Notes under the pieces: model-generated
Told to the model about the DNA's origin: nothing
The model's input: only the letters and a program-made list of their open reading frames with translations
Databases searched by the model: none
DNA from: Lepisosteus oculatus
Lineage: Eukaryota > Chordata > Actinopteri > Semionotiformes > Lepisosteidae
DNA length: 64,000 nucleotides
Direction of reading: 5' to 3'
NCBI RefSeq assembly: GCF_040954835.1
Contig: NC_090716.1
Coordinates: forward strand, 17,297,275-17,361,274
Made by a program: the position numbers and the translations under genes
Part shown: in pieces, positions 1 through 64,000 of the stretch
How the letters are laid out: every line of letters begins with the position of its first letter
How positions within the stretch are numbered: the stretch's first letter is position 1

Positions 1-250
1 AATGGCAGGTGGATAGTGGTGTTGTAATTAAAGGAAGGAAAGATGAAGGCAAGTGATGGGAACCTCTACCTGCAGAACTGGACGTAAAACCAGCAATTAT
101 TTTGTCAGCATCTTAGTCAATGTAGTAATTCTACCACCTCTTTCAGGAGCTGGTGCTGCTGCTGATGCTCCAGAGGAAACTAGAAAACCTTCAGACACAC
201 CAGACCTCCAGGACCACATTAAGACACTGCTGGTCCTGAAGCTGCAGGTT

Positions 251-403
251 TCAGGAAAAAGCCATAGGGAGGTCAAACACAGAGCCGATGAGGTCGTATA
301 GACTGTTGTGTGAGAACTGAAGGCTGATGCTGTCATTGTGGATGGAAGTTGCCCCCTCATGCTGAGCCACTTCATGGAAATACTTGCAGATCAGAGGCAG
401 AAC
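251..403 (-). CDS. irf7: irf7-like exon 9, C-terminal serine cluster
   Basis: Terminal coding exon of 51 codons including TGA at 251-253. Acceptor CTGTTTGCCAG. It encodes [18 protein letters not shown] and then a Ser-rich stretch ending [15 protein letters not shown]. The serines correspond in position to the kinase-target cluster of IRF3/IRF7. Confidence 0.88.
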   Translation of the reverse strand, partial: VLPLICKYFHEVAQHEGATSIHNDSISLQFSHNSLYDLIGSVFDLPMAFS

Positions 404-3400
404 CTGGCAAACAGACAGAAACAGTATCAGAGCAAAGGGGTATCATGCCTAGCTGTGCTGATGAGCGATGTAGATCATTACTGATGGTCCCTATTAATTA
501 AGAAATTGAAGTAGGGATAATATTAATTGCTTACACTTATATAGCGCTTTTCTGGACACTCCACTCAAAGCGCTTTACAGGTAATGGGGACTCACCTCCA
601 CCACCACCAATGTGCAGCCCCACCTGGATGATGCGACGGCAGCCATAGTGCGCCAGAACGCTCACCACACACCAGCTCTCAGTGCGGAGGAGAGAAGAGT
701 AATGAAACCATTTCATAGATAGGGACTATTAGGAGGCCATGATTGGCAAGGGCCAATGGGAAATTTGGCCAGGACGCTGGGGTTACACCCCTACTCTTTT
801 CGAGAAACGCCCTGGGATTTTTAATGACCACAGAGAGTCAGGACCTCGGTTTTACGTCTCATCTGAAGGACGGCGCCAGTTCACAGTATAGTGTCCCCAT
901 CACTATACTGGGGCATTAGGACCCACATGGACCACAGGGTGAGCGCCCCCTGTTGGCCCCACTAACACCTCTTCCAGCAGCAACCTTAGTTTTTTCCAGG
1001 AGGTCTCCCATCAGGGATGAGGGTGGCACGGTGGGGCAGTAGTCGGCATTACTGTCTTTCAGCCCTGGGGCAATGGGTTCAATTCTTGAATGGAGTCTGT
1101 ATGTTCTTCCGATGTTCTTGTGGGGTTTCCTCTGGGTTCTTTGATTTCCTCCCACAGTCCAAAGACATACTGGTAGGTAAACTGGCTTCAGAAAGAATTG
1201 CCCCTAGTGTGAATGGTTGCATGTCTGTCTGCCCTGAGGTAGACTGGCCCCCATCCACAGCGCACCCTGCCTTGTGCCTACTGTTTGCCAGGATAGGCTC
1301 CAGGCCCCCCACAACCCTCCATTAATTGGAAGAACCAATTACAAAATGGCTGGATAGATGGAAGTAAGAATGACTGGAATTACCTTTACTATAATTAATT
1401 TCTTCTCTCTGGGTTTTCCATCTGGGAATTTTTCTCCAAAGCAAAGGTAGATTGTGTATTCTGGGGATCCACGCTTGTTTTCTTTAAACTCCTTCAGTTC
1501 TGAAATGGAGAAAATATGCATATTTTTATTAAAGTCTGCTGTATTATTTAAATATATCATATCAATACTGACTTCTTATGTGGCAAGTAGGTAAATCATA
1601 GCAAGTAAATCAACATTTGTAAAGGTAATTTTATGTCCAGAACAATACAGCACATTTGTATTAGGGTGTATCCATATTTTATAGCTGTTGGTCAAGTCAC
1701 AGCTATTAAAGTGATTTTATAATGTGTGCAAGAACAACTTTTTCTGTCTCTGTAACATTTCTCATTACATACTAACAAGTAACTTCCATTGTCATAGAGG
1801 ATGTAAGTGGTTTAGGAAGTAATGGATTGTCTTCGAGCATTTGGCTTTTGTTCAGAAGTCCTTCTGAGTTTAGGAAAAAAATATTTGACAAGTGGCAATG
1901 AACTGGTGGAAAAAAGGTTTGGAAAAATGTTTCAGTGACTGGTGTCAACATGACTTGAGGAAAGAGGGCCTTTAAGAATTAGTTGGTTTCTCAATGCACA
2001 ATGAGCCCCTTTCTGACAAATGAAGAACGGGATTGTCTTTAAGCAATATCTTTAAGCAGGTGTTCTGTAAGCAATACTTTCTCAATCAGCACATTGGCAC
2101 TTACAATTAATAGCAATAATTAATAGTACAATAACATTAATGGTTTCAATTATTAGCAATTACCATTAGTGTACTTTTGAAAGCTGAGGAGCTCCACTTC
2201 CCTGTTCTGGGGTAGTTTATGGGGTTCCACATTGACAGGAGTGTTGGGGATGGCATCAGAGGCGATGCTGTACACGTGACACTTGTCCTGGCGTGTACCA
2301 TAGATGCCAGTTGGCTTGACCTCCAGGAGCAGCCCACTCTGAATGCTGTTGAGGATCTGGTTGGTGTACTCAATTTGCTTGTGGTCGACTAGCTGTTCAG
2401 TGCCCGGGAAGCACACGGCCTGCCCAGCACCCAGTGCGGGGTTCTCACTGTGGTAATGGAGCTGTACCCTGGGACTGCACACCCGGGTGGTGAGAACAGT
2501 CTTCTTCCTGTAGAAGATGGTAATCTCCAGATCATTCACATAAGGCTGGTTCTGGAGGTGGATGGGAGGCTGGTTCACTGCTGGACAGGGAGAAAAGAAA
2601 AAGTTGTCAGACTTGTAACAGAAACAGAAGGAACTGATTTCTAGGATTATGTCTACCAGTATTGCTCCTTTGCCTCCTATAGGCAAATGAACAGCTTGCG
2701 TACTTTAATGCGGTAAAAATTCAAAGATATTCCCTCAGTTAGCCACTCTGAAAAGCTGTTTTTTTCAAATTAATTGTGTTCTTCAGTCAACTAAGCATTT
2801 ATTGTTCTAGGATAGATTATTTTCCTAGTCTCTTTAAAGCAGAGCCCAAAGAGCTGGTGAGAAGCTGTTAATTTAAGCCAATTGTTAAAGTTGTCCCAGT
2901 TTCAATGAAACTCTGCAGAAACACTTGCCCTCCAGGACAGGACTTAGACATCCCTATTCTACTAACACACATCAAAGCAGTGTTACACAAATCCAGTCTC
3001 TCAGGGCCATAGTCTTTGGGTTTTTCTCCACCTCTTCTGGACATGACCTGATCATAAGCTTAACTGGATCAGTTTAGCACTGGTGGGTAATTTAAAGAGG
3101 CCTAGGATACCAGCTTGGTTCTGTTCCTTAAAGCCTGGAGCTCTACACCTCTTTACTGAAACACCTCTATACCTCTGTACTGCCAAGATTGGCAATCACA
3201 GCTGATTTGACTTTTTATCTACTTAGCTGTTTCACCTAATTCATTAAGGACCAATATAGAAACCAGAAACAAACACAGTACTCAAGGACTAGGTTTGCCA
3301 ACCATGAATGTGACCGTGTCCACTATTGATTACATCTTTAGGAAGCAGAAATGAACACTCTGGGGCTAAAAGGTCCCAAATTCTTTAAATAGACCTTTTA

Positions 3401-6400
3401 CTTGGGTCTTGGAGTTTTAGCAAATTTTAAAGGTCAGTTAGCAGTGATTGATCCCAGTTAGATCCCATTCAAGCTCTGTTGCAAAGAAAAGCAGAAGACT
3501 CCATACCTCTTCTGCCAAGAAGCTCGTCTACGAAGAGCAACATACCTTCTGACTAACTGATGTGTTTTGGAGGATTTATTGTTAAATCTCTTGTCTGAAT
3601 CCATGCAGAATGGTGACATTGCAAAGCTTTCATGTTTTGGTTGTCCTTGCGCTGGACCAGAGGTTTCAAACTCAGTTTCTAGAGGGCCTTGGCTTTTGTT
3701 TCATCCTGAACAACCAATTGAGTGTAAAAAAAATACTATAAGGCTAATTACCTTAAAGAGACCTTTTTACCTTGGACTTCTCATAACATTCTTTAGTTGC
3801 CCATGAAACACAAGGAGCCTTGTAAGTGGTCAAATACGCTGTTAAGTATCAACTCGTGCAACAAAAAACAGACAATTGGACATTCTCCATGATTAACGTT
3901 TGTGAGATCTGTGCTAGATGAAAGTTAGCTCTATCTTGAAAGAAAATGTGATCCAGCTCTACAGAATGAGTAAAAAGTGAAATAAACTGCTTCACCACAC
4001 TGGCAGAGTTTGCTGATCCTTTTGTTTTTGGTACAATTGTACACAAGATACATTGTGATGGTTCTAAGTCTTTTTTCACCCCAAGTTATTTACTCCCTCC
4101 ACTCCCACCCCCTTCTGCTTTCTTGATACCTACCAGTAATGTAGGAATGCACTGGGAAATGATCGGCAAATTTCTGGGAGGTGATCTGGGGTTCAGTGCT
4201 CATGGACTCAATGTGATAGACATTATGCATCTCAGCAGGAATATGGCATCCAGAAGATTCTTCCAATGGGATATTTTCTGGGGGAAAATAAGTGTGCCAC
4301 TAGACTTCAATGTGCAACATGCTTATGTTTCTGAAGCAATTCTTAACATGTCATCTAGAAACTCCAGTTCACTAAACCAGTCCAGATAAGTATAGTGTAA
4401 TACCTGCATGCTGGTTGTCCAGATTAAGGGTGAAGAGCTGATTCGACAGGTCCTGTGGCTTATGAAAGAGAAAACATTAATTAACTCTCTCGATGCTTTA
4501 TAAGCCAATTTAGTGCCTATAGTGGGTGAGGTCATGAATGGGATAAAATGAAAACAGAGGTGCAGTACGTTTCTCCCTTTTGACTTAAAGGTTTAACTCA
4601 TTCCACATTGAGACCAGCAGTCTTAATATTGAAGCAAAGAACATACCTGTGTTTCTGTGTATTTAGGAGCTTCATTAAGATGCATATTCTGGATTGGGCA
4701 ATAGCTGGGCTTTATGTTCAGGTGCTCATTCTGATCACTCTCAATGTCGGCTTTAGGAAACAGAAGGGGAAACATTGTTAAATACCATAATCTGAGTTGA
4801 TGGAACAATCCATCAAATACACAATCATATGATACTAATTGGAATGAGTTTAGAACTTCATTTCAGATAAACAAATGCTATTGAATTGATCAATGCATCC
4901 TGACCATTCTAAAAATTGCCATGTGATGTCATTGTTGGTCTTTACAACACAGCAAGCAATTTCAAAATGGCAGACAGGGAAAATAGGATACTGTCTAATT
5001 GTCTCAAGCCTTCATAATGCAAAGAATGCATGTATACTGGCTTTCTGCATTAGGGAATAGTTTATGTTACAAGTTAACTGTATTAAGCAGTTTATTTGCA
5101 TAGCACATTGAAAACTTCCAAAACAGATGAGTCAGTTTCTGCAGCAGTGGACAACTGCTTACCTGCAAAGTTGCGTATGATCTGGTAAACTTTGTGGGGG
5201 TCATCAGACTCTTTGGAGTGGTCTTCTATTTTTCTGAAGTACTTCAGGCTATGCAAAGCACATCGGAAGTTTGTTTTCCACTTGGCCTTGTCGTTTGGGT
5301 TTTCTGTGATTTTGCCACTGGCGTATGCCCAGGCCTGTAGAGCAAAAGGAGGAAATATTCTGTCATTACAATGGTCTTGTTCCACCACCGAGGAAAAACA
5401 AATAGAAAGGTGAACCCATATATGCAACTATTTAACATAAAACAGTACTCAGTGTTAGCTGAGCATTTGTAGTGTTTTTCCTCCAAAAATCCCAATAATG
5501 TCCAAGTTATCTAAAAGGCAATCATTGTCAGGCTTAAATATAATGTACTTCAGGTGGGTAGCTGCATCAGCATGCGTAGGCTGCAAAGGAACAAGTAGTA
5601 GGTTTATTCCATGCTGAAAAAAAGAAGAAAGAAAACACAACGTTTCGGCCGTGGAGCCTTCTTTGGGTGTCTACAGAAGGCTCCACGGCCGAAACGTTGT
5701 GTTTTCTTTTTTCCAGCATGGAATAAACCTATTACTTGTTCCTTAAATATAGTGTGCCTATCTGACACAAACTGTTAAGATTTTATTTTGATCAACAATG
5801 TTTTCCCAGTTGGACTACAACCAACATGTATTTTCTTTAAATGCAACACTTCCAAATAATACCTAATTATGTATTATTACCTTTATCACTAAAGACTAAA
5901 CCTGTCAAATTACACGCTGTTTTATATTTACTCCTGCACCTACACCTTGTATTGTAAATCTTGCCTTGTGTCAACTTTAATTCAAGATCTATTATCCTCA
6001 AGGGGAAATTGTGTCAATAAAATTGAATCCAAAGCATTACAAAAAATGCAAACCTCACCCTCAAAGAATTCAGAACAATATTTCAAGAGATAAAAGAATC
6101 TCATTCATTAAGAATGACATTACAGAGGGGATGAGAGACTTCCTTAGACTATTGCCGTTACACATTGGGACACAGAGGTGTTAAGACTTCAAAACCCTTT
6201 GTAGAGTTTTACACTGTTGTAAAACGTGGCTGAGGACCTGTATCATCAAACTTACAAAGAGAATGACCTGTTTCACATTAATTCCCTTTATAAAAAGTGC
6301 ATTTTGTACTTTGAGGACAGTTATAGAGACTAATACCAGCAATACTGATGCAAGCCTCCAGGCCCATACCCAGAATATTTTGTTGTCTTCATCATTGCAA

Positions 6401-7536
6401 TCTTTCCTGGAGTTGTGCTTCCAAGGAACTCGGAACTTATCATTGTCCACCCAGCAGAGGCCTGGATAGTCACCACTGTTGATCTGCTGGATAAGCCATT
6501 GCCCAAACTGGGGCTTATTGTAGCTGACGCTGCTTAAGGAACAACAGGAAACCTTGCAGTGAGTCAATACAGTAACAAACAAAAATGACGGTGATCACAG
6601 AACATACACATTATAAGTATGTTATACTTATATTTACATACTTATATTATATACAGTATGTACTTATATGTTATATGTTATATTATATATGTACTTATAC
6701 TTACTTATATTATAAGTCTTTGGGTAAATGCATAGATACAGAATGCTGTCTTTGTTAGGAAGAAACCATTATAGATGATGCCATTTCCTACCTGTAATGT
6801 TTTAACTGCCATTAAAGTCAAAACCATGGATTTACCTAAATGTCTGCTTAATGACCGATAGTGTACATCACTTTGTAATGCTTCACATGCAAACTATTGA
6901 TGCCATGTTTCTTCAGTTTTGTTCTCATTTACTCTAGTTTTAATATCCATGCTTAAAACTTATGATGAAATCCTTCAGACCTATTGCATTTCCATAGTGC
7001 ATCAATATATAGTACAGTTCACTATCATTACCGCAGACTTTTGATTGCACTTCTTCAGCAATAAAGTTGGAAAAGCTTTTAGAAATATCTAAAGTATTGT
7101 ACAATACTGCCATAACATTGAAAGTGCATGTATTGTCAAATCATGCATAGATACATTCACATTAAAGTTGCTTCTTCCTCTTTAAATTTTCTTCCCAGAG
7201 CAACACTGGTATCACCTTGCCTCAGCCTTCAGACGGCTGGTGTTGTAATTACATGCAGTACTGTTTGTATTCTATATTGCTATTCTTTGAATATGAAAGG
7301 TTTACATGTTTTTAACACGTTGCAAAATGTAGTAGCTTACCAGCATTATAGTCTTCAAATGCTAAGTATGTCAAATAAATAATTAAAATTGTAAACACCC
7401 GTAATGTACTACAATCTAAATCACCTTTTAGTTCATGCTGGAAGTTAGCTCTAGAACTGGACACAGATATTAAAGTTGTTGCTTATCTGTGCAAAGAGAA
7501 AAAAGACACTTGGCTCGTTATTTTTTACCTTTGCAT
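251..7536 (-). CDS. irf7: Interferon regulatory factor, IRF7-like (9 exons)
   Basis: Transcription factor that induces type I interferon and antiviral genes after serine phosphorylation, dimerisation and nuclear entry. Coding exons in order: 7529-7536, 6370-6529, 5163-5334, 4647-4750, 4404-4458, 4134-4277, 2164-2580, 1384-1499, 251-403. All join in frame across GT-AG introns to 1329 nt (442 residues plus stop), a normal length for fish IRF7. Residues about 8-113 are the DNA-binding domain with the tryptophan series W14, W29, W39, W58 and W75. Residues about 231-400 are the IRF association domain. The C-terminus (about 409-430) carries a serine cluster followed by NSLYDLI, as in IRF3/IRF7. IRF7 is favoured over IRF3 by the MQS start, the [20 protein letters not shown] segment and the C-terminal NSLYD motif. 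The start was chosen because ATGCAAAG ends in a splice donor and completes exon 2 in frame. No polyadenylation signal is seen below position 251. Confidence 0.85.
528..1012. repeat. Interspersed repeat in irf7 intron 8
   Basis: Begins with TATATAGCGC and CGCTTTACAG motifs and runs through a GACCTCGGTTTTACGTCTC segment common in fish genomes. I recognise the style of a dispersed fish repeat but cannot name the family. It lies wholly inside the last intron. Confidence 0.5.
1015..1365 (+). mobile_element. tRNA-derived SINE in irf7 intron 8
   Basis: The head GGTGGCACGGTGGGGCAG resembles a pol III A box, and GGGTTCAATTC resembles a B box. The body has the GGAGTCTGTATGTTCTTCC and CCTCCCACAGTCCAAAGACA segments and ends in a GGCTGGATAGATGG-type tail. 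The body is the source type for the 60-bp minisatellite further along. Confidence 0.7.
1384..1499 (-). CDS. irf7: irf7-like exon 8, end of association domain
   Basis: Encodes [29 protein letters not shown] and KKLIIVK, matching the IRF7 region around human RRGSPRYTIYLGFG. Acceptor CTCCATTTCAG, donor GTAAAG|GTAATT. Confidence 0.9.
2164..2580 (-). CDS. irf7: irf7-like exon 7, IRF association domain
   Basis: Largest exon, residues about 215-353. Key stretches are [57 protein letters not shown] and [11 protein letters not shown], the SMAD/FHA-like fold that dimerises after phosphorylation. The acceptor is a tandem CCAGCAG, so exon start 2580 or 2577 is possible, changing one residue. Donor AATG|GTAATT. 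Confidence 0.9.
2700..4080. other. irf7 intron 6 interior, nothing recognised
   Basis: AT-rich intronic sequence. Open frames here are short, and none shows a domain or paired splice sites. Confidence 0.6.
4134..4277 (-). CDS. irf7: irf7-like exon 6, linker
   Basis: A 144-nt exon with acceptor TTTTCCCCCAG and donor ATTACTG|GTAGGT. It encodes [17 protein letters not shown] and on to HSYITG. It joins exons 5 and 7 in frame. The linker is moderately acidic and serine-containing, as expected for an activation or inhibitory region. Confidence 0.75.
4404..4458 (-). CDS. irf7: irf7-like exon 5, linker
   Basis: Encodes about 18 residues, [18 protein letters not shown]. The acceptor is ambiguous: AG at 4459-4460 gives this start, while ACAG six bases further in (exon from 4452) also keeps frame and removes two residues. 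Donor ATGCAG|GTATTA. Confidence 0.65.
4647..4750 (-). CDS. irf7: irf7-like exon 4, linker
   Basis: Linker exon of 104 nt, residues 114-148, beginning [10 protein letters not shown] and ending KYTETQ. Acceptor TTTCCTAAAG, donor ACACAG|GTATGT. It has no known domain. It is accepted because it keeps the frame between neighbours and has good splice sites. Confidence 0.75.
5163..5334 (-). CDS. irf7: irf7-like exon 3, second half of DNA-binding domain
   Basis: Encodes residues 57-113, with [18 protein letters not shown] and DDPHKVYQI, the recognition-helix half of the IRF fold. Acceptor TTGCTCTACAG, donor TTTGCAG|GTAAGC. The exon ends one base into codon 114. Confidence 0.9.
5586..5744. repeat. 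Foldback inverted repeat in irf7 intron 2
   Basis: Two arms of about 70-76 bp (5586-5662 and 5675-5744) are near-perfect reverse complements around a 12-bp loop. The core GGAGCCTTCT arm tips flank the loop, and the ACAACGTTTCGGCCGTGG core matches exactly. Outer parts differ by a few bases and a small A/G-rich indel. It looks like a foldback or MITE-like insertion. A relic of the same sequence is at about 60,538-60,570. Confidence 0.8.
6370..6529 (-). CDS. irf7: irf7-like exon 2, first half of DNA-binding domain
   Basis: Encodes residues 3-56, including [20 protein letters not shown] and DEDNKIFW. The acceptor is CTTAAGCAG and the donor is TGG|GTATGG. The exon ends just before AWA, the usual IRF exon boundary. 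W56 at the junction replaces the K or R common in other IRFs. Confidence 0.85.
6600..6720. repeat. AT-rich simple sequence
   Basis: TATA/TTAT-rich imperfect repeat just upstream of exon 2, in intron 1 of the irf7-like gene. No other signal. Confidence 0.7.
7529..7536 (-). CDS. irf7: irf7-like coding exon 1 (8 nt)
   Basis: The coding part of the first exon is ATGCAAAG, followed directly by the donor GTAAAA. Joined to exon 2 it gives [16 protein letters not shown] box lies about 100 nt upstream, so the 5'UTR is short and unspliced. Exon 2 has no ATG of its own ahead of the DNA-binding domain, which supports this start. Confidence 0.75.
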
Positions 7537-7599
7537 TGTCGAGTCGATGTCAATTAGGTGAGGTGATTCATATAGCTGTTACCGCCAGATCCTTTAAAG

Positions 7600-7790
7600 T
7601 TGTTCTCAGCGATATTTCGATCATGGAATTGTTTTTATACTATAAGCAACAAGCACCTGGCTCCAGGGAGAAGGGGAGGAGCCAGACTGTCTAAATAAGG
7701 ACTTCTTTGGCCATCTTTGGGTAAGAAGGTCTCACTTCCTTTCCGAGAAGTCACGCGGTGAAACCGAAAGTTAAGTCCTGCGGAGAGGCG
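7600..7790 (-). promoter_or_regulatory. irf7: irf7-like promoter with TATA box and ISRE
   Basis: Read toward the gene there is GAAACCGAAAGT on the plus strand at 7760-7771, an exact GAAANNGAAA interferon-stimulated response element. A GGAA-rich ETS-like stretch lies near 7730-7745. TATAAAAA occupies 7639-7632, about 96 nt before the ATG. This fits the known interferon and ISGF3 induction of IRF7 genes. The transcription start is inferred at about 7605. Confidence 0.7.
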
Positions 7791-7799
7791 CTGTCTTGC

Positions 7800-10700
7800 G
7801 GGGAAGTAGAGGAGTGTTGCCTGTTGCCGGTTCTAGGTTGTTTTATCACCGAGTTTCGGTCAGATTTACAGCACAGAGAGTGTACGGTAACACGAATTGT
7901 TGTTTAGCATTGGAGCTTAGCTTGAACAACAGAGTAAACTCTGTGAAATAAAAATATTTGATCACAGTCTGATATATGACATGATCATTTGACCCCTTTA
8001 TTTTCTTATGTGTTTATAGAAATATCACAAACAACTTTCAATAGGGGTGTACTTTTGTGAAGATCCATTCGCTACGATTTTAGTGCTTACAAGGCTTTAA
8101 GCAAAATGCATTTAGTTTCAAACGCTTACGGAAACGCAAATGGTAGCAAACAATGAAAGAGTATTCATAACTAAAAGCAAATTAGCTTCTAAGACGAGAT
8201 TTAATTTCAATTTGATTACCAGATTTAAATTCACTTCAAAAAGTCCTTTAATTTTTTTGATTGGTGATTGTTGACTGTCCCTTTTGCTCTGGAATTTTTA
8301 TAATATTCTAGAGATTTCTTGTTTGAGAAATTGAAATTGATTAGGGGAAAGGATTGTTGTCCTGGTAAGAAATCACCAGTACCAATGGAAAAGCATGACC
8401 TGCTGCTTCTCAGCCTTTGAGGATTGACATTCTTTCTTATAAGGGACCACACCAAAAAATATAATCAAATGTGTGAAAATGGTCTGCATGACCAAGGTGC
8501 CCAAAGTACCTAGGTTAGTGGTATGCTTCCTGTAACTGAGCAAAATATTTCCTTAAGTTGCATGTTCTTACTATAGGATATTCATTTTTAATTAGACATA
8601 TTCCTAGTCAATAAGCAAATTTCAAGGGGACTTAACCTACACTGTATAGAAAATCATTAGTCTTAGCCCAGCATGCGTTAATATCAAGCATTTAGAACAT
8701 GGACTGGGACTACAACAAGTCTGGAATGTTATTTTCCATTTTATTAAAGATAAGTATGACAGCGCATTCTTCAGATTTAAACTTGGATAGCAATTCATTT
8801 GTCCTTTCCATAGCGTACTGAAACTCATGCTGAATGAGTAGGTGAGTTTAGTGAGATTTTATTTTAACATTGACCCTTCACCAATGAAAACATTGAACGA
8901 TACATGATGCCTGCTGTGCCTGCCTGACCTCAGTTTGCACAATTTTGCCTTTCAGGAAGTCCCAACAAGCCCTCTCTTTCTCAGCTTCTGAAGTAAAGGA
9001 CCTTGACCTCTGAACAGGTTATTCCTGTTACATCTGATATCATTATTTTACCTTCTGAGATGGTGTATTCTATCCCAAAATTTCATTCATTCCTAAAATA
9101 AAACCTGAAAACCTCTGTATGGCTTAAGGTAGATGTATTGCACGTAGCTGTAATCTCAATTAACAGATTAACTAATTTTCAAACTAAAAAGAGCCTTGGA
9201 ATGACTCCTTTACAGATGTTTTACAGTGTGCTTGTGCTATTTTCAAACAATGTATACTTTACAATTACAAATTTGCATCTGAAACCATTAAACACAGCTA
9301 ATAAAGACTTTATCATGTTTTTCTGGGTAGCACTACAGTGTGAATTACTAGAAATGCCATCTCCCTTTTCTCCTGGTTGTTCCAATGAAGTGTTTGGTAT
9401 TATACCAAAGAAAAGTTAAATTGCAGCCATTTTTTTTTCAAATTAATGAAAGGTGCAGGACAGTTGACAGACATTTAAGAAACAGACAAATGCATTGATC
9501 CCCTTTGCTTTAGAAAGTACATACAGGGACTTTTTCAAAGTTCATGGGGCCAAAACCTTTTTTCTTCATTTGTTTAACCAGCAGCACTGCCAGTTTTGCA
9601 ATGGGCCTGTTCATTAGGTTTTGTGCCATTACATTCATTCCTGCACGTTATCTACATTGTCATTGGCTTTTTAATGTCTTAAGAGCTATATCTACTGGAC
9701 GTTACAGAAGTGAATGGAATAAAAAGATTGTTACATGACTAAGTAAGGACGATTGAAACATTAATAAGTAAGGATCGGTTTTTCTTGGTTCTATAGATTA
9801 TCTGTGCTTCACTGGACATAGAATGTCTTTGATAAAGGGAATAGAATTGTCTGATCCACTGCTCAGCTAAGTAACACAGTCTCTTTTCACACGTTTAACA
9901 TGGCCGTTTTTCCTAATTTGTTAGCAATTTTGTATATGTAGCCCTATTATTGTCTCAATCTAGTTATGTATGATGGAAAAGTCTGTCAGTTAAAGAATGG
10001 GTCAGGCATTCTCAGGCTCCTTATAATTAAGTTGTTAAACAGAAGCTTGGGGAGAACTCAAATTTTAATCTTGCACTTGTACTTTTGTGTGTATAAATGT
10101 TTGCCTGATATGCACCACTTTTATCACACTCCTACCTACACCTCATCTTCAACCTCACAGCAGCATCCTTGGTTCATTCATCATAAGTGATTGGGAGGTT
10201 GTCAACCTTGTTTTTGTGCCCAAGGCTGTAATTTCCTCAACCAGGCTATTTAACACCAAACATGAACATAGTAAATATGCTGCACCTTTATATTTATTGT
10301 CTCATCTTGTCGTAATTAGAATTTGACCAAACTGCTGAATTTGGTTGCGATGCCTTCATCTATTCAGATGATTCTCAGCGGGCCAGTCTTTTGCTATAGT
10401 TACTCAACAATATAGTTATTCACCCTTTGAGTGTGAATATAGAAATGGGTCAGTATTCTCACTGTGCTATGAGTTATATAATTTGTTTTTCATATTTCAC
10501 ACTGCTGTTTTGATTTTGTAGTTGAACAGTCAGTGCTTGCTTTGTTTATTCTTTCCACATAGTGTAAAGCCCTTATAAAGCCTCAGCTAGGCTAGTCAAA
10601 TATGCTTGTGTAGGAGTGGGGGAATGTGGGCAAAGTTAGGAACTGTATATATATCATGTACATGTTTTTCCATCATATGATGCTGAGGTTGTCACATGGA

Positions 10701-11490
10701 ATGGAAAAAGTCACTTACACACCATGTTTTCTTTGACAATAAAAGATGATTTTTAAAGTTGAATCTGGTGACATTTCCAAAAGCCTTACATTTATAGGTT
10801 TAACATTATTGTTATTTCCAAAACAGTTTTAGCTGTACAGTATAGCAGTTGGTCTTTAGTTATGCTTTTTGTCACATGGACAGCTCAATTTGCTTAGGTG
10901 TGGAGTATCTGTATGAACTCATAACTCTGAGATATCTCAATTGTTTCTATTTATCAAGGTTCTCTCATTTAAATTGGTTGATAAAATGTTTTTTTAGATT
11001 TACTTTTCTTTGTTCTTTATTATTTCTGTTTCTCTTTTATATCTTGATTCTTAAGAAGCCCTCTCCTGTTTTGAAGATGAACTCTGACATCTTTTAGAAA
11101 ACAACTGACTGAGATCCTCAGATCAATTATCTGCTAACAATAAAAATGAGTTTGAAAGGCCAAATTGCCAACATTTGTATGGAACCAATCTCATCTTAAG
11201 AAAAAAAATGTTTTGGGTCAGGGTCATATACTAAGATTGTGAGATCTTTATTTGCTTCAAGATTTATTTTAGGTTCTTGAAGGGCTTAACCAGTACAGAT
11301 GCTCTTTTCAAGTAGAGATATCAGACATTTGAGCCTTGGCCATCAGATTGTGATTCTCAATACAGTGGCAGAACACAGTCACAAAAAAGTCGTAGTAGTA
11401 GACTTGGAAGTGAGGTATGTCTCAACATCAGCACACTCATTATTGAAACAGTCTGCTTGTCCTGTGTGTCATGCACTACCAGGATAATGC
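7800..11490. other. Upstream flank, nothing recognised
   Basis: AT-rich sequence upstream of the irf7-like gene. Short open frames (for example 9138-9419 and 10849-11097) have low-complexity hydrophobic translations and no domain. I see no RNA gene and no clear mobile element. Confidence 0.5.
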
Positions 11491-11499
11491 ATTTACAGC

Positions 11500-11665
11500 C
11501 ATATCTGGTCATATTTGGTAATGGAAGCAGACAGGACACTAAGCCTGCATGACTTTGAGATGTGGGAGGAAACCACAATGTCCAGAATAAACCCATGTAT
11601 GGATGACATGCAAACTCCACACAGAGGTTGCTCCAAATTAAACCCAGGACCTAAGAGATATGAAA
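11500..11665 (-). mobile_element. Decayed tRNA-SINE
   Basis: On the minus strand it retains the SINE order: a degenerate B-box region near GGTCCTGGGTTTAATTT, then CTGTGTGGAGTTTGCATGTC, then GTGGTTTCCTCCCACAT. It is much more diverged than the copy at 1015. Confidence 0.65.
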
Positions 11666-12469
11666 AAGCACTATCTGACTTGCTACTGGTGACTGTAGAG
11701 TGGATTCATGTTGAGGACTCTGAATTTTGAATGGGAAAGTTGTGTCAGGTTCAAACCCTGAGTAGCTTCTGTGCTTGAACAATGTACTTCTCTCAGATTA
11801 CTCCACTGTACTGCAAACTGTATGAAAGGGAAATAATGCAAGTTGTTTTTGAATGAAATATACGGTAAATGTTTTTGTGGGAGTATGGAACAAGCTACTC
11901 AGCCATGTTGTTGAAGTGGAACAAATGAATGATATCTTCAAATCAATTTAGTACTAACTTTTAAATGGGCTAGATAGGCCTTTTCTTCTTTGTAACATTT
12001 TAAATGATATGTTTTTAAAATATATTCATGGAAACAAACAGACTCTCTGTCACAGGAAGCTGTGGATATATGTAATTCCCTTGGTAATGATGAATGTAAT
12101 AAATGGTAATTAGATATTTTAAACTAGCCTGGATCTGTATATTTGTCTCACTGAAGATACTGTATGGTTCAGGGACAGTTGTAGTGACAGACCTCTTATG
12201 TGATTTACATGCATTTAAAAAATCCCAAATGTTAAATATGAGCTCCCTTGGTGTTACTGTTTTGTGGTCAGAATTGAAGGTTTTACTTTTTTAGTTGCTT
12301 CAGAAAAAAACTGACCCCAGCTGCTCTGACGTTCCCTTAACCAAGAGTATCTATTCTGGTTTTATAGTGACCACAATGGAAAAGCTGTGGAAATGAAGTT
12401 TCTAAGAAGCTTGCAGAAAAATGATTTTACTATTAAATGGAGTTTTTAATGAAAGTTCGGGAGGAATGA

Positions 12470-12765
12470 AAGCAGCCGAGCTCATTCGACACAGCTGCTG
12501 CAATTCTCACTAATCCTGACGTAAGCAACCAGTCTCCATAAATATCAAACGTCACTCACTCCTCTTCCTCGTTCGTTTTCTGCATCCCTCCTCCACCCTC
12601 TCTCCACCTTTGCAGCTGCCCCATTGGTCGCATGGGGGTCCTATCCTCCCCGTCCAACGGCCAGGAGGTTGGCCCTCAGCCAAACGGGTTACGCCAAATC
12701 TCCACATCTCAATAAACGATTCTAATTTCTCCCAAGCTTTCGGCTGCCATCATTCCTCGTGAACT
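12470..12765. other. GC-richer block with inverted CCAAT and AATAAA
   Basis: Stands out from the AT-rich surroundings. It has CCCATTGGTC (an inverted CCAAT box), a TCCATAAATATC motif and CAATAAACG near the end. It could be a solo LTR or a SINE-like repeat. I cannot assign it and see no gene. Confidence 0.3.
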
Positions 12766-13663
12766 GAATATTAGACAAGGCCTCTGCTGTTTGCACCTTT
12801 CCTGGTGCAAGATATGGAGATTTGAGCTTCAAAGAACTGTAATGACTCTACTACTGAAGGCAAAGTGTAAAAATCTGAAAAGGTGGGAAGGTTGGAAAAT
12901 ATTTTTGTGGAAAATTTTATTGTATTGCTTTTTTTAATGTATTTGATCATTTGAAGACCAACAAAATAGAAAGTAGTTTGTAAAAATCTGTTGACAAAAA
13001 ATGAAATATTACGAGACGTTTTACAACTCAAAATTCCTCTGAATAGCATTTTGTAAATGTCTGAGTGTAAATTCAGTGTCAGCATTTTCATTCTTTTCAT
13101 TTCCTGACTTATTCTGCATATTTGATGCTGCTGTAATAAATCTGATGATCCTTTACAGCAGCCTCATGTTACAAAATCATTAGTCTCTGAGATCTGCTTT
13201 ACAATTTTCACAAAAGCTCTAGGAAACAGAAAGTAACAGGTGTTAATGTTCAGCAGTGCACTGCTGATTCCAGTGTTGCTGTTAGAAAACTGCTCTCAGT
13301 TCCTCAATGGAAGGACTTCTTCCTCATTCATGTGCTAATCTGGAACAGTTTCAAGCATTCTTCGAGTAAGGTGAGATGGGGGAAGCCCTGACAATATGAA
13401 CAGTCAGCAGTGAGTGGGTGGAACAGTCAGCTGGTTTTCAATGTTGCTACCCACTCTGCTTCTTCTTTCCCTCATGTTGGGTTAAAGTGAAAGAATTCAC
13501 AGAGAAGCTTATTACTCCAGCTACAAAGCAACAATGCCACTTTTAGTGCTCGTTGCCTGATTCAAGACCCCCGTGAAGCTTTTCAAGGACTACTATTTTG
13601 ATAACAATGAATAGTCACCTTCTTCCCTTCTGACAACGGTCCCTGCTTCTGCTTCCTGCTTCT

Positions 13664-13681
13664 ATTGTGTGTGTGTGTGTA
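13664..13681 (+). repeat. (TG)n microsatellite
   Basis: Short uninterrupted TG run of about 8 repeats. Confidence 0.9.
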
Positions 13682-13871
13682 ATAGAGTAAATTTTTATAG
13701 AGAAATGGAGGCTGGACAGTATGCAATACAATATAAACAATTCCAAACTATTCATTGTTATCAAAAATGATTTAGAATCGATCATGTTGTGATATTTTGA
13801 AATATAAAAGTCAATTGATTGTCCATAATATCGCTATTCTATTTTTTCGAAGAAATTTTTGTTAAGAGAAA

Positions 13872-13950
13872 AGCCCAGCACCAGCTGGATTTGAACACAC
13901 AACCCGTGAGTTGGTAATCTGGCACGTAGACCAGTATGCTACAAGGGAAG
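13872..13950 (-). pseudogene. tRNA-like or tRNA-SINE fragment
   Basis: On the minus strand it has an A-box-like GTAGCATACTGG and a B-box-like GTGTTCAAATCC at tRNA-like spacing. The acceptor and anticodon stems do not pair convincingly, so this is a tRNA-derived SINE head or tRNA pseudogene rather than a working tRNA. Confidence 0.45.
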
Positions 13951-14424
13951 TCGCATGAAGAGTGAGACGAAACAGCCCTACACAGCCCTGTCGCAGTACA
14001 CGAATATAATCATATCGTTATTAAATTCTTTAGATACGCGATTCCATATTATATTCCCTTTTAATCAAATTCTAAAAGTATGCTTGTTGACTCCGGTATC
14101 TCTTTAGTTAAAGACTTCGATTCTTAAAATGTTTAGGGAGAAATGGAATACTGGTGTGTATTTTTTCTTTAAAGTACCAAGACGAGCTATATACTGTATG
14201 TTTATGTTCCCAACTTAATATCGTTTATGGCCTTCACACGCGTTACAGTATGCTCCTATTCTTTTAATGCTCAGCTACTAAAAGATTTCCCTTCAGTGGT
14301 AAAATTCAATATCTACAACGGGCACAGTAAAGACGTTTACTGTAAGTCTTTCTACGACAGACCAATGGACCACGAGTGCCCCTGTCAGTCAACCAATCAC
14401 GTACCGCGGTACCCGGATCAGCCT

Positions 14425-15045
14425 TCCGCGGGATCCGGACTTCCGGCTACGGAAAACCCGGAGTGGATCTGCCCTTCCACCGGATCCGGACTTCCGGCTA
14501 CGGAAAACCCGGAGTGGATCGGCCCTTTCACTGGATCCGGACTGCCGGCTACGGAAAACCCGGAGTGGATCGACCTTTCACTGGATCCGGACTGCCGGCT
14601 ACGGAAAACCCGGAGTGGATCGACCTTTCACTGGATCCGGACTGCCGGCTACGGAAAACCCGGAGTGGATCGGCCCTTTCACTGGATCCGGACTGCCGGC
14701 TACGGAAAACCCGGAGTGGATCGGCCCTTTCACTGGATCCGGACTGCCGGCTACGGAAAACCCGGAGTGGATCGGCCCTTTCACTGGATCCGGACTGCCG
14801 GCTACGGAAAACCCGGAGTGGATCGACCTTTCACTGGATCCGGACTGCCGGCTACGGAAAACCCGGAGTGGATCGGCCCTTTCACTGGATCCGGACTGCC
14901 GGCTACGGAAAACCCGGAGTGGATCGACCTTTCACTGGACCGGACTGCCGGTTACGGAAAACCCGGAGTGGATCGGCCCTTTCACTGGATCCGGACTGCC
15001 GGCTACGGAAAACCCGGAGTGGATTGGCCTTCCACTGGATCCGGA
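14425..15045 (+). repeat. 50/51-bp GC-rich minisatellite, 12 copies
   Basis: Each unit runs GGATCC, GGACTTCCGG or GGACTGCCGG, CTACGGAAAACCC, GGAGTGGATC and a variable CCTTTCAC or CCTTCCAC spacer. The first two units have the TTCCGG form, which contains the ETS/GABP core ACTTCCGG; the other ten have TGCCGG. Unit length of 50 or 51 bp leaves all frames open, which explains the long spurious frames here. Confidence 0.95.
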
Positions 15046-15240
15046 CTGTGAGCAGCTTTTGTCCAATCGGCGCTGAGATTTCAGCAGGAGGCGGGAGACA
15101 GGCTCTTGTCCAGTCACACAGCTTCAGTCCCGGGACTTTTCCGAATTCCGGCGGGCGGTGACACTTCCGAGAAATGTCCACTGGGTGGCGACAGAGATAC
15201 ACGGAGCTGAGTCTCAAAGCGCTATCGGAAAGACTTGAAA
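15046..15240 (+). promoter_or_regulatory. CCAAT/GC-box promoter-like block, alpha copy 1
   Basis: Directly follows the array. It contains CCAAT at 15,063-15,067, GGAGGCGGGAG (GC box) at about 15,084 and a CpG-rich GGCGGGCGGTGACACTTCC segment. It then has GAGAAATGTCCACTGGGTGG, a signature found in every alpha and beta module. A second CCAAT of the array-free version (36,098) has decayed to CCAGT. Promoter activity is inferred from motifs only. Confidence 0.5.
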
Positions 15241-15600
15241 TCGGAAAGAAATACATTTGTTACATTTTAATCCCATTGAAAGGAAGATGAAAATATCGTT
15301 TGTATTTTAAAACATTATTATACTTGCGCAACATAATTATTAAGGGAATGGTGTGAGAGGAGACCGTGTTTGAACAGTTTAAGACGGATGTAAAGACATT
15401 TTATTTCAGAATGTCTTTCTGAAATGTGTCCGTTTCTGTGTTGTAAGAACGTTGAAGCATGGACGGGCCTTATCTGCGTTTACCTTGTTGAAACTTTTTT
15501 TTTCTCCATAAAATGTACATGAATTATTGCATGTACCCTGACAATACGACTGCTACGTTACGTTTTCTTGTAGTTTTTGGTCTCATAAAAATACAAAAGA

Positions 15601-15700
15601 CGCGAGTCGATGACGTCAAAATGTTGTCGCCCACAGGGCTTATGGGTAATGTAGTCTCTGTAGTTCACTGGGCTGCCCTGCCCATGTGTTTCGCTGATTT
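15601..15700 (+). promoter_or_regulatory. CRE / ZNF143-like block, alpha copy 1
   Basis: It has a perfect CRE TGACGTCA at 15,611-15,618. TATGGGTAATGTAGT at 15,641-15,655 resembles a ZNF143/Staf site. The E-box position has decayed to CATGTG. It is one of eight copies of this block in the window, all in the same orientation. Confidence 0.5.
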
Positions 15701-15936
15701 GATTGAACATCAGAATGAATTATATTAATACAATTTCAGCGTATTTATCGTGTCTTGTATTTCTTTGTCTCTCTTATGTGTTCCCTTGTGTGTATGTTTT
15801 CTTGTATTTCCCGTGTCTGCATCGCTGGTTTATCGACCCGGCACATAAAGCAAACCCACTGTCCTCGTGTTTCTTAGCTCCCGTCTTGTTTGCAAACTTT
15901 TCTCCTGTGTTTATTTTACTTTGTCAATAAAACGTG

Positions 15937-15950
15937 GTTGCCGGGGAAAC
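15937..15950 (+). promoter_or_regulatory. RFX X-box-like palindrome, one half mutated
   Basis: GTTGCCGGGGAAAC. The left half-site is perfect and the right half (GGAAAC) has one mismatch to GGCAAC. AATAAA lies a few bases upstream. Confidence 0.5.
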
Positions 15951-16029
15951 GGTGCTGCAGAAGTTGTTGCGATCTGACCTCTAGGAGGTAAACAGTCGGC
16001 TTTTGTAATCTAATCAGCAAGCAAAGCAG

Positions 16030-16270
16030 AAACGTTAGTCTAAAAAGCGCTGGCTGGAGTATTTTGTGGACATTATGCAGAAGAAAAGGAAGAAACGGTG
16101 AGTCGCAGGCTGTCGGTAAATATCAGCGCTGGACACCAGCCTCACACCGCTGGGCTCACTGCACCATGAGCGAGTCCGTCGGCGCCTCCTCCTGCTGGGG
16201 TGTGTTACTGCAGGAGTGAGGAGTCTCCGGTCCCCGGTCGCGTCATGATCTGCAAGTGGAGGTGAAAGGC
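16030..16270 (+). other. Exon-like segment with splice donor, alpha copy 1
   Basis: The conserved CTAAAAAGCGCTGGCTGGAG segment ends in AAACG|GTGAGT at 16,097/16,098, a consensus 5' splice site. A second segment with ATGAGCGAGTCCGTCGG starts a 17-codon frame (at about 16,166) that stops at TGA. It may be a noncoding first exon driven by the X-box block. No protein is supported. Confidence 0.35.
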
Positions 16271-16279
16271 TGAGAGACG

Positions 16280-16460
16280 GTGCACATGCTCTGCACATGT
16301 TCTCATGTGTCTGGTTTCCTGGAGTGCTGTCTGTGTGGAGTTTGCATGCTCTGCTCATGTTCTCAAGGGTTTCCTGCCGCTTCTGCAGTCCAGTGTTGGT
16401 GAGTCTGTCGGGTTGATTGTGTTGTGGTGTGAGTGTGCCCTAAAGGGGGTTTTAATAGTA
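16280..16460 (+). mobile_element. tRNA-SINE body fragment
   Basis: Contains GGTTTCCTGGAGTGCTGTCT and GTGTGGAGTTTGCATGCTC in SINE order, then the GTCGGGTTGATTGTGTTGTG segment. A single copy of the motif that is tandemly repeated elsewhere. Confidence 0.6.
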
Positions 16461-16559
16461 TGGGGTTTGTGTGTTCATTTGTATGCAGACCACTGGAGAG
16501 ACCGGTTGTTTTTTGCCAGGCAGACTAATGGCTGCATATTCAATTCCAGCTACTGATGT

Positions 16560-17510
16560 TGCCAAACCAGCAAGTGGGACAGTGTTTGAAAACCCTTTCA
16601 ATGAAAGGTTTGTAGAACAGTGTTGCTATTGTTCTGTTTAATTCGAGGTCACCAAGCTTATAAATGGTCTCAGAACGTTTGTCTCTTTTCAGGTTTCTCC
16701 GACCCGGAGAGTGAACAAAGAAGTGATAAGGGCCCATAACACCTAAGCTGGGCACTCTCACACTCTTCAGCCACACGAGCTTCCTCCTGGTAAAATACTG
16801 GGCAAGCCCCTTTCTGACAGGGACAGTGGAAAACCCCCTGAGGGAGATGGGGTGAGGGGAGGAATAAAACCATCTGAGCCGGAACGGAGCACGCTCCCGA
16901 TTCCCACCAGACCCGGGAGACGACACAGGCAGCACAAGGGAAGCTGCGTAGCGCGAGTTCACGGAGGCAAGGACCGATTGACGACCACGGGAGACAGTGG
17001 CATCGGAACAGAGGTACTGTACAGAGACTTTTAATACCTGAAGGCAAGGAGCGAGAAACCGGCCCGGCTAGCCGCTCCAAACTGAGGGGAATGGAATACA
17101 GTTCGCGGGAGGATTTCTAGTTGAACCTGAACGGAGTCTGGGGAAATGGGACCAGCCTCTCGTTCACTGGGGCCATCAAAGACTTTATAGGTACGAAGAA
17201 GAATCGTTCGAGTGGCCACTCTTGGGTACCTGACAGAAAAGACTGCCGTCCCTCTGGATTCATTATGACCCTTGGAAGGACCTTTTGTTGCTGCTGTTTT
17301 CGTTGTGTCTTTGGCTGATGGTGAATGTGGATAGAAAATAAAAAGGTCACTTATACGATACACATGCTTGTCGCTGGTCTGTGTGGGCATTGGTGGATCT
17401 GGGAGATCAACAGAACCTGTGGTAATGTAGAGGGGCCCTAGCATCCTGTTTGCATTGCTAGGTGCTGTAGTCATATATGAGGCAGGAAATAATTCTTGTT
17501 TGAGGGGTCA
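16560..17510. other. Duplicated segment, no gene recognised
   Basis: Matches 46,390-47,345 almost base for base. It includes CTTATAAATGGTCTC followed by TCTCTTTTCAG at 16,692, an acceptor-like site. The frame after it, FSDPESEQRSDKGP, then stops. GC content is moderate. Open frames on both strands lack domains. Confidence 0.5.
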
Positions 17511-17512
17511 CC

Positions 17513-18130
17513 TCACTGTGACACGAACGTGTTGGGAAGATGCGCCAGTTCTGACGTTAGTGCGACGGGTCTGTAGGCATTAAGGCAGGTTCTTGTGTCC
17601 TTTTTTGGAACAGGAACAATAACAGAAGATTTGAAGCAGTCTGGCACTGTGCACTGGGACAATGATTGCATAAAAACGTCTGTAAAGATTGGAGCGAGTT
17701 GGCCAGCACAGTGCTGTAGTGTGGCTGGAGATACACAGTCAGGTCCTGCTGCCTTTTTACAGTTTTGTTTTTTGAATAGCCTTAACACATCCTGTTCTTT
17801 GCTTCACAGGGCATTCTCAAGACTTGTAAGCGGCGTCAAGTCTTTGTGAGAGATTGAGTGTGAGTGGGTGTGGCACTCCAGTTGAGTGGGGGACAATAGC
17901 TCATCCCCAGGATGTGAATTATTTGGACGAGTTGCGAGACTGCCATGGACAAGGTCGTTGGAGATCCTTTGTGTTTCAGACCTGCTGTAAAATGTGGTAT
18001 CTGGTAGAGAGTGATCAAGATGTATCTGAGGGGATTTTCTTTTGTAATTGGTAACAGTTTGGAGACCTTCCCAGACAGATAAACAGTCTTTGTTAGCAAA
18101 CAGTTGTTCCAGCTGTGGACAGGAGGGGAA
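17513..18130 (-). pseudogene. L2-like reverse transcriptase relic, copy 1
   Basis: Minus strand. An upstream piece reads DCLSVWEGLQTVTNYK (about 18,040-18,095). [29 protein letters not shown] and [11 protein letters not shown] follow at 17,513-17,780; these are N-terminal motifs of L2-clade reverse transcriptases. The pieces lie in different frames and the element stops before the catalytic FADD box, so it is a dead fragment. Duplicated at 47,390-47,970. Confidence 0.75.
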
Positions 18131-18654
18131 ACAAAAGGTAGAGAACACTATTTTTAGAGAAATGGCCCTAAAGGAACAAAGCATAGTGTAGGATGCCACT
18201 AGCTTAAGTCTTAACAGCACTGCATGAGAGGAGACGCCAGTGTCTATTTGTTCTGAGGGGTCCTCAGAAAGGTCAAAAGGTTGCAAATAGATAGGAGACT
18301 GGTTATATGCCTGAAGCTTAGCTAGAGGAACATAACATTGCTGGAATGCTGAGAGGGGAGGTTATCAGAGCCTAATGTTATTGCGAAAAATGGCAACTAG
18401 CTATAGAAGATCTGATGAATGTCTGTCCTGTGAATTGTTAAGGGTTTCATGTTATTGTGTGTCCAAGTAGTCCGGACTGCTGTGCTATGTGTTGTTTGTC
18501 TTGTGAATTTTCTGTTTTACACCTATTGTATCCATAGTGGTACGGGCCAAATCCTATTTAAAGGGTGTTGCGAGCACTGGGGTTTGTTGGGAGTGGTAAG
18601 TTAGGAGTCTCGAAATGAGAGCAAGGTGTGAGTGGATATGATAAAAAGATTGTT
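18131..18654. other. Duplicated noncoding segment
   Basis: Matches about 47,971-48,490. It contains a TATTTAAAGGG motif near 18,557. I recognise no gene or element in it. Confidence 0.5.
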
Positions 18655-18930
18655 CCTTTATTTTGTTTCTGATACCTGGTGAAGAGAAGCAGTGAGTGTT
18701 TGTGTGGCCAGCTGCGTCAACTTCAATAAAACTGGCCTTTTGGTTTGTTTGAGTGCTGACTTGCTATGGTGTATTTTTTCTCTCTGTGAACAACACGTCC
18801 TACGGCCAACACTACCCACACAGGAGGTGTGTGCGTGACAGCTCCTCAGCTGCAGCAGGAGTCCAAGTGTGCACAGATTTCTTGTTGGGGTTTGTTGTTT
18901 GAAGTTTCTGTTTGTATGTAAGAGGCAATT
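18655..18930 (+). repeat. AATAAA-bearing duplicated segment, copy 1
   Basis: Starts GATACCTGGTGAAGAGA and contains CAACTTCAATAAAACTGGCC. It ends in GGAGGTGTGTGCGTGACAGC and CTGCAGCAGGAGTCC. Found four times (18,655; 26,153; 38,087; 48,490), each time in the same orientation. It looks like a 3' end because of the AATAAA, but no transcript is known. Confidence 0.6.
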
Positions 18931-19139
18931 GTGCCATTGCGTGGTTCCAGTTATAGCACGGGACGAGAGCTCCCGAAGAGCGCCTGCCTCCTGCCCGATT
19001 AGACGTCTAAAATCATCACAGAATGAGAGGAGCCAACAGGAATGCAAGTCTCTTCTGGTGAGGAGCCTCCGACACGGACCCCAGTACTGGGTGTGCAGAA
19101 AGAATCCTGTTCTACAGTTGTGGTGCGAAATGGCCTCCA

Positions 19140-20480
19140 GTCCTTGTCAAATGCTGGGTTTCTCTGGACTGCAGTCCCCTCCGCATTTGGATGATTGTGA
19201 TTGGTGTTGCTGTAGCTGTGCTGTCCTGAGACTGACTGGTGTCAAGACCAGCTGTACTCTGGGATCAGCAGGGCCTAGTGGTGGCCTAGTGGTTAGCTGT
19301 TTTTCTCTGCGCAAGGAGGAGTTTCTACAGAGTGTACTCCTGGTCTGTGAGAGCCTCCTTCTTATTGCGTAGAAAGCCCTGAGTGCCTTCTCCCTCAGTG
19401 CCTTCACTGCCAGGTCAAAACTCCCAGAAGAGCTGATGGTGAGACCGAGATATGTGTAGCTGGATGTGTGCTCCAATGTGTTGTTGTTCAGTGTGAATTT
19501 GTACCTGTTTCCCTGCGGTCTGGCTTTCTCCTGGAAAACCATAACTCTGGTCTTGTCCAGATTGACTGGCAGTGCCCAGGTGTGACAGTCCTGCTCCAGC
19601 AGTGCCAGGCTCTGCTGTTCTGGGTCCAGATGGGCTGGCAGTGCCCAGGTCTGACAGTCCTGCTCCAGCAGTGCCAGGCTCTGCTGTTCTGGGTCCAGAT
19701 GGGCTGGCAGTGTCCAGGTCTAACACTCCTGCTCCAGCGGTGCCAGGCTCTTCTGTTCTGGGTCCAGATGGGCTGGCAGTGCCCAAGTCTGACAGTACTA
19801 CCCCAGCAGTGCCAGGCTCTGCTGTTCTGGGTCCAGTTTGGCTGGCAGTGCCCAGATGTGACAGTCCTGCTCCAGCAGTGCCAGGCTCTGCTGTTCTGGG
19901 TCCAGATGGGCTTGAAGTGACCAGGTCTGACAGTGCTGCTCCAGTAGTGCCAGGCTCTGCTGTTCTGGGTCCAGATGGGCTGGAAGTGACCAGGTCTGAC
20001 AGTACTACCCCAGCAGTGCCAGGCTCTGCTGTTCTGGGTCCAGATGGGCTGGCAGTGCCCAGGTCTGACAGTGCTGCTCCAGCAGTGCCAGGCTCTGCTG
20101 TTCTTGGTCCAGATGGGCCATCAGAGCCCAGGTGTGAATGTGATGGGATGTGTGGCGGTTTGGTAGGAAGCCAGTCTGACTCTAATGCAGGACATTGTGC
20201 TCAGTAAGGAGGGCCGGTTATCAGATATTCAAGATTTGACAGAGTTCCTTCCCCAGGTTACTGTTCACACTGAAGCCCCGGTACCTGTTGGGGTCGAGTC
20301 TGTCTCCATTCTTACAGACGGGCGTGATCAGTCCTTGATTCCAGGCCTCAGGGAAACAGCCGGCCGTCAGGACGAGGTTGGGGAGTTTGAGCAGGCTTTG
20401 CTGCAGGTCTGAGCTGCAGTTGGGTCAAGCGTTGTTGACTGTGTCTTGGCTACAGGCCTTTTGTGGTCTGAGAGTTGTCT
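19140..20480 (-). pseudogene. LINE reverse transcriptase relic with internal array, copy 1
   Basis: Read on the minus strand: GLITPVCKNGDRLDPNRYRG and SVNSNLGKELCQI (about 20,230-20,370), the finger region of a non-LTR reverse transcriptase. The 69-bp array follows, then MVFQEKARPQGN, SSYTYLGLTISSSG and VKALREKALRAFYAIRR (19,375-19,542). The palm between them, including YADD, is gone. Relative to the copy at 49,110 it lacks a further segment at about 19,277-19,350. The family is not assigned. Confidence 0.75.
19565..20130 (-). repeat. 69-bp minisatellite from LINE coding sequence, about 8 copies
   Basis: Each 69-bp unit is 23 codons. On the minus strand it reads LDPEQQSLALLEQDCQTWAL plus three residues. 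The last unit runs straight into VNLDKTRVMVFQEKARPQG, the continuation of the reverse transcriptase, so the array grew from that coding segment. Confidence 0.9.
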
Positions 20481-21085
20481 GTTTGTGTATGTGCTTATCT
20501 TCTTTAGGGTGTGCATGTAGTGTCTAACCATCTCACAGTATCTGAGGCGCAGGTCAGAGTGGTGTGGTGTTGTTTTAGTTCTGGTAGTTCTCTTCAGTTG
20601 TTTCTGCACCCTGTATCAAACCATTTGATATTGTTTCTGAGTGTGTTTCATATGAATGTAGTCATTTTGATTTTAAGGCTAGTTTCTCAAAAACATGGTT
20701 TAAATTTATGAACGATTTGTTGGTTTGATACAGAGCGTTTTGAAATGTAAGGGATCAAGTAATGGGTTTATTTGCTGCTGAAAAGAGAAGAAAGAAAAAA
20801 AAGAAATGAGACAATTAGCTTGTAATGAGTTTATAACAACAGTAATTAGATTCCTGCAAGCACTCTTTTCATTGTCCAACAACTGAAAGCTTTTAGGTAT
20901 AAAGGAAGGGTCCTCTAATATTTGATGTATGAGATTGTCGTTCTATTGGAGATGTTAGTGAGTCTGAGGATTTGTGTTAATATGACAATACTGCTACTAC
21001 TATTAATAATACAGCATGGCAAGACTTCTTTCAGTCATTTCCCACCCCTCCACCTCAGTGAATCACACATGTTAAACTTCCATCT
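20481..21085. other. Duplicated noncoding segment up to L2 insertion
   Basis: Matches 50,330-50,934 closely and 60,230-60,500 plus 61,290-61,470 at lower identity. No gene recognised. Confidence 0.6.
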
Positions 21086-22750
21086 TGAACTTGAACTTGA
21101 ACTTGAACTTTATTGCCATATGTAACCGGTACTGGTACAATGGAATTCTTACTTACAGAAAGTCTCTCGATTGTAAAACAAGTGTAAAAAAACAAAACAA
21201 AGTGCAAACAGTGCATCAAGACAATGTACAAACAAACAATAGACAATGTGCAAGTAAACATGCAGGCAGTTTGAATTTAAACAATACAGACGTGTAAACA
21301 ATGACTGGAGACGTACAATAAATAAATTACAATGAGGTAGATGGTGATGGTGTGGGTGTGGTCCGAGGGGGATGGCTAAATGTGTTCGCCAGTCTCACTG
21401 CTTGTGGATAGAAGCTATTGAAGAATCTAGTGGTAAGTGTCCGTATGCTCTTATATCTCTTGCCTGAGGGCAGTGGGGTGAAGAGCTCATGCCCTGGGTG
21501 GTGACTGTCCTCTATGATGGCCAGAATTCTACCACGGCAGCGGTCCTCATAGAGCTGTTTAATCTCGGTGAGACCGCAGCCGTCGATCTTCTGGGCCATA
21601 TTGACCATTCTCTGCAGTGCCTTTCTTTCTCGCGAAGAGGTGTTGCCATACCACACGGTGATCCCGTTGGTGAGGACGCTCTCGATAGTGCAGCGGTAGA
21701 AGTTCACCAACACATGTATTGGCATCCCCCAGCGCTTGAGGCACCTCAAGAAATAAAGGCGCTGCTGAGCCTTCTTCATGATAGAGTCAGTGTTCACAGT
21801 CCAGGTTAGATCTTTAGAGATGTGAATTCCCAAAAACCTAAAGCTGGTGACTGTTTCCACTTCCGTTCCATCAATACTGAGTGGGCTGTGAGTGTGTGGC
21901 CTGTGTCTCCGAAAGTCCACTATTAGCTCTTTCGTTTTCTTTATGTTCAAGTCCAGGTTATTGCTATGACACCACCTAAGCAGCTGTACAACTTCATCCC
22001 TGTAAGTGAACTCGTCATCATCACTGATCAGTCCTATTATAGTGGTGTCATCGGCAAACTTGATGATGCGGTTATTGCTGTGTCTTGCTGTGCAGTCGTG
22101 AGTAAATAGGGAGTACAACCTTGGACTCAGACAGCAGCCTTGTGGGGTTCCAGTGCTCAGGGTGAGTGGTGTAGATGTTTTATTGCCTATCCGCACCACC
22201 TGTGGTCTCTCGATAAGAAAGTCCAGCAGCCAGTTGCAGACAGAGTTGCACAGACCTAATCCCCTGAGCTTTGTCACCAGTTGACTGGGTATGATGGAAT
22301 TGAATGCTGAACTGTAGTCCACAAACAGCATTCTCACATACGAGTTCTTAGTGTCCAGGTGTTCCAAGGCTGTATGCAGAGCCAGGGAGACAGCATCATC
22401 CACTGATCTGTTGTTCTGGTAGGCGAACTGCAGGGGGTCCAGGGACTCTGTGATGGAGGAGTTGATGTGTGACAACACCAGCTTCTCCAGGCATTTCATC
22501 ACCACAGATGTTAATGCTACTGGGCGGTAATCATTCAGGCATGTCACTTTTGTCTTTTTGGGGGTTGGAACAATAGTGTTTTTTTTAAAGCAGGTGGGGA
22601 CCATGGACTGTGACAGGGAGGAGTTAAAGATGTCTGTAAACACTGTGGTCAGCTGGGCTGCACATGTCCTCAGGACGCGAGGTGGTATCCCATCAGGCCC
22701 TGCAGCCTTACGGGTTTTCACCCTGCTCAGAGTCTTCTGCACGTCCTGCT
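21086..22750 (-). mobile_element. L2-like non-LTR retrotransposon insertion, 5'-truncated
   Basis: About 1.67 kb absent from the sister copy, where the empty site is at about 50,934. On the minus strand it begins inside the reverse transcriptase and ends with GGCAATAAAG and a (TTCAAG)n tail at 21,086-21,110. The target duplication is at most 3-4 bp, as for CR1/L2 elements. The frame is intact, so insertion was recent and after the cycle 1/3 split or lost in neither copy. Confidence 0.88.
21327..22742 (-). CDS. L2-like reverse transcriptase, C-terminal part
   Basis: An uninterrupted frame of about 471 residues. Motifs in order: [70 protein letters not shown] and the catalytic [11 protein letters not shown]. 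Then comes the [15 protein letters not shown] thumb region and a C-terminal [19 protein letters not shown]. The N-terminal part of ORF2 including the endonuclease is missing through 5' truncation, so it cannot move on its own. Confidence 0.88.
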
Positions 22751-23177
22751 CTCGTGTTCCAGATCAGACATGAGCAATCCTATATTACAAATACTTACCA
22801 CCAGACAATTTAACCAGACAATAATTTAAGCAATTATTAATTCAACAGAAGCAGCAGGACGAATAAAGTGCCCCTCTGATGGCCGGTCAGTGGAATTAAA
22901 CTGGAAAATTTCTTAGAAATGATTATTCTTACAATAATGTGCCAATGGCGCCGCTTGGTGGTCATTCAGCAAAATTTCACCGAAAGTTTTTTTTCATTAA
23001 AATACCGTTAGTAATGTTGGTATTAATAAGTTATTTTAATTTTAAAAATATTTACGCATTTTCAACAGCAAAGAATACATTGCATTGCAAACAAGAGTAA
23101 TGAATGAATGTATTGTACATGGATACAAAATACAAAATAAATACAATAAACCAAAAATTAAAATGACATTCAAAAGG

Positions 23178-23270
23178 CGCGAGTCGATGACGTCAGAAGG
23201 AAGTCGCCCACAGGGCGTATGGGTAATGTAGTTTCTGTAGTTCTCTGGCCCGCACTGCCCACGTGTTTCG
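23178..23270 (+). promoter_or_regulatory. CRE / ZNF143-like / E-box block, middle copy of cycle 1
   Basis: All three motifs are intact: TGACGTCA at 23,188-23,195, TATGGGTAATGTAGT at about 23,218 and CACGTG at 23,260-23,265. Together with 51,367 it is the best-preserved copy. Confidence 0.5.
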
Positions 23271-23339
23271 GTGATTTGATTGAACATCAGAATTAATTCT
23301 ATTGTACCATTTCAGCGTGTTTATCGTGTCATGGATTTC

Positions 23340-24440
23340 TATGACTGTCATATGGGTTCTCTTGTGTGTCATGTTTATTTTAGTGGGTGGCAGTGCTGGG
23401 GCCCTGAACTGTAATCATTCGTGTTACTCATCATCATTGTTACTGTGACCCTCCTGGGAGGAGGGGACCTTTGTAAGATTCCTGTCCTGGCAAGCAGCAG
23501 GTGAGAGTTTGCTGTCCGACTCAATTACACCTCCGCTACCTCATTTCACCTCTTTCACCAGCCTGTAAAGGGGGTTGTGATAATATGGGGTCTTTCTCTT
23601 TAACAACCTCAAACCGCAGGAAAGAAATGCTTCATTTATAAGATTGAAATATAACCAGAAAGTATAAAAACAGCTATTTGTGTGTATCATGTCAGAAATA
23701 TTTGTTTTTATTTTAAAAGAATTTAGAAGAGAAATATGATTAATAAGGCAGTAGAATCCATTTAAACTGTCATTTTCCTGTTTAGGTTGGAAAGTTTAAT
23801 TTGATCGAGTCCACTTGAGTGCCTAAGCAACTGTTTGGGTAGTTTGGCTGGTGTGGTGGTGCTCTCCAAATACCTGATCCAAACGGACAGGGAGACAAAG
23901 TGAGAAAGAAAAGGTGTAAGTAACAGACATATCATATGCAGAATACAGTAATGTGCTGTTCAGCACAGTGACCTAGAGTGAAGATGGAAATCAGTCATTC
24001 TAGTGCTCTCAACGGCTTTCCATTACAAACGGACCAGGGCTTCCTGAGACACAGGCAGTTGGAGTTATATAGAGTTAGAGGTTGTTTTCACGGCACCAGC
24101 CGACTAAAGCAGAGACCTCCTTCCACTCCAGAATTTTTTTTTTATTTGGGTGGGATCATCTGGAGTCTTGATTCCTTTCACGGAGTCAGCAGTAGATACA
24201 CAGCTGTTAGCATAGGAGGAGTACAGAAGAGGTGACAGCAGTGCTGGGGACCCTCTGGCACAACCAGAGGTGTGAAATTGAAATTGTTTGGAAGGAATGG
24301 GAAGCTAAAGGCAGAGTTACAATCTCTGATTCATGTAATCAAAACAGTAAGTTCTTTCCTCAGGCAGCTTCGTTAGAACATTTTAAATAGATGTAAAAGT
24401 GTATTTACAGACTATATCAGCCCTTATCTTTATTCACCTG
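23340..24440. other. Duplicated noncoding segment
   Basis: Matches 51,530-52,650. The part at 23,598-24,035 also has paralogues at 28,318-28,690 and 38,857-39,210. A T-rich tract and ATTTGGGTGGGATCATCTGG near 24,130 recur at 52,320 and 56,965. The only open frame (23,978-24,235) has no recognisable domain. Confidence 0.5.
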
Positions 24441-24587
24441 GTTTAATCTTTTTTTCAGAAGTGTAAATATATTATACTATGTACCCCTGATGGTATTATT
24501 GATGTGCTATAAATATACTCTTGTTTGTATATACTCTAAAATATACTCTATTTTTATTGCTACAATAAAAAGTTAAAAAGAACTGCA

Positions 24588-24700
24588 CTTTCGAGAAATG
24601 TCCACTGGGCGGCGACAGAGATACACGAGTCTATGGCGGCGAGTCCAATAGCGCCTCCGTACAGATCCTCGTTGTGCAGAGATTGAAAATCAATACAGAT
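24588..24700 (+). promoter_or_regulatory. Promoter-like signature, beta copy 1
   Basis: The CGAGAAATGTCCACTGGGCG signature is followed by GAGTCTATGGCGGCGAGTCC. The CCAAT and GC boxes of the alpha version are absent. The ATGGCGGCGAG has a short frame that does not resemble any protein I know. Confidence 0.4.
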
Positions 24701-25114
24701 GATAACTGTGACATTTGTGACAGCAACTCTGAAAGATAACGTAAAGAAGGAAACTAATATTGACATTACTTTTAAAGAAGTTTAATAATACTACATTTTA
24801 AACCTATTGAAAGTAATATGAAAATATCGTTTGTATTTAAAAAAATATGATACTTCCACGATATAATAATTAACGAAATGCTGTGAGAGGAGACCCATGT
24901 TTAAACACTTTAAAACGGATGTAAATGCGTCTGTACAGACAATTTGAAACATGTACGGACCTTATCTGCTTTTGTTTGCTATTAAACAAGATTACTTGTT
25001 TAATCTTTTTCCATAACATGTACACGTATTATCGTATGTGCCCCTGACTATACTCTGTGTTATATGTATTCTTGTTTTTATAGCATGTATTGTTGTTATA
25101 ATTAAAAATAAAAA

Positions 25115-25210
25115 GACGCGACTCGATTACGTCAAAAGGAAGTCGCCACAGGCCTTGTGGGAAATGTAGTCTTTATAGTGCTCTGGACTGCGCTCCACAC
25201 GTGTTCCGCA
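25115..25210 (+). promoter_or_regulatory. CRE-like / ZNF143-like / E-box block, beta copy 1
   Basis: The CRE is changed to TTACGTCA (25,127-25,134). The ZNF143-like site is TGTGGGAAATGTAGT, closer to the consensus than the alpha form. The E-box CACGTG is intact. Confidence 0.5.
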
Positions 25211-25627
25211 GATTTGATTGAGCATCAGAATTAATTATACAATGTCAGTGTATTTACCGTGTCGCGGATTTCTATGTCTGTCTTACAAGACGGACTCGGC
25301 AGGAGCTGTTTCTTGCTCTCCGGAGTGAAGCTGCTCTGGGAAGAGACGAGCAAATCTTCAGACTCTTTGTAAATGAGACATCATGACAGCTGTGCCGACC
25401 TGCTCTTTATTGACCTGTTGAACCTGTTTGTGTAAAAAGCGGGAGTCTTGTGTACCCCTGATTGTGTTATGTGTACTCAAGTGTGTTTGCAGCGCTCGTC
25501 CTGCCTGGTTTATCAACTCGACACAGAAACAAAACCCACTGCCGTCGTGTCTGTGGGTTTCTGAGCTCTCTTGTCTTGTTTGCAAACTTTTCTCCTGTGT
25601 TTATTTTACTTTGTTAAATAAAACGTG

Positions 25628-25641
25628 GTTGCCGGGGCAAC
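25628..25641 (+). promoter_or_regulatory. RFX X-box palindrome, beta copy 1
   Basis: GTTGCCGGGGCAAC: both half-sites are perfect with a 2-bp spacer, matching the RFX consensus GTNRCC-N-RGYAAC layout. Confidence 0.6.
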
Positions 25642-25742
25642 GGAGCTGCAGTAGTTGTTGCCGGAGCGGGTCTGACCTCCAGCAGGTCAACAGGCGGCTT
25701 TTTTAATCTAATCTGCGAGAGAAACAGAAATTTAAGAAACTT

Positions 25743-25975
25743 TAGTCTAAAAAGCGCTGGCTGGAGTATTTTGTGGAAGAAACGGTGACTCGCAGGCTGT
25801 GGGACAGGACTATCAGGGACACATCAGCGCTGGACACCAGCCTCACACCGCTGGGCTCACTGCACCATGAGCGAGTCCGTCGGCGCCTCCTCCTGCTGGG
25901 GTGTGTTACTGCAGGAGTGAGGAGTCTCCGGTCTCCGGTCGCGTCATGATCTGCAAGTGGAGGTGAGAGACGGCG
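25743..25975 (+). other. Exon-like segment, beta copy 1, donor mutated
   Basis: Same segment as at 16,030, but the donor reads AAACG|GTGACT (25,784/25,785) instead of GTGAGT. A second donor-like GTGGAG|GTGAGA follows at about 25,963. Confidence 0.35.
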
Positions 25976-26152
25976 GCGCAGTGGGTGGCAGCGCTGGGAG
26001 CCTGGATTTAGTTCCTGGGGTGCTGTCTGTGTGGAGTCTGCATGCTCTGCCTGTGTTCTCATGGGTCCTGTTCATGGGGTGCTGTCTGTGTGGAGTCTGC
26101 ATGCTCTGCCCCTGTTCTCATGGGTCTGGTTTCCTGGGGTGCTGTCTGTGTG
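25965..26152 (+). repeat. SINE head with short 60-bp array (about 2-3 units)
   Basis: The tRNA-SINE head GGCGGCGCAGTGGGTGGCAG, with a degenerate B box GGATTTAGTTCC, runs directly into units of GGGGTGCTGTCTGTGTGGAG, CTGCATGCTCTGCC and TTCTCATGGGTC. It is the shortest stage of the array that is huge at 54,221. Confidence 0.85.
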
Positions 26153-26410
26153 GATACCTGGTGAAGAGACCCAGTGAGTGTTTGTGTGGCCAGCTGCGTC
26201 AACTTCAATAAAACTGGCCTTTTGGTTTGTTTGAGTGCTGACTTGCTATGGTGTATTTTTTCTCTCTCTGAACAACACGTCCTACGGCCAACACTACCCA
26301 CACAGGAGGTGTGTGCGTGACAGCTCCTCAGCTGCAGCAGGAGTCCAAGTGTGAACAGATTTCTTGTTGGGTTTTGTTGTTTGAAGTTTCTGTTTGTATG
26401 TAGGAAGCAA
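26153..26410 (+). repeat. AATAAA-bearing duplicated segment, copy 2
   Basis: Same segment as at 18,655. Here it follows the short SINE-derived array directly; at 18,655 and 48,490 other sequence precedes it. Confidence 0.6.
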
Positions 26411-27794
26411 TTGTGCCATCGCGTGGTCCGAGTTATAGCACGGGACGAGAGCTCCCGAAGAGCGCCTGCCTCCTGCCCGATTCGACGTCTAAAATCATCC
26501 CAGAACGGTGAGGAGCCTCTGACACAGCCCCCAGTACTGGGTGTGCAGAAAGAATCCTATTGTACAGTTTTGGTGTGAAATGGCCTCCAGTTCTTGTAAC
26601 ATGATGGGTTTCTCTGGACTGCAGTCCCAGTGCACTCCGCTTTGGATTTGCAGTGGTGTTTTCTACAATGGAAAACCCTTTGTTTGTACAGAATGGAAAT
26701 GGCAGTCTGCATGTTTTAATAATCTAATGTGATCATGTACTACAGCTTAAACACTGAGCCAGGTGACGTTTGATTCTAAAAGATTTCTCTATCATTTCAG
26801 CAGCGCCTTGTCTGCGGCAGCCCGGCAGCTCCTCCTCCCTTCCAGCTGAGACTCTTCCCTCTCCAGAGGTGGGTTAGTGCTCTCAGGTCATCTTCTCTCA
26901 CACAGCTGCGGGGCAGAAACGCTACTTCCACTGGGCAGAGAGCAGACGGGCAGTGGGAAGGGCAGCCCTGTGTTTGGGGATCAGGGCTGTCCCTGCTGAG
27001 GGATGCTTTCAGAGCCAAAGCAACTGGCTGGGTTATGAACTTTATGGTGTGATCCAAATAAGACATAAAAAGACAGAGAATGAGAAAGAAATAGTATTGC
27101 ATGTATCTAATCAAAATAGTCTCTTTCAGACAAAACAAATATTGAACAAAAACTTAGTTGCAACACACTGCACTACACTTTCTTCTAGGCTGACATTACC
27201 GATAGTTTGTGCTATCTTCCTTTCAGTCTGCAGGGTGTGCATCTTTTTCCTCAGCTTCCTACATGAGGAATCAGTTTCTCCTGCCCTGGTTTCACTCCTT
27301 TATATCTCACAATCTTCTGCAGCTCCTGGAGGCTGACGACATGTTTGCTATTTCTGAAAAATTGCTGACTGGCTCATCAGCACAATTGCTGATTCAAAAT
27401 CATTTACTCACATGTTGCCTTAGCCTCTGTATCACAGAGATGTGTGCTTTTCTGGGTTGGATAAATCGATAGTGTGCTTTTGCTCAGTTGCTCTGCTCAA
27501 TGCGTGCTCTTTTAACTCCGGCTGGGTACGAGCACCTCACTCTCCACACGGCTTTCCAAGGCTCTGTCATCGTGTGTGAGGATGTTGTGTAGCTCGTGAA
27601 ACAGTTCCCCCATTTGAGCCCTGGATTTACTGGGTACTTGAATACCTGAATCTTGCCGTCAGTCCTGATCACCTTGTTTTTGTTCTGCAAGGACAAGGCA
27701 CCTCCCCAGCACTGAACACAAACTGATACTGGCGGGTTGATTGTGTTGTGGTGTGAGTTTGTGTCTGTGGGGGTGAGGTGTCCCCTGCAGCGCG
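26411..27794. other. Segment largely unique to cycle 1
   Basis: The first 300 bases resemble 18,940-19,160 and 57,120-57,230 in pieces (TTTCTCTGGACTGCAGTCCC). From about 26,750 to 27,720 I find no match elsewhere in the window and no gene. Several weak open frames lack domains. Confidence 0.45.
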
Positions 27795-27892
27795 AACAAA
27801 CATGCAGACTCCACACAGACAGCACCCCTGGAATCAAACCCAGGGCCCCGGTGCTATGAGGCAGCGATGCTAACCACTGTGCCGCAGTGTTG
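27795..27892 (-). mobile_element. tRNA-SINE head
   Basis: On the minus strand: GCGGCACAGTGGTTAGCATC (A box), CCTGGGTTTGATTCCAGGGG (B box), then TGCTGTCTGTGTGGAGTCTG. It shows that the 60-bp repeat unit starts just after the SINE B box. Confidence 0.8.
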
Positions 27893-27973
27893 CCCCCTTT
27901 GAAAATGTCTGACTTCCGTTTAATTTGAGGTCACAAGCTTATAAATGGTCTCACAACGTTTGTCTCATCTCAG

Positions 27974-28075
27974 GTTTCTCTGACCAGTCCCAAGGACCTG
28001 TAGTCACTGACAGCTTCTGCAGTCTGATGGTTCATTTCAGTAGGCTGGAGGGATGGCGCAATTATCCTCAAATCA
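27974..28075 (+). other. Candidate 102-nt exon, copy 1
   Basis: Bounded by TGTCTCATCTCAG and CAAATCA|GTGAGT. The frame between is open (FSDQSQGPVVTDSFCSLM, then VHFSRLEGWRNYPQIS) and symmetric (phase 1-1). Identical in structure at 38,509-38,610. The related site at 16,693 stops after 14 codons. No family recognised, and it could be chance. Confidence 0.3.
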
Positions 28076-28317
28076 GTGAGTATTGTTTTGCTCTTGTAAC
28101 ATGAAACATCAAAGAGAAGTCAACAGACTATTCCGTGAAACTGTTCAGACTGGCCCGTGGTGATTTTCTGGGTCCTTTAGTAAGCTGACCGGGACTGTGT
28201 CATCGACGCACTTTGTGAGAAGTCAGTCTATGTGTTTGCTCTTGTGATCATTCGTGAACGAATGTAAGAGAGTGTAAGAGAGGGAGAAGATTCGGCCCTG
28301 AAGTGATCCAGTTTTCT

Positions 28318-28690
28318 ATTTAACAACCTCAAACTGCAGGAGAGAAATGCTTCATTTCTAAGATGGAAATATAATCAGAAAGTATAACTAGCCATTTGTG
28401 TATATCATGTCAAAAAATGTTTTATATATAAAAATAATTTAGGAGAGACATTTGCTTAATAAGGCAGTAGAATAAATGTTGTGATGCTGGTGTGATGGTG
28501 CTCTCCAACAAACTGATACAAATGGACAGAGAGACAAAGTGAGAAAGAAAATGTATACATAAGACATATATGCAGAATACAATACAGTTCTGTAAAGTAC
28601 AGTACCCTAGAGTGAAGATGGAAATCATTCATTCTGGTGCAGAAGAAGTGAATCTGCTCTCAATGGTTTTCCTGTACAAATGGAACACGT
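28318..28690. repeat. Paralogue of the 23,598 segment
   Basis: Shares TTAACAACCTCAAAC, GAGAAATGCTTCATTT and GTATATCATGTCA with 23,598-24,035 and 51,790-52,215, at visibly lower identity than 38,857-39,210. This is an older duplication inside the cycle unit. Confidence 0.7.
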
Positions 28691-28969
28691 TGTGAATTCT
28701 ACATAATTCACAGGAAACAAAATAAACAACTCATTCACTCCCCTGCTGTCCGTGACCCAGAGCTCAGTAATCATTTCACTACTGAAGATCATGCAGTTTT
28801 TAATGCTTTTCATTTTAACATCCTACTTGTTAATATTTCCTCTTAGATGAGAATATTCTCTTCGGCGTGTCTTTACAACTCTTCTCTTATTGCTCCTCTT
28901 GTCAGTAATCCGGTGTGAAAGCTCTCTCTGTCGGAATCAATGTCTTACCTCTCCGTCTTGTGTTTCAGG

Positions 28970-29090
28970 TCTCCTCTGGCTGCTGACCCTGCCGTCAGGA
29001 CAGAACACATCCCGCACTGACCACACTGCTGGGTTTACTGTACGTGACAATAAAGAGCTTGAGCAACACATCTAATGTGATCTCTGCACG
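28970..29090 (+). other. 3'-end-like segment, copy 1
   Basis: TTGTGTTTCAG is followed by GTCTCCTCTGGCTGCTGACC, an open stretch, and GTGACAATAAAGAGCTTGAG. The AATAAA and style suggest a terminal exon or the 3' tail of a LINE. Second copy at about 39,484-39,600. Confidence 0.35.
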
Positions 29091-29924
29091 CTTCCCGAGG
29101 AGGGTCCAGCAACGTTCTATATAGTGCACATCATCATCGGGATGAAAAACAAAAATCCCCAGTGGGAGTCCAGTCTTTCCCTGCTACGCAAATTGCTTTT
29201 CGTTAGGTGAGGTCGCAAGTTCTTATTGGAGAATGTTGTACAGTTTCTTAATGCAATAGGGCGAGTAAGACTGAAGTTCCCCCCGTGTTGGCCGATCAGT
29301 GGAACGAAACTGAAAAAAGCTCCTTGAAACTGTGATTCATACACTTATACACTGGCTCAGCATGGTGCTCATCTGCTGTCCTTGGGTGTCTGCTGAAATT
29401 TGATTTTTTTTCAGGAGCACTGTGACCCAGAGCTCAATAATCATTTCAGCTACTGAAGATCATTCAGTTTTTAATGCTTTTCATTTTAACATCCTACTTG
29501 TTAGTATTTCCTCTTAGGTGAGAATACTCTGGTACTTTTCTGGGTCTTAGTTGAGTGAGCTTTATTAGAATAATTGAACAATACTTTCACCTCCACATAA
29601 CACTCATAGATTTTTCAAGGGTTAAATATGGGAGCTACGTTTCTTACATGTTTCCTTTTGTAAGTTGATTCACAAAGCTTTCACCGCCTCCACTCCAGTG
29701 AATCACTTTGTTTAGCAAGTGATCAGGTGGAACAGTTTAATTTCTTCCTGCAAATAATGCCTTTTCCTTTTTCATCCCATTCAAGTCTCCGTCCTAGTTA
29801 GAGTCATTGTGATGTAGAACGGCAGTGGTCCAGTTGAAAGGTTCAAGGTTTCACTGTGTTTTAGAGTGCAGATAAAGAAGATAATAGGAGAGGAAACCGG
29901 AAAAGCCGTGACTCTGTCATTCCA

Positions 29925-30130
29925 TTCAATTCAATTTATTTTCATATAGCGCCTTTCACAACAAGGTTGCCCCAAGGCGCTTAACAATGCAGGTAAATAT
30001 ACATTTTGTGATTACAGAACTGAAGACAATGGAGGAAAGGAACCAAAGACTCCTCAGTAAGGAGAATAAAATCCTCTAGGGGTCCAAGGTCAACTGGCTG
30101 CCCAACCCCTTTGGGCATGCTAACATTATA
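29925..30130. repeat. Interspersed fish repeat, copy 1
   Basis: TTTTCATATAGCGCCTTTCA, GGTTGCCCCAAGGCGC and AAATCCTCTAGGGGTCCAAG are typical of a dispersed fish repeat. Duplicated at 40,685-40,880, where a piece near position 30,005 is missing. Family not named. Confidence 0.5.
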
Positions 30131-30339
30131 TCATTAAAAAAAAAGAAAGAAATGAATGCGGGTATTTATCCATCCATCCATCACGTCGTCTGTATGTCAG
30201 TACCCCATGCAGGTCTCTGCAGACCAGCAGAATCCTCCTAAACGACAGCTGTATCCATGATGCCCCTCTTGGATCCATGGCACTGATGCAGCATTCAACT
30301 CACATGGTGCCCAGCCCATGACAGACAGTATTTCTCCTC

Positions 30340-30530
30340 TGCAGCATCCCTGCGAGGCAGGACAGGTGCCTGACCTCTGAGAGCCTTGTAAGTAAGTAGA
30401 AGGAGTTTGAAGTCCGCCCTGTACCTGAGAGGAAGCCAATGAAGAGAGAGAAGTATGGGGGTTATGTGGTCATTCTTTCTGCTCCAAGTAACAATTCTAG
30501 CTGCTGCATTCTGTAAGTATTCAAACTCTT
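30340..30530. repeat. Interspersed fish repeat, copy 1
   Basis: AGAGCCTTGTAAGTAAGTAG, TTTGAAGTC and AATTCTAGCTGCTGCATTCT are recurrent in fish repeats. The second copy is at 41,100-41,290, which also carries about 24 extra bases just before it. Confidence 0.45.
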
Positions 30531-31190
30531 TGCTGTGACAAATCTAACGTACTTTAGTCAGACAAAACGACCTTAAAAAGCCACATGATTTTTAAGTAGT
30601 CTGTCTGTGTGTAGTAACAGTGGTTCACATTATTTCAGAACGTATACTCCCGTCTCTCTAACTTTCCTCAGTCAGCTAGTGAACATTCTGTATTTACACC
30701 ACGAATGCACTACTTTGTCTCGCGCGCGGTCACACTGGCCGTCCACAGGCACGGGCAGGAGCAGGGAACACGAGGCCACTCTGTAGTGCCCCTGTGGCTC
30801 TCCAGCAGAGGGGAGCACTTTGCTCAACAGCCCTGAGCCGAAGGACCCAGTGATAAAGCTGAAAATCTGGCAAGTCCCCCAGGCAAGTCCCTGGGGCGCT
30901 GAAGAGGATTTCATCTGATGCTGAGGTTCCTGTAACTCAACACAAAATTGAACACGGCGAGTTATGAGTTTCTGAAGAAGTGACAGCGTAACAATGTCAA
31001 ACAGGAAGTTAACCTACAGGAAAGAATGAATTGAATCTCTGATATTCATGCACGCAGTGTGACGTCCACTGTCTATTCAAATCTACTCTGCAAGTCTTAC
31101 AATTCTTTTTCATACACCGTCTCCTGGTTATTGTTTTGTGAGTGCTTGAACTGTTTCTCAGTAGAAATAAGACCGATAACTCACTGCTTC

Positions 31191-31425
31191 AGGATGCACA
31201 CTATCGTCGATGAAACCTGTGGTGTAAGCAAGCGAAAAGAGACAGATCCTTCTAAAACACAGAGGCCATCGGGAGGGCAGAAACACTCTGCAACAGGTAG
31301 GAGCTGTGGAGCCGTGATTCCCCCGAGCCAGAGCCCTCGTCCTACCTCGACAGCGAACTGAGCTCCAGCGACTGGAGCAGCTACCTGCCGTCGTGGGACC
31401 TCCTGCAGATTGGGAACGGGTAAGG
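31191..31425 (+). other. Candidate small coding segment, copy 1
   Basis: ATGCACACTATCGTCGATG opens MHTIVDETCG followed by GGT|GTAAGC. About 120 bases on, another frame reads SRDSPEPEPSSYLDSELSS and then SDWSSYLPSWDLLQIGNG, ending at a GGG|TAAGGC or GG|GTAAGG junction. The composition looks protein-like, but the pieces do not join cleanly and no family is recognised. Copy 2 at 41,950-42,180. Confidence 0.25.
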
Positions 31426-31599
31426 CAATTCGACACGAGCCCACTCCTCTTCCCACTGCTTACACCCCTATAACAAATAGTTTCAGGGTATTCAAGTACA
31501 GGATAAAGAGATGACAGGTGTTCCCAATTGGCTGAGGATACAACTCTCTCTCTGAGAAAGCACACAGAGGTGGACAAAGCAATTAAATGTGTTTACAAG

Positions 31600-32780
31600 T
31601 CATTTCCTCTGTATCTGGTCTTTCTTTACATATCAGAAAAGTGAACTGGTGGCTGTTGGAAAGTGTCTGCTCCGTACGTAATATACATGTAAAAGATGTG
31701 ATTAAATATCTTGGTATTAAGATTTTCAAAAAGGTGATTTTGTGATTTGATGTTCTCTACCTTAGTAAAATAAAAAAAAAAACTTTATTCATGGTTGTTA
31801 TTTGTCAAACACGGGCAGAAGGAGGCCTAAATGCTACAGGGTTTAGAGCATCTAATACCGATACCGACAGAGTATTATTTACAAAATTAAGCAAAGTAGG
31901 TGGTGTATGTTTCCCTAATTTAATCATTCAGGAACTAGCGGGTATAGACTTTTTACTTGAATGTCATTTGGATGCTGGAAACCCCCCTGAAACTTGCCAG
32001 CTTCCATGAAGAAGTTCTCCTCACGTGGTCTCTTATAGATAAACATACCTCCCATAGATACATCATCTAGAATACAGAGAAAAAATAAACCTGTGCTTTG
32101 AAAAATGGGTTTAAAATAGTATAAGCGGGGTCAACAAATTAACTGGTGTGGATGATGAAATGTAGAATCAAGCAGATTTTATGAATAGATATAATGTTTG
32201 TGATAAGTCTGATAACAATCCGTCGTAACCAGAGCTACTCCTAGAGAGGTATTGATGCTTTTAAGAAACTAACAGTATACCATCAGAAACTATGGAAGAA
32301 TTTACAACCTTTATTAGACTACAAGGAAAACAATTTAGTTCTACTTGTACTAATAAATACTTCAGATCCCTCTCGCAATCTCACAATATCTTGTCAAACT
32401 ATTTTGGAGCACCTCTTTGGGGAAAGTGAGTGGAATCAAACATGACTATTGTCAAACAGATTTCGTATGAATAATAAGGTTAAGGCGTCAGTACAAAATT
32501 GTACATTGAATCGACCCGGTAAAGATACACAGTGTGCATAGATTTAAAAGTAATATAGATGATAATTGTCTTTCTCAAAGCAGCCCAGAAACCTTACGTT
32601 TGTTTTTGTTTTGTTCTGTTGTTAAAACACTCTGAACAGATCGGCAAAATGGTGTAAAGAAGGCTTCTAATTCTGACATTTCCTGTAGACAAATTGATGT
32701 TATTTTACTGCTCAATACTGCTGAACCGAATCTAAAATATAATGTATCATTGGCTTAATCATTATACTTGCTCGTTATTA
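31600..32780 (+). pseudogene. Decayed L1-like LINE, copy 1
   Basis: Fragments in order on the plus strand: VIKYLGIKIFKK (about 31,700), RAEGGLN and SKVGGVCFPNLIIQELA (31,810-31,935), RFRMNNKVK (about 32,460) and SNIDDNCL...SPETLRLFLFCSVVKTL (about 32,555-32,630). These follow the order of the C-terminal half of fish L1/Tx1-like ORF2, in broken frames. Confidence 0.65.
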
Positions 32781-33204
32781 GATGTAGAAATAGCCTAAAG
32801 ATGAGAAATAATCGAAAATTGAATAATTAGGCCGTATGTCGTAGTAGCAGATTGTACTTCTCGCCTACTTGATGTGGTCGAGCAACACCACAATCGCCAT
32901 ACAATCCGTCCGTTCTCATGCTCTGACTTTCAGGTTGGGCAGTGGACTGGATTCCAGGGCAAACTCGTTCTTGTTTGATTATCCGTGTGAAATCTCGCCC
33001 AATATAAAAGGTAAACTCATGCACTGAAATGATGCGCTTCCAAATTAAAGCGACACGCATTTGAATAATTCAAAATACACACGAGGGAACGTCTCCAAAC
33101 CATGTCTAAGTATCACAACATGAAAGCTGTGCGTACCTTATCTTTATTTGCCTGTATAATGTACTCCGGTGATCTGTAACGTAGTCTTGCGTGCATCGTA
33201 AAGG

Positions 33205-33765
33205 ATCCGGACTTCCGGCTACGGAAAACCCGGAGTGGATCGGCCTTTCCACCGGACCCGGACTTCCGGCTACGCAAAACCCGGAGTGGATCAGCCTTCC
33301 ACCGGATCCGGACTTCCGGCTACGCAAAACCCGGAGTGGATCGGCCTTCAACCGGATCCGGACTTCCGGCTACGCAAAACCCGGAGTGGATCGGCCTTCC
33401 ACCGGATCCGGACTTCCGGCTACGCAAAACCCGGAGTGGATCGGCCTTCCACCGGATCCGGACTTCCGGCTACGCAAAACCCGGAGTGGATCGGCCTTCC
33501 ACTGGATCCGGACTGCCGGCTACGGAAAACCCGGAGTGGATCGGCCTTCCACTGGATCCGGACTTCCGGCTACGCAAAACCCGGAGTGGATCGGCCTTCC
33601 ACTGGATCCGGACTGCCGGCTACGGAAAACCCGGAGTGGATCGGCCTTCCACTGGATCCGGACTGCCGGCTACCGAAAACCCGGAGTGGATCGGCCTTCC
33701 ACTGGATCCGGACTGCCGGCTACGGAAAACCCGCAGTGGATCGGCCTTCCACTGGATCCGGACTG
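33205..33765 (+). repeat. 50/51-bp GC-rich minisatellite, 11 copies
   Basis: Seven of eleven units keep the TTCCGG (ETS-core) form: units 1-6 and 8. Most of these have TACGCAAAACCC where the other arrays have TACGGAAAACCC, a cycle-specific variant that has spread within this array. The last unit has CGCAGTGG. Confidence 0.95.
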
Positions 33766-33960
33766 TGAGCCGCTTCTGTCCAATCGGCGCTGAGATTTCA
33801 GCAGGAGGCGGGAGACAGGCTCTTGTCCAGTCACACAGCTTCAGTCCCGGGACTTTTCCGAATTCTGGCGGGCGGTGACACTTCCGAGAAATGTCCACTG
33901 GGTGGCGACAGAGATACACGAGTCCACGGAGCCGAGTCTCAAAGCGCTATCGGAAAGACT
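33766..33960 (+). promoter_or_regulatory. CCAAT/GC-box promoter-like block, alpha copy 2
   Basis: CCAAT at about 33,781, GGAGGCGGGAG downstream, then the GAGAAATGTCCACTGGGTGG signature. It has CACGAGTCCACGGAGCCGAG where alpha copy 1 is shortened to CACGGAGCTGAG. Confidence 0.5.
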
Positions 33961-34315
33961 TGAAATCGGAAAGAAATACATTTGTTACATTTTAATCCCA
34001 TTGAAAAGGAAGATGAAAATATCGTTTGTATTTTAAAACATTATTATACTTGCGCAACATAATTATTAAGGGAATGGTGTGAGAGGAGACCGTGTTTGAA
34101 CAGTTTAAGACGGATGTAAAGACATTTTATTTCAGAATGTCTTTCTGAAATGTGTCTGTTTCTGTGTTGTAAGAACGTTGAAGCATGGACGGGCCTTATC
34201 TGCATTTACCTTGTTGAATCTTTTTTTCCATAAAATGTACATGTATTATTGCATGTACCCTGACAATACGACTGCTACGTTACGTTTTCGGTCTCATAAA
34301 GAATACAAAAGACGC

Positions 34316-35122
34316 CATTCCGGAAGGTGTAGTGGGTTTATTAAAAGCAAATCAAAGTGTTAATAGGACTAACCTCCTTTTGGGTCCTACAACTGATTTA
34401 CTCTTGGATGGCGTGGAAATAAAGGATAAGAAGTGTAACAATACTCATATTAGAAATCTTTGTAAACCCCATCTTATCCCTTCTTGTTTGTCTTTTTGGA
34501 ATGCAATGTTTGAAAATATAAACTGGAAGTTAGTTTGGACAATTCCTGATAGATTTTGTATTACAAATAAAGTTAAAGAGATATCGTTTAAAATCATTCA
34601 TAAGTTTTATCCAGTGAAATTAGTACTCTTTAAATTTAAGCATGAGCATGATGATCTGTGTGTTTTTTGTCGGACGGAAAAGGAATCTTTGGTGCATTTA
34701 TTTATTAGGTGTAGGTTTGTGAAGTTGTTTTGGACGGATTTACAGAGTTTTGTTTGCAGGCAGTTAAAGGTGTTTTTTAGATTGAAGGATTTTGACATTT
34801 TATTGTACTGTTTAGTAGAAAATTTGGAAAAAGAGCATTTATTTATAGTCAATTTATTAATCATTCTTGGTAAATTTCACATCCATAAATCCAAATGGTC
34901 TAATAATACTCCCCTTTTTAGTTCTTTTGAGGTGGAGCTGAAACGCTATTTAAATTCTATTAAAAATGTGAGAATAAATTCGGTTTATTTATTATTAATA
35001 AATAAACAGCGGTTAACTGTTTATTTTTCTGTTTGTGCTTGTCCTCTTGTACCTAATTTGATCCTCTGATTGTATTTGTATTTGTAAATTCTTTACAAAT
35101 TTAATAAAAAATTCTTTAAAAA
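34316..35122 (+). mobile_element. Young L1-like insertion with 18-bp target duplication
   Basis: AAAGAATACAAAAGACGC stands on both sides (34,298-34,315 and 35,123-35,140). Between them is 807 bp ending in AATAAAAAATTC and an A-rich tail. The sister copies at 15,590 and 44,905 have the uninterrupted site. This is target-primed insertion of a 5'-truncated element. Confidence 0.92.
34332..35069 (+). CDS. L1-like ORF2 C-terminal fragment
   Basis: The frame is open from the first bases of the insertion (PEGVVGLLKANQS) to the stop at 35,067-35,069. It contains VWTIPDRFCITNKVKEISFK and then DDLCVFCRTEKESLVHLFIRC, the zinc-knuckle-like C-terminus of L1/Tx1 reverse transcriptases. The endonuclease and reverse transcriptase palm are absent. 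No stop or frameshift, so the insertion is young. Confidence 0.8.
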   Translation: MGLLKANQSVNRTNLLLGPTTDLLLDGVEIKDKKCNNTHIRNLCKPHLIPSCLSFWNAMFENINWKLVWTIPDRFCITNKVKEISFKIIHKFYPVKLVLFKFKHEHDDLCVFCRTEKESLVHLFIRCRFVKLFWTDLQSFVCRQLKVFFRLKDFDILLYCLVENLEKEHLFIVNLLIILGKFHIHKSKWSNNTPLFSSFEVELKRYLNSIKNVRINSVYLLLINKQRLTVYFSVCACPLVPNLIL

Positions 35123-35137
35123 AAAGAATACAAAAGA

Positions 35138-35230
35138 CGCGAGTCGATTACGTCAAAATGTTGTCGCACACAGAGCTTATGGGTAATGTAGTCTCTGTAG
35201 TTCACTGGGCTGCCCTGCCCATGTGTTTCG
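35138..35230 (+). promoter_or_regulatory. CRE-like / ZNF143-like block, alpha copy 2
   Basis: The CRE reads TTACGTCA (35,148-35,155), unlike the other alpha copies. TATGGGTAATGTAGT is intact and the E-box position is CATGTG. The L1 insertion now separates this block from its promoter-like block. Confidence 0.5.
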
Positions 35231-35471
35231 CTGATTTGATTGAACATTAGAATTAATTATATTAATACAATTTCAGCGTATTGATCGTGTCTTGTATTTC
35301 TATGTCTCTCTTATGTGTTCCCTTGTGTGTATGTTTTCTTTTATTTCACGTGTCTGCAGCGCTGGTTTATCGACCCGGCACATAAAGCAAACCCACTGTC
35401 CTCGTGTTTCTTAGCTCCCGTCTTGTTTGCAAACTTTTCTCCTGTGTTTATTTTACTGTCAATAAAACGTG

Positions 35472-35485
35472 GTTGCCGTGGCAAC
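35472..35485 (+). promoter_or_regulatory. RFX X-box palindrome, alpha copy 2
   Basis: GTTGCCGTGGCAAC: both halves are perfect, and the core is one base from the textbook GTTGCCATGGCAAC. It is the only alpha copy with an intact right half. Confidence 0.6.
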
Positions 35486-35879
35486 GGAGCTGTAAAAGTT
35501 GTTGCGATCAAGGGGTAAGCAAGTACCCCAGGAAACGGGACCTAAAAGATAAGTGGACCTTATCTTTATTGGCTTGTATAATGTACCCCGGTGATCTGTG
35601 ATGTACTCTTGTGTGCATTGAATAGCATTTTTACTATTTGTTAAAGCAGAGAAAACACAAGGAGGTCGAATTAATCAGCAACGTGAGGTGACTCGTCAGT
35701 AAACAAACTCTCCAGCGACGTCTGGATTTCAATAACTCTCTGCCCTGCAATACGGTTTTCCAGGAGTCCGCAGTGCTTAACGAGCAGAGAGCGGAACCAC
35801 AGCATCCTGGGCCGCGGCTACACACCGACCTCGGGCGACGGACCGGCTGTCGCGCTAATCACGCATCAGATCCGGTTTC

Positions 35880-36240
35880 GTCGCAGTTAAGGGACGTCAG
35901 ATGAGCGGCGCAGGGCTTGTCCAATCACTGGAAAAGGCGGGATTTCCTTTTAGTTTTTGTGAGTGACACCGCTCCTAGCCAATCACCACGGACTTCCCTG
36001 TTCTTCCACGGAATTACCGCCCTCAAGTTGAGTGACTCGGCTCAGAACCAATCAGCGCCGAGATTTCGGCAGGAGGCGGGGCAGATACCGCTTTCGTCCA
36101 ATCACAATTTCAATTCCGGGACTTTACCTAATTACGACGGGCGGTGACACTTCCGAGAAATGTCCACTGGGCGGCAACAGAGATACACGAGTCTATGGCG
36201 GTGAGTCTCAAAGCGCTGTCGAAGACTTGTTGTGCAGATA
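35880..36240 (+). promoter_or_regulatory. Array-free promoter-like block with four CCAAT boxes
   Basis: CCAAT at 35,921, 35,979, 36,048 and 36,098 (spacing 50-69 bp), with GGAGGCGGGG at about 36,073 and GGCGGGCGGTGACACTTCC at about 36,139. The CGAGAAATGTCCACTGGGCG signature and GAGTCTATGGCGGTGAGTC follow. The upstream 35,556-35,625 matches the sequence before the arrays at 33,140 and 43,880, so this is the same promoter without the minisatellite. Confidence 0.6.
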
Positions 36241-36364
36241 TTGAATTTTTTTTTCAGAAGTGTAAATATATTATACTATGTACCCCTGATGACATTATTG
36301 ATTTGCTATATATACTCTTGTTTTGTGTCGTATTTATTTTTATTGCTACATGAGTTAAAAGGAA

Positions 36365-36470
36365 CTGCACTTCTGAGAAATGTCCACTGGGCGGCGACAG
36401 AGATACACGAGTCTATGGCGGCGAATCTTAAAGCGCCTCCTTACAGATCCTCGTTGTGCAGAGATTGAAA
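36365..36470 (+). promoter_or_regulatory. Promoter-like signature, beta copy 2
   Basis: Repeats the GAGAAATGTCCACTGGGCGG signature about 220 bp after the array-free block, so two versions stand in tandem here. Confidence 0.4.
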
Positions 36471-36897
36471 ATCAAAACAGATGGTAACTGTGACTTTTGT
36501 GACAGCAACTCTGAAAGCTAATGTAAAGAAGGAAACTAATATTGACATTACTTTTAAAGAAGTAAAATCATGCTACATTTAAACCCATTGAAAGTAATAT
36601 GAAAATATCGTTTGTATTTAAAAAAAATATTATACTTCCACGATATAATAATTAACGAAATGCTGTGAGAGGAGACCCATGTTTGAACACTTTAAAACGG
36701 ATGTAAATGCGTCTGTACAGACAATTTGAAACATGTACGGACCTCATCTGCTTTTGTTTACTATTAAACAAGATTACTTGTTTAATCTTTTTCCATAACA
36801 TGTACATGTATTATCGTATGTACCCCTGACTATACTCTGTGTTATATGTATTCTTGTTTTTATGGCATGTATTGTTGTTATAATTAAAAATAAAAAG

Positions 36898-36990
36898 ACG
36901 CGACTCGATTACGTCAAAAGGAAGTCGCCACAGGGCTTGTGGGAAATGTAGTCTTTAAAGTGCTCTGGACTGCGCTCCGCACGTGTTCCG
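36898..36990 (+). promoter_or_regulatory. CRE-like / ZNF143-like / E-box block, beta copy 2
   Basis: TTACGTCA at 36,909-36,916, TGTGGGAAATGTAGT, and CACGTG in CCGCACGTGTTCC. Confidence 0.5.
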
Positions 36991-37409
36991 CAGATTTGAT
37001 TGAGCATCAGAATTAATTATACAATGTCAGTGTATTTACCGTGTCGCGGATTTCTATGTCTGTCTTACAAGACGGACTCGGCAGGAGCTGTTCCTTGCTC
37101 TCCGGAGTGAAGCTGCTCTGGGAAGAGACGAGCAAATCTTCAGACTCTTTGTAAATGAGACATCATGACAGCTGTGCCGACCTGCTCTTTATTGACCTGT
37201 TGAACCTGTTTGTGTAAAAAGCAGGAGTCTTGTGTACCCCTGATTGTGTTATGTGTACTCTAGTGTGTTTGCAGCGCTCGTCCTGCCTGGTTTATCAACT
37301 CGACACAGAAACAAAACCCACTGCCGTCGTGTTTGTGGGTTTCTGAGCTCTCTTGTCTTGTTTGCAAACTTTTCTCCGGTGTTTATTTTACTTTGTTAAA
37401 TAAAACGGG

Positions 37410-37423
37410 GTTGCCGGGGCAAC
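37410..37423 (+). promoter_or_regulatory. RFX X-box palindrome, beta copy 2
   Basis: GTTGCCGGGGCAAC, perfect in both halves. The flank reads AAACGGG rather than AAACGTG. Confidence 0.6.
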
Positions 37424-37519
37424 GGAGCTGCAGTAGTTGTTGCCGGAGCGGGTCTGACCTCCAGCAGGTCAACAGGCGGCTTTTTTAATCTAATCTGCGA
37501 GAAAAACAGAAACTTAAGA

Positions 37520-37750
37520 AACTTTAGTCTAAAAAGCGCTGGCTGGAGTATTTTGTGGAAGAAACGGTGACTCGCAGGCTGTGGGACAGGACTATCAGGG
37601 ACACATCAGCGCTGGACACCAGCCTCACACCGCTGGGCTCACTGCGCCATGAGCGAGTCCGTCGGCGCCTCCTCCTGCTGGGGTGTGTTGCTGCAGGAGT
37701 GAGGAGTCTCCGGTCTCCGGTCGCGTCATGATCTGCAAGTGGAGGTGAGA
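37520..37750 (+). other. Exon-like segment, beta copy 2, donor mutated
   Basis: Donor position reads AAACG|GTGACT at 37,566/37,567, as in beta copy 1. ATGAGCGAGTCCGTCGG is at about 37,650. Confidence 0.35.
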
Positions 37751-38086
37751 GACGGCGGCGCGGTGGGTGGCAGCGCTGGGAGCCTGGATTTAGTTCCTGT
37801 TCCTGTTCTCATGGGTTCGGTTTCCTGGGGTGCTGTCTGTGTGGAGTCTGCATGCTCTCCCCCCTGTTCTCATGGGTCCTGTTCATGGGGTGCTGTCTGT
37901 GTGGAGTCTGTATGCTCTGCCTGTGTTCTCATGGGTCCTGGTCATGGGGTGCTGTCTGTGTGGAGTCTGCATGCTCTGCCTGGGTTCTCATGGGTCCTGT
38001 TCATGGGGTGCTGTCTGTGTGGAGTCTGCATGCTCTGCCCCGTTCTCATGGGTCTGGTTTCCTGGGGTGCTGTCTGTGTGGATACC
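37745..38086 (+). repeat. SINE head with 60-bp array (about 5 units)
   Basis: Same head as at 25,965 (GGTGGGTGGCAGCGCTGG), then about five units of the GTGCTGTCTGTGTGGAGTCT repeat. This copy is intermediate in length between the arrays at 25,965 and 54,221. Confidence 0.88.
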
Positions 38087-38328
38087 TGGTGAAGAGACCC
38101 AGTGAGTGTTTGTGTGGCCAGCTGCGTCAACTTCAATAAAACTGGCCTTTTGGTTTGTTTGAGTGCTGACTTGCTATGGTGTATTTTTTCTCTCTGTGAA
38201 CAACACGTCCTACGGCCAACACTACCCACACAGGAGGTGTGTGCGTGACAGCTCCTCAGCTGCAGCAGGAGTCCAAGTGTGCACAGATTTCTTGTTGGGG
38301 TTTGTTGTTTGAAGTTTCTGTTTGTATG
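38087..38328 (+). repeat. AATAAA-bearing duplicated segment, copy 3
   Basis: Same order as at 26,153. Here it is fused directly to the SINE head at 38,329, whereas in cycle 1 about 1.4 kb lies between them. This marks a deletion or insertion junction. Confidence 0.6.
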
Positions 38329-38418
38329 AACAAACATGCAGACTCCACACAGACAGCACCCCTGGAATCAAACCCAGGGCCCCGGTGCTATGAGGCAGCG
38401 ATGCTAACCACTGTGCCG
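38329..38418 (-). mobile_element. tRNA-SINE head, second copy
   Basis: Near-identical to 27,795-27,892, with A and B boxes visible on the minus strand. Confidence 0.75.
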
Positions 38419-38508
38419 CAGTGTTGCTCCCTTTGAAAATGTCTGACTTCCGTTTTAATTTCAGGTCACAAGCTTATAAATGGTCTCACAACGTTTGTCT
38501 CATCTCAG

Positions 38509-38610
38509 GTTTCTCTGACCAGTCCCAAGGACCTGTAGTCACTGACAGCTTCTGCAGTCTGATGGTTCATTTCAGTAGGCTGGAGGGATGGCGCAATTAT
38601 CCTCAAATCA
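38509..38610 (+). other. Candidate 102-nt exon, copy 2
   Basis: Same AG and GTGAGT boundaries and same open frame as at 27,974-28,075, without a stop. Confidence 0.3.
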
Positions 38611-41600
38611 GTGAGTATTGTTTTGCTCTTGTAACATGAAACATCAAAGAGAAGTCAACAGACTATTCCGTGAAACTGTTCAGACTGGCCCGTGGTGATT
38701 TTCTGGGTCCTTTAGTAAGCTGACCGGGACTGTGTCATCGACACACTTTGTGAGAAGCCAGTCTACGTGTTTGCTCTTGTGATCATTGGTGAACGAATGT
38801 AAGAGAGTGTAAGAGAGGGAGAAGATTCGGCCCTGGAGTGATCCAGTTTTCTATTTAACAACCTCAAACTGCAGGAGAGAAATGCTTCATTTCTAAGATG
38901 GAAATATAATCAGAAAGTATAATTAGCCATTTGTGTATATCATGTCAAAAAATGTTTTATATATAAAAAGAATTTAGTAGAGACATTTGCTTAATAAGGC
39001 AGTAGAATAAATGTTGTGATGCTGGTGTGATGGTGCTCTCCAACAAACTGATATAAATGGACAGAGAGACAAAGTGAGAAAGAAAATGTATACATAACAG
39101 ACATATATGCAGAATACAATACAGTGCTATAAAGTACAGTACCCTAGAGTGAAGATGGAAATCATTCATTCTGGCGCAGAAGAAGTGAATCTGCTCTCAA
39201 TGGTTTTCCTGTACAAATGGAACACGTTGTGAATTCTACATAATTCACAGGAAACAAAATAAACAACTCATTCACTCCCCTGCTGTCCGTGACCCAAAGC
39301 TCAGTAATCATTTCGCTACTGAAGATCATGCAGTTTTTAATGCTTTTCATTTTAACATCCTACTTGTTAATATTTCCTCTTAGTCTTTACAACTCTTCTC
39401 TTATTGCTCCTCTTGTCAGTAATCCGGTGTGAAAGCTCTCTCTGTCGGAATCAATGTCTTACCTCTCCGTCTTGTGTTTCAGGTCTCCTCTGGCTGCTGA
39501 CCCTGCCGTCAGGACAGAACACATCCCGCACTGACCACACTGCTGGGTTTACTGTACGTGACAATAAAGAGCTTGAGCAACACATCTAATGTGATCTCTG
39601 CACGCTTCCCGAGGAGCAGAGACGATAAGGTCTGTGTCCATTCCCGAGTCTTTGCGAGAGGCCTGTTTAGTCCGTCACTGAGATGATTTTAGATGCCTGT
39701 GAGTCGTGCCCACTGAAAAATGAAATAGTGCAGCACAATGAGACTTCAAGCAAAGATCTCATTAGCCCCTTCTGTGAATTGGTGTCTCGCAAGATATCTT
39801 CCATCTCTTTGAAAGTTTCACAGCTTTGACCTCTAGATTAGAAATGACACCAATTGCACATGGGTCCAGCAACGTTCTATATAGTGCACATCATCATCGG
39901 GATGAAAAACAAAAATCCCCAGTGGGAGTCCAGTCTTTCCCTGCTACGCAAATTGCTTTTCGTTAGGTGAGGTCGCAAGTTCTTATTGGAGAATGTTGTA
40001 CAGTTTCTTAATGCAATAGGGTGAGTAAGACTGAAGTTCCCCCCGTGTTGGCCGATCAGTGGAACGAAACTGAAAAAAGCTCCTTGAAACTGTGATTCAT
40101 ACACTTATACACTGGCTCAGCATGGTGCTCACCTGCTGTCCTTGGGTGTCTGCTGAAATTTGATTTTTTTTCAGGAGCACTGTGACCCAGAGCTCAATAA
40201 TCATTTCAGCTACTGAAGATCATTCACTTTTTAATGCTTTTCATTTTAGCATCCTACTTGTTAGTATTTCCTCTTAGGTGAGAATACTCTGGTACTTTTC
40301 TGGGTCTTAGTTGAGTGAGCTTTATTAGAATAATTGAACAATACTTTCACCTCCACATAACACTCATAGATTTTTCTAGGGTTAAATATGGGAGCCACGT
40401 TTCTTACATGTTTCCTTTTGTAAGTTGATTCACAAAGCTTTCACCGCCTCCACTCCAGTGAATCACTTTGTTTAGCAAGTGATCAGGTGTAACAGTTTAA
40501 TTTCTTCCTGCAAATAATGCCTTTTCCTTTTTCATCCCATTCAAGTCTCCGTCCTAGTTAAAGTCATTTTGATGTAGAACGGCAGTGGTCCACTTGAAAG
40601 GTTCAAGGTTTCACTGTGTTTTAGAGTGCAGATAAAGAAGATAATAGGAGAGGAAACTGGAAAAGCCGTGACTCTGTCATTCCATTCAATTCAATTTATT
40701 TTCATATAGCGCCTTTCACAACAAGGTTGCCCCAAGGCGCTGAACAATGCAGGTAAATATATAAATACAATGGAGGAAAGGAACCAAAGACTCCTCAGTA
40801 AGGAGAATAAAATCCTCTAGGGGTCCAAGGTCAACTGGCTGCCCAACCCCTTTGGGCATGCTAACATTATATCATTAAAAAGAAAGAAATGAATGCGGGT
40901 ATTAATCCATCCATCCATCACGTCGTCTGTATGTCAGTACCCCATGCAGGTCTCTGCAGACCAGCAGAATCCTCCTAAATGACAGTTGTATCCATGATGC
41001 CCCTCTTGGATCCTTGGCACTGATGCAGCATTCAACTCACATGGTGCCCAGCCCAGGACAGACAGGCCTCTGAAACTATGCTGTGTACAGTATTTCTCCT
41101 CTGCAGCATCCCTGCGAGGCAGGACAGGTGCCTGACCTCTGAGAGCCTTGTAAGTAAGTAGAAGGAGTTTGAAGTCTGCCCTGTACCTGAGAGGGAGCCA
41201 ATGAAGAGAGAGAAGTATGGGGGTTATGTGGTCATTCTTTCTGCTCCAAGTAACAATTCTAGCTGCTGCATTCTGTAAGTATTCAAACTCTTTGCTGTGA
41301 CAAATCTAACGTACTTTAGGCAGACAAAACAACCTTAAAAAGCCACATGATTTTTAAGTAGTCTGTCTGTGTGTAGTAACAGTGGTTCACATTATTTCAG
41401 AACGTATACGCCCGTCTCTGTAACTTTCCTCAGTCAGCTAGTGAACATTCTGTATTTACACCACGAATGCACTACTTTGTCTCGCGCGCGGTCACACTGG
41501 CCGTCCACAGGCACGGGCAGGAGCAGGGAACACGAGGCCGCTCTGTAGTGCCCCTGTGGCTCTCCAGCAGAGGGGAGCACTTTGCTCAACAGCCCTGAGC

Positions 41601-42349
41601 CGAAGGACCCAGTGATAAAGCTGAAAATCTGGCAAGTCCCCCAGTCTCCCTGGGGCGCTGAAGAGGATTTCATCTGATGCTGAGGTTCCTGTAACTCAAC
41701 ACAAAATTGAACACGGCGAGTTATGAGTTTGTGCAGAAGTGACAGCGGAACAATGTCAAACAGGAAGTTAACCTACAGGAAAGAATGAATTGAATCTCTG
41801 ATATTCAAGCACGCAGTGTGACGTCTACTGTCTATTCAAATCTACTCTGCAAGTCTTACAATTATTTTTCATACACCGTCTCCTGGTTATTGTTTTGTGA
41901 GTGCTTGAACTGTTTCTCAGTAGAAATAAGACCGATAACTCTCTGCTTCAGGATGCACACTATCGTCGATGAAACCTGTGGTGTAAGCAAGCGAAAAGAG
42001 ACAGATCCTTCTAAAACACAGAGGCCATCGGCAGGGCAGAAACACTCTTCAACAGGTAGGAGCTGTGGAGCCGTGATTCCCCCGAGCCAGAGCCCTCGTC
42101 CTACCTCGACAGCGAACTGAGCTCCAGCGACTGGAGCAGCTACCTGCCGTCGTGGGACCTCCTGCAGATTGGGAACGGGTAAAGCAATTCGACACGAGCC
42201 CACTCCTCTTCCCACTGCTTACACCCCTATAACAAATAGTTTCAGGGTATTCAAGTACAGGATAAAGAGATGACAGGTGTTCCCAATTGGCTGAGGATAC
42301 AACTCTCTGAGAAAGCACACAGAGGTGGACAAAGCAATTAAATGCGTTT

Positions 42350-43530
42350 ACAAGTCATTTCCTCTGTATCTGGTCTTTCTTTACATATCAGAAAAGTGAA
42401 CTGGTGGCTGTTGAAAAGTGTCTGCTCCGTACGTAATATACATGTAAAAGATGTGATTAAATATCTTGGTATTAAGATTTTCAAAAAGGTGATTTTGTGA
42501 TTTGATGTTCTCTACCTTAGTAAAATAAAAAAAAAACTTTATTCATGGTTGTTATTTGTCAAACACGGGCAGAAGGAGGCCTAAATGCTACAGGGTTTAG
42601 AGCATCTAATACCGATACCGACAGAGTACTATTTACAAAGTTAAGCAAAGTAGGTGGTGTATGTTTCCCTAATTTAATCATTCAGGAACTAGCGGGTATA
42701 GACTTTTTACTTGAATGTCATTTGGATGCTGGAAACCCCCCTGAAACTTGCCAGCTTCCATGAAGAAGTTCTCCTCACGTGGTCTCTTATAGATAAACAT
42801 ACCTCCCATAGATACATCATCTAGAATACAGAGAAAAAATAAACCTGTGCTTTGAAAACTGGGTTTAAAATAGTATAAGCGGGGTCAACAAATTAACTGG
42901 TGTGGATGATGAAATGTAGAATCAAGCAGATTTTATGAATAGATATAATGTTTGTGATACGTCTGATAACAATCCGTCGTAACCAGAGCTACTCCTAGAG
43001 AGGTATTGATGCTTTTAAGAAACTAACAGTATACCATCAGAAACTATGGAAGAATTTACAACCTTGATTAGACTACAAGGAAAACAATTTAGTTATACTT
43101 GTACTAATAAATACTTCAGATCCCTCTCGCAATCTCACAATATCTTGTCAAACTATTTTGGAGCACCTCTTTGGGGAAAGTGAGTGGAATCAAACATGAC
43201 TATTGTCAAACAGATTTTGTATGAATAATAAGGTTAAGGCGTCAGTACAAAATTGGACATTGAATCGACCCGGTAAAGATACACAGTGTGCATAGATTTA
43301 ATTGATAATTGTCTTTCTCAAAGCAGCCCAGAAACCTTACGTTTGTTTTTGTTTTGTTCTGTTGTTATAACACTCTGAACAGATCGGCAAAATGGTGTAA
43401 AGAAAGGCTTCTAATTCTGACATTTCCTGTAGACAAATTGATGTTATTTTACTGCTCAATACTGCTGAACGGAATCTAAAATATAATGTATCATTGGCTT
43501 AATCATTATACTTGCTCGTTATTAGATGTA
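42350..43530 (+). pseudogene. Decayed L1-like LINE, copy 2
   Basis: Carries the same broken fragments as 31,600-32,780 (GGLNATGF at about 42,580, FLFCSVV at about 43,350), so it was dead before the duplication. Confidence 0.65.
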
Positions 43531-43944
43531 TAAATAGCCTAAAGATGAGAAATAATCGAAAATTGAATAATTAGACCGTATGTCGTAGTAGCAGATTGTA
43601 CTTCTCGCCTAATTGATGTGGTCGAGCAACACCACAATCGCCATACAATCCGTCCGTTCTCATGCTCTGACTTTCAGGTTGGGCAGTGGAATGGATTCCA
43701 GGGCAAACTCGTTCTTGTTTGAATATCCGTGTGAAATCTCGCCCAATATAACGGGTAAGCTCATGCACTGAAATGATGCGCTTCCAAATTGAAGCGACAC
43801 GCATTTGAATAATTCAAAATACACACGAGGGAACGTCTCCAAACCATGTCTAAGTATCACAACATGAAAGCTGTGCGTACCTTATCTTTATTTGCCTGTA
43901 TAATGTACTCCGGTGATCTGTAACGTAGTCTTGCGTGCATCGTA

Positions 43945-44364
43945 AAGGATCCGGACTTCCGGCTACGGAAAACCCGGAGTGGATCGGCCTTTCCACCGGA
44001 CCCGGACTTCCGGCTACGGAAAACCCGGAGTGGATCGGCCTTTCCACCGGACCCGGACTTCCGGCTACGGAAAACCCGGAGTGGATCGGCCCTTTCACTG
44101 GATCCGGACTGCCGGCTACGGAAAACCCGGAGTGGATCGGCCCTTTCACTGGATCCGGACTGCCGGCTACGGAAAACCCGGAGTGGATCGGCCTTCCACT
44201 GGATCCGGACTGCCGGCTACGGAAAACCCGGAGTGGATCGGCCCTCCACTGGATCCGGACTGCCGGCTACGGAAAACCCGGAGTGGATCGGCCCTCCACT
44301 GGATCCGGACTGCCGGCTACGGAAAACCCGGAGTGGATCGGCCCTTTCACTGGATCCGGACTGC
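43945..44364 (+). repeat. 50/51-bp GC-rich minisatellite, 8 copies
   Basis: The first three units keep TTCCGG and the last five have TGCCGG, the same polarity as in cycle 1: ETS-core units lie at the upstream end. Confidence 0.95.
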
Positions 44365-44570
44365 GAGCAGCTTTTGTCCAATCGGCGCTGAGATTTCAGC
44401 AGGAGGCGGGAGAGAGGCTCTTGTCCAGTCACACAGCTTCAGTCCCGGGACTTTTCCGAATTCCGGCGGGCGGTGACACTTCCGAGAAATGTCCACTGGG
44501 TGGCGACAGAGATACACGAGTCCACGGAGCTGAGTCTCAAAGCGCTATCGGAAAGACTTGAAATCGGAAA
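44365..44570 (+). promoter_or_regulatory. CCAAT/GC-box promoter-like block, alpha copy 3
   Basis: CCAAT at about 44,379, GGAGGCGGGAG, and the GAGAAATGTCCACTGGGTGG signature. Nearly identical to alpha copy 1. Confidence 0.5.
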
Positions 44571-44920
44571 GAAATAAATTTGTTACATTTTAATCCCATT
44601 GAAAAGGAAGATGAAAATATCGTTTGTATTTTTAAACATTATTATACTTGCGCAACATAATTATTAAGGGAATGGTGTGAGAGGAGACCGTGTTTGAACA
44701 GTTTAAGACGGATGTAAAGACATTTTGTTTCAGAATGTCTTTCTGAAATGTGTCCGTTTCTGTGTTGTAAGAACGTTGAAGCATGGACGGGCCTTATCTG
44801 CATTTACCTTGTTGAATCTTTTTTTCCATAAAATGTACATGTATTATTACATGTATCCTGACAATACGACTGCTTCGTTACGTTTTCTTGTAGTTTTTGG
44901 TCTCATAAAAAATACAAAAG

Positions 44921-45020
44921 TATGAGTCGATGACGTCAAAATGGTGTCGCCCACAGGGCTTATGGGTAATGTAGTCTCTATAGTTCACTGGGCTGCCCTG
45001 CCCATGTGTTTCGCTGATTT
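44921..45020 (+). promoter_or_regulatory. CRE / ZNF143-like block, alpha copy 3
   Basis: Perfect TGACGTCA at 44,931-44,938 and intact TATGGGTAATGTAGT. The leading GACGCGAG is changed to GTATGAG, and the E-box position is CATGTG. Confidence 0.5.
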
Positions 45021-45256
45021 CATTGAACATTAGAATGAATTATATTAATACAATTTCAGCGTATTTATCGTGTCTTGTATTTCTTTGTCTCTCTTATGTG
45101 TTCCCTTGTGTGTATGTTTTCTTGTATTTCACGTGTCTGCAGCGCTGGTTAATCGACCCGGCACATAAAGCAAACCCACTGTCCTCGTGTTTCTTAGCTC
45201 CCGTCTTGTTTGCAAACTTTTCTCCTGTGTTTATTTTACTTTGTCAATAAAACGTG

Positions 45257-45270
45257 GTTGCCGGGGAAAC
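45257..45270 (+). promoter_or_regulatory. RFX X-box-like site, right half mutated
   Basis: GTTGCCGGGGAAAC, the same mutation as at 15,937, so the change predates the split of cycles 1 and 3. Confidence 0.5.
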
Positions 45271-45349
45271 GGTGCTGCAGAAGTTGTTTCGAGCTGACCT
45301 CTAGGAGGTAAACAGTCGGCTTTTGTAATCTAATCAGCGAGCAAAGCAG

Positions 45350-45610
45350 AAACGTTAGTCTAAAAAGCGCTGGCTGGAGTATTTTGTGGACATTATGCAG
45401 AAGAAAAGGAAGAAACGGTGAGTCGCAGGCTGTCGGTAAATATCAGCGCTGGACACCAGCCTCACACCGCTGGGCTCACTGCACCATGAGCGAGTCCGTC
45501 GGCGCCTCCTCCTGCTGGGGTGTGTTACTGCAGGAGTGAGGAGTCTCCGGTCCCCGGTCGCGTCATGATCTGCAAGTGGAGGTGAGAGACGGCGGCGCGG
45601 TGGGTGGCAG
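45350..45610 (+). other. Exon-like segment with splice donor, alpha copy 3
   Basis: AAACG|GTGAGT at 45,417/45,418. Then ATGAGCGAGTCCGTCGG, a second donor-like GTGGAG|GTGAGA, and a SINE head with about one and a half 60-bp units to about 45,705. Confidence 0.35.
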
Positions 45611-45821
45611 CGCTGGGAGCCTGGATTTAGTTCCTGGGGTGCTGTGTGTGTGGAGTTTGCATGCTCTCCTTATGTTCTCGTGGGTCTAGTTCCTGGGGTG
45701 CAAAATTCTGTTTATTTCACAAGACGGACCCGAGCAGCAGCATGTGTCTGCAGCGCTCATCCTTCCTGCATGTTTGCAAACTTTTCTCCTGTGTTTATTT
45801 TACTTTGTTAAATAAAACGTG

Positions 45822-45835
45822 GTTGCTGGGGAAAC
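45822..45835 (+). promoter_or_regulatory. Extra X-box-like site in cycle 3
   Basis: GTTGCTGGGGAAAC, with mismatches in both halves. It belongs to a module repeated in tandem only in cycle 3. Confidence 0.4.
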
Positions 45836-45899
45836 GGTGCTGCAGAAGTTGTTTCGATCTGACCTCCGGGAGGGAGACAGCTGGCAAAGCCGAAACTGA

Positions 45900-46110
45900 A
45901 ACTTTAGTCTAAAAGGCGCTGGCTGGAGTATTTTGTGGACATTTCGCAGAAGAAAAGGAAGAAGCGGTGAGTCGCAGGCTGTAGGACAGGACTGTCAGGG
46001 AAATGTAAGCGCTGGGCTGAGCGAGTCCGTCGGCGCCTCCTCCTGCAGGAGTGAGGAGTCTCCGGTCTCCGGTCGCGTCCTGATCTGAATGTGGAGGTGA
46101 AAGGCTGAGA
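45900..46110 (+). other. Second exon-like segment of cycle 3
   Basis: AAGCG|GTGAGT at 45,966/45,967. The ATG of the 17-codon frame is lost (GCTGAGCGAGTCC), which argues that this small frame is not maintained. Confidence 0.35.
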
Positions 46111-46129
46111 GACGGCGCACATGCTCTGC

Positions 46130-47389
46130 ACATGTTCTCATGTGTCTGGTTTCCTGGAGTGCTGTCTGTGTGGAGTTTGCATGCTCTGCTCATGTTCTCA
46201 AGGGTTTCCTGCCGCTTCTGCAGTCCAGTGTTGGTGAGTCTGTCGGGTTGATTGTGTTGTGGTGTGAGTGTGCCCTAAAGGGGGTTTTAATAGTATGGGG
46301 TTTGTGTGTTCACTTGTATGCAGACCACTGGAGAGACCGGTTGTTTTTTGCCAGGCAGACTAATGGCTGCATATTCAATTCCAGCTACTGATGTTGCCAA
46401 ACCAGCAAGTGGGACAGTGTTTGAAAACCCTTTCAATGAAAGGTTTGTAGAACAGTGTTGCTATTGTTCTGTTTAATTCGAGGTCACCAAGCTTATAAAT
46501 GGTCTCACAACGTTTGTCTCTTTTCAGGTTTCTCCGACCCGGAGAGTGAACAAAGAAGTGATAAGGGCCCATAACACCTAAGCTTGGCACTCTCACACTC
46601 TTCAGCCACACGAGCTTCCTCCTGGTAAAATACTGGGCAAGCCCCTTTCTGACAGGGACAGTGGAAAACCCCCTGAGGGAGATGGGCTGAGGGGAGGAAT
46701 AAAACCATCTGAGCCGGAACGGAGCGCGCTCCCGATTCCCACCAGACCCGGGAGACGACACAGGCAGCACAAGGGAAGCTGCGGAGCGCGAGTTCGCGGA
46801 GGCAAGGACCGATTGACGACCACGGGAGACAGTGGCATTGGAACAGAGGTACTGTACAGAGACTTTTAATACCTGAAGGCAAGGAGCGAGAAACCGGCCC
46901 GGCTAGCCGCTCCAAACTGAGGGGAATGGAATACAGTTCGCGGGAGGATTTCTAGTGGAACCTGAACGGAGTCTGGGGAAATGGGACCGGCCTCTCGTTC
47001 ACTGGGGCCATCAAAGACTTTACAGGTACGAAGAAGAATCGTTCGAGTGGCCACTCTTCGGTACTTGACAGAAAAGACTGCCGTCCCTCTGGATTCATTA
47101 TGACCCTTGGAAGGACCTTTTGTTGCTGCTGTTTTCGTTGTGTCTTTGGCTGATGGTGAATGTGGATAGAAAATAAAAAGGTCACTTATACGATACACAT
47201 GCTTGTCGCTGGTCTGTGTGGGCATTGGTGGATCTGGGAGATCAACAGAACCTGTGGTAATGGAGAGGGGCCCTAGCACCCTGTTTGCATTGCTAGGTGC
47301 CGTAGTCATATATGAGGCAGGAAATAATTCTTGTTTGAGGGGTCACCTCACTGTGACACGAACGTGTTGGGAAGACGCGCCAGTTCTGA
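46130..47389. other. Second copy of the 16.3-17.5 kb segment
   Basis: Near-identical to cycle 1, including the SINE-body fragment (46,140-46,300) and the acceptor-like TCTCTTTTCAG at about 46,527. No gene recognised. Confidence 0.6.
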
Positions 47390-47970
47390 CGTTAGTGCGA
47401 CGGGTCTGTAGGCATTAAGGCAGGTTCTTGTGTCCTTTTTTGGAACAGGAACAATAACAGAAGATTTGAAGCAGTCTGGCATGTGCACTGGGACAATGAT
47501 TGCTTAAAAACGTCTGTAAAGATTGGAGCGAGTTGGCCAGCACAGGGCTGTAGTGTGGCTGGAGATACACAGTCAGGTCCTGCTGCCTTTTTACAGTTTT
47601 GCTTTTTGAATAGCCTTAACACATCCTGTTCTTTGCTTCACAGGGCATTCTCAAGACTTGTAAACGGCGTCAAGTCTTCGTGAGAGATTGAGTGTGAGTG
47701 GGTGTGGCACTCCAGTTGAGTGGGGGACAATAGCTCATCCCCAGGATGTGAATTATTTGGAGGAGTTGCGAGACTGCCATGGACAAGGTCGTTGGAGATC
47801 CTTTGTGTTTCAGACCTGCTGTAAAATGTGTTATCTGGTAGAGAGTGATCAAGATGTATCTGAGGGGATTTTCTTTTGGAATTGGTAACAGTTTGGAGAC
47901 CTTTCCAGACAGATAAACAGTCTTTGTTAGCAAACAGTTGTTCTAGCTGTGGACAGGAGGGGAATCAAAA
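47390..47970 (-). pseudogene. L2-like reverse transcriptase relic, copy 2
   Basis: Same fragment as 17,513-18,130 (KKAAGPDCVSPATL), with one extra small deletion: TCTGGCATGTGC against TCTGGCACTGTGC. It decayed before duplication. Confidence 0.72.
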
Positions 47971-48489
47971 GGTAGAGAACACTATTTTTAGAGAAATGGC
48001 CCTAAAGGAACAAAGCATAGTGTAGGATGCCACTAGCTTAAGTCTTAACAGCACTGCATGAGAGGAGATGCCAGTGTCTATTTGTTCTGAGGGGTCCTCA
48101 GAAAGGTCAAAAGGTTGCAAACAGATAGGAGACTGGTTATATGCCTGAAGCTTAGCTAGAGGAACATAACATTGCTGGAATGCTGAGAGGGGAGGTTATC
48201 AGAGCCTAATGTTATTGCGAAAAATGGCAACTAGGTATAGAAGATGTGATGAATGTCTGTCCTGTGAATTGTTAAGGGTTTCATGTAATTGTGTGTCCAA
48301 GTAGTCCGGACTGCTGTGCTATGTGTTGTTTGTCTTGTGAATTTTCTGTTTTACACCTATTGTATCCATAGTGGTACGGGCCAAATCCTATTTAAAGGGT
48401 GTTGCGAGCACTGGGGTTTGTTGGGAGTGGTAAGTTAGGAGTCTGGAAATGAGAGCAAGGTGCGAGTGGATATGATAAAAAGATTGTTC

Positions 48490-48760
48490 CTTTATTTTGT
48501 TTCTGATACCTGGTGAAGAGACGCAGTGAGTGTTTGTGTGGCCAGCTGCGTCAACTTCAATAAAACTGGCCTTTTGGTTTGTTTGAGTGCTGACTTGCTA
48601 TGGTGTATTTTTTCTCTCTGTGAACAACACGTCCTACGGCCAACACTACCCACACAGGAGGTGTGTGCGTGACAGCTCCTCAGCTGCAGCAGGAGTCCAA
48701 GTGTGCACAGATTTCTTGTTGGGGTTTGTTGTTTGAAGTTTCTGTTTCGATGTAGGAAGC
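48490..48760 (+). repeat. AATAAA-bearing duplicated segment, copy 4
   Basis: As at 18,655, with GAAGAGACGCAGTGAG where copy 1 has GAAGAGAAGCAGTGAG. Confidence 0.6.
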
Positions 48761-49109
48761 AATTGTGCCAACACGTGGTCCGAGTTATAGCACGGGACGA
48801 GAGCTCCCTAAGAGCGCCTGCCTCCTGCCCGATTCGACGTCTAAAATCATCACAGAACGAGAGGAGCCAACAGGAATGCAAGTCTCTTCTGGTGAGGAGC
48901 CTCCGACACAGCCCCCAGTACTGGGTGTGCAGAAAGAATCCTGTTCTACAGTTGTGGTGCGAAATGGCCTCCAGTCCTTGTCAAATGCTGGGTTTCTCTG
49001 GACTGCAGTCCCCTCCGCATTTGGATGATTGTGATTGGTGTTGCTGCAGCTGTGCTGTCCTGAGACTGACTGGTGTCAAGACCAGCTGTACTCTGGGATC
49101 AGCAGGGCC

Positions 49110-50370
49110 TAGTGGTGGTATGAATTGTGGCCTCTGTTTCTCAGGTGTAACAAGTGTTTGATTACTCGGTTCTGTATGTTTATCAATAGTGGGTACTGGC
49201 CTAATTCAGCCCTGCACTCGCTGTTAGCTGTTTTTCTCTGCGCAAGGAGGAGTTTCAACAGGGTGTACTCCTGGTCTGTGAGGGGACCCCACACTTCACT
49301 GCCGTATAGGGCAATGGGTTGGATTACACTTTCAGATATTTGGAGCCAAATTCTTGATGGTGGGTTGACATTGAGAAGAGCCTCCTTCTTATTGCGTAGA
49401 AAGCCCTGAGTGCCTTCTCCCTCAGTGCCTTCACTGCCAGGTCAAAACTCCCAGAAGAGCTGATGGTGAGACCGAGATATGTGTAGCTGGATGTGTGCTC
49501 CAATGTGTTGTTGTTCAGTGTGAATTTGTACCCGTTTCCCTGAGGTCTGGCTTTCTCCTGGAAAACCATAACTCTTGTCCAGATTGACTGGCAGTGCCCA
49601 GGTGTGACAGTCCTGCTCCAGCAGTGCCAGGCTCTGCTGTTCTGGGTCCAGATGGGCTGGCAGTGCCCAGGTCTGACAGTCCTGCTCCAGCAGTGCCAGG
49701 CTCTGCTGTTCTGGGTCCAGATGGACTGGCAGTGCCCAGCTCTGACAGTCCTGCTCCAGCAGTGCCAGGCTCTGCTGTTCTGGGTCCAGTTTGGCTGGCA
49801 GTGCCCAGATGTGACAGTCCTGCCCCAGCAGTGCCAGGCTCTGCTGTTCTGGGTCCAGTTTGGCTGGCAGTGCCCAGATGTGACAGTCCTGCTCCAGCAG
49901 TGCCAGGCTCTGCTGTTCTGGGTCCAGATGGGCTGGCAGTGACCAGGTCTGACAGTGCTGCTCCAGCAGTGCCAGGCTCTGCTGTTCTGGGTCCAGATGG
50001 GCCATCAGAGCCCAGGTGTGAATGTGATGGGATGTGTGGCGGTTTGGTAGGAAGCCAGTCTGACTCTAATGCAGGACATTGTGCTCAGTAAGGAGGGCCG
50101 GTTATCAGATATTCAAGACTGAAGCCCCGGTACCTGTTGGGGTCGAGTCTGTCTCCATTCTTACAGACGGGCGTGATCAGTCCTTGATTCCAGGCCTCAG
50201 GGAAACAGCCGGCCGTCAGGACGAGGTTGAGGAGTTTGAGCAGGCTTTGCTGCAGGTCTGAGCTGCAGTTGGGTCAAGCGTTGTTGACTGTGTCTTGGCT
50301 ACAGGCCTTTTGTGGTCTGAGAGTTGTCTGTTTGTGTATGTGCTTATCTTCTTTAGGGTGTGCATATAGT
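49110..50370 (-). pseudogene. LINE reverse transcriptase relic with internal array, copy 2
   Basis: The fuller copy on the 3' side. Minus strand adds WGPLTDQEYTLLK and CRAELGQYPLLINIQNRVIK (49,150-49,290), C-terminal LINE motifs that are deleted in cycle 1. The finger motif NRYRG lies at about 50,130. It lacks bases present at 20,237-20,268 in cycle 1. Confidence 0.75.
49590..50010 (-). repeat. 69-bp LINE-derived minisatellite, about 6 copies
   Basis: Units read HLDPEQQSLALLEQDC on the minus strand, with AHLDP and AKLDP variants alternating. Two AKLDP units stand next to each other here, against one in cycle 1, so the array has rearranged since duplication. Confidence 0.9.
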
Positions 50371-51366
50371 GTCTAACCATCTCACAGTATCTGAGGCGCA
50401 GTTCAGAGTGGTGTGGTGTTGTTTTAGTTCTGGTAGTTCTCTTCAGTTGTTTCTGCACTCTGTATCAAACCATTTGATATTGTTTCTGAGTGTGTTTCAT
50501 ATGAATGTAGTCATTTTGATTTTAAGGCTAGTTTCTCAAAAACATGGTTTAAATTTATGAACGATTTGTTGGTTTGATACAGAGCGTTTTGAAATGTAAG
50601 GGATCAAGTAATGGGTTTATTTGCTGCTGAAACGAGAAGAAAGAAAAAAAAGAAATGAGACAATTAGCTTGTAATGAGTTTATAACAACAGTAATTAGAT
50701 TCCTGCAAGCACTCTTTTCATTGTCCAACAACTGAAAGCTTTTAGGTATAAAGGAAGGGTCCTCTAATATTTGATGTGTGAGATTGTCGTTCTATTGGAG
50801 ATGTTAGTGAGTCTGAGGATTTGTGTTAATATGTCAATACTGCTACTACTATTAATAATACAGCATGGCAAGACTTCTTTCAGTCATTTCCCACCCCTCC
50901 ACCTCAGTGAATCACACATGTTAAACTTCCATCTCGTGTTCCAGATCAGACATGAGCAATCCTATATTACAAATACTTACCACCAGACAATTTAACCAGA
51001 CAATAATTTAAGCAATTATTAATTCAACAGAAGCAGCAGGACGAGTAAAGTGCCCGTCTGATGGCCGGTCCGTGGAATTAAACTGGAAAAGTTCTTAGAA
51101 ATGATTATTCTTACAATAAGGTGCCAATGGCGCCGCTTGGTGGTCATTCAGCAAAATTTCACCGAAAGTTTTTTTTAATTCAAATACCGTTAGTAATGTT
51201 CGTATTAATAAGTTATTTTAATTTTAAAAATATTTAAGCATTTTCAACAGCAAAGAATGCAAAGAATACATTGCATTGCAAACAAGAGTAATGAATGAAT
51301 GTATTGTACATGGATACAAAATACAAAATAAATACAATAAACCCAAAATTAAAATAACATTCAAAA
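50371..51366. other. Duplicated noncoding segment with L2 empty site
   Basis: Matches 20,520-21,085 joined to 22,751-23,177. The junction CTTCCATCTCGTGTTCC at about 50,926-50,942 is the uninterrupted L2 target. Confidence 0.8.
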
Positions 51367-51460
51367 GGCGCGAGTCGATGACGTCAGAAGGAAGTCGCCC
51401 ACAGGGCGTATGGGTAATGTAGTTTCTAGTTCTGTGACCCGCACTGCCCACGTGTTTCGG
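51367..51460 (+). promoter_or_regulatory. CRE / ZNF143-like / E-box block, middle copy of cycle 3
   Basis: TGACGTCA at 51,379-51,386, TATGGGTAATGTAGT and CACGTG are all intact. It is 4 bases shorter than 23,178 after the ZNF143-like site. Confidence 0.5.
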
Positions 51461-52660
51461 TGATTTGATTGAACATCAGAATTAATTATATTGTACCATT
51501 TCAGCGTGTTTATCGTGTCATGGATTTCCATGACTGTCTTGTGGGTTCTCTTGTGTGTCATGTTTATTTTAGTGGGTGGCAGTGCTGGGGCCCTGAACTG
51601 TAATCATTCGTGTTACTCATTATCATTGTTACTGTGACCCCCCTGGGAGGAGGGGACCTTTGTAAGATTCCTGTCCTGGCAAGCAGCAGGTGAGAGTTTG
51701 CTGTCCGACTCAATTACACCTCCGCTACCTCATTTCACCTCTTTCACCAGCCTGCAAAGGGGGTTGTGATAATATGGGGTCTTTCTCTTTAACAACCTCA
51801 AACCGCAGGAAAGAAATGCTTCATTTATAAGATTGAAATATAACCAGAAAGTATAAAAATAGCTATTTGTGTGTATCATGTCAGAAATATTTGTTTTTAT
51901 TTTAAAAGAATTTAGAAGAGAAATATGATTAATAAGGCAGTAGAATCCATTTGAACTGTCATTTTCCTGTTTAGGTTGGAAAGTTTAATTTGATCAAGTC
52001 CACTTGAGTGCCTAAGCAACTGTTTGGGTAGTTTGGCTGGTGTGGTGGTGCTCTCCAAATACCTGATCCAAACGGACAGAGAGACAAAGTGAGAAAGAAA
52101 AGGTGTAAATAACAGACATATCATATGCAGAATACAGTAATGTGCTGTTCAGCACAGTGACCTAGAGTGAAGATGGAAATCAGTCATTCTAGTGCTCTCA
52201 ATGGTTTTCCATTACAAACGGACCAGGGCTTCCTGAGACACAGGCAGTTGGAGTTATATAGAGTTAGAGGTTGTTTTCACGGCACCAGCCGACTAAAGCA
52301 GAGACCTCCTTCCACTCCAGATTTTTTTTTTTTTATTTGGGTGGGATCATCTGGAGTCTTGATTCCTTTCACCGAGTCAGCAGTAGATACACAGCTGTTA
52401 GCATAGGAGGAGTACAGAAGAGGTGACAGCAGTGCTGGGGACCCTGGTATCTCTTCCACTGAGGACCCTCTGGCACAACCAGAGGTGTGAAATTGAAATT
52501 GTTTGGAAGGAATGGGAAGCTAAAGGCAGAGTCACAATCTCTGATTCATGTAATCAAAACAGTAAGTTCTTTCCTCAGGCAGCTTCGTTAGAACATTTTA
52601 AATAGATGTAAAAGTGTATTTACAGACTATATCAGCCCTTATCTTTATTAACCTGGTTTA
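51461..52660. other. Second copy of the 23.3-24.4 kb segment
   Basis: Close match. It keeps GGTATCTCTTCCACTGAGG near 52,446, which is missing from cycle 1 but present at 57,078, so cycle 1 has the deletion. No gene. Confidence 0.55.
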
Positions 52661-52788
52661 ATCTTTTTTTCAGAAGTGTAAATATATTATACTATGTACC
52701 CCTGATGGTATTATTGATGTGCTATAAATATACTCTTGTTTGTATTGTATCTATTTTTATTGCTACCATAAAAAGTTAAAAAGAACTG

Positions 52789-52900
52789 CACTTTCGAGAA
52801 ATGTCCACTGGGCGGCGACAGAGATACACGAGTCTATGGCGGCGAGTCCAATAGCGCCTCCGTACAGATCCTCGTTGTGCAGAGATTGAAAATCAATACA
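52789..52900 (+). promoter_or_regulatory. Promoter-like signature, beta copy 3
   Basis: CGAGAAATGTCCACTGGGCG followed by GAGTCTATGGCGGCGAGTCC, identical to beta copy 1 in this stretch. Confidence 0.4.
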
Positions 52901-53317
52901 GATGATAACTGTGACGTTTGTGACAGCAACTCTGAAAGATAACGTAAAGAAGGAAACTAATATTGACATTACTTTTAAAGAAGTTAAATAATACTACATT
53001 TTAAACCTATTGAAAGTAATATGAAAATATCGTTTGTATTTAAAAAATATGATACTTCCACGATATAATAATTAACGAAATGCTGTGAGAGGAGACCCAT
53101 GTTTAAACACTTGAAAACGGATGTAAATGCGTCTGTACAGACAATTTGAAACATGTATGGACCTCATCTGCTTTTGTTTACTATTAAACAAGATTACTTG
53201 TTTAATCTTTTTCCATAACATGTACATGTATTATCGTATGTACCCCTGACTATACTCTGTGTCATATGTATTCTTGTTTTTATGGCATGTATTGTTGTTA
53301 TAATTAAAAATAAAAAG

Positions 53318-53412
53318 ACGCGACTCGATTACGTCAAAAGGAAGTCGCCACAGGGCTTGTGGGAAATGTAGTCTTTATAGTGCTCTGGACTGCGCTCCGC
53401 ACGTGTTCCGCA
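53318..53412 (+). promoter_or_regulatory. CRE-like / ZNF143-like / E-box block, beta copy 3
   Basis: TTACGTCA at 53,329-53,336, TGTGGGAAATGTAGT, and CACGTG in GCACGTGTTCC. Confidence 0.5.
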
Positions 53413-53829
53413 GATTTGATTGAGCATCAGAATTAATTATACAATGTCAGTGTATTTACCGTGTCGCGGATTTCTATGTCTGTCTTACAAGACGGACTCG
53501 GCAGGAGCTCTTTCTTGCTCTCCGGAGTGAAGCTGCTCTGGGAAGAGACGAGCAAATCTTCAGACTCTTTGTAAATGAGACATCATGACAGCTGTGCCGA
53601 CCTGCTCTTTATTGACCTGTTGAACCTGTTTGTATAAAAAGCAGGAGTCTTGTGTACCCCTGATTGTGTTATGTGTACTCTAGTGTGTTTGCAGCGCTCG
53701 TCCTGCCTGGTTTATCAACTCGACACAGAAACAAAACCCACTGCCGTCGTGTCTGTGGGTTTCTGAGCTCTCTTGTCTTGTTTGCAAACTTTTCTCCTGT
53801 GTTTATTTTACTTTGTTAAATAAAACGTG

Positions 53830-53843
53830 GTTGCCGGGGCAAC
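53830..53843 (+). promoter_or_regulatory. RFX X-box palindrome, beta copy 3
   Basis: GTTGCCGGGGCAAC, both halves perfect. All three main beta copies keep it. Confidence 0.6.
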
Positions 53844-53941
53844 GGAGCTGCAGTAGTTGTTGCCGGAGCGGGTCTGACCTCCAGCAGGTCAACAGGCGGC
53901 TTTTTTAATCTAATCTGCGAGAAAAACAGAAATTTAAGAAA

Positions 53942-54170
53942 CCTTAGTCTAAAAAGCGCTGGCTGGAGTATTTTGTGGAAGAAACGGTGAGTCGCAGGCT
54001 GTGGGACAGGACTATCAGGGACACATCAGCGCTGGACACCAGCCTCACACCGCTGGGCTCACTGCGCCATGAGCGAGTCCGTCGGCGCCTCCTCCTGCTG
54101 GGGTGTGTTGCTGCAGGAGTGAGGAGTCTCCGGTCTCCGGTCGCGTCATGATCTGCAAGTGGAGGTGAGA
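53942..54170 (+). other. Exon-like segment with splice donor, beta copy 3
   Basis: The donor is AAACG|GTGAGT at 53,986/53,987, intact, unlike the GTGACT of beta copies 1 and 2. Confidence 0.35.
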
Positions 54171-54171
54171 G

Positions 54172-56928
54172 ACGGCGGCGCAGTGGGTGGCAGCGCTGGG
54201 AGCCTGGATTTAGTTCCTGTGGTGTTGTCTGTGTGGAGTCTGCATACTCTGCCCCTGTTCTCATGGGTCTGGTGTCCTGGGGTGCTGTGTGTGTGGAGTC
54301 TGCATGCTCTGCCCCTGTTCTCATGGGTTCAGTTTCCTGGGGTGCTGTCTGTGTGGAGTTTGCATAATCTGCCTGTGTTCTCAAGGTTCCTGTTCATGGG
54401 GTGCTGTCTGTGTGGAGTCTGCATGCTCTGCCTGTGTTCTCATGGGTCCTGTTCATGGGGTGCTGTCTGTGTGGAGTCTGCATGCTCTGCCCCTGTTCTC
54501 ATGGGTCTGGTTTCCTGGGGTGCTGTCTGTGTGGAGTCTGCATGCTCTGCCTCGTTGTCATGGGTCTGGTTTCCTGGGGTGCTGTCTGTGTGGAGTCTGC
54601 ATGCTCTTCCCCTGTTCTCATGGGTTCAGTTTCCTGGGATACTGTCTGTGTGGAGTCTGCATGCCCTGCCCCTGTTCTCATGGGTCTGGTGTCCTGGGGT
54701 GCTGTCTGTGTGGAGTCTGCATGCTCTGCCCCTGTAATCATGGGTCTGGTTTCCTGGGGTGCTGTCTGTGTGGAGTCTGCATGCTCTGCCCCTGTAATCA
54801 TGGGTCTGGTTTCCTGGGGTGCTGTCTGTGTGGAGTCTGCATGCTCTGCCCCTGTTCTCATGGGTCCTGTTCCTGGGGTGCTGTCTGTGTGGAGTCTGCA
54901 TGCTCTGCTCCGTTGTCATGGGTCTGGTTTCCTGGGGTGCTGTCTGTGTGGAGTCTGCCTGCTCTGCCCCTGTTCTCATTGGTCTGGTTTCCTGGGGTGC
55001 TGTCTGTGTGGAGTCTGCATGCTCTGCCCCTGTTTTCAGGGGTCTGGTTTCCTGGGGTGCTGTCTGTGTGGAGTCTGCATGCTCTGCCCCAGTTCTCATG
55101 GGTCTGGTGTCCCGGGGTGCTGTCTGTGTGGAGTCTGCATGCTCTGCCCCTGTTCTCATGGGTCTGGTGTCCTGGGGTGCTGTCTGTTTGGAGTCTGCAT
55201 GCTATTCCCCTGTTCTCATGGGTTCAGTTTCCTGGGGTACTGTCTGTGTGGAGTCTGCATGCTCTGCCCCTGTAATCATGGGTCAGGTGTCCTGGGGTGC
55301 TGTCTGTGTGGAGTCTGCATGCTCTGCCCCTGTAATCATTGTTCTGGTGTCCTGGGGTTCTGTCTGTGTGGAGTCTGCATGCTCTGCCCCTGTTCTCATG
55401 GGTCTGGTTTCCTGGGGTGCTGTCTGTGTAGAGTCTGCATGCTCTGCCCCTGTTCTCATGGGTCTGGTTTTCTGGGGTTCTGTCTGTGTGGAGTCTGCAT
55501 GCTCTGCCCCTGTTCTCATGGGTCTGGTTTCCTGGGGTGCTGTGTGTGTGGAGTCTGTATGCTCTGCCCCTGTTCTCATGGGTCTGGTTTTCTGGGGTGC
55601 TGTGTGTGTGGAGTCTGCTTGCTCTGCTCCTGTTCTCATGGGTCCTGTTCCTGGGGTGCTGTCTGTGTGGAGTCTGCATGCTCTGCTCCGTTGTCATGGG
55701 TCTGGTTTCCTGGGGTGCTGTCTGTGTGGAGTCTGCGTGCTCTGCCCCTGTTCTCATGGGTTCAGTTTCCTGGGGTGCTGTCTGTGTGGAGTCTGCATGC
55801 TCTGCCCCTGTTCTCATGGGTCTGGTGTCCCGGGGTGCTGTCTGTGTGGAGTCTGCATGCTCTGCCCCTGTTCTCATTGGTCTGGTTTTCTGGGGTGCTG
55901 TCTGTGTGGCGTCTGCATGCTTTGCCCCGTAATCATGGGTCTGGTGTCCTGGGGTGCTGTCTGTTTGGAGTCTGCATGCTATTCCCCTGTTCTCATGGGT
56001 TCAGTTTCCTGGGGTACTGTCTGTGTGGAGTCTGCATGCTCTGCCCCTGTAATCATGGGTCAGGTGTCCTGGGGTGCTGTCTGTGTGGAGTCTGCATGCT
56101 CTGCCCCTGTAATCATGGGTCTGGTGTCCTGGGGTTCTGTCTGTGTGGAGTCTGCATGCTCTGCCCCTGTTCTCATGGGTCTGGTTTCCTGGGGTGCTGT
56201 GTGTGTGGAGTCTGTATGCTCTGCCCCTGTTCTCATGGGTCTGGTTTCCTAGGGTGCTGTGTGTGTGGAGTCTGTATGCTCTGCCCCTGTTCTCATGGGT
56301 CTGGTTTTCTGGGGTGCTGTCTGTGTGGAGTCTGAATGCTCTGCTCCTGTTCTCATGGGTCCTGTTCCTGGGGTGCTGTCTGTGTGGAGTCTGCATGCTC
56401 TGCTCCGTTGTCATGGGTCTGGTTTCCTGGGGTGCTGTCTGTGTTGAGTCTGCGTGCTCTGCCCCTGTTCTCATGGGTTCAGTTTCCTTGGGTGCTGTTT
56501 GTGTGGAGTCTGCATGCTCTGCCCCTTGTTCTCATGGGTCTGGTTTCCTGGGGTGCTGTCTGTGTGTAGTCTGCATGCTCTGCCCCCGTTATCATGGGTC
56601 TGGTGTCCTGGGGTGCTGTCTGTGTGGAGTCTGCATGCTCTGCCCCTGTTCGCATGGGACTGGTGTGCTGGGGTGCTGTCTGTGTGGAGTCTGCATGCTC
56701 TGCCTGTGTTCTCATGGGTCTGGTTCCTGGGGTGCTGTCTGTGTGGAGTCTGCATGCTCTGCCCCTGTTCTCATGGGTCTGGTGTCCTGGGGTGCTGTCT
56801 GTGTGGAGTCTGCATGCTCTGCCCCTGTTCTCATGGGTCTGGTTTCCTGGGGTGCTGTCTGTATGGAGTCTGCATACTCTGCCCCTGTTCTCATGGGTCT
56901 TGTTCCTGGGGTGCTGTCTGTTTGGAGT
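54172..56928 (+). repeat. 60-bp SINE-derived minisatellite, about 45 copies
   Basis: The SINE head at 54,172-54,220 runs into units of TGGGGTGCTGTCTGTGTGGA, GTCTGCATGCTCTGCCCCTG and TTCTCATGGGTCTGGTTTCC. Marker variants recur at fixed distance: CTCCGTTGTCATGG at about 54,908, 55,686 and 56,403, and CTATTCCCCTG at 55,202 and 55,979. This shows a higher-order period of about 12-13 units (717-778 bp). The unit is 20 codons, so frames up to 644 codons stay open on both strands; these Cys-rich or TQTAPQ-rich frames are artefacts. Confidence 0.95.
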
Positions 56929-56930
56929 TG

Positions 56931-57300
56931 ATTAAAACAGTGACCTCCTTCCTCTACAGATTTTTTTTTTTATTCTGGTGGGATCATCTGCAGACTTGAT
57001 TCCTTTCACAGCAGTAGATACACAGTTGTTAGCATAGGAGGAGTAAAGAAGAGGTGACAGCAGTGCTGGGGACCCTGGTATCTCTTCCACTGAGGACCCT
57101 CTGGCACAACCAGAGGTGTGAAATTGCCTCCATTCTTTGTAAAATTAAAGGTTTCTCTGGACTGCAGTCCCCTCCCGCTTCGCTTTGGATATGCTGTGCT
57201 GTTCTCTACAACAGAAGACCCTTTGTTTGGAAGGAATGGGAAGCTAAAAGCAGAGTCACAATCTCTGATGCATCTAATCAAAACAGTAAGTTCTTTAAAA
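56931..57300. repeat. Diverged copy of the 24.1-24.4 / 52.3-52.6 kb segment
   Basis: Shares TTGATTCCTTTCAC, AGCATAGGAGGAGTA and GAGGACCCTCTGGCACAACC with both. It has extra sequence (57,126-57,230) matching 26,580-26,690 in part. More diverged than the three main cycles. Confidence 0.7.
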
Positions 57301-58040
57301 CAACTAAAAAAAACTGTCATAAAGTAAAAACGAATTTGCAAGTCAAGGTTCACCACTTAAACCCCCAGGAAAACAAAATCCCCACCTGATCGTATCCCAG
57401 TTGAGGAGAAAGCCAGGGCTGCAATGCCAACCAGTCCGTCACTCCAGGTGTCCCGACACACGAGTAAAAACCTTTCCTGTTCATCACCTGTCAGGTTTCA
57501 AGTCAGAAGGATGGGCGTCTCCAGGCCGGTCTCTGCAGCTGAGGCTCTGAGGAGCTCCTGACAGACATTAGTGGAGCTTCGCTTTCAACACCACTGTGGT
57601 CAGTAAAGGTTTAATATTCTTAAACACTGAGAGCTGGAGTTTCTCTGAATGTTATTTGATCACAGCAGCCATGTTTCATTCACACCAGAACTCACAACAC
57701 ACACTAACAGTGCAAGTTAACGTGACCGTAAAAATACGCATTGTATTACATAATATATTTGTAAAGCAGCCTGAAGGTGCTGATTTCACAGGCATCTGTC
57801 TAATGTGCTGTAGAGTGGGCCTGCTGGACGATGGATGGACAAGTCGCCCCTTCCTGCAGATGCCGTACTTTGACACCAGAGGAGTGAAAACATTTGTAGA
57901 AAAGTCATTTTCAGATGCGTTGTGTTTTCTTTAGAGAGGGAGTCTTCATTATCCCCAAGGTGGATGTGTTTAACGGCAGCAGGCAATATATAGAAAAGCA
58001 CACAAACTAACAACACACAGGCACATGCCCAAGAGTCATC
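57301..58040. other. Segment without recognised features
   Basis: No match elsewhere in the window that I can see, and no domain in the short frames (57,596-57,934 is the longest). Confidence 0.4.
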
Positions 58041-58048
58041 TGTTGAGA

Positions 58049-58790
58049 TCACACACTGTATTATTATTATTGAGAGACAGGCTCACTGTCTGTTCCTCAG
58101 GCTGGGACAGGAGATCACACACTGTATTATTATTGAGAGACAGGCTCACTCTCTGTTCCTCAGGCTGGGACAGTAGATCACACACTGGATTATTATTATT
58201 GAGAGACAGGCTCACTGTCTGTTCCTCAGGCTGGGACAGGAGATCACACACTGTATTATTATTATTGAGAGACAGGCTCACTGTCTGTTCCTCAGGCTGG
58301 GACAGGAGATCACACACTGTATTATTATTAGTGAGAGACAGGCTCACTGTCTGTTCCTCAGGCTGGGACAGGAGATCACACACTGTATTATTATTAGTGA
58401 GAGACAGGCTCACTGTCTGTTCCTCAGGCTGGGACAGGAGATCACACACTGTATTATTATTAGTGAGAGACAGGCTCACTGTCTGTTCCTCAGGCTGGGA
58501 CAGGAGATCACACACTGTATTATTATTATTGAGAGACAGGCTCACTGTCTGTTCCTCAGGCTGGGACAGGAGATCACACACTGTATTATTATTATTGAGA
58601 GACAGGCTCACTGTTCCTCAGGCTGGGGACAGGAGATCACACACTGTATTATTATTATTATTGAGAGACAGGCTCATTGTCTGTTCCTCAGGCTGGGGAC
58701 AGGAGATCACACACTGTATTATTATTATTGAGAGACAGGCTCACTGTTCCTCAGGCTGGGACAGGAGATCACACACTGTATTATTTCTCT
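58049..58790. repeat. 66-bp minisatellite, 12 copies
   Basis: The unit is GAGATCACACACTGTATTAT, (ATT)n, GAGAGACAGGCTCACTGTCT and GTTCCTCAGGCTGGGACAG. It varies by the number of ATT triplets, one missing CTGT and some GTGAG variants. On the minus strand it reads NNNTVCDLLSQPEEQTVSLS. The first unit on that strand continues from the LINE frame at 58,791, suggesting the source. Confidence 0.93.
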
Positions 58791-60350
58791 CCCAGCAGGA
58801 CTCGACATTGTTCTGATTCTGACAGGTTTGCGATATGATCTGTTTTATTGGTGAATAATGTTCGTCTTGTTCCAGAATATTTCTCACCGTGCGGCAGAAA
58901 GTGTATCTCTCTTTCCTTTTTTTCTTTCGGCAATGGGAGCACAGCCTGTCCTCTCTGGACATTCGGGTCTTTGTCAGCAGTTGCTCTGGCCTGATTGTGT
59001 CTCTGAACCTGTACTTGACAGGGTCTGTATCTCTTTGCTGTTTCTTAGCCTGGTCAAATATCCAGCTAGTGTTTATTGTGTGGATCGTCTGTTTAGGATT
59101 CTGTAGCATTCCAGTTTGGAGGATGTTTTTACTCTTTTGGATGGAGTATCTACAGGCTGTTTGTCCCATTTAGTGTAATCTTGCTCACTGAGGGGATCCC
59201 ACACTTCACTGCAGTATAGGGTAAAGGGTTCGATTGCACTTTTGAATATTCAGAGCCAATTGTATTTGGGGGACTGATGTTGTAGAGCCTCTTTTTACTG
59301 CCATGGAAAGCCCTGTGTGCCTTCTCCTTCAGTGACTTCACTGCCAGGAAAACTCCCAGATGAACTGATTGTCTGTTAGAAGTATGTGTTTCAAAGTGTT
59401 GTTGTTCACTGTGAAGTTGTAACTGTTTTCCTGAGATCTGGATCTGTTCTGGGAACCAATGACTCTGGTCTCACGCAGAAGGGCTATCAGTGTCCAGGTC
59501 TGACAGTCCTGCTCCAGCAGTGCCAGGCTGTTCTGGGTCCAGATGGGCTGGCAGTGCCCAGGTGTGACAGTCCTGCTCCAGCAGTGCCAGGCTGTTCTGG
59601 GTCCAGATGGGCTGGCAGTGCCCAGGTGTGACAGTCCTGCTCCAGTAGTGCCAGGCTCTGCTGTTCTGGGTCCAGATTGACTGGCAGTGCCCAGGTGTGA
59701 CAGTCCTGCTCCAGCAGTGCCAGGCTCTGCTGTTCTGGGTCCAGATGGGCTGGCAGTGCCAGGCTCTGCTGTTCTGGGTCCAGATGGGCTGGCAGTGCCC
59801 AGGTGTGACAGTGCTGCTCCAGCGGTGCCAGGCTCTGCTGTTCTGGGTCCAGATGGGCCATCGGAGCCCAGGTGTGAATGTTATGGGATGTGTGGCGGTT
59901 TGGTAGGAAGCCAGTCGGACTCTAATGCAGGACATTGTGCTCAGTAAGGAGGGCCGGTTATCAGATATTCAAGATACGACAGAGTTCCTTCCCCAGATTA
60001 CTGTTCACACTGAAGCCTCGGTACCTGTTGGGGTCGAGTCTGTCTCCATTCTTACAGACAGGCGTGATCAGTCCTTGATTCCCGGCCTCAGGGAAACAGC
60101 CGGCCGTCAGGACAAGGTTGAGGAGTTTGAGCAGGCTTTGCTGCAGGTCTGAGCTGCAGTTGGGTCAGGTGTTGTTGACTGTGTCTTGGCCACAGTTCTT
60201 TCATGGTCTGAGAGTTGTCTGTTTGTGTATGTGCTTATCTTCTTTAGGGTGTGCATGTAGTGTCCAACCATCTCACAGTATCTGAGGCGCAGTTCAGAGT
60301 GGTGTGGTGTTGTTTTAGTTCTGGTAGTTCTCTTCAGTTGTTTCTGCACT
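58791..60350 (-). pseudogene. LINE reverse transcriptase relic with array, copy 3
   Basis: Minus strand, from high to low coordinates: NRYRGFSVNSNLG (about 60,000-60,040), the 69-bp array, then VKSLKEKAHRAF and KKRLYNISPPN (59,265-59,345). YRFRDTIRPEQLLTK and DRLCSHCRKKKRKERY (58,900-59,020) follow. It retains more of the C-terminus than copies 1 and 2, but in a frameshifted and more diverged state. Confidence 0.7.
59490..59865 (-). repeat. 69-bp LINE-derived minisatellite, about 5-6 copies
   Basis: Includes two shortened units lacking the CTCTG of GGCTCTGCTG, and one short unit of about 40 bp near 59,750. The outer units match the arrays at 19,565 and 49,590. Confidence 0.88.
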
Positions 60351-60504
60351 CTGTATCAAAGCATTTGATATTGTTTCTGAGTGTGTTTCATATGAATGTA
60401 GTCATTTTGATTTTAAGGCTAGTTTCTCAAAAACATGGTTTAAATTTATGAACGATTTGTTGGTTTGATACAGAGCGTTTTGAAATGTAAGGGATCAAGT
60501 AATG

Positions 60505-61289
60505 GGTTTATTCCCTGCTATAAAGAGACGAAAGAAAACAATGTTTTGGCTGTGGAGCCTTCTTTGAGTTTTGAAATGTAGTTTATTTTGTTTGAAGTTT
60601 GTCTTTAGGGCTCTTTGGCATTCGTGGCTGTTTGGAGTCCATCTACGCCTGGTGCAGGTCATGCAGCTGGCTGGGCTGTGTCAGTGTGTCCCTGTGCTGC
60701 TGTGTTCTCTTGATCCGAGTGGGGCCTGACAGTGAAGGCACTCTTACAGCACAGTCCACCACACTGATGCCCAGAGCTGAGCTGAGCTGACAGTGAACTT
60801 ACTTGGAGTAGTTTTGTTTGCACCAGGTGGCAAAATCTTCTCTAGTTGGCCCATGACCCTACACATCTGCCTGCAAGAAACTAATAACAGTTGTCTGCAA
60901 ATGTGTCTTACTTGACTGGTAATAACGTACAAATTGTATACTGAACAAAGAGAAAGGAAGATAATATAGATCCTTGGGAAGCATTTGTGCAAGAATGCAG
61001 CTTGAGACGAAGTATGGTTGACTCTTAGGCCCTGAGTTCTGTCTGTAAGGAAATCAGCAACCAAACTGACAAGATTAAGAGCAGCACCAAAATTAGACAG
61101 TGTGGTTGCCAGTAAATATGGTTGCAATACTATGATTTAATTATCTACTTTATAATTTAATTCATCTTTAGTGTCCTGAAGCTAATTTGTTGTTTTCATC
61201 AAAACCTTAAACATAAAACATACATGACAATAATAAAATACAACAATGGTACATTACCATTATGCATAATATCATAAGATTAAAATTAA
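60505..61289. other. Insertion relative to sister copies
   Basis: Interrupts sequence that is continuous at 20,770-20,810 and 50,640-50,660. It begins with ACAATGTTTTGGCTGTGGAG, a decayed arm of the foldback seen at 5586. The interior frames (60,599-60,790; 60,744-61,127 minus) show no domain I can name; a minus-strand stretch VSLVADFLTDRTQ is faintly LINE-like. Confidence 0.4.
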
Positions 61290-61960
61290 ATCAGACAATT
61301 AGCTTGTAAAAAGTTCATAACAGTAATTGGATTCCTGCAAGCAATATTTTAATTGTTCAACATCTGAAAGCTTTTAGGTATAAAAGAAGGATCTTCTAAT
61401 ATTTGTTGTGTGAGATTAAGATGTCGCTCTGTTGTATATTTTGAGAATATTGCAAATACCACCAGACAATGTAACATTTTATCATAATTCATCCATCATG
61501 AAACTTAAAATAGTTTTCAAATCCACAGTGCACAGGCTTCATTTTCCATAATTCATCACATCTTCCCGTAAAGAAAAGCGCGATATAAGTGAAAGCAATT
61601 ATTATGAATTCAATAGAAGCAGTAGGAGAAGTGCCCCCTCTGTTGGCCGATCCGTGGAATTAAACTGGAAAAATACATTTTGATTCTTACAGAAATAGTG
61701 CAATGGCGCCACCTTGTGGCCATTAAGCAAAATTTCACCTTCAAAACTTTTTAAATTGAAAATACCGTTAACAGAATGTAAGTTTAATAGTTTTTAGTTC
61801 TTAAATTTTATTTATTAATAGTTCATTTTAAAAAATATGTAAGCATTATCGAACACAATACAAACAAGAGTACAGATAACATTTCAAGACAAAAGCATCA
61901 CAGGGATACATATTATAAAATAAATACAAATTATAAAAAGGTGAAACAAATTGAAGTCTG
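61290..61960. repeat. Diverged copy of 20.8-21.1 plus 22.8-23.2 kb
   Basis: Shares GACAATTAGCTTGTAA, CTGAAAGCTTTTAGGTATAA and GGAATTAAACTGGAAAA. It also lacks the L2 insertion, consistent with the L2 being specific to cycle 1. Confidence 0.65.
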
Positions 61961-62590
61961 CACCGCTTTCATATTTTTACAATTTGAAACAGTCTGCAGA
62001 TTCTCCTTTACATCCATATTAAAATGCTCAAACATAGGATTTTTCCCAGACTATTTCATTTTGTGTACATGATAATGTGCCATTCTAATAAAGTTACAAA
62101 CGATATTTTTGTATCGTTTTCGATGGGGCTGAGATTGAACATGCCATCTATTTCTTCAAAGCAAATATAAATATTGGTCTATTTTTTAATATAATTTGCA
62201 ACTTAGTCCAGAAAGGTTTAACCATGGGACATAACCAAAATAAATATAGAAAAGTTACTAATGTCACAATAAAACACATTTATCACTTATCTCAATTTTA
62301 AATCGCTGGACAACAAGGGTCTCAACAGGGTAAGTATGATTAATTATTTTGTATGAAACCTCCTTAACCTTATTAGTTATACAATATTTATTCGGCAGCA
62401 TCCACATTTGCTTTTCCAATCAACCCATTTTACAAATGAGGAATTCCAATATACTGTAACAGCAAGGATATTGTCATCTTGCAACAGAGATCTTAATTTA
62501 TTACATCCACAAATATTCATATAATTGTTTAGTCTCCAAGTAACGCTCCTAGATTTTTTTCAAGACTAACTATGAGCTGGACTTTAGTTT
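61961..62590 (-). pseudogene. Decayed L1-like LINE fragment
   Basis: Minus strand: NIVxLIxxRLRRF corresponds in another frame to ITNKVKEVSYKIINHTYPVE (about 62,310-62,400). VKPFWTKLQIIL (about 62,200) follows. The order matches the intact L1-like fragment at 34,332, but stops and frameshifts are frequent. Confidence 0.55.
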
Positions 62591-62599
62591 GTAAAAATA

Positions 62600-63180
62600 C
62601 TCTTCACCTAATTGTTAGAATTGAGGAGAAGCTTACGGGGATCTTTAAAACTTATAAACATGTAGCCCGTTAACTATGTTGAATTACAAAGTGTCTATTT
62701 CTGCTCATCATAAGCGTCTGCAATTTAATTTTCAGCAGAGTGTATTTGATGAAAAATGTAATCAAACAAAAACTGATTTGCAGCTCACAGTGCAGCTCTT
62801 AAAACACTCTTCACACTTTAAAAGCGTCAGAATCGAGGAGAAGCTCACAGGTGTACTTAAAACTTATACACATGTAGCCTGTCAACTATATTGAATTAAC
62901 AGGATCTCTGGAACATCAGCATGTCATGCGATTGAGTTTATCTGGGAGAAGGATCTGGCTGAACAGCGGAATAGGGTCTGGAAAGATGTACTGTACACAG
63001 TGTCTATTTCTGTACATCATCAACTTAAGCAATTTAATTTTCTGCACAGAGTGCATTTGATGTGTGGGAAACAGTCTAATGCAGCCATCTGTAACAGACT
63101 TGTGCTTGTGTTGGAAAGAGGAGAGCTGTCTGTTTTTCATGTAGGATTTGGAAATGCTCCCGGTTAGTGCAATATCGGTT
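62600..63180 (+). pseudogene. Decayed L1-like fragment, internally duplicated
   Basis: AEQRNRVWKDVLYTVSIS followed by HHQLKQFNFLHRVHLMCGK (62,955-63,070) resembles L1-like ORF2 C-terminal sequence. A related stretch at 62,685-62,755 repeats the VSISAHHKRLQFNF pattern, and GAGGAGAAGCTTAC/GAGGAGAAGCTCAC repeats at 62,622 and 62,836, so the fragment is duplicated about 210-315 bp apart. Confidence 0.5.
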
Positions 63181-63481
63181 TATGGTATTAAAAACTTTCA
63201 AGTTTAAATGCAGTGGTCACCTCTTAGGATCCCAAGAGCTTTTGATCTCTTTAACTAGTTTCCAGGAAATTCAAGAAAAGATAATTACCTGAATTTGTGC
63301 AAAAAGTGGAAAAATATAAGGAAGAAGGAATATGGGATAAATTAAACTTTAACATCCACTTAGTGATTCATTGTCTCGTGTGGCTGGTATAAGAGACGCA
63401 CTGAAATTGATTGCAAAAAGGATTTGTAAGTTGGTGATGAAACAGTACCAATTATTTTTCAGGTACATACATTTCTGAATT

Positions 63482-63997
63482 ATGTGTAGTAAGATGCTAC
63501 ATATGTTCTATCAGTCGGTGGTAGCGAGTGCCATTTTCTACGCAGTGGTGTGCTGGGGCTCTGGGATTAGAGCAGTGGATTCTAAAAGGCTGAACAAGCT
63601 CATCAGAAGAGCAAGCTCTGTCATTGGGTCTGACCTGGACCCCTTGGAGGTAGTGGCTGAGAGGAGAATGATGTCCAAAATGGAGGCCATCATGGACAAC
63701 TTCTCCCATCCCCTCTATGACAGGCTTGCAGAAATGAAGAGCACGTTCAGCAATAGACTGATTCATCCACGGTGCAACAGGGAGCGCTACAGGAGGTCGT
63801 TCTTGCCTTCTGCCATAAGACTGTACAACACATCTACCTTGCGTCTGGGCAGAGGCAACATTGACAGTGATCTGTTCTCTTTCTTTTTCCCCGTTTACAA
63901 CGGTTTTTTGTGCAATATATGCCAGGGACCTGTGCATTACATCTATATTTATATTCAGATGTGTGATACGATTTTTCTGTGTACTGTTCTGTTCTAG
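63482..63997 (+). pseudogene. L2-like reverse transcriptase C-terminus
   Basis: The frame is open for 171 codons: MLHMFYQSVVASAIFYAVVC, then LNKLIRRASSVIG, HPLYDRLAEMKSTFSNRL and RRSFLPSAIRLYN. This is the 3' end of an L2/CR1-type ORF2 on the plus strand, a different subfamily from the one at 21,327. It is 5'-truncated and runs to the window edge. Confidence 0.75.
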
Positions 63998-64000
63998 TTT

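Follow-up and report, generated by a model that had tools for sequence, protein, structure and literature searches.

A 60-bp minisatellite derived from a tRNA-type SINE in the subtelomeric macro-repeat of Lepisosteus oculatus

Results

A SINE-Derived Array near the End of C21

We analyzed a 64,000-nucleotide stretch of Lepisosteus oculatus DNA (C21:17,297,275-17,361,274; hereafter the window), whose end lies 43 kb from the end of the 17,404,774-base contig C21. The window contains six loci with a 60-bp unit or its parts, the largest being a minisatellite ending 50.6 kb from the contig end (Table 1). TRF found 45.4 copies of the unit in tandem with 90% matches at this locus, and segmentation gave 45 complete units, most of them 60 bp long (32) and the others 59 bp (12) or 61 bp (1), with a mean identity of 90%.

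The 45-unit array is derived from a tRNA-type SINE. The first bases of its unit are the last ones of the SINE B box, and the rest is the SINE body downstream, as the sequence-only reading had proposed. The match to the two minus-strand SINE copies of the window (97% over 33 bp) identifies the unit as a portion of a known SINE and not of an unrelated satellite. The head before the array, in which no GGTTYGA-like B box was found, extends the terminal unit to the SINE end, and head and first unit together align to the SINE at 38.3 kb with 74 identities and 18 mismatches. A diverged full-length SINE (∼1,021-1,250) and a partial SINE at 11.6 kb have their blocks in this order too, which agrees with what we take to be the tRNA-type SINE consensus. 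No known RNA family or tRNA was detected, and a search of viral and bacterial collections for fish SINE sequences found none.

In the Haber-Louis model, minisatellites are born from 5-10-bp direct repeats flanking the founding unit (PMC6947457). A 9-bp direct repeat, 55 bp apart, is present at 16,313/16,368, at a locus that already contains a unit junction; such a repeat also occurs in 17 of 613 control stretches, and the SINE self-alignments searched for founding repeats were matched by 62-237 of 2000 shuffles.

We regard it as hardly credible that selection acts on the array as a coding sequence or a Pol III transcription unit. Plus-strand stops are few, as coding would require (6, 3, and 4 in the three frames of ∼905 codons), but all three plus frames are nearly open and 13 of the 45 units are not 60 bp long and shift the frame; the Pol III reading was rejected as the array has no B box. 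A G-quadruplex array was likewise rejected, no motif being found with loops up to 12.

Table 1. Features of the window (positions in the window)
Feature	Position	Strand	Remarks
Headless locus, ∼1.5 units, then SINE-like 3' sequence	16285..16370	+	absent from the sequence-only reading
Inner locus, head and 2.4 units	25963..26154	+	
SINE copy paralogous to 38325..38450	27794..27916	-	A/B-box region intact; 99% identical
Inner locus, head and 4.7 units	37745..38082	+	
Reference SINE copy	38325..38450	-	A/B-box region intact
Inner locus, head and ∼1 unit	45582..45701	+	absent from the sequence-only reading
Headless locus, ∼1.5 units, copy of 16285 locus	46120..46205	+	SINE-like 3' sequence; absent from the sequence-only reading
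Upstream segment common to macro-repeat SINE loci	53500..54164	+	98.65% identical to 25,298-25,962 and 37,080-37,744
SINE head, 49 bases directly before array	54165..54213	+	A-box part retained; internal deletion; degenerate B box
60-bp minisatellite from SINE body	54214..56928	+	TRF and unit table; 45.4 units
Higher-order block 1, units 12-24	54811..55588	+	aligned bases 96.4% identical to those of block 2
Higher-order block 2, units 25-36	55589..56305	+	marker spacing, unit-order alignment
Start of third block, units 37-40	56306..56544	+	97.5% identical to units 25-28
3' flank of outermost class	56930..57230	+	17 rows at 97-100% identity among the best 40 of 279 candidates

Duplicated Loci within the Window

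The sequence-only reading had placed SINE heads at 25,965, 37,745, and 54,172, followed by about 2-3, 5, and 45 units; the heads were found at 25,963, 37,745, and 54,165, and TRF gives 2.4, 4.7, and 45.4 units. It had also taken these positions to be duplicates, which is confirmed by the upstream segment that all six loci of the window have in common; for 15,825-16,261 and 45,145-45,581, the blast identity to the segment at 53,500-54,164 is 80-82%. The copy number of other minisatellites in the same duplicates is far more even than that of the 60-bp array: the 51-bp one varies little (12.2, 11.2, and 8.3 copies), and a 69-bp one is also far less variable.

The window has several other features. 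A 50-51-bp minisatellite opens each duplicated block (14,431-15,048; 33,203-33,764; 43,947-44,364) and coincides with the left edge of the duplicated complex at ∼14,415. The headed loci stop partway through a unit (3' ends at 26,153; 38,081; 45,701; 56,928), with three unit positions represented, and these ends fall on rearrangement junctions. A 66-bp minisatellite at 58,045-58,785 has 11.3 units in the window and 15.3 at the matching place on C26. On the minus strand, an exon-like ORF that contains an IRF-3 Pfam domain (6e-31) lies on the centromere side of the macro-repeat (2,153-2,701), and a LINE reverse-transcriptase ORF of 478 aa is found in the first duplicate only (21,330-22,763). The upstream segment has GT splice-donor-like sites directly before the SINE and, near 53,840 and in the paralogues, a palindrome resembling what we presume to be the RFX X-box motif; on sequence grounds, a role as promoter and first exon is possible.

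Higher-Order Blocks of 12-13 Units

Variant markers within the array had been said to recur every 717-778 bp, and we measured spacings of 778 bp (54,870 to 55,648), 717 bp (55,648 to 56,365), and 777 bp (55,169 to 55,946). The second tier of amplification that had been read from them, by blocks of 12-13 units, holds in the unit order as well: aligning units 12-27 with units 25-39 gave a score of 54.4, reached by 0 of 400 order shuffles (maximum 25.9), and units 18-21 are 99.2% identical to units 31-34. A cruder per-lag test gave a weaker result: 62 of 2000 shuffles equaled its maximum, at lag 13. The C26 array has a lag-13 signal too, though a weaker one (25.5 versus a shuffle maximum of 22.7). 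Since the remaining long arrays show lags of 3, 7, or 9 or none, the 12-13-unit block is not general.

The Array Belongs to a Subtelomeric Macro-Repeat

Among the scored candidates, the 60-bp unit has 706 matches in the genome. The array is contained in a macro-repeat of ∼17-18 kb that lies near many contig ends. The last 198 kb of C26 contains the macro-repeat in tandem, the dominant offsets being 17.1-17.8 kb, and matches most of window positions 14,415-64,000 at ∼94-99.6% mean best identity; the right end of C26 carries 4.1 kb of TTAGGG preceded by an N run of 7,500.

We queried the genome with 301 bp of upstream sequence and scored the best 40 of 280 candidates. Among these 40, 21 minus-strand copies lie within 190 kb of a contig start and 18 plus-strand copies within ∼230 kb of a contig end, so that all 39 copies on contigs of known length are near an end in the matching orientation, as expected of a subtelomeric preference; the remaining one is on C45. 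Telomere repeats are present at the right ends of C16, C19, and C26, and none were found in the last 300 bases of C12, C14, and C22 or in the first 300 bases of C7, C9, C19, and C27, which begin with N. On C22, the outermost array is 163 kb from a contig end without telomere repeats. Two loci of the outermost class defined below are an exception to the end location, lying inside the 60.0-Mb contig C14 (37,895,448-37,933,347), and would mark either an ancient fusion of chromosomes or a misjoined scaffold.

The flanks bear on the question of repeated origin. They are common to every locus with upstream sequence read, all drawn from the best-matching candidates, except the outermost locus of C12, whose array has no upstream segment. 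From the sequences, all loci read appear to descend from one ancestral SINE insertion carried by the macro-repeat.

The Outermost Array Is the Longest

On C21, the copy nearest the contig end is the 45-unit array, whose class has a 3' flank of its own. We searched the genome with this flank and scored the best 40 of 279 candidates, among which it is present at 97-100% identity as a single copy at 13 contig ends and as two copies on each of C14 and C45. The other 23 of these 40 are 93-94% identical and 22 of them are at the left end of C19, where the 93% form is repeated 22 times on the minus strand (C19:96,176-403,165; best 40 of 279), mostly at a spacing of 12-15 kb, beside an array of ∼115 units. 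At the loci of 2.4 and 4.7 units, the 3' flank is not this one but belongs to a type that also occurs on C10, C12, C22, and C26.

Array lengths differ among paralogous loci of this one assembly. Ordered from the inside outward, the arrays have 2.4, 4.7, and 45.4 units on C21; 2.9, 8.4, 18.3, and 52.1 on C16; 2.4, 2.4, 21.3, 21.3, and 34.0 on C12; 3.4, 16.3, 12.3, 15.3, 15.3, and 38.9 at the right end of C19; 2.4 and 28.3 on C22; 1.4, 1.4, and 48.3 on C7; 2.4, 2.4, 2.4, 3.4, and 32.1 on C10; 16.3 and 33.2 on C9; and at least 10.9, 2.4, 2.4, 2.4, 13.3, 2.4, 2.4, 2.4, 13.4, 13.4, 14.4, 26.6, and 33.4 on C26, the last eight being the headed or array loci of its last 198 kb. In all 9 of the 9 ends where two or more arrays were read, the outermost one read is the longest, a count that overstates the evidence because ends that trade sequence would not be independent observations. 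Over the 43 arrays, the two classes are completely separated by length (outermost 28.3-52.1 units; inner 1.4-26.6 units). Outside the count are C14, which is interior, and C19 left, C27, C28, C29, C31, C32, and C45, with fewer than two complete arrays read, and the counted ends omit some known loci (among them C7 at 133 kb, C9 at 112 and 131 kb, and C12 at 39.809 Mb). The outermost 3' flank is present on seven of the nine ends; none was found in the stretch read at the outermost arrays of C7 and C22. Many of the inner arrays of 8-21 units have lost the head.

The outermost arrays are also the more diverged. Their unit identity is 0.879-0.926 versus 0.914-0.938 in the inner arrays (P = 0.013, Mann-Whitney test; P = 0.023 after removal of near-duplicate arrays). 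Homogeneity tends to fall as arrays get longer (Spearman correlation of size and divergence 0.44, P = 0.037; 0.42, P = 0.067 after the same removal).

Nearness to the telomere could itself raise expansion, through late replication or break repair, instead of the outermost copy escaping turnover at the edge of the repeat. Inner arrays taken alone likewise lengthen outward, a trend equaled in 11 of 20,000 shuffles (282 of 20,000 with equal neighbors collapsed; in the first array set, 472 of 20,000 and thus weaker without C26). On the other hand, neighboring macro-units are copies of each other, and the interior C14 arrays with the outermost flank are long too (25 units read in one and ∼25 inferred from positions in the other), which means that class may matter more than position. 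We think a direct effect of the telomere unlikely, though it deserves to be kept in mind.

Unit Order and Exchange inside Arrays

For comparison of unit order, we used 537 complete units from 25 arrays, dropping units of fewer than 50 letters, as we did for the lag signals of the other long arrays. The outermost arrays of C21, C16, and C26 have 12-17 ordered identical units in common, as opposed to 0-2 in common with six inner arrays. Those of C21 and C26 align end to end, their four longest blocks being 97.9-99.5% identical. A single inserted block was considered as the cause of the difference between 45 and 33 units and was dropped, as the alignment has six gaps (60, 359, 11, 178, 60, and 71 bp).

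These comparisons bear on the claim that 2-3, 5, and 45 units form one expansion series, according to which the 45-unit array grew in place from its neighbors of 2.4 and 4.7 units after the duplication. Within the long array, the best counterparts of the units at the 26-kb and 37.8-kb loci are units 5, 6, and 12, which lie toward the 5' end, and the 98.65% identity of the flanks of the three loci also fits growth in place. Such growth is nevertheless improbable, and the claim in that form lacks support: the 45-unit array is the outermost member of the macro-repeat, and its unit order is shared with the arrays of C26 (33 units, aligning end to end) and C16 (52 units).

Two outermost arrays, C12_34 and C19_39, are chimeric. 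Each has one switch from inner-type to outermost-type units that fits 15 of 15 informative units, equaled in 3 and 0 of 5000 shuffles, respectively. C19_39 moreover combines the truncated upstream segment of the inner type with the outermost 3' flank, as predicted by a crossover inside the array. The unit order common to outermost arrays and the two inner-to-outermost chimeras show that exchange occurs inside the array. The arrays of C7, C22, and C14 form a separate lineage with few informative units.

Collapse or duplication of units or macro-units by the assembler is a very unlikely source of these patterns. An N run of 7,500 does precede the C26 telomere, but the measured arrays contain no N and unit orders differ among loci in structured ways.

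Discussion

The history that we consider probable combines one SINE insertion, an early 60-bp duplication, spread by the macro-repeat, unequal exchange, and the escape of outermost copies at the edge. A tRNA-type SINE would have inserted once into a segment that later became the ∼17-18-kb subtelomeric macro-repeat, and a 60-bp part of its body, from the 3' end of the B box, would have been tandemly duplicated before the macro-repeat spread over the chromosome ends. Unequal exchange within arrays and between macro-units, whether at one end or at different ends, would then have altered the unit number, by single units and by blocks (12-13 units in the window), and made chimeras. Inner macro-units would be turned over, keeping their arrays short and similar, while the outermost unit, with its unique flank, would partly escape turnover and keep the longest and most diverged array. 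The arrays themselves would be neutral in this history, and contraction of the inner loci is as possible as expansion. The unit order common to C16 and C26 and the flank at 13 ends imply that much of the array length predates the chromosomal spread or traveled along with it.

The closest known kind of sequence is the subtelomeric SINE-derived satellites (sSats) of squamates (PMC10702118). Their unit comes from a tRNA-type SINE around box B and the body, with 67 nt in snakes and 60 here, and they likewise have an extended unit to the SINE end, alternating unit variants, and a subtelomeric preference. In squamates, sSats occur at many loci and most variants are of independent origin in different taxa (PMC10702118), whereas the loci read here share their flanks and one insertion would have been spread by macro-duplication. 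The longer loci of snakes are more homogeneous (PMC10702118), whereas here the longer arrays are less so. The same text leaves open whether sSats are limited to squamates, and we found no report of a subtelomeric SINE-derived satellite in fish in the searched literature, from which subscription papers were mostly absent. Our observations suggest a separate origin of such satellites in a further lineage, with the tRNA-type SINE supplying the same part.

Other systems share single aspects. Growth of a part of a SINE is common, as shown by the Alu-derived minisatellites of humans, in which the part is tandemly duplicated and locally grown (e.g., 17 copies of 52 bp from AluJo); these are scattered single loci, mostly of 2-3 units, for which the accessible part of PMC3389668 describes no macro-repeat or end effect. 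The mouse B1-derived VNTR (Bois et al. 1998, cited in PMC6947457 and PMC9659126) is an unstable repeat from a SINE, but its unit is a 6-bp motif and not 60 bp. Human subtelomeric CEB1 and CEB25 are, like our array, GC-rich minisatellites near chromosome ends, and they raise rearrangement in yeast (PMC3486850); a SINE origin is not stated in the description consulted, and CEB1 depends on G-quadruplexes (PMC3486850), whose motif, with loops up to 12, is missing here.

The part of our results that could surprise specialists is the longest array being outermost, together with the chimeras. More tentatively, and with a somewhat lesser chance of being right than of being wrong, we propose that the SINE-born minisatellite promotes exchange as the preferred crossover site of the macro-repeat, including exchange between nonhomologous ends; the unit order would then record subtelomeric exchange, and the outermost array would be a slow-turnover archive of each end. 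Subtelomeres exchange DNA between nonhomologous chromosomes, and the near-identity of the sequences makes it difficult to locate the points of exchange. Each macro-unit here carries orderable units of ∼90% identity, and with two clean switches, the crossover position and edge effects become directly testable. The copies in the arrays record where subtelomeric blocks swapped DNA.
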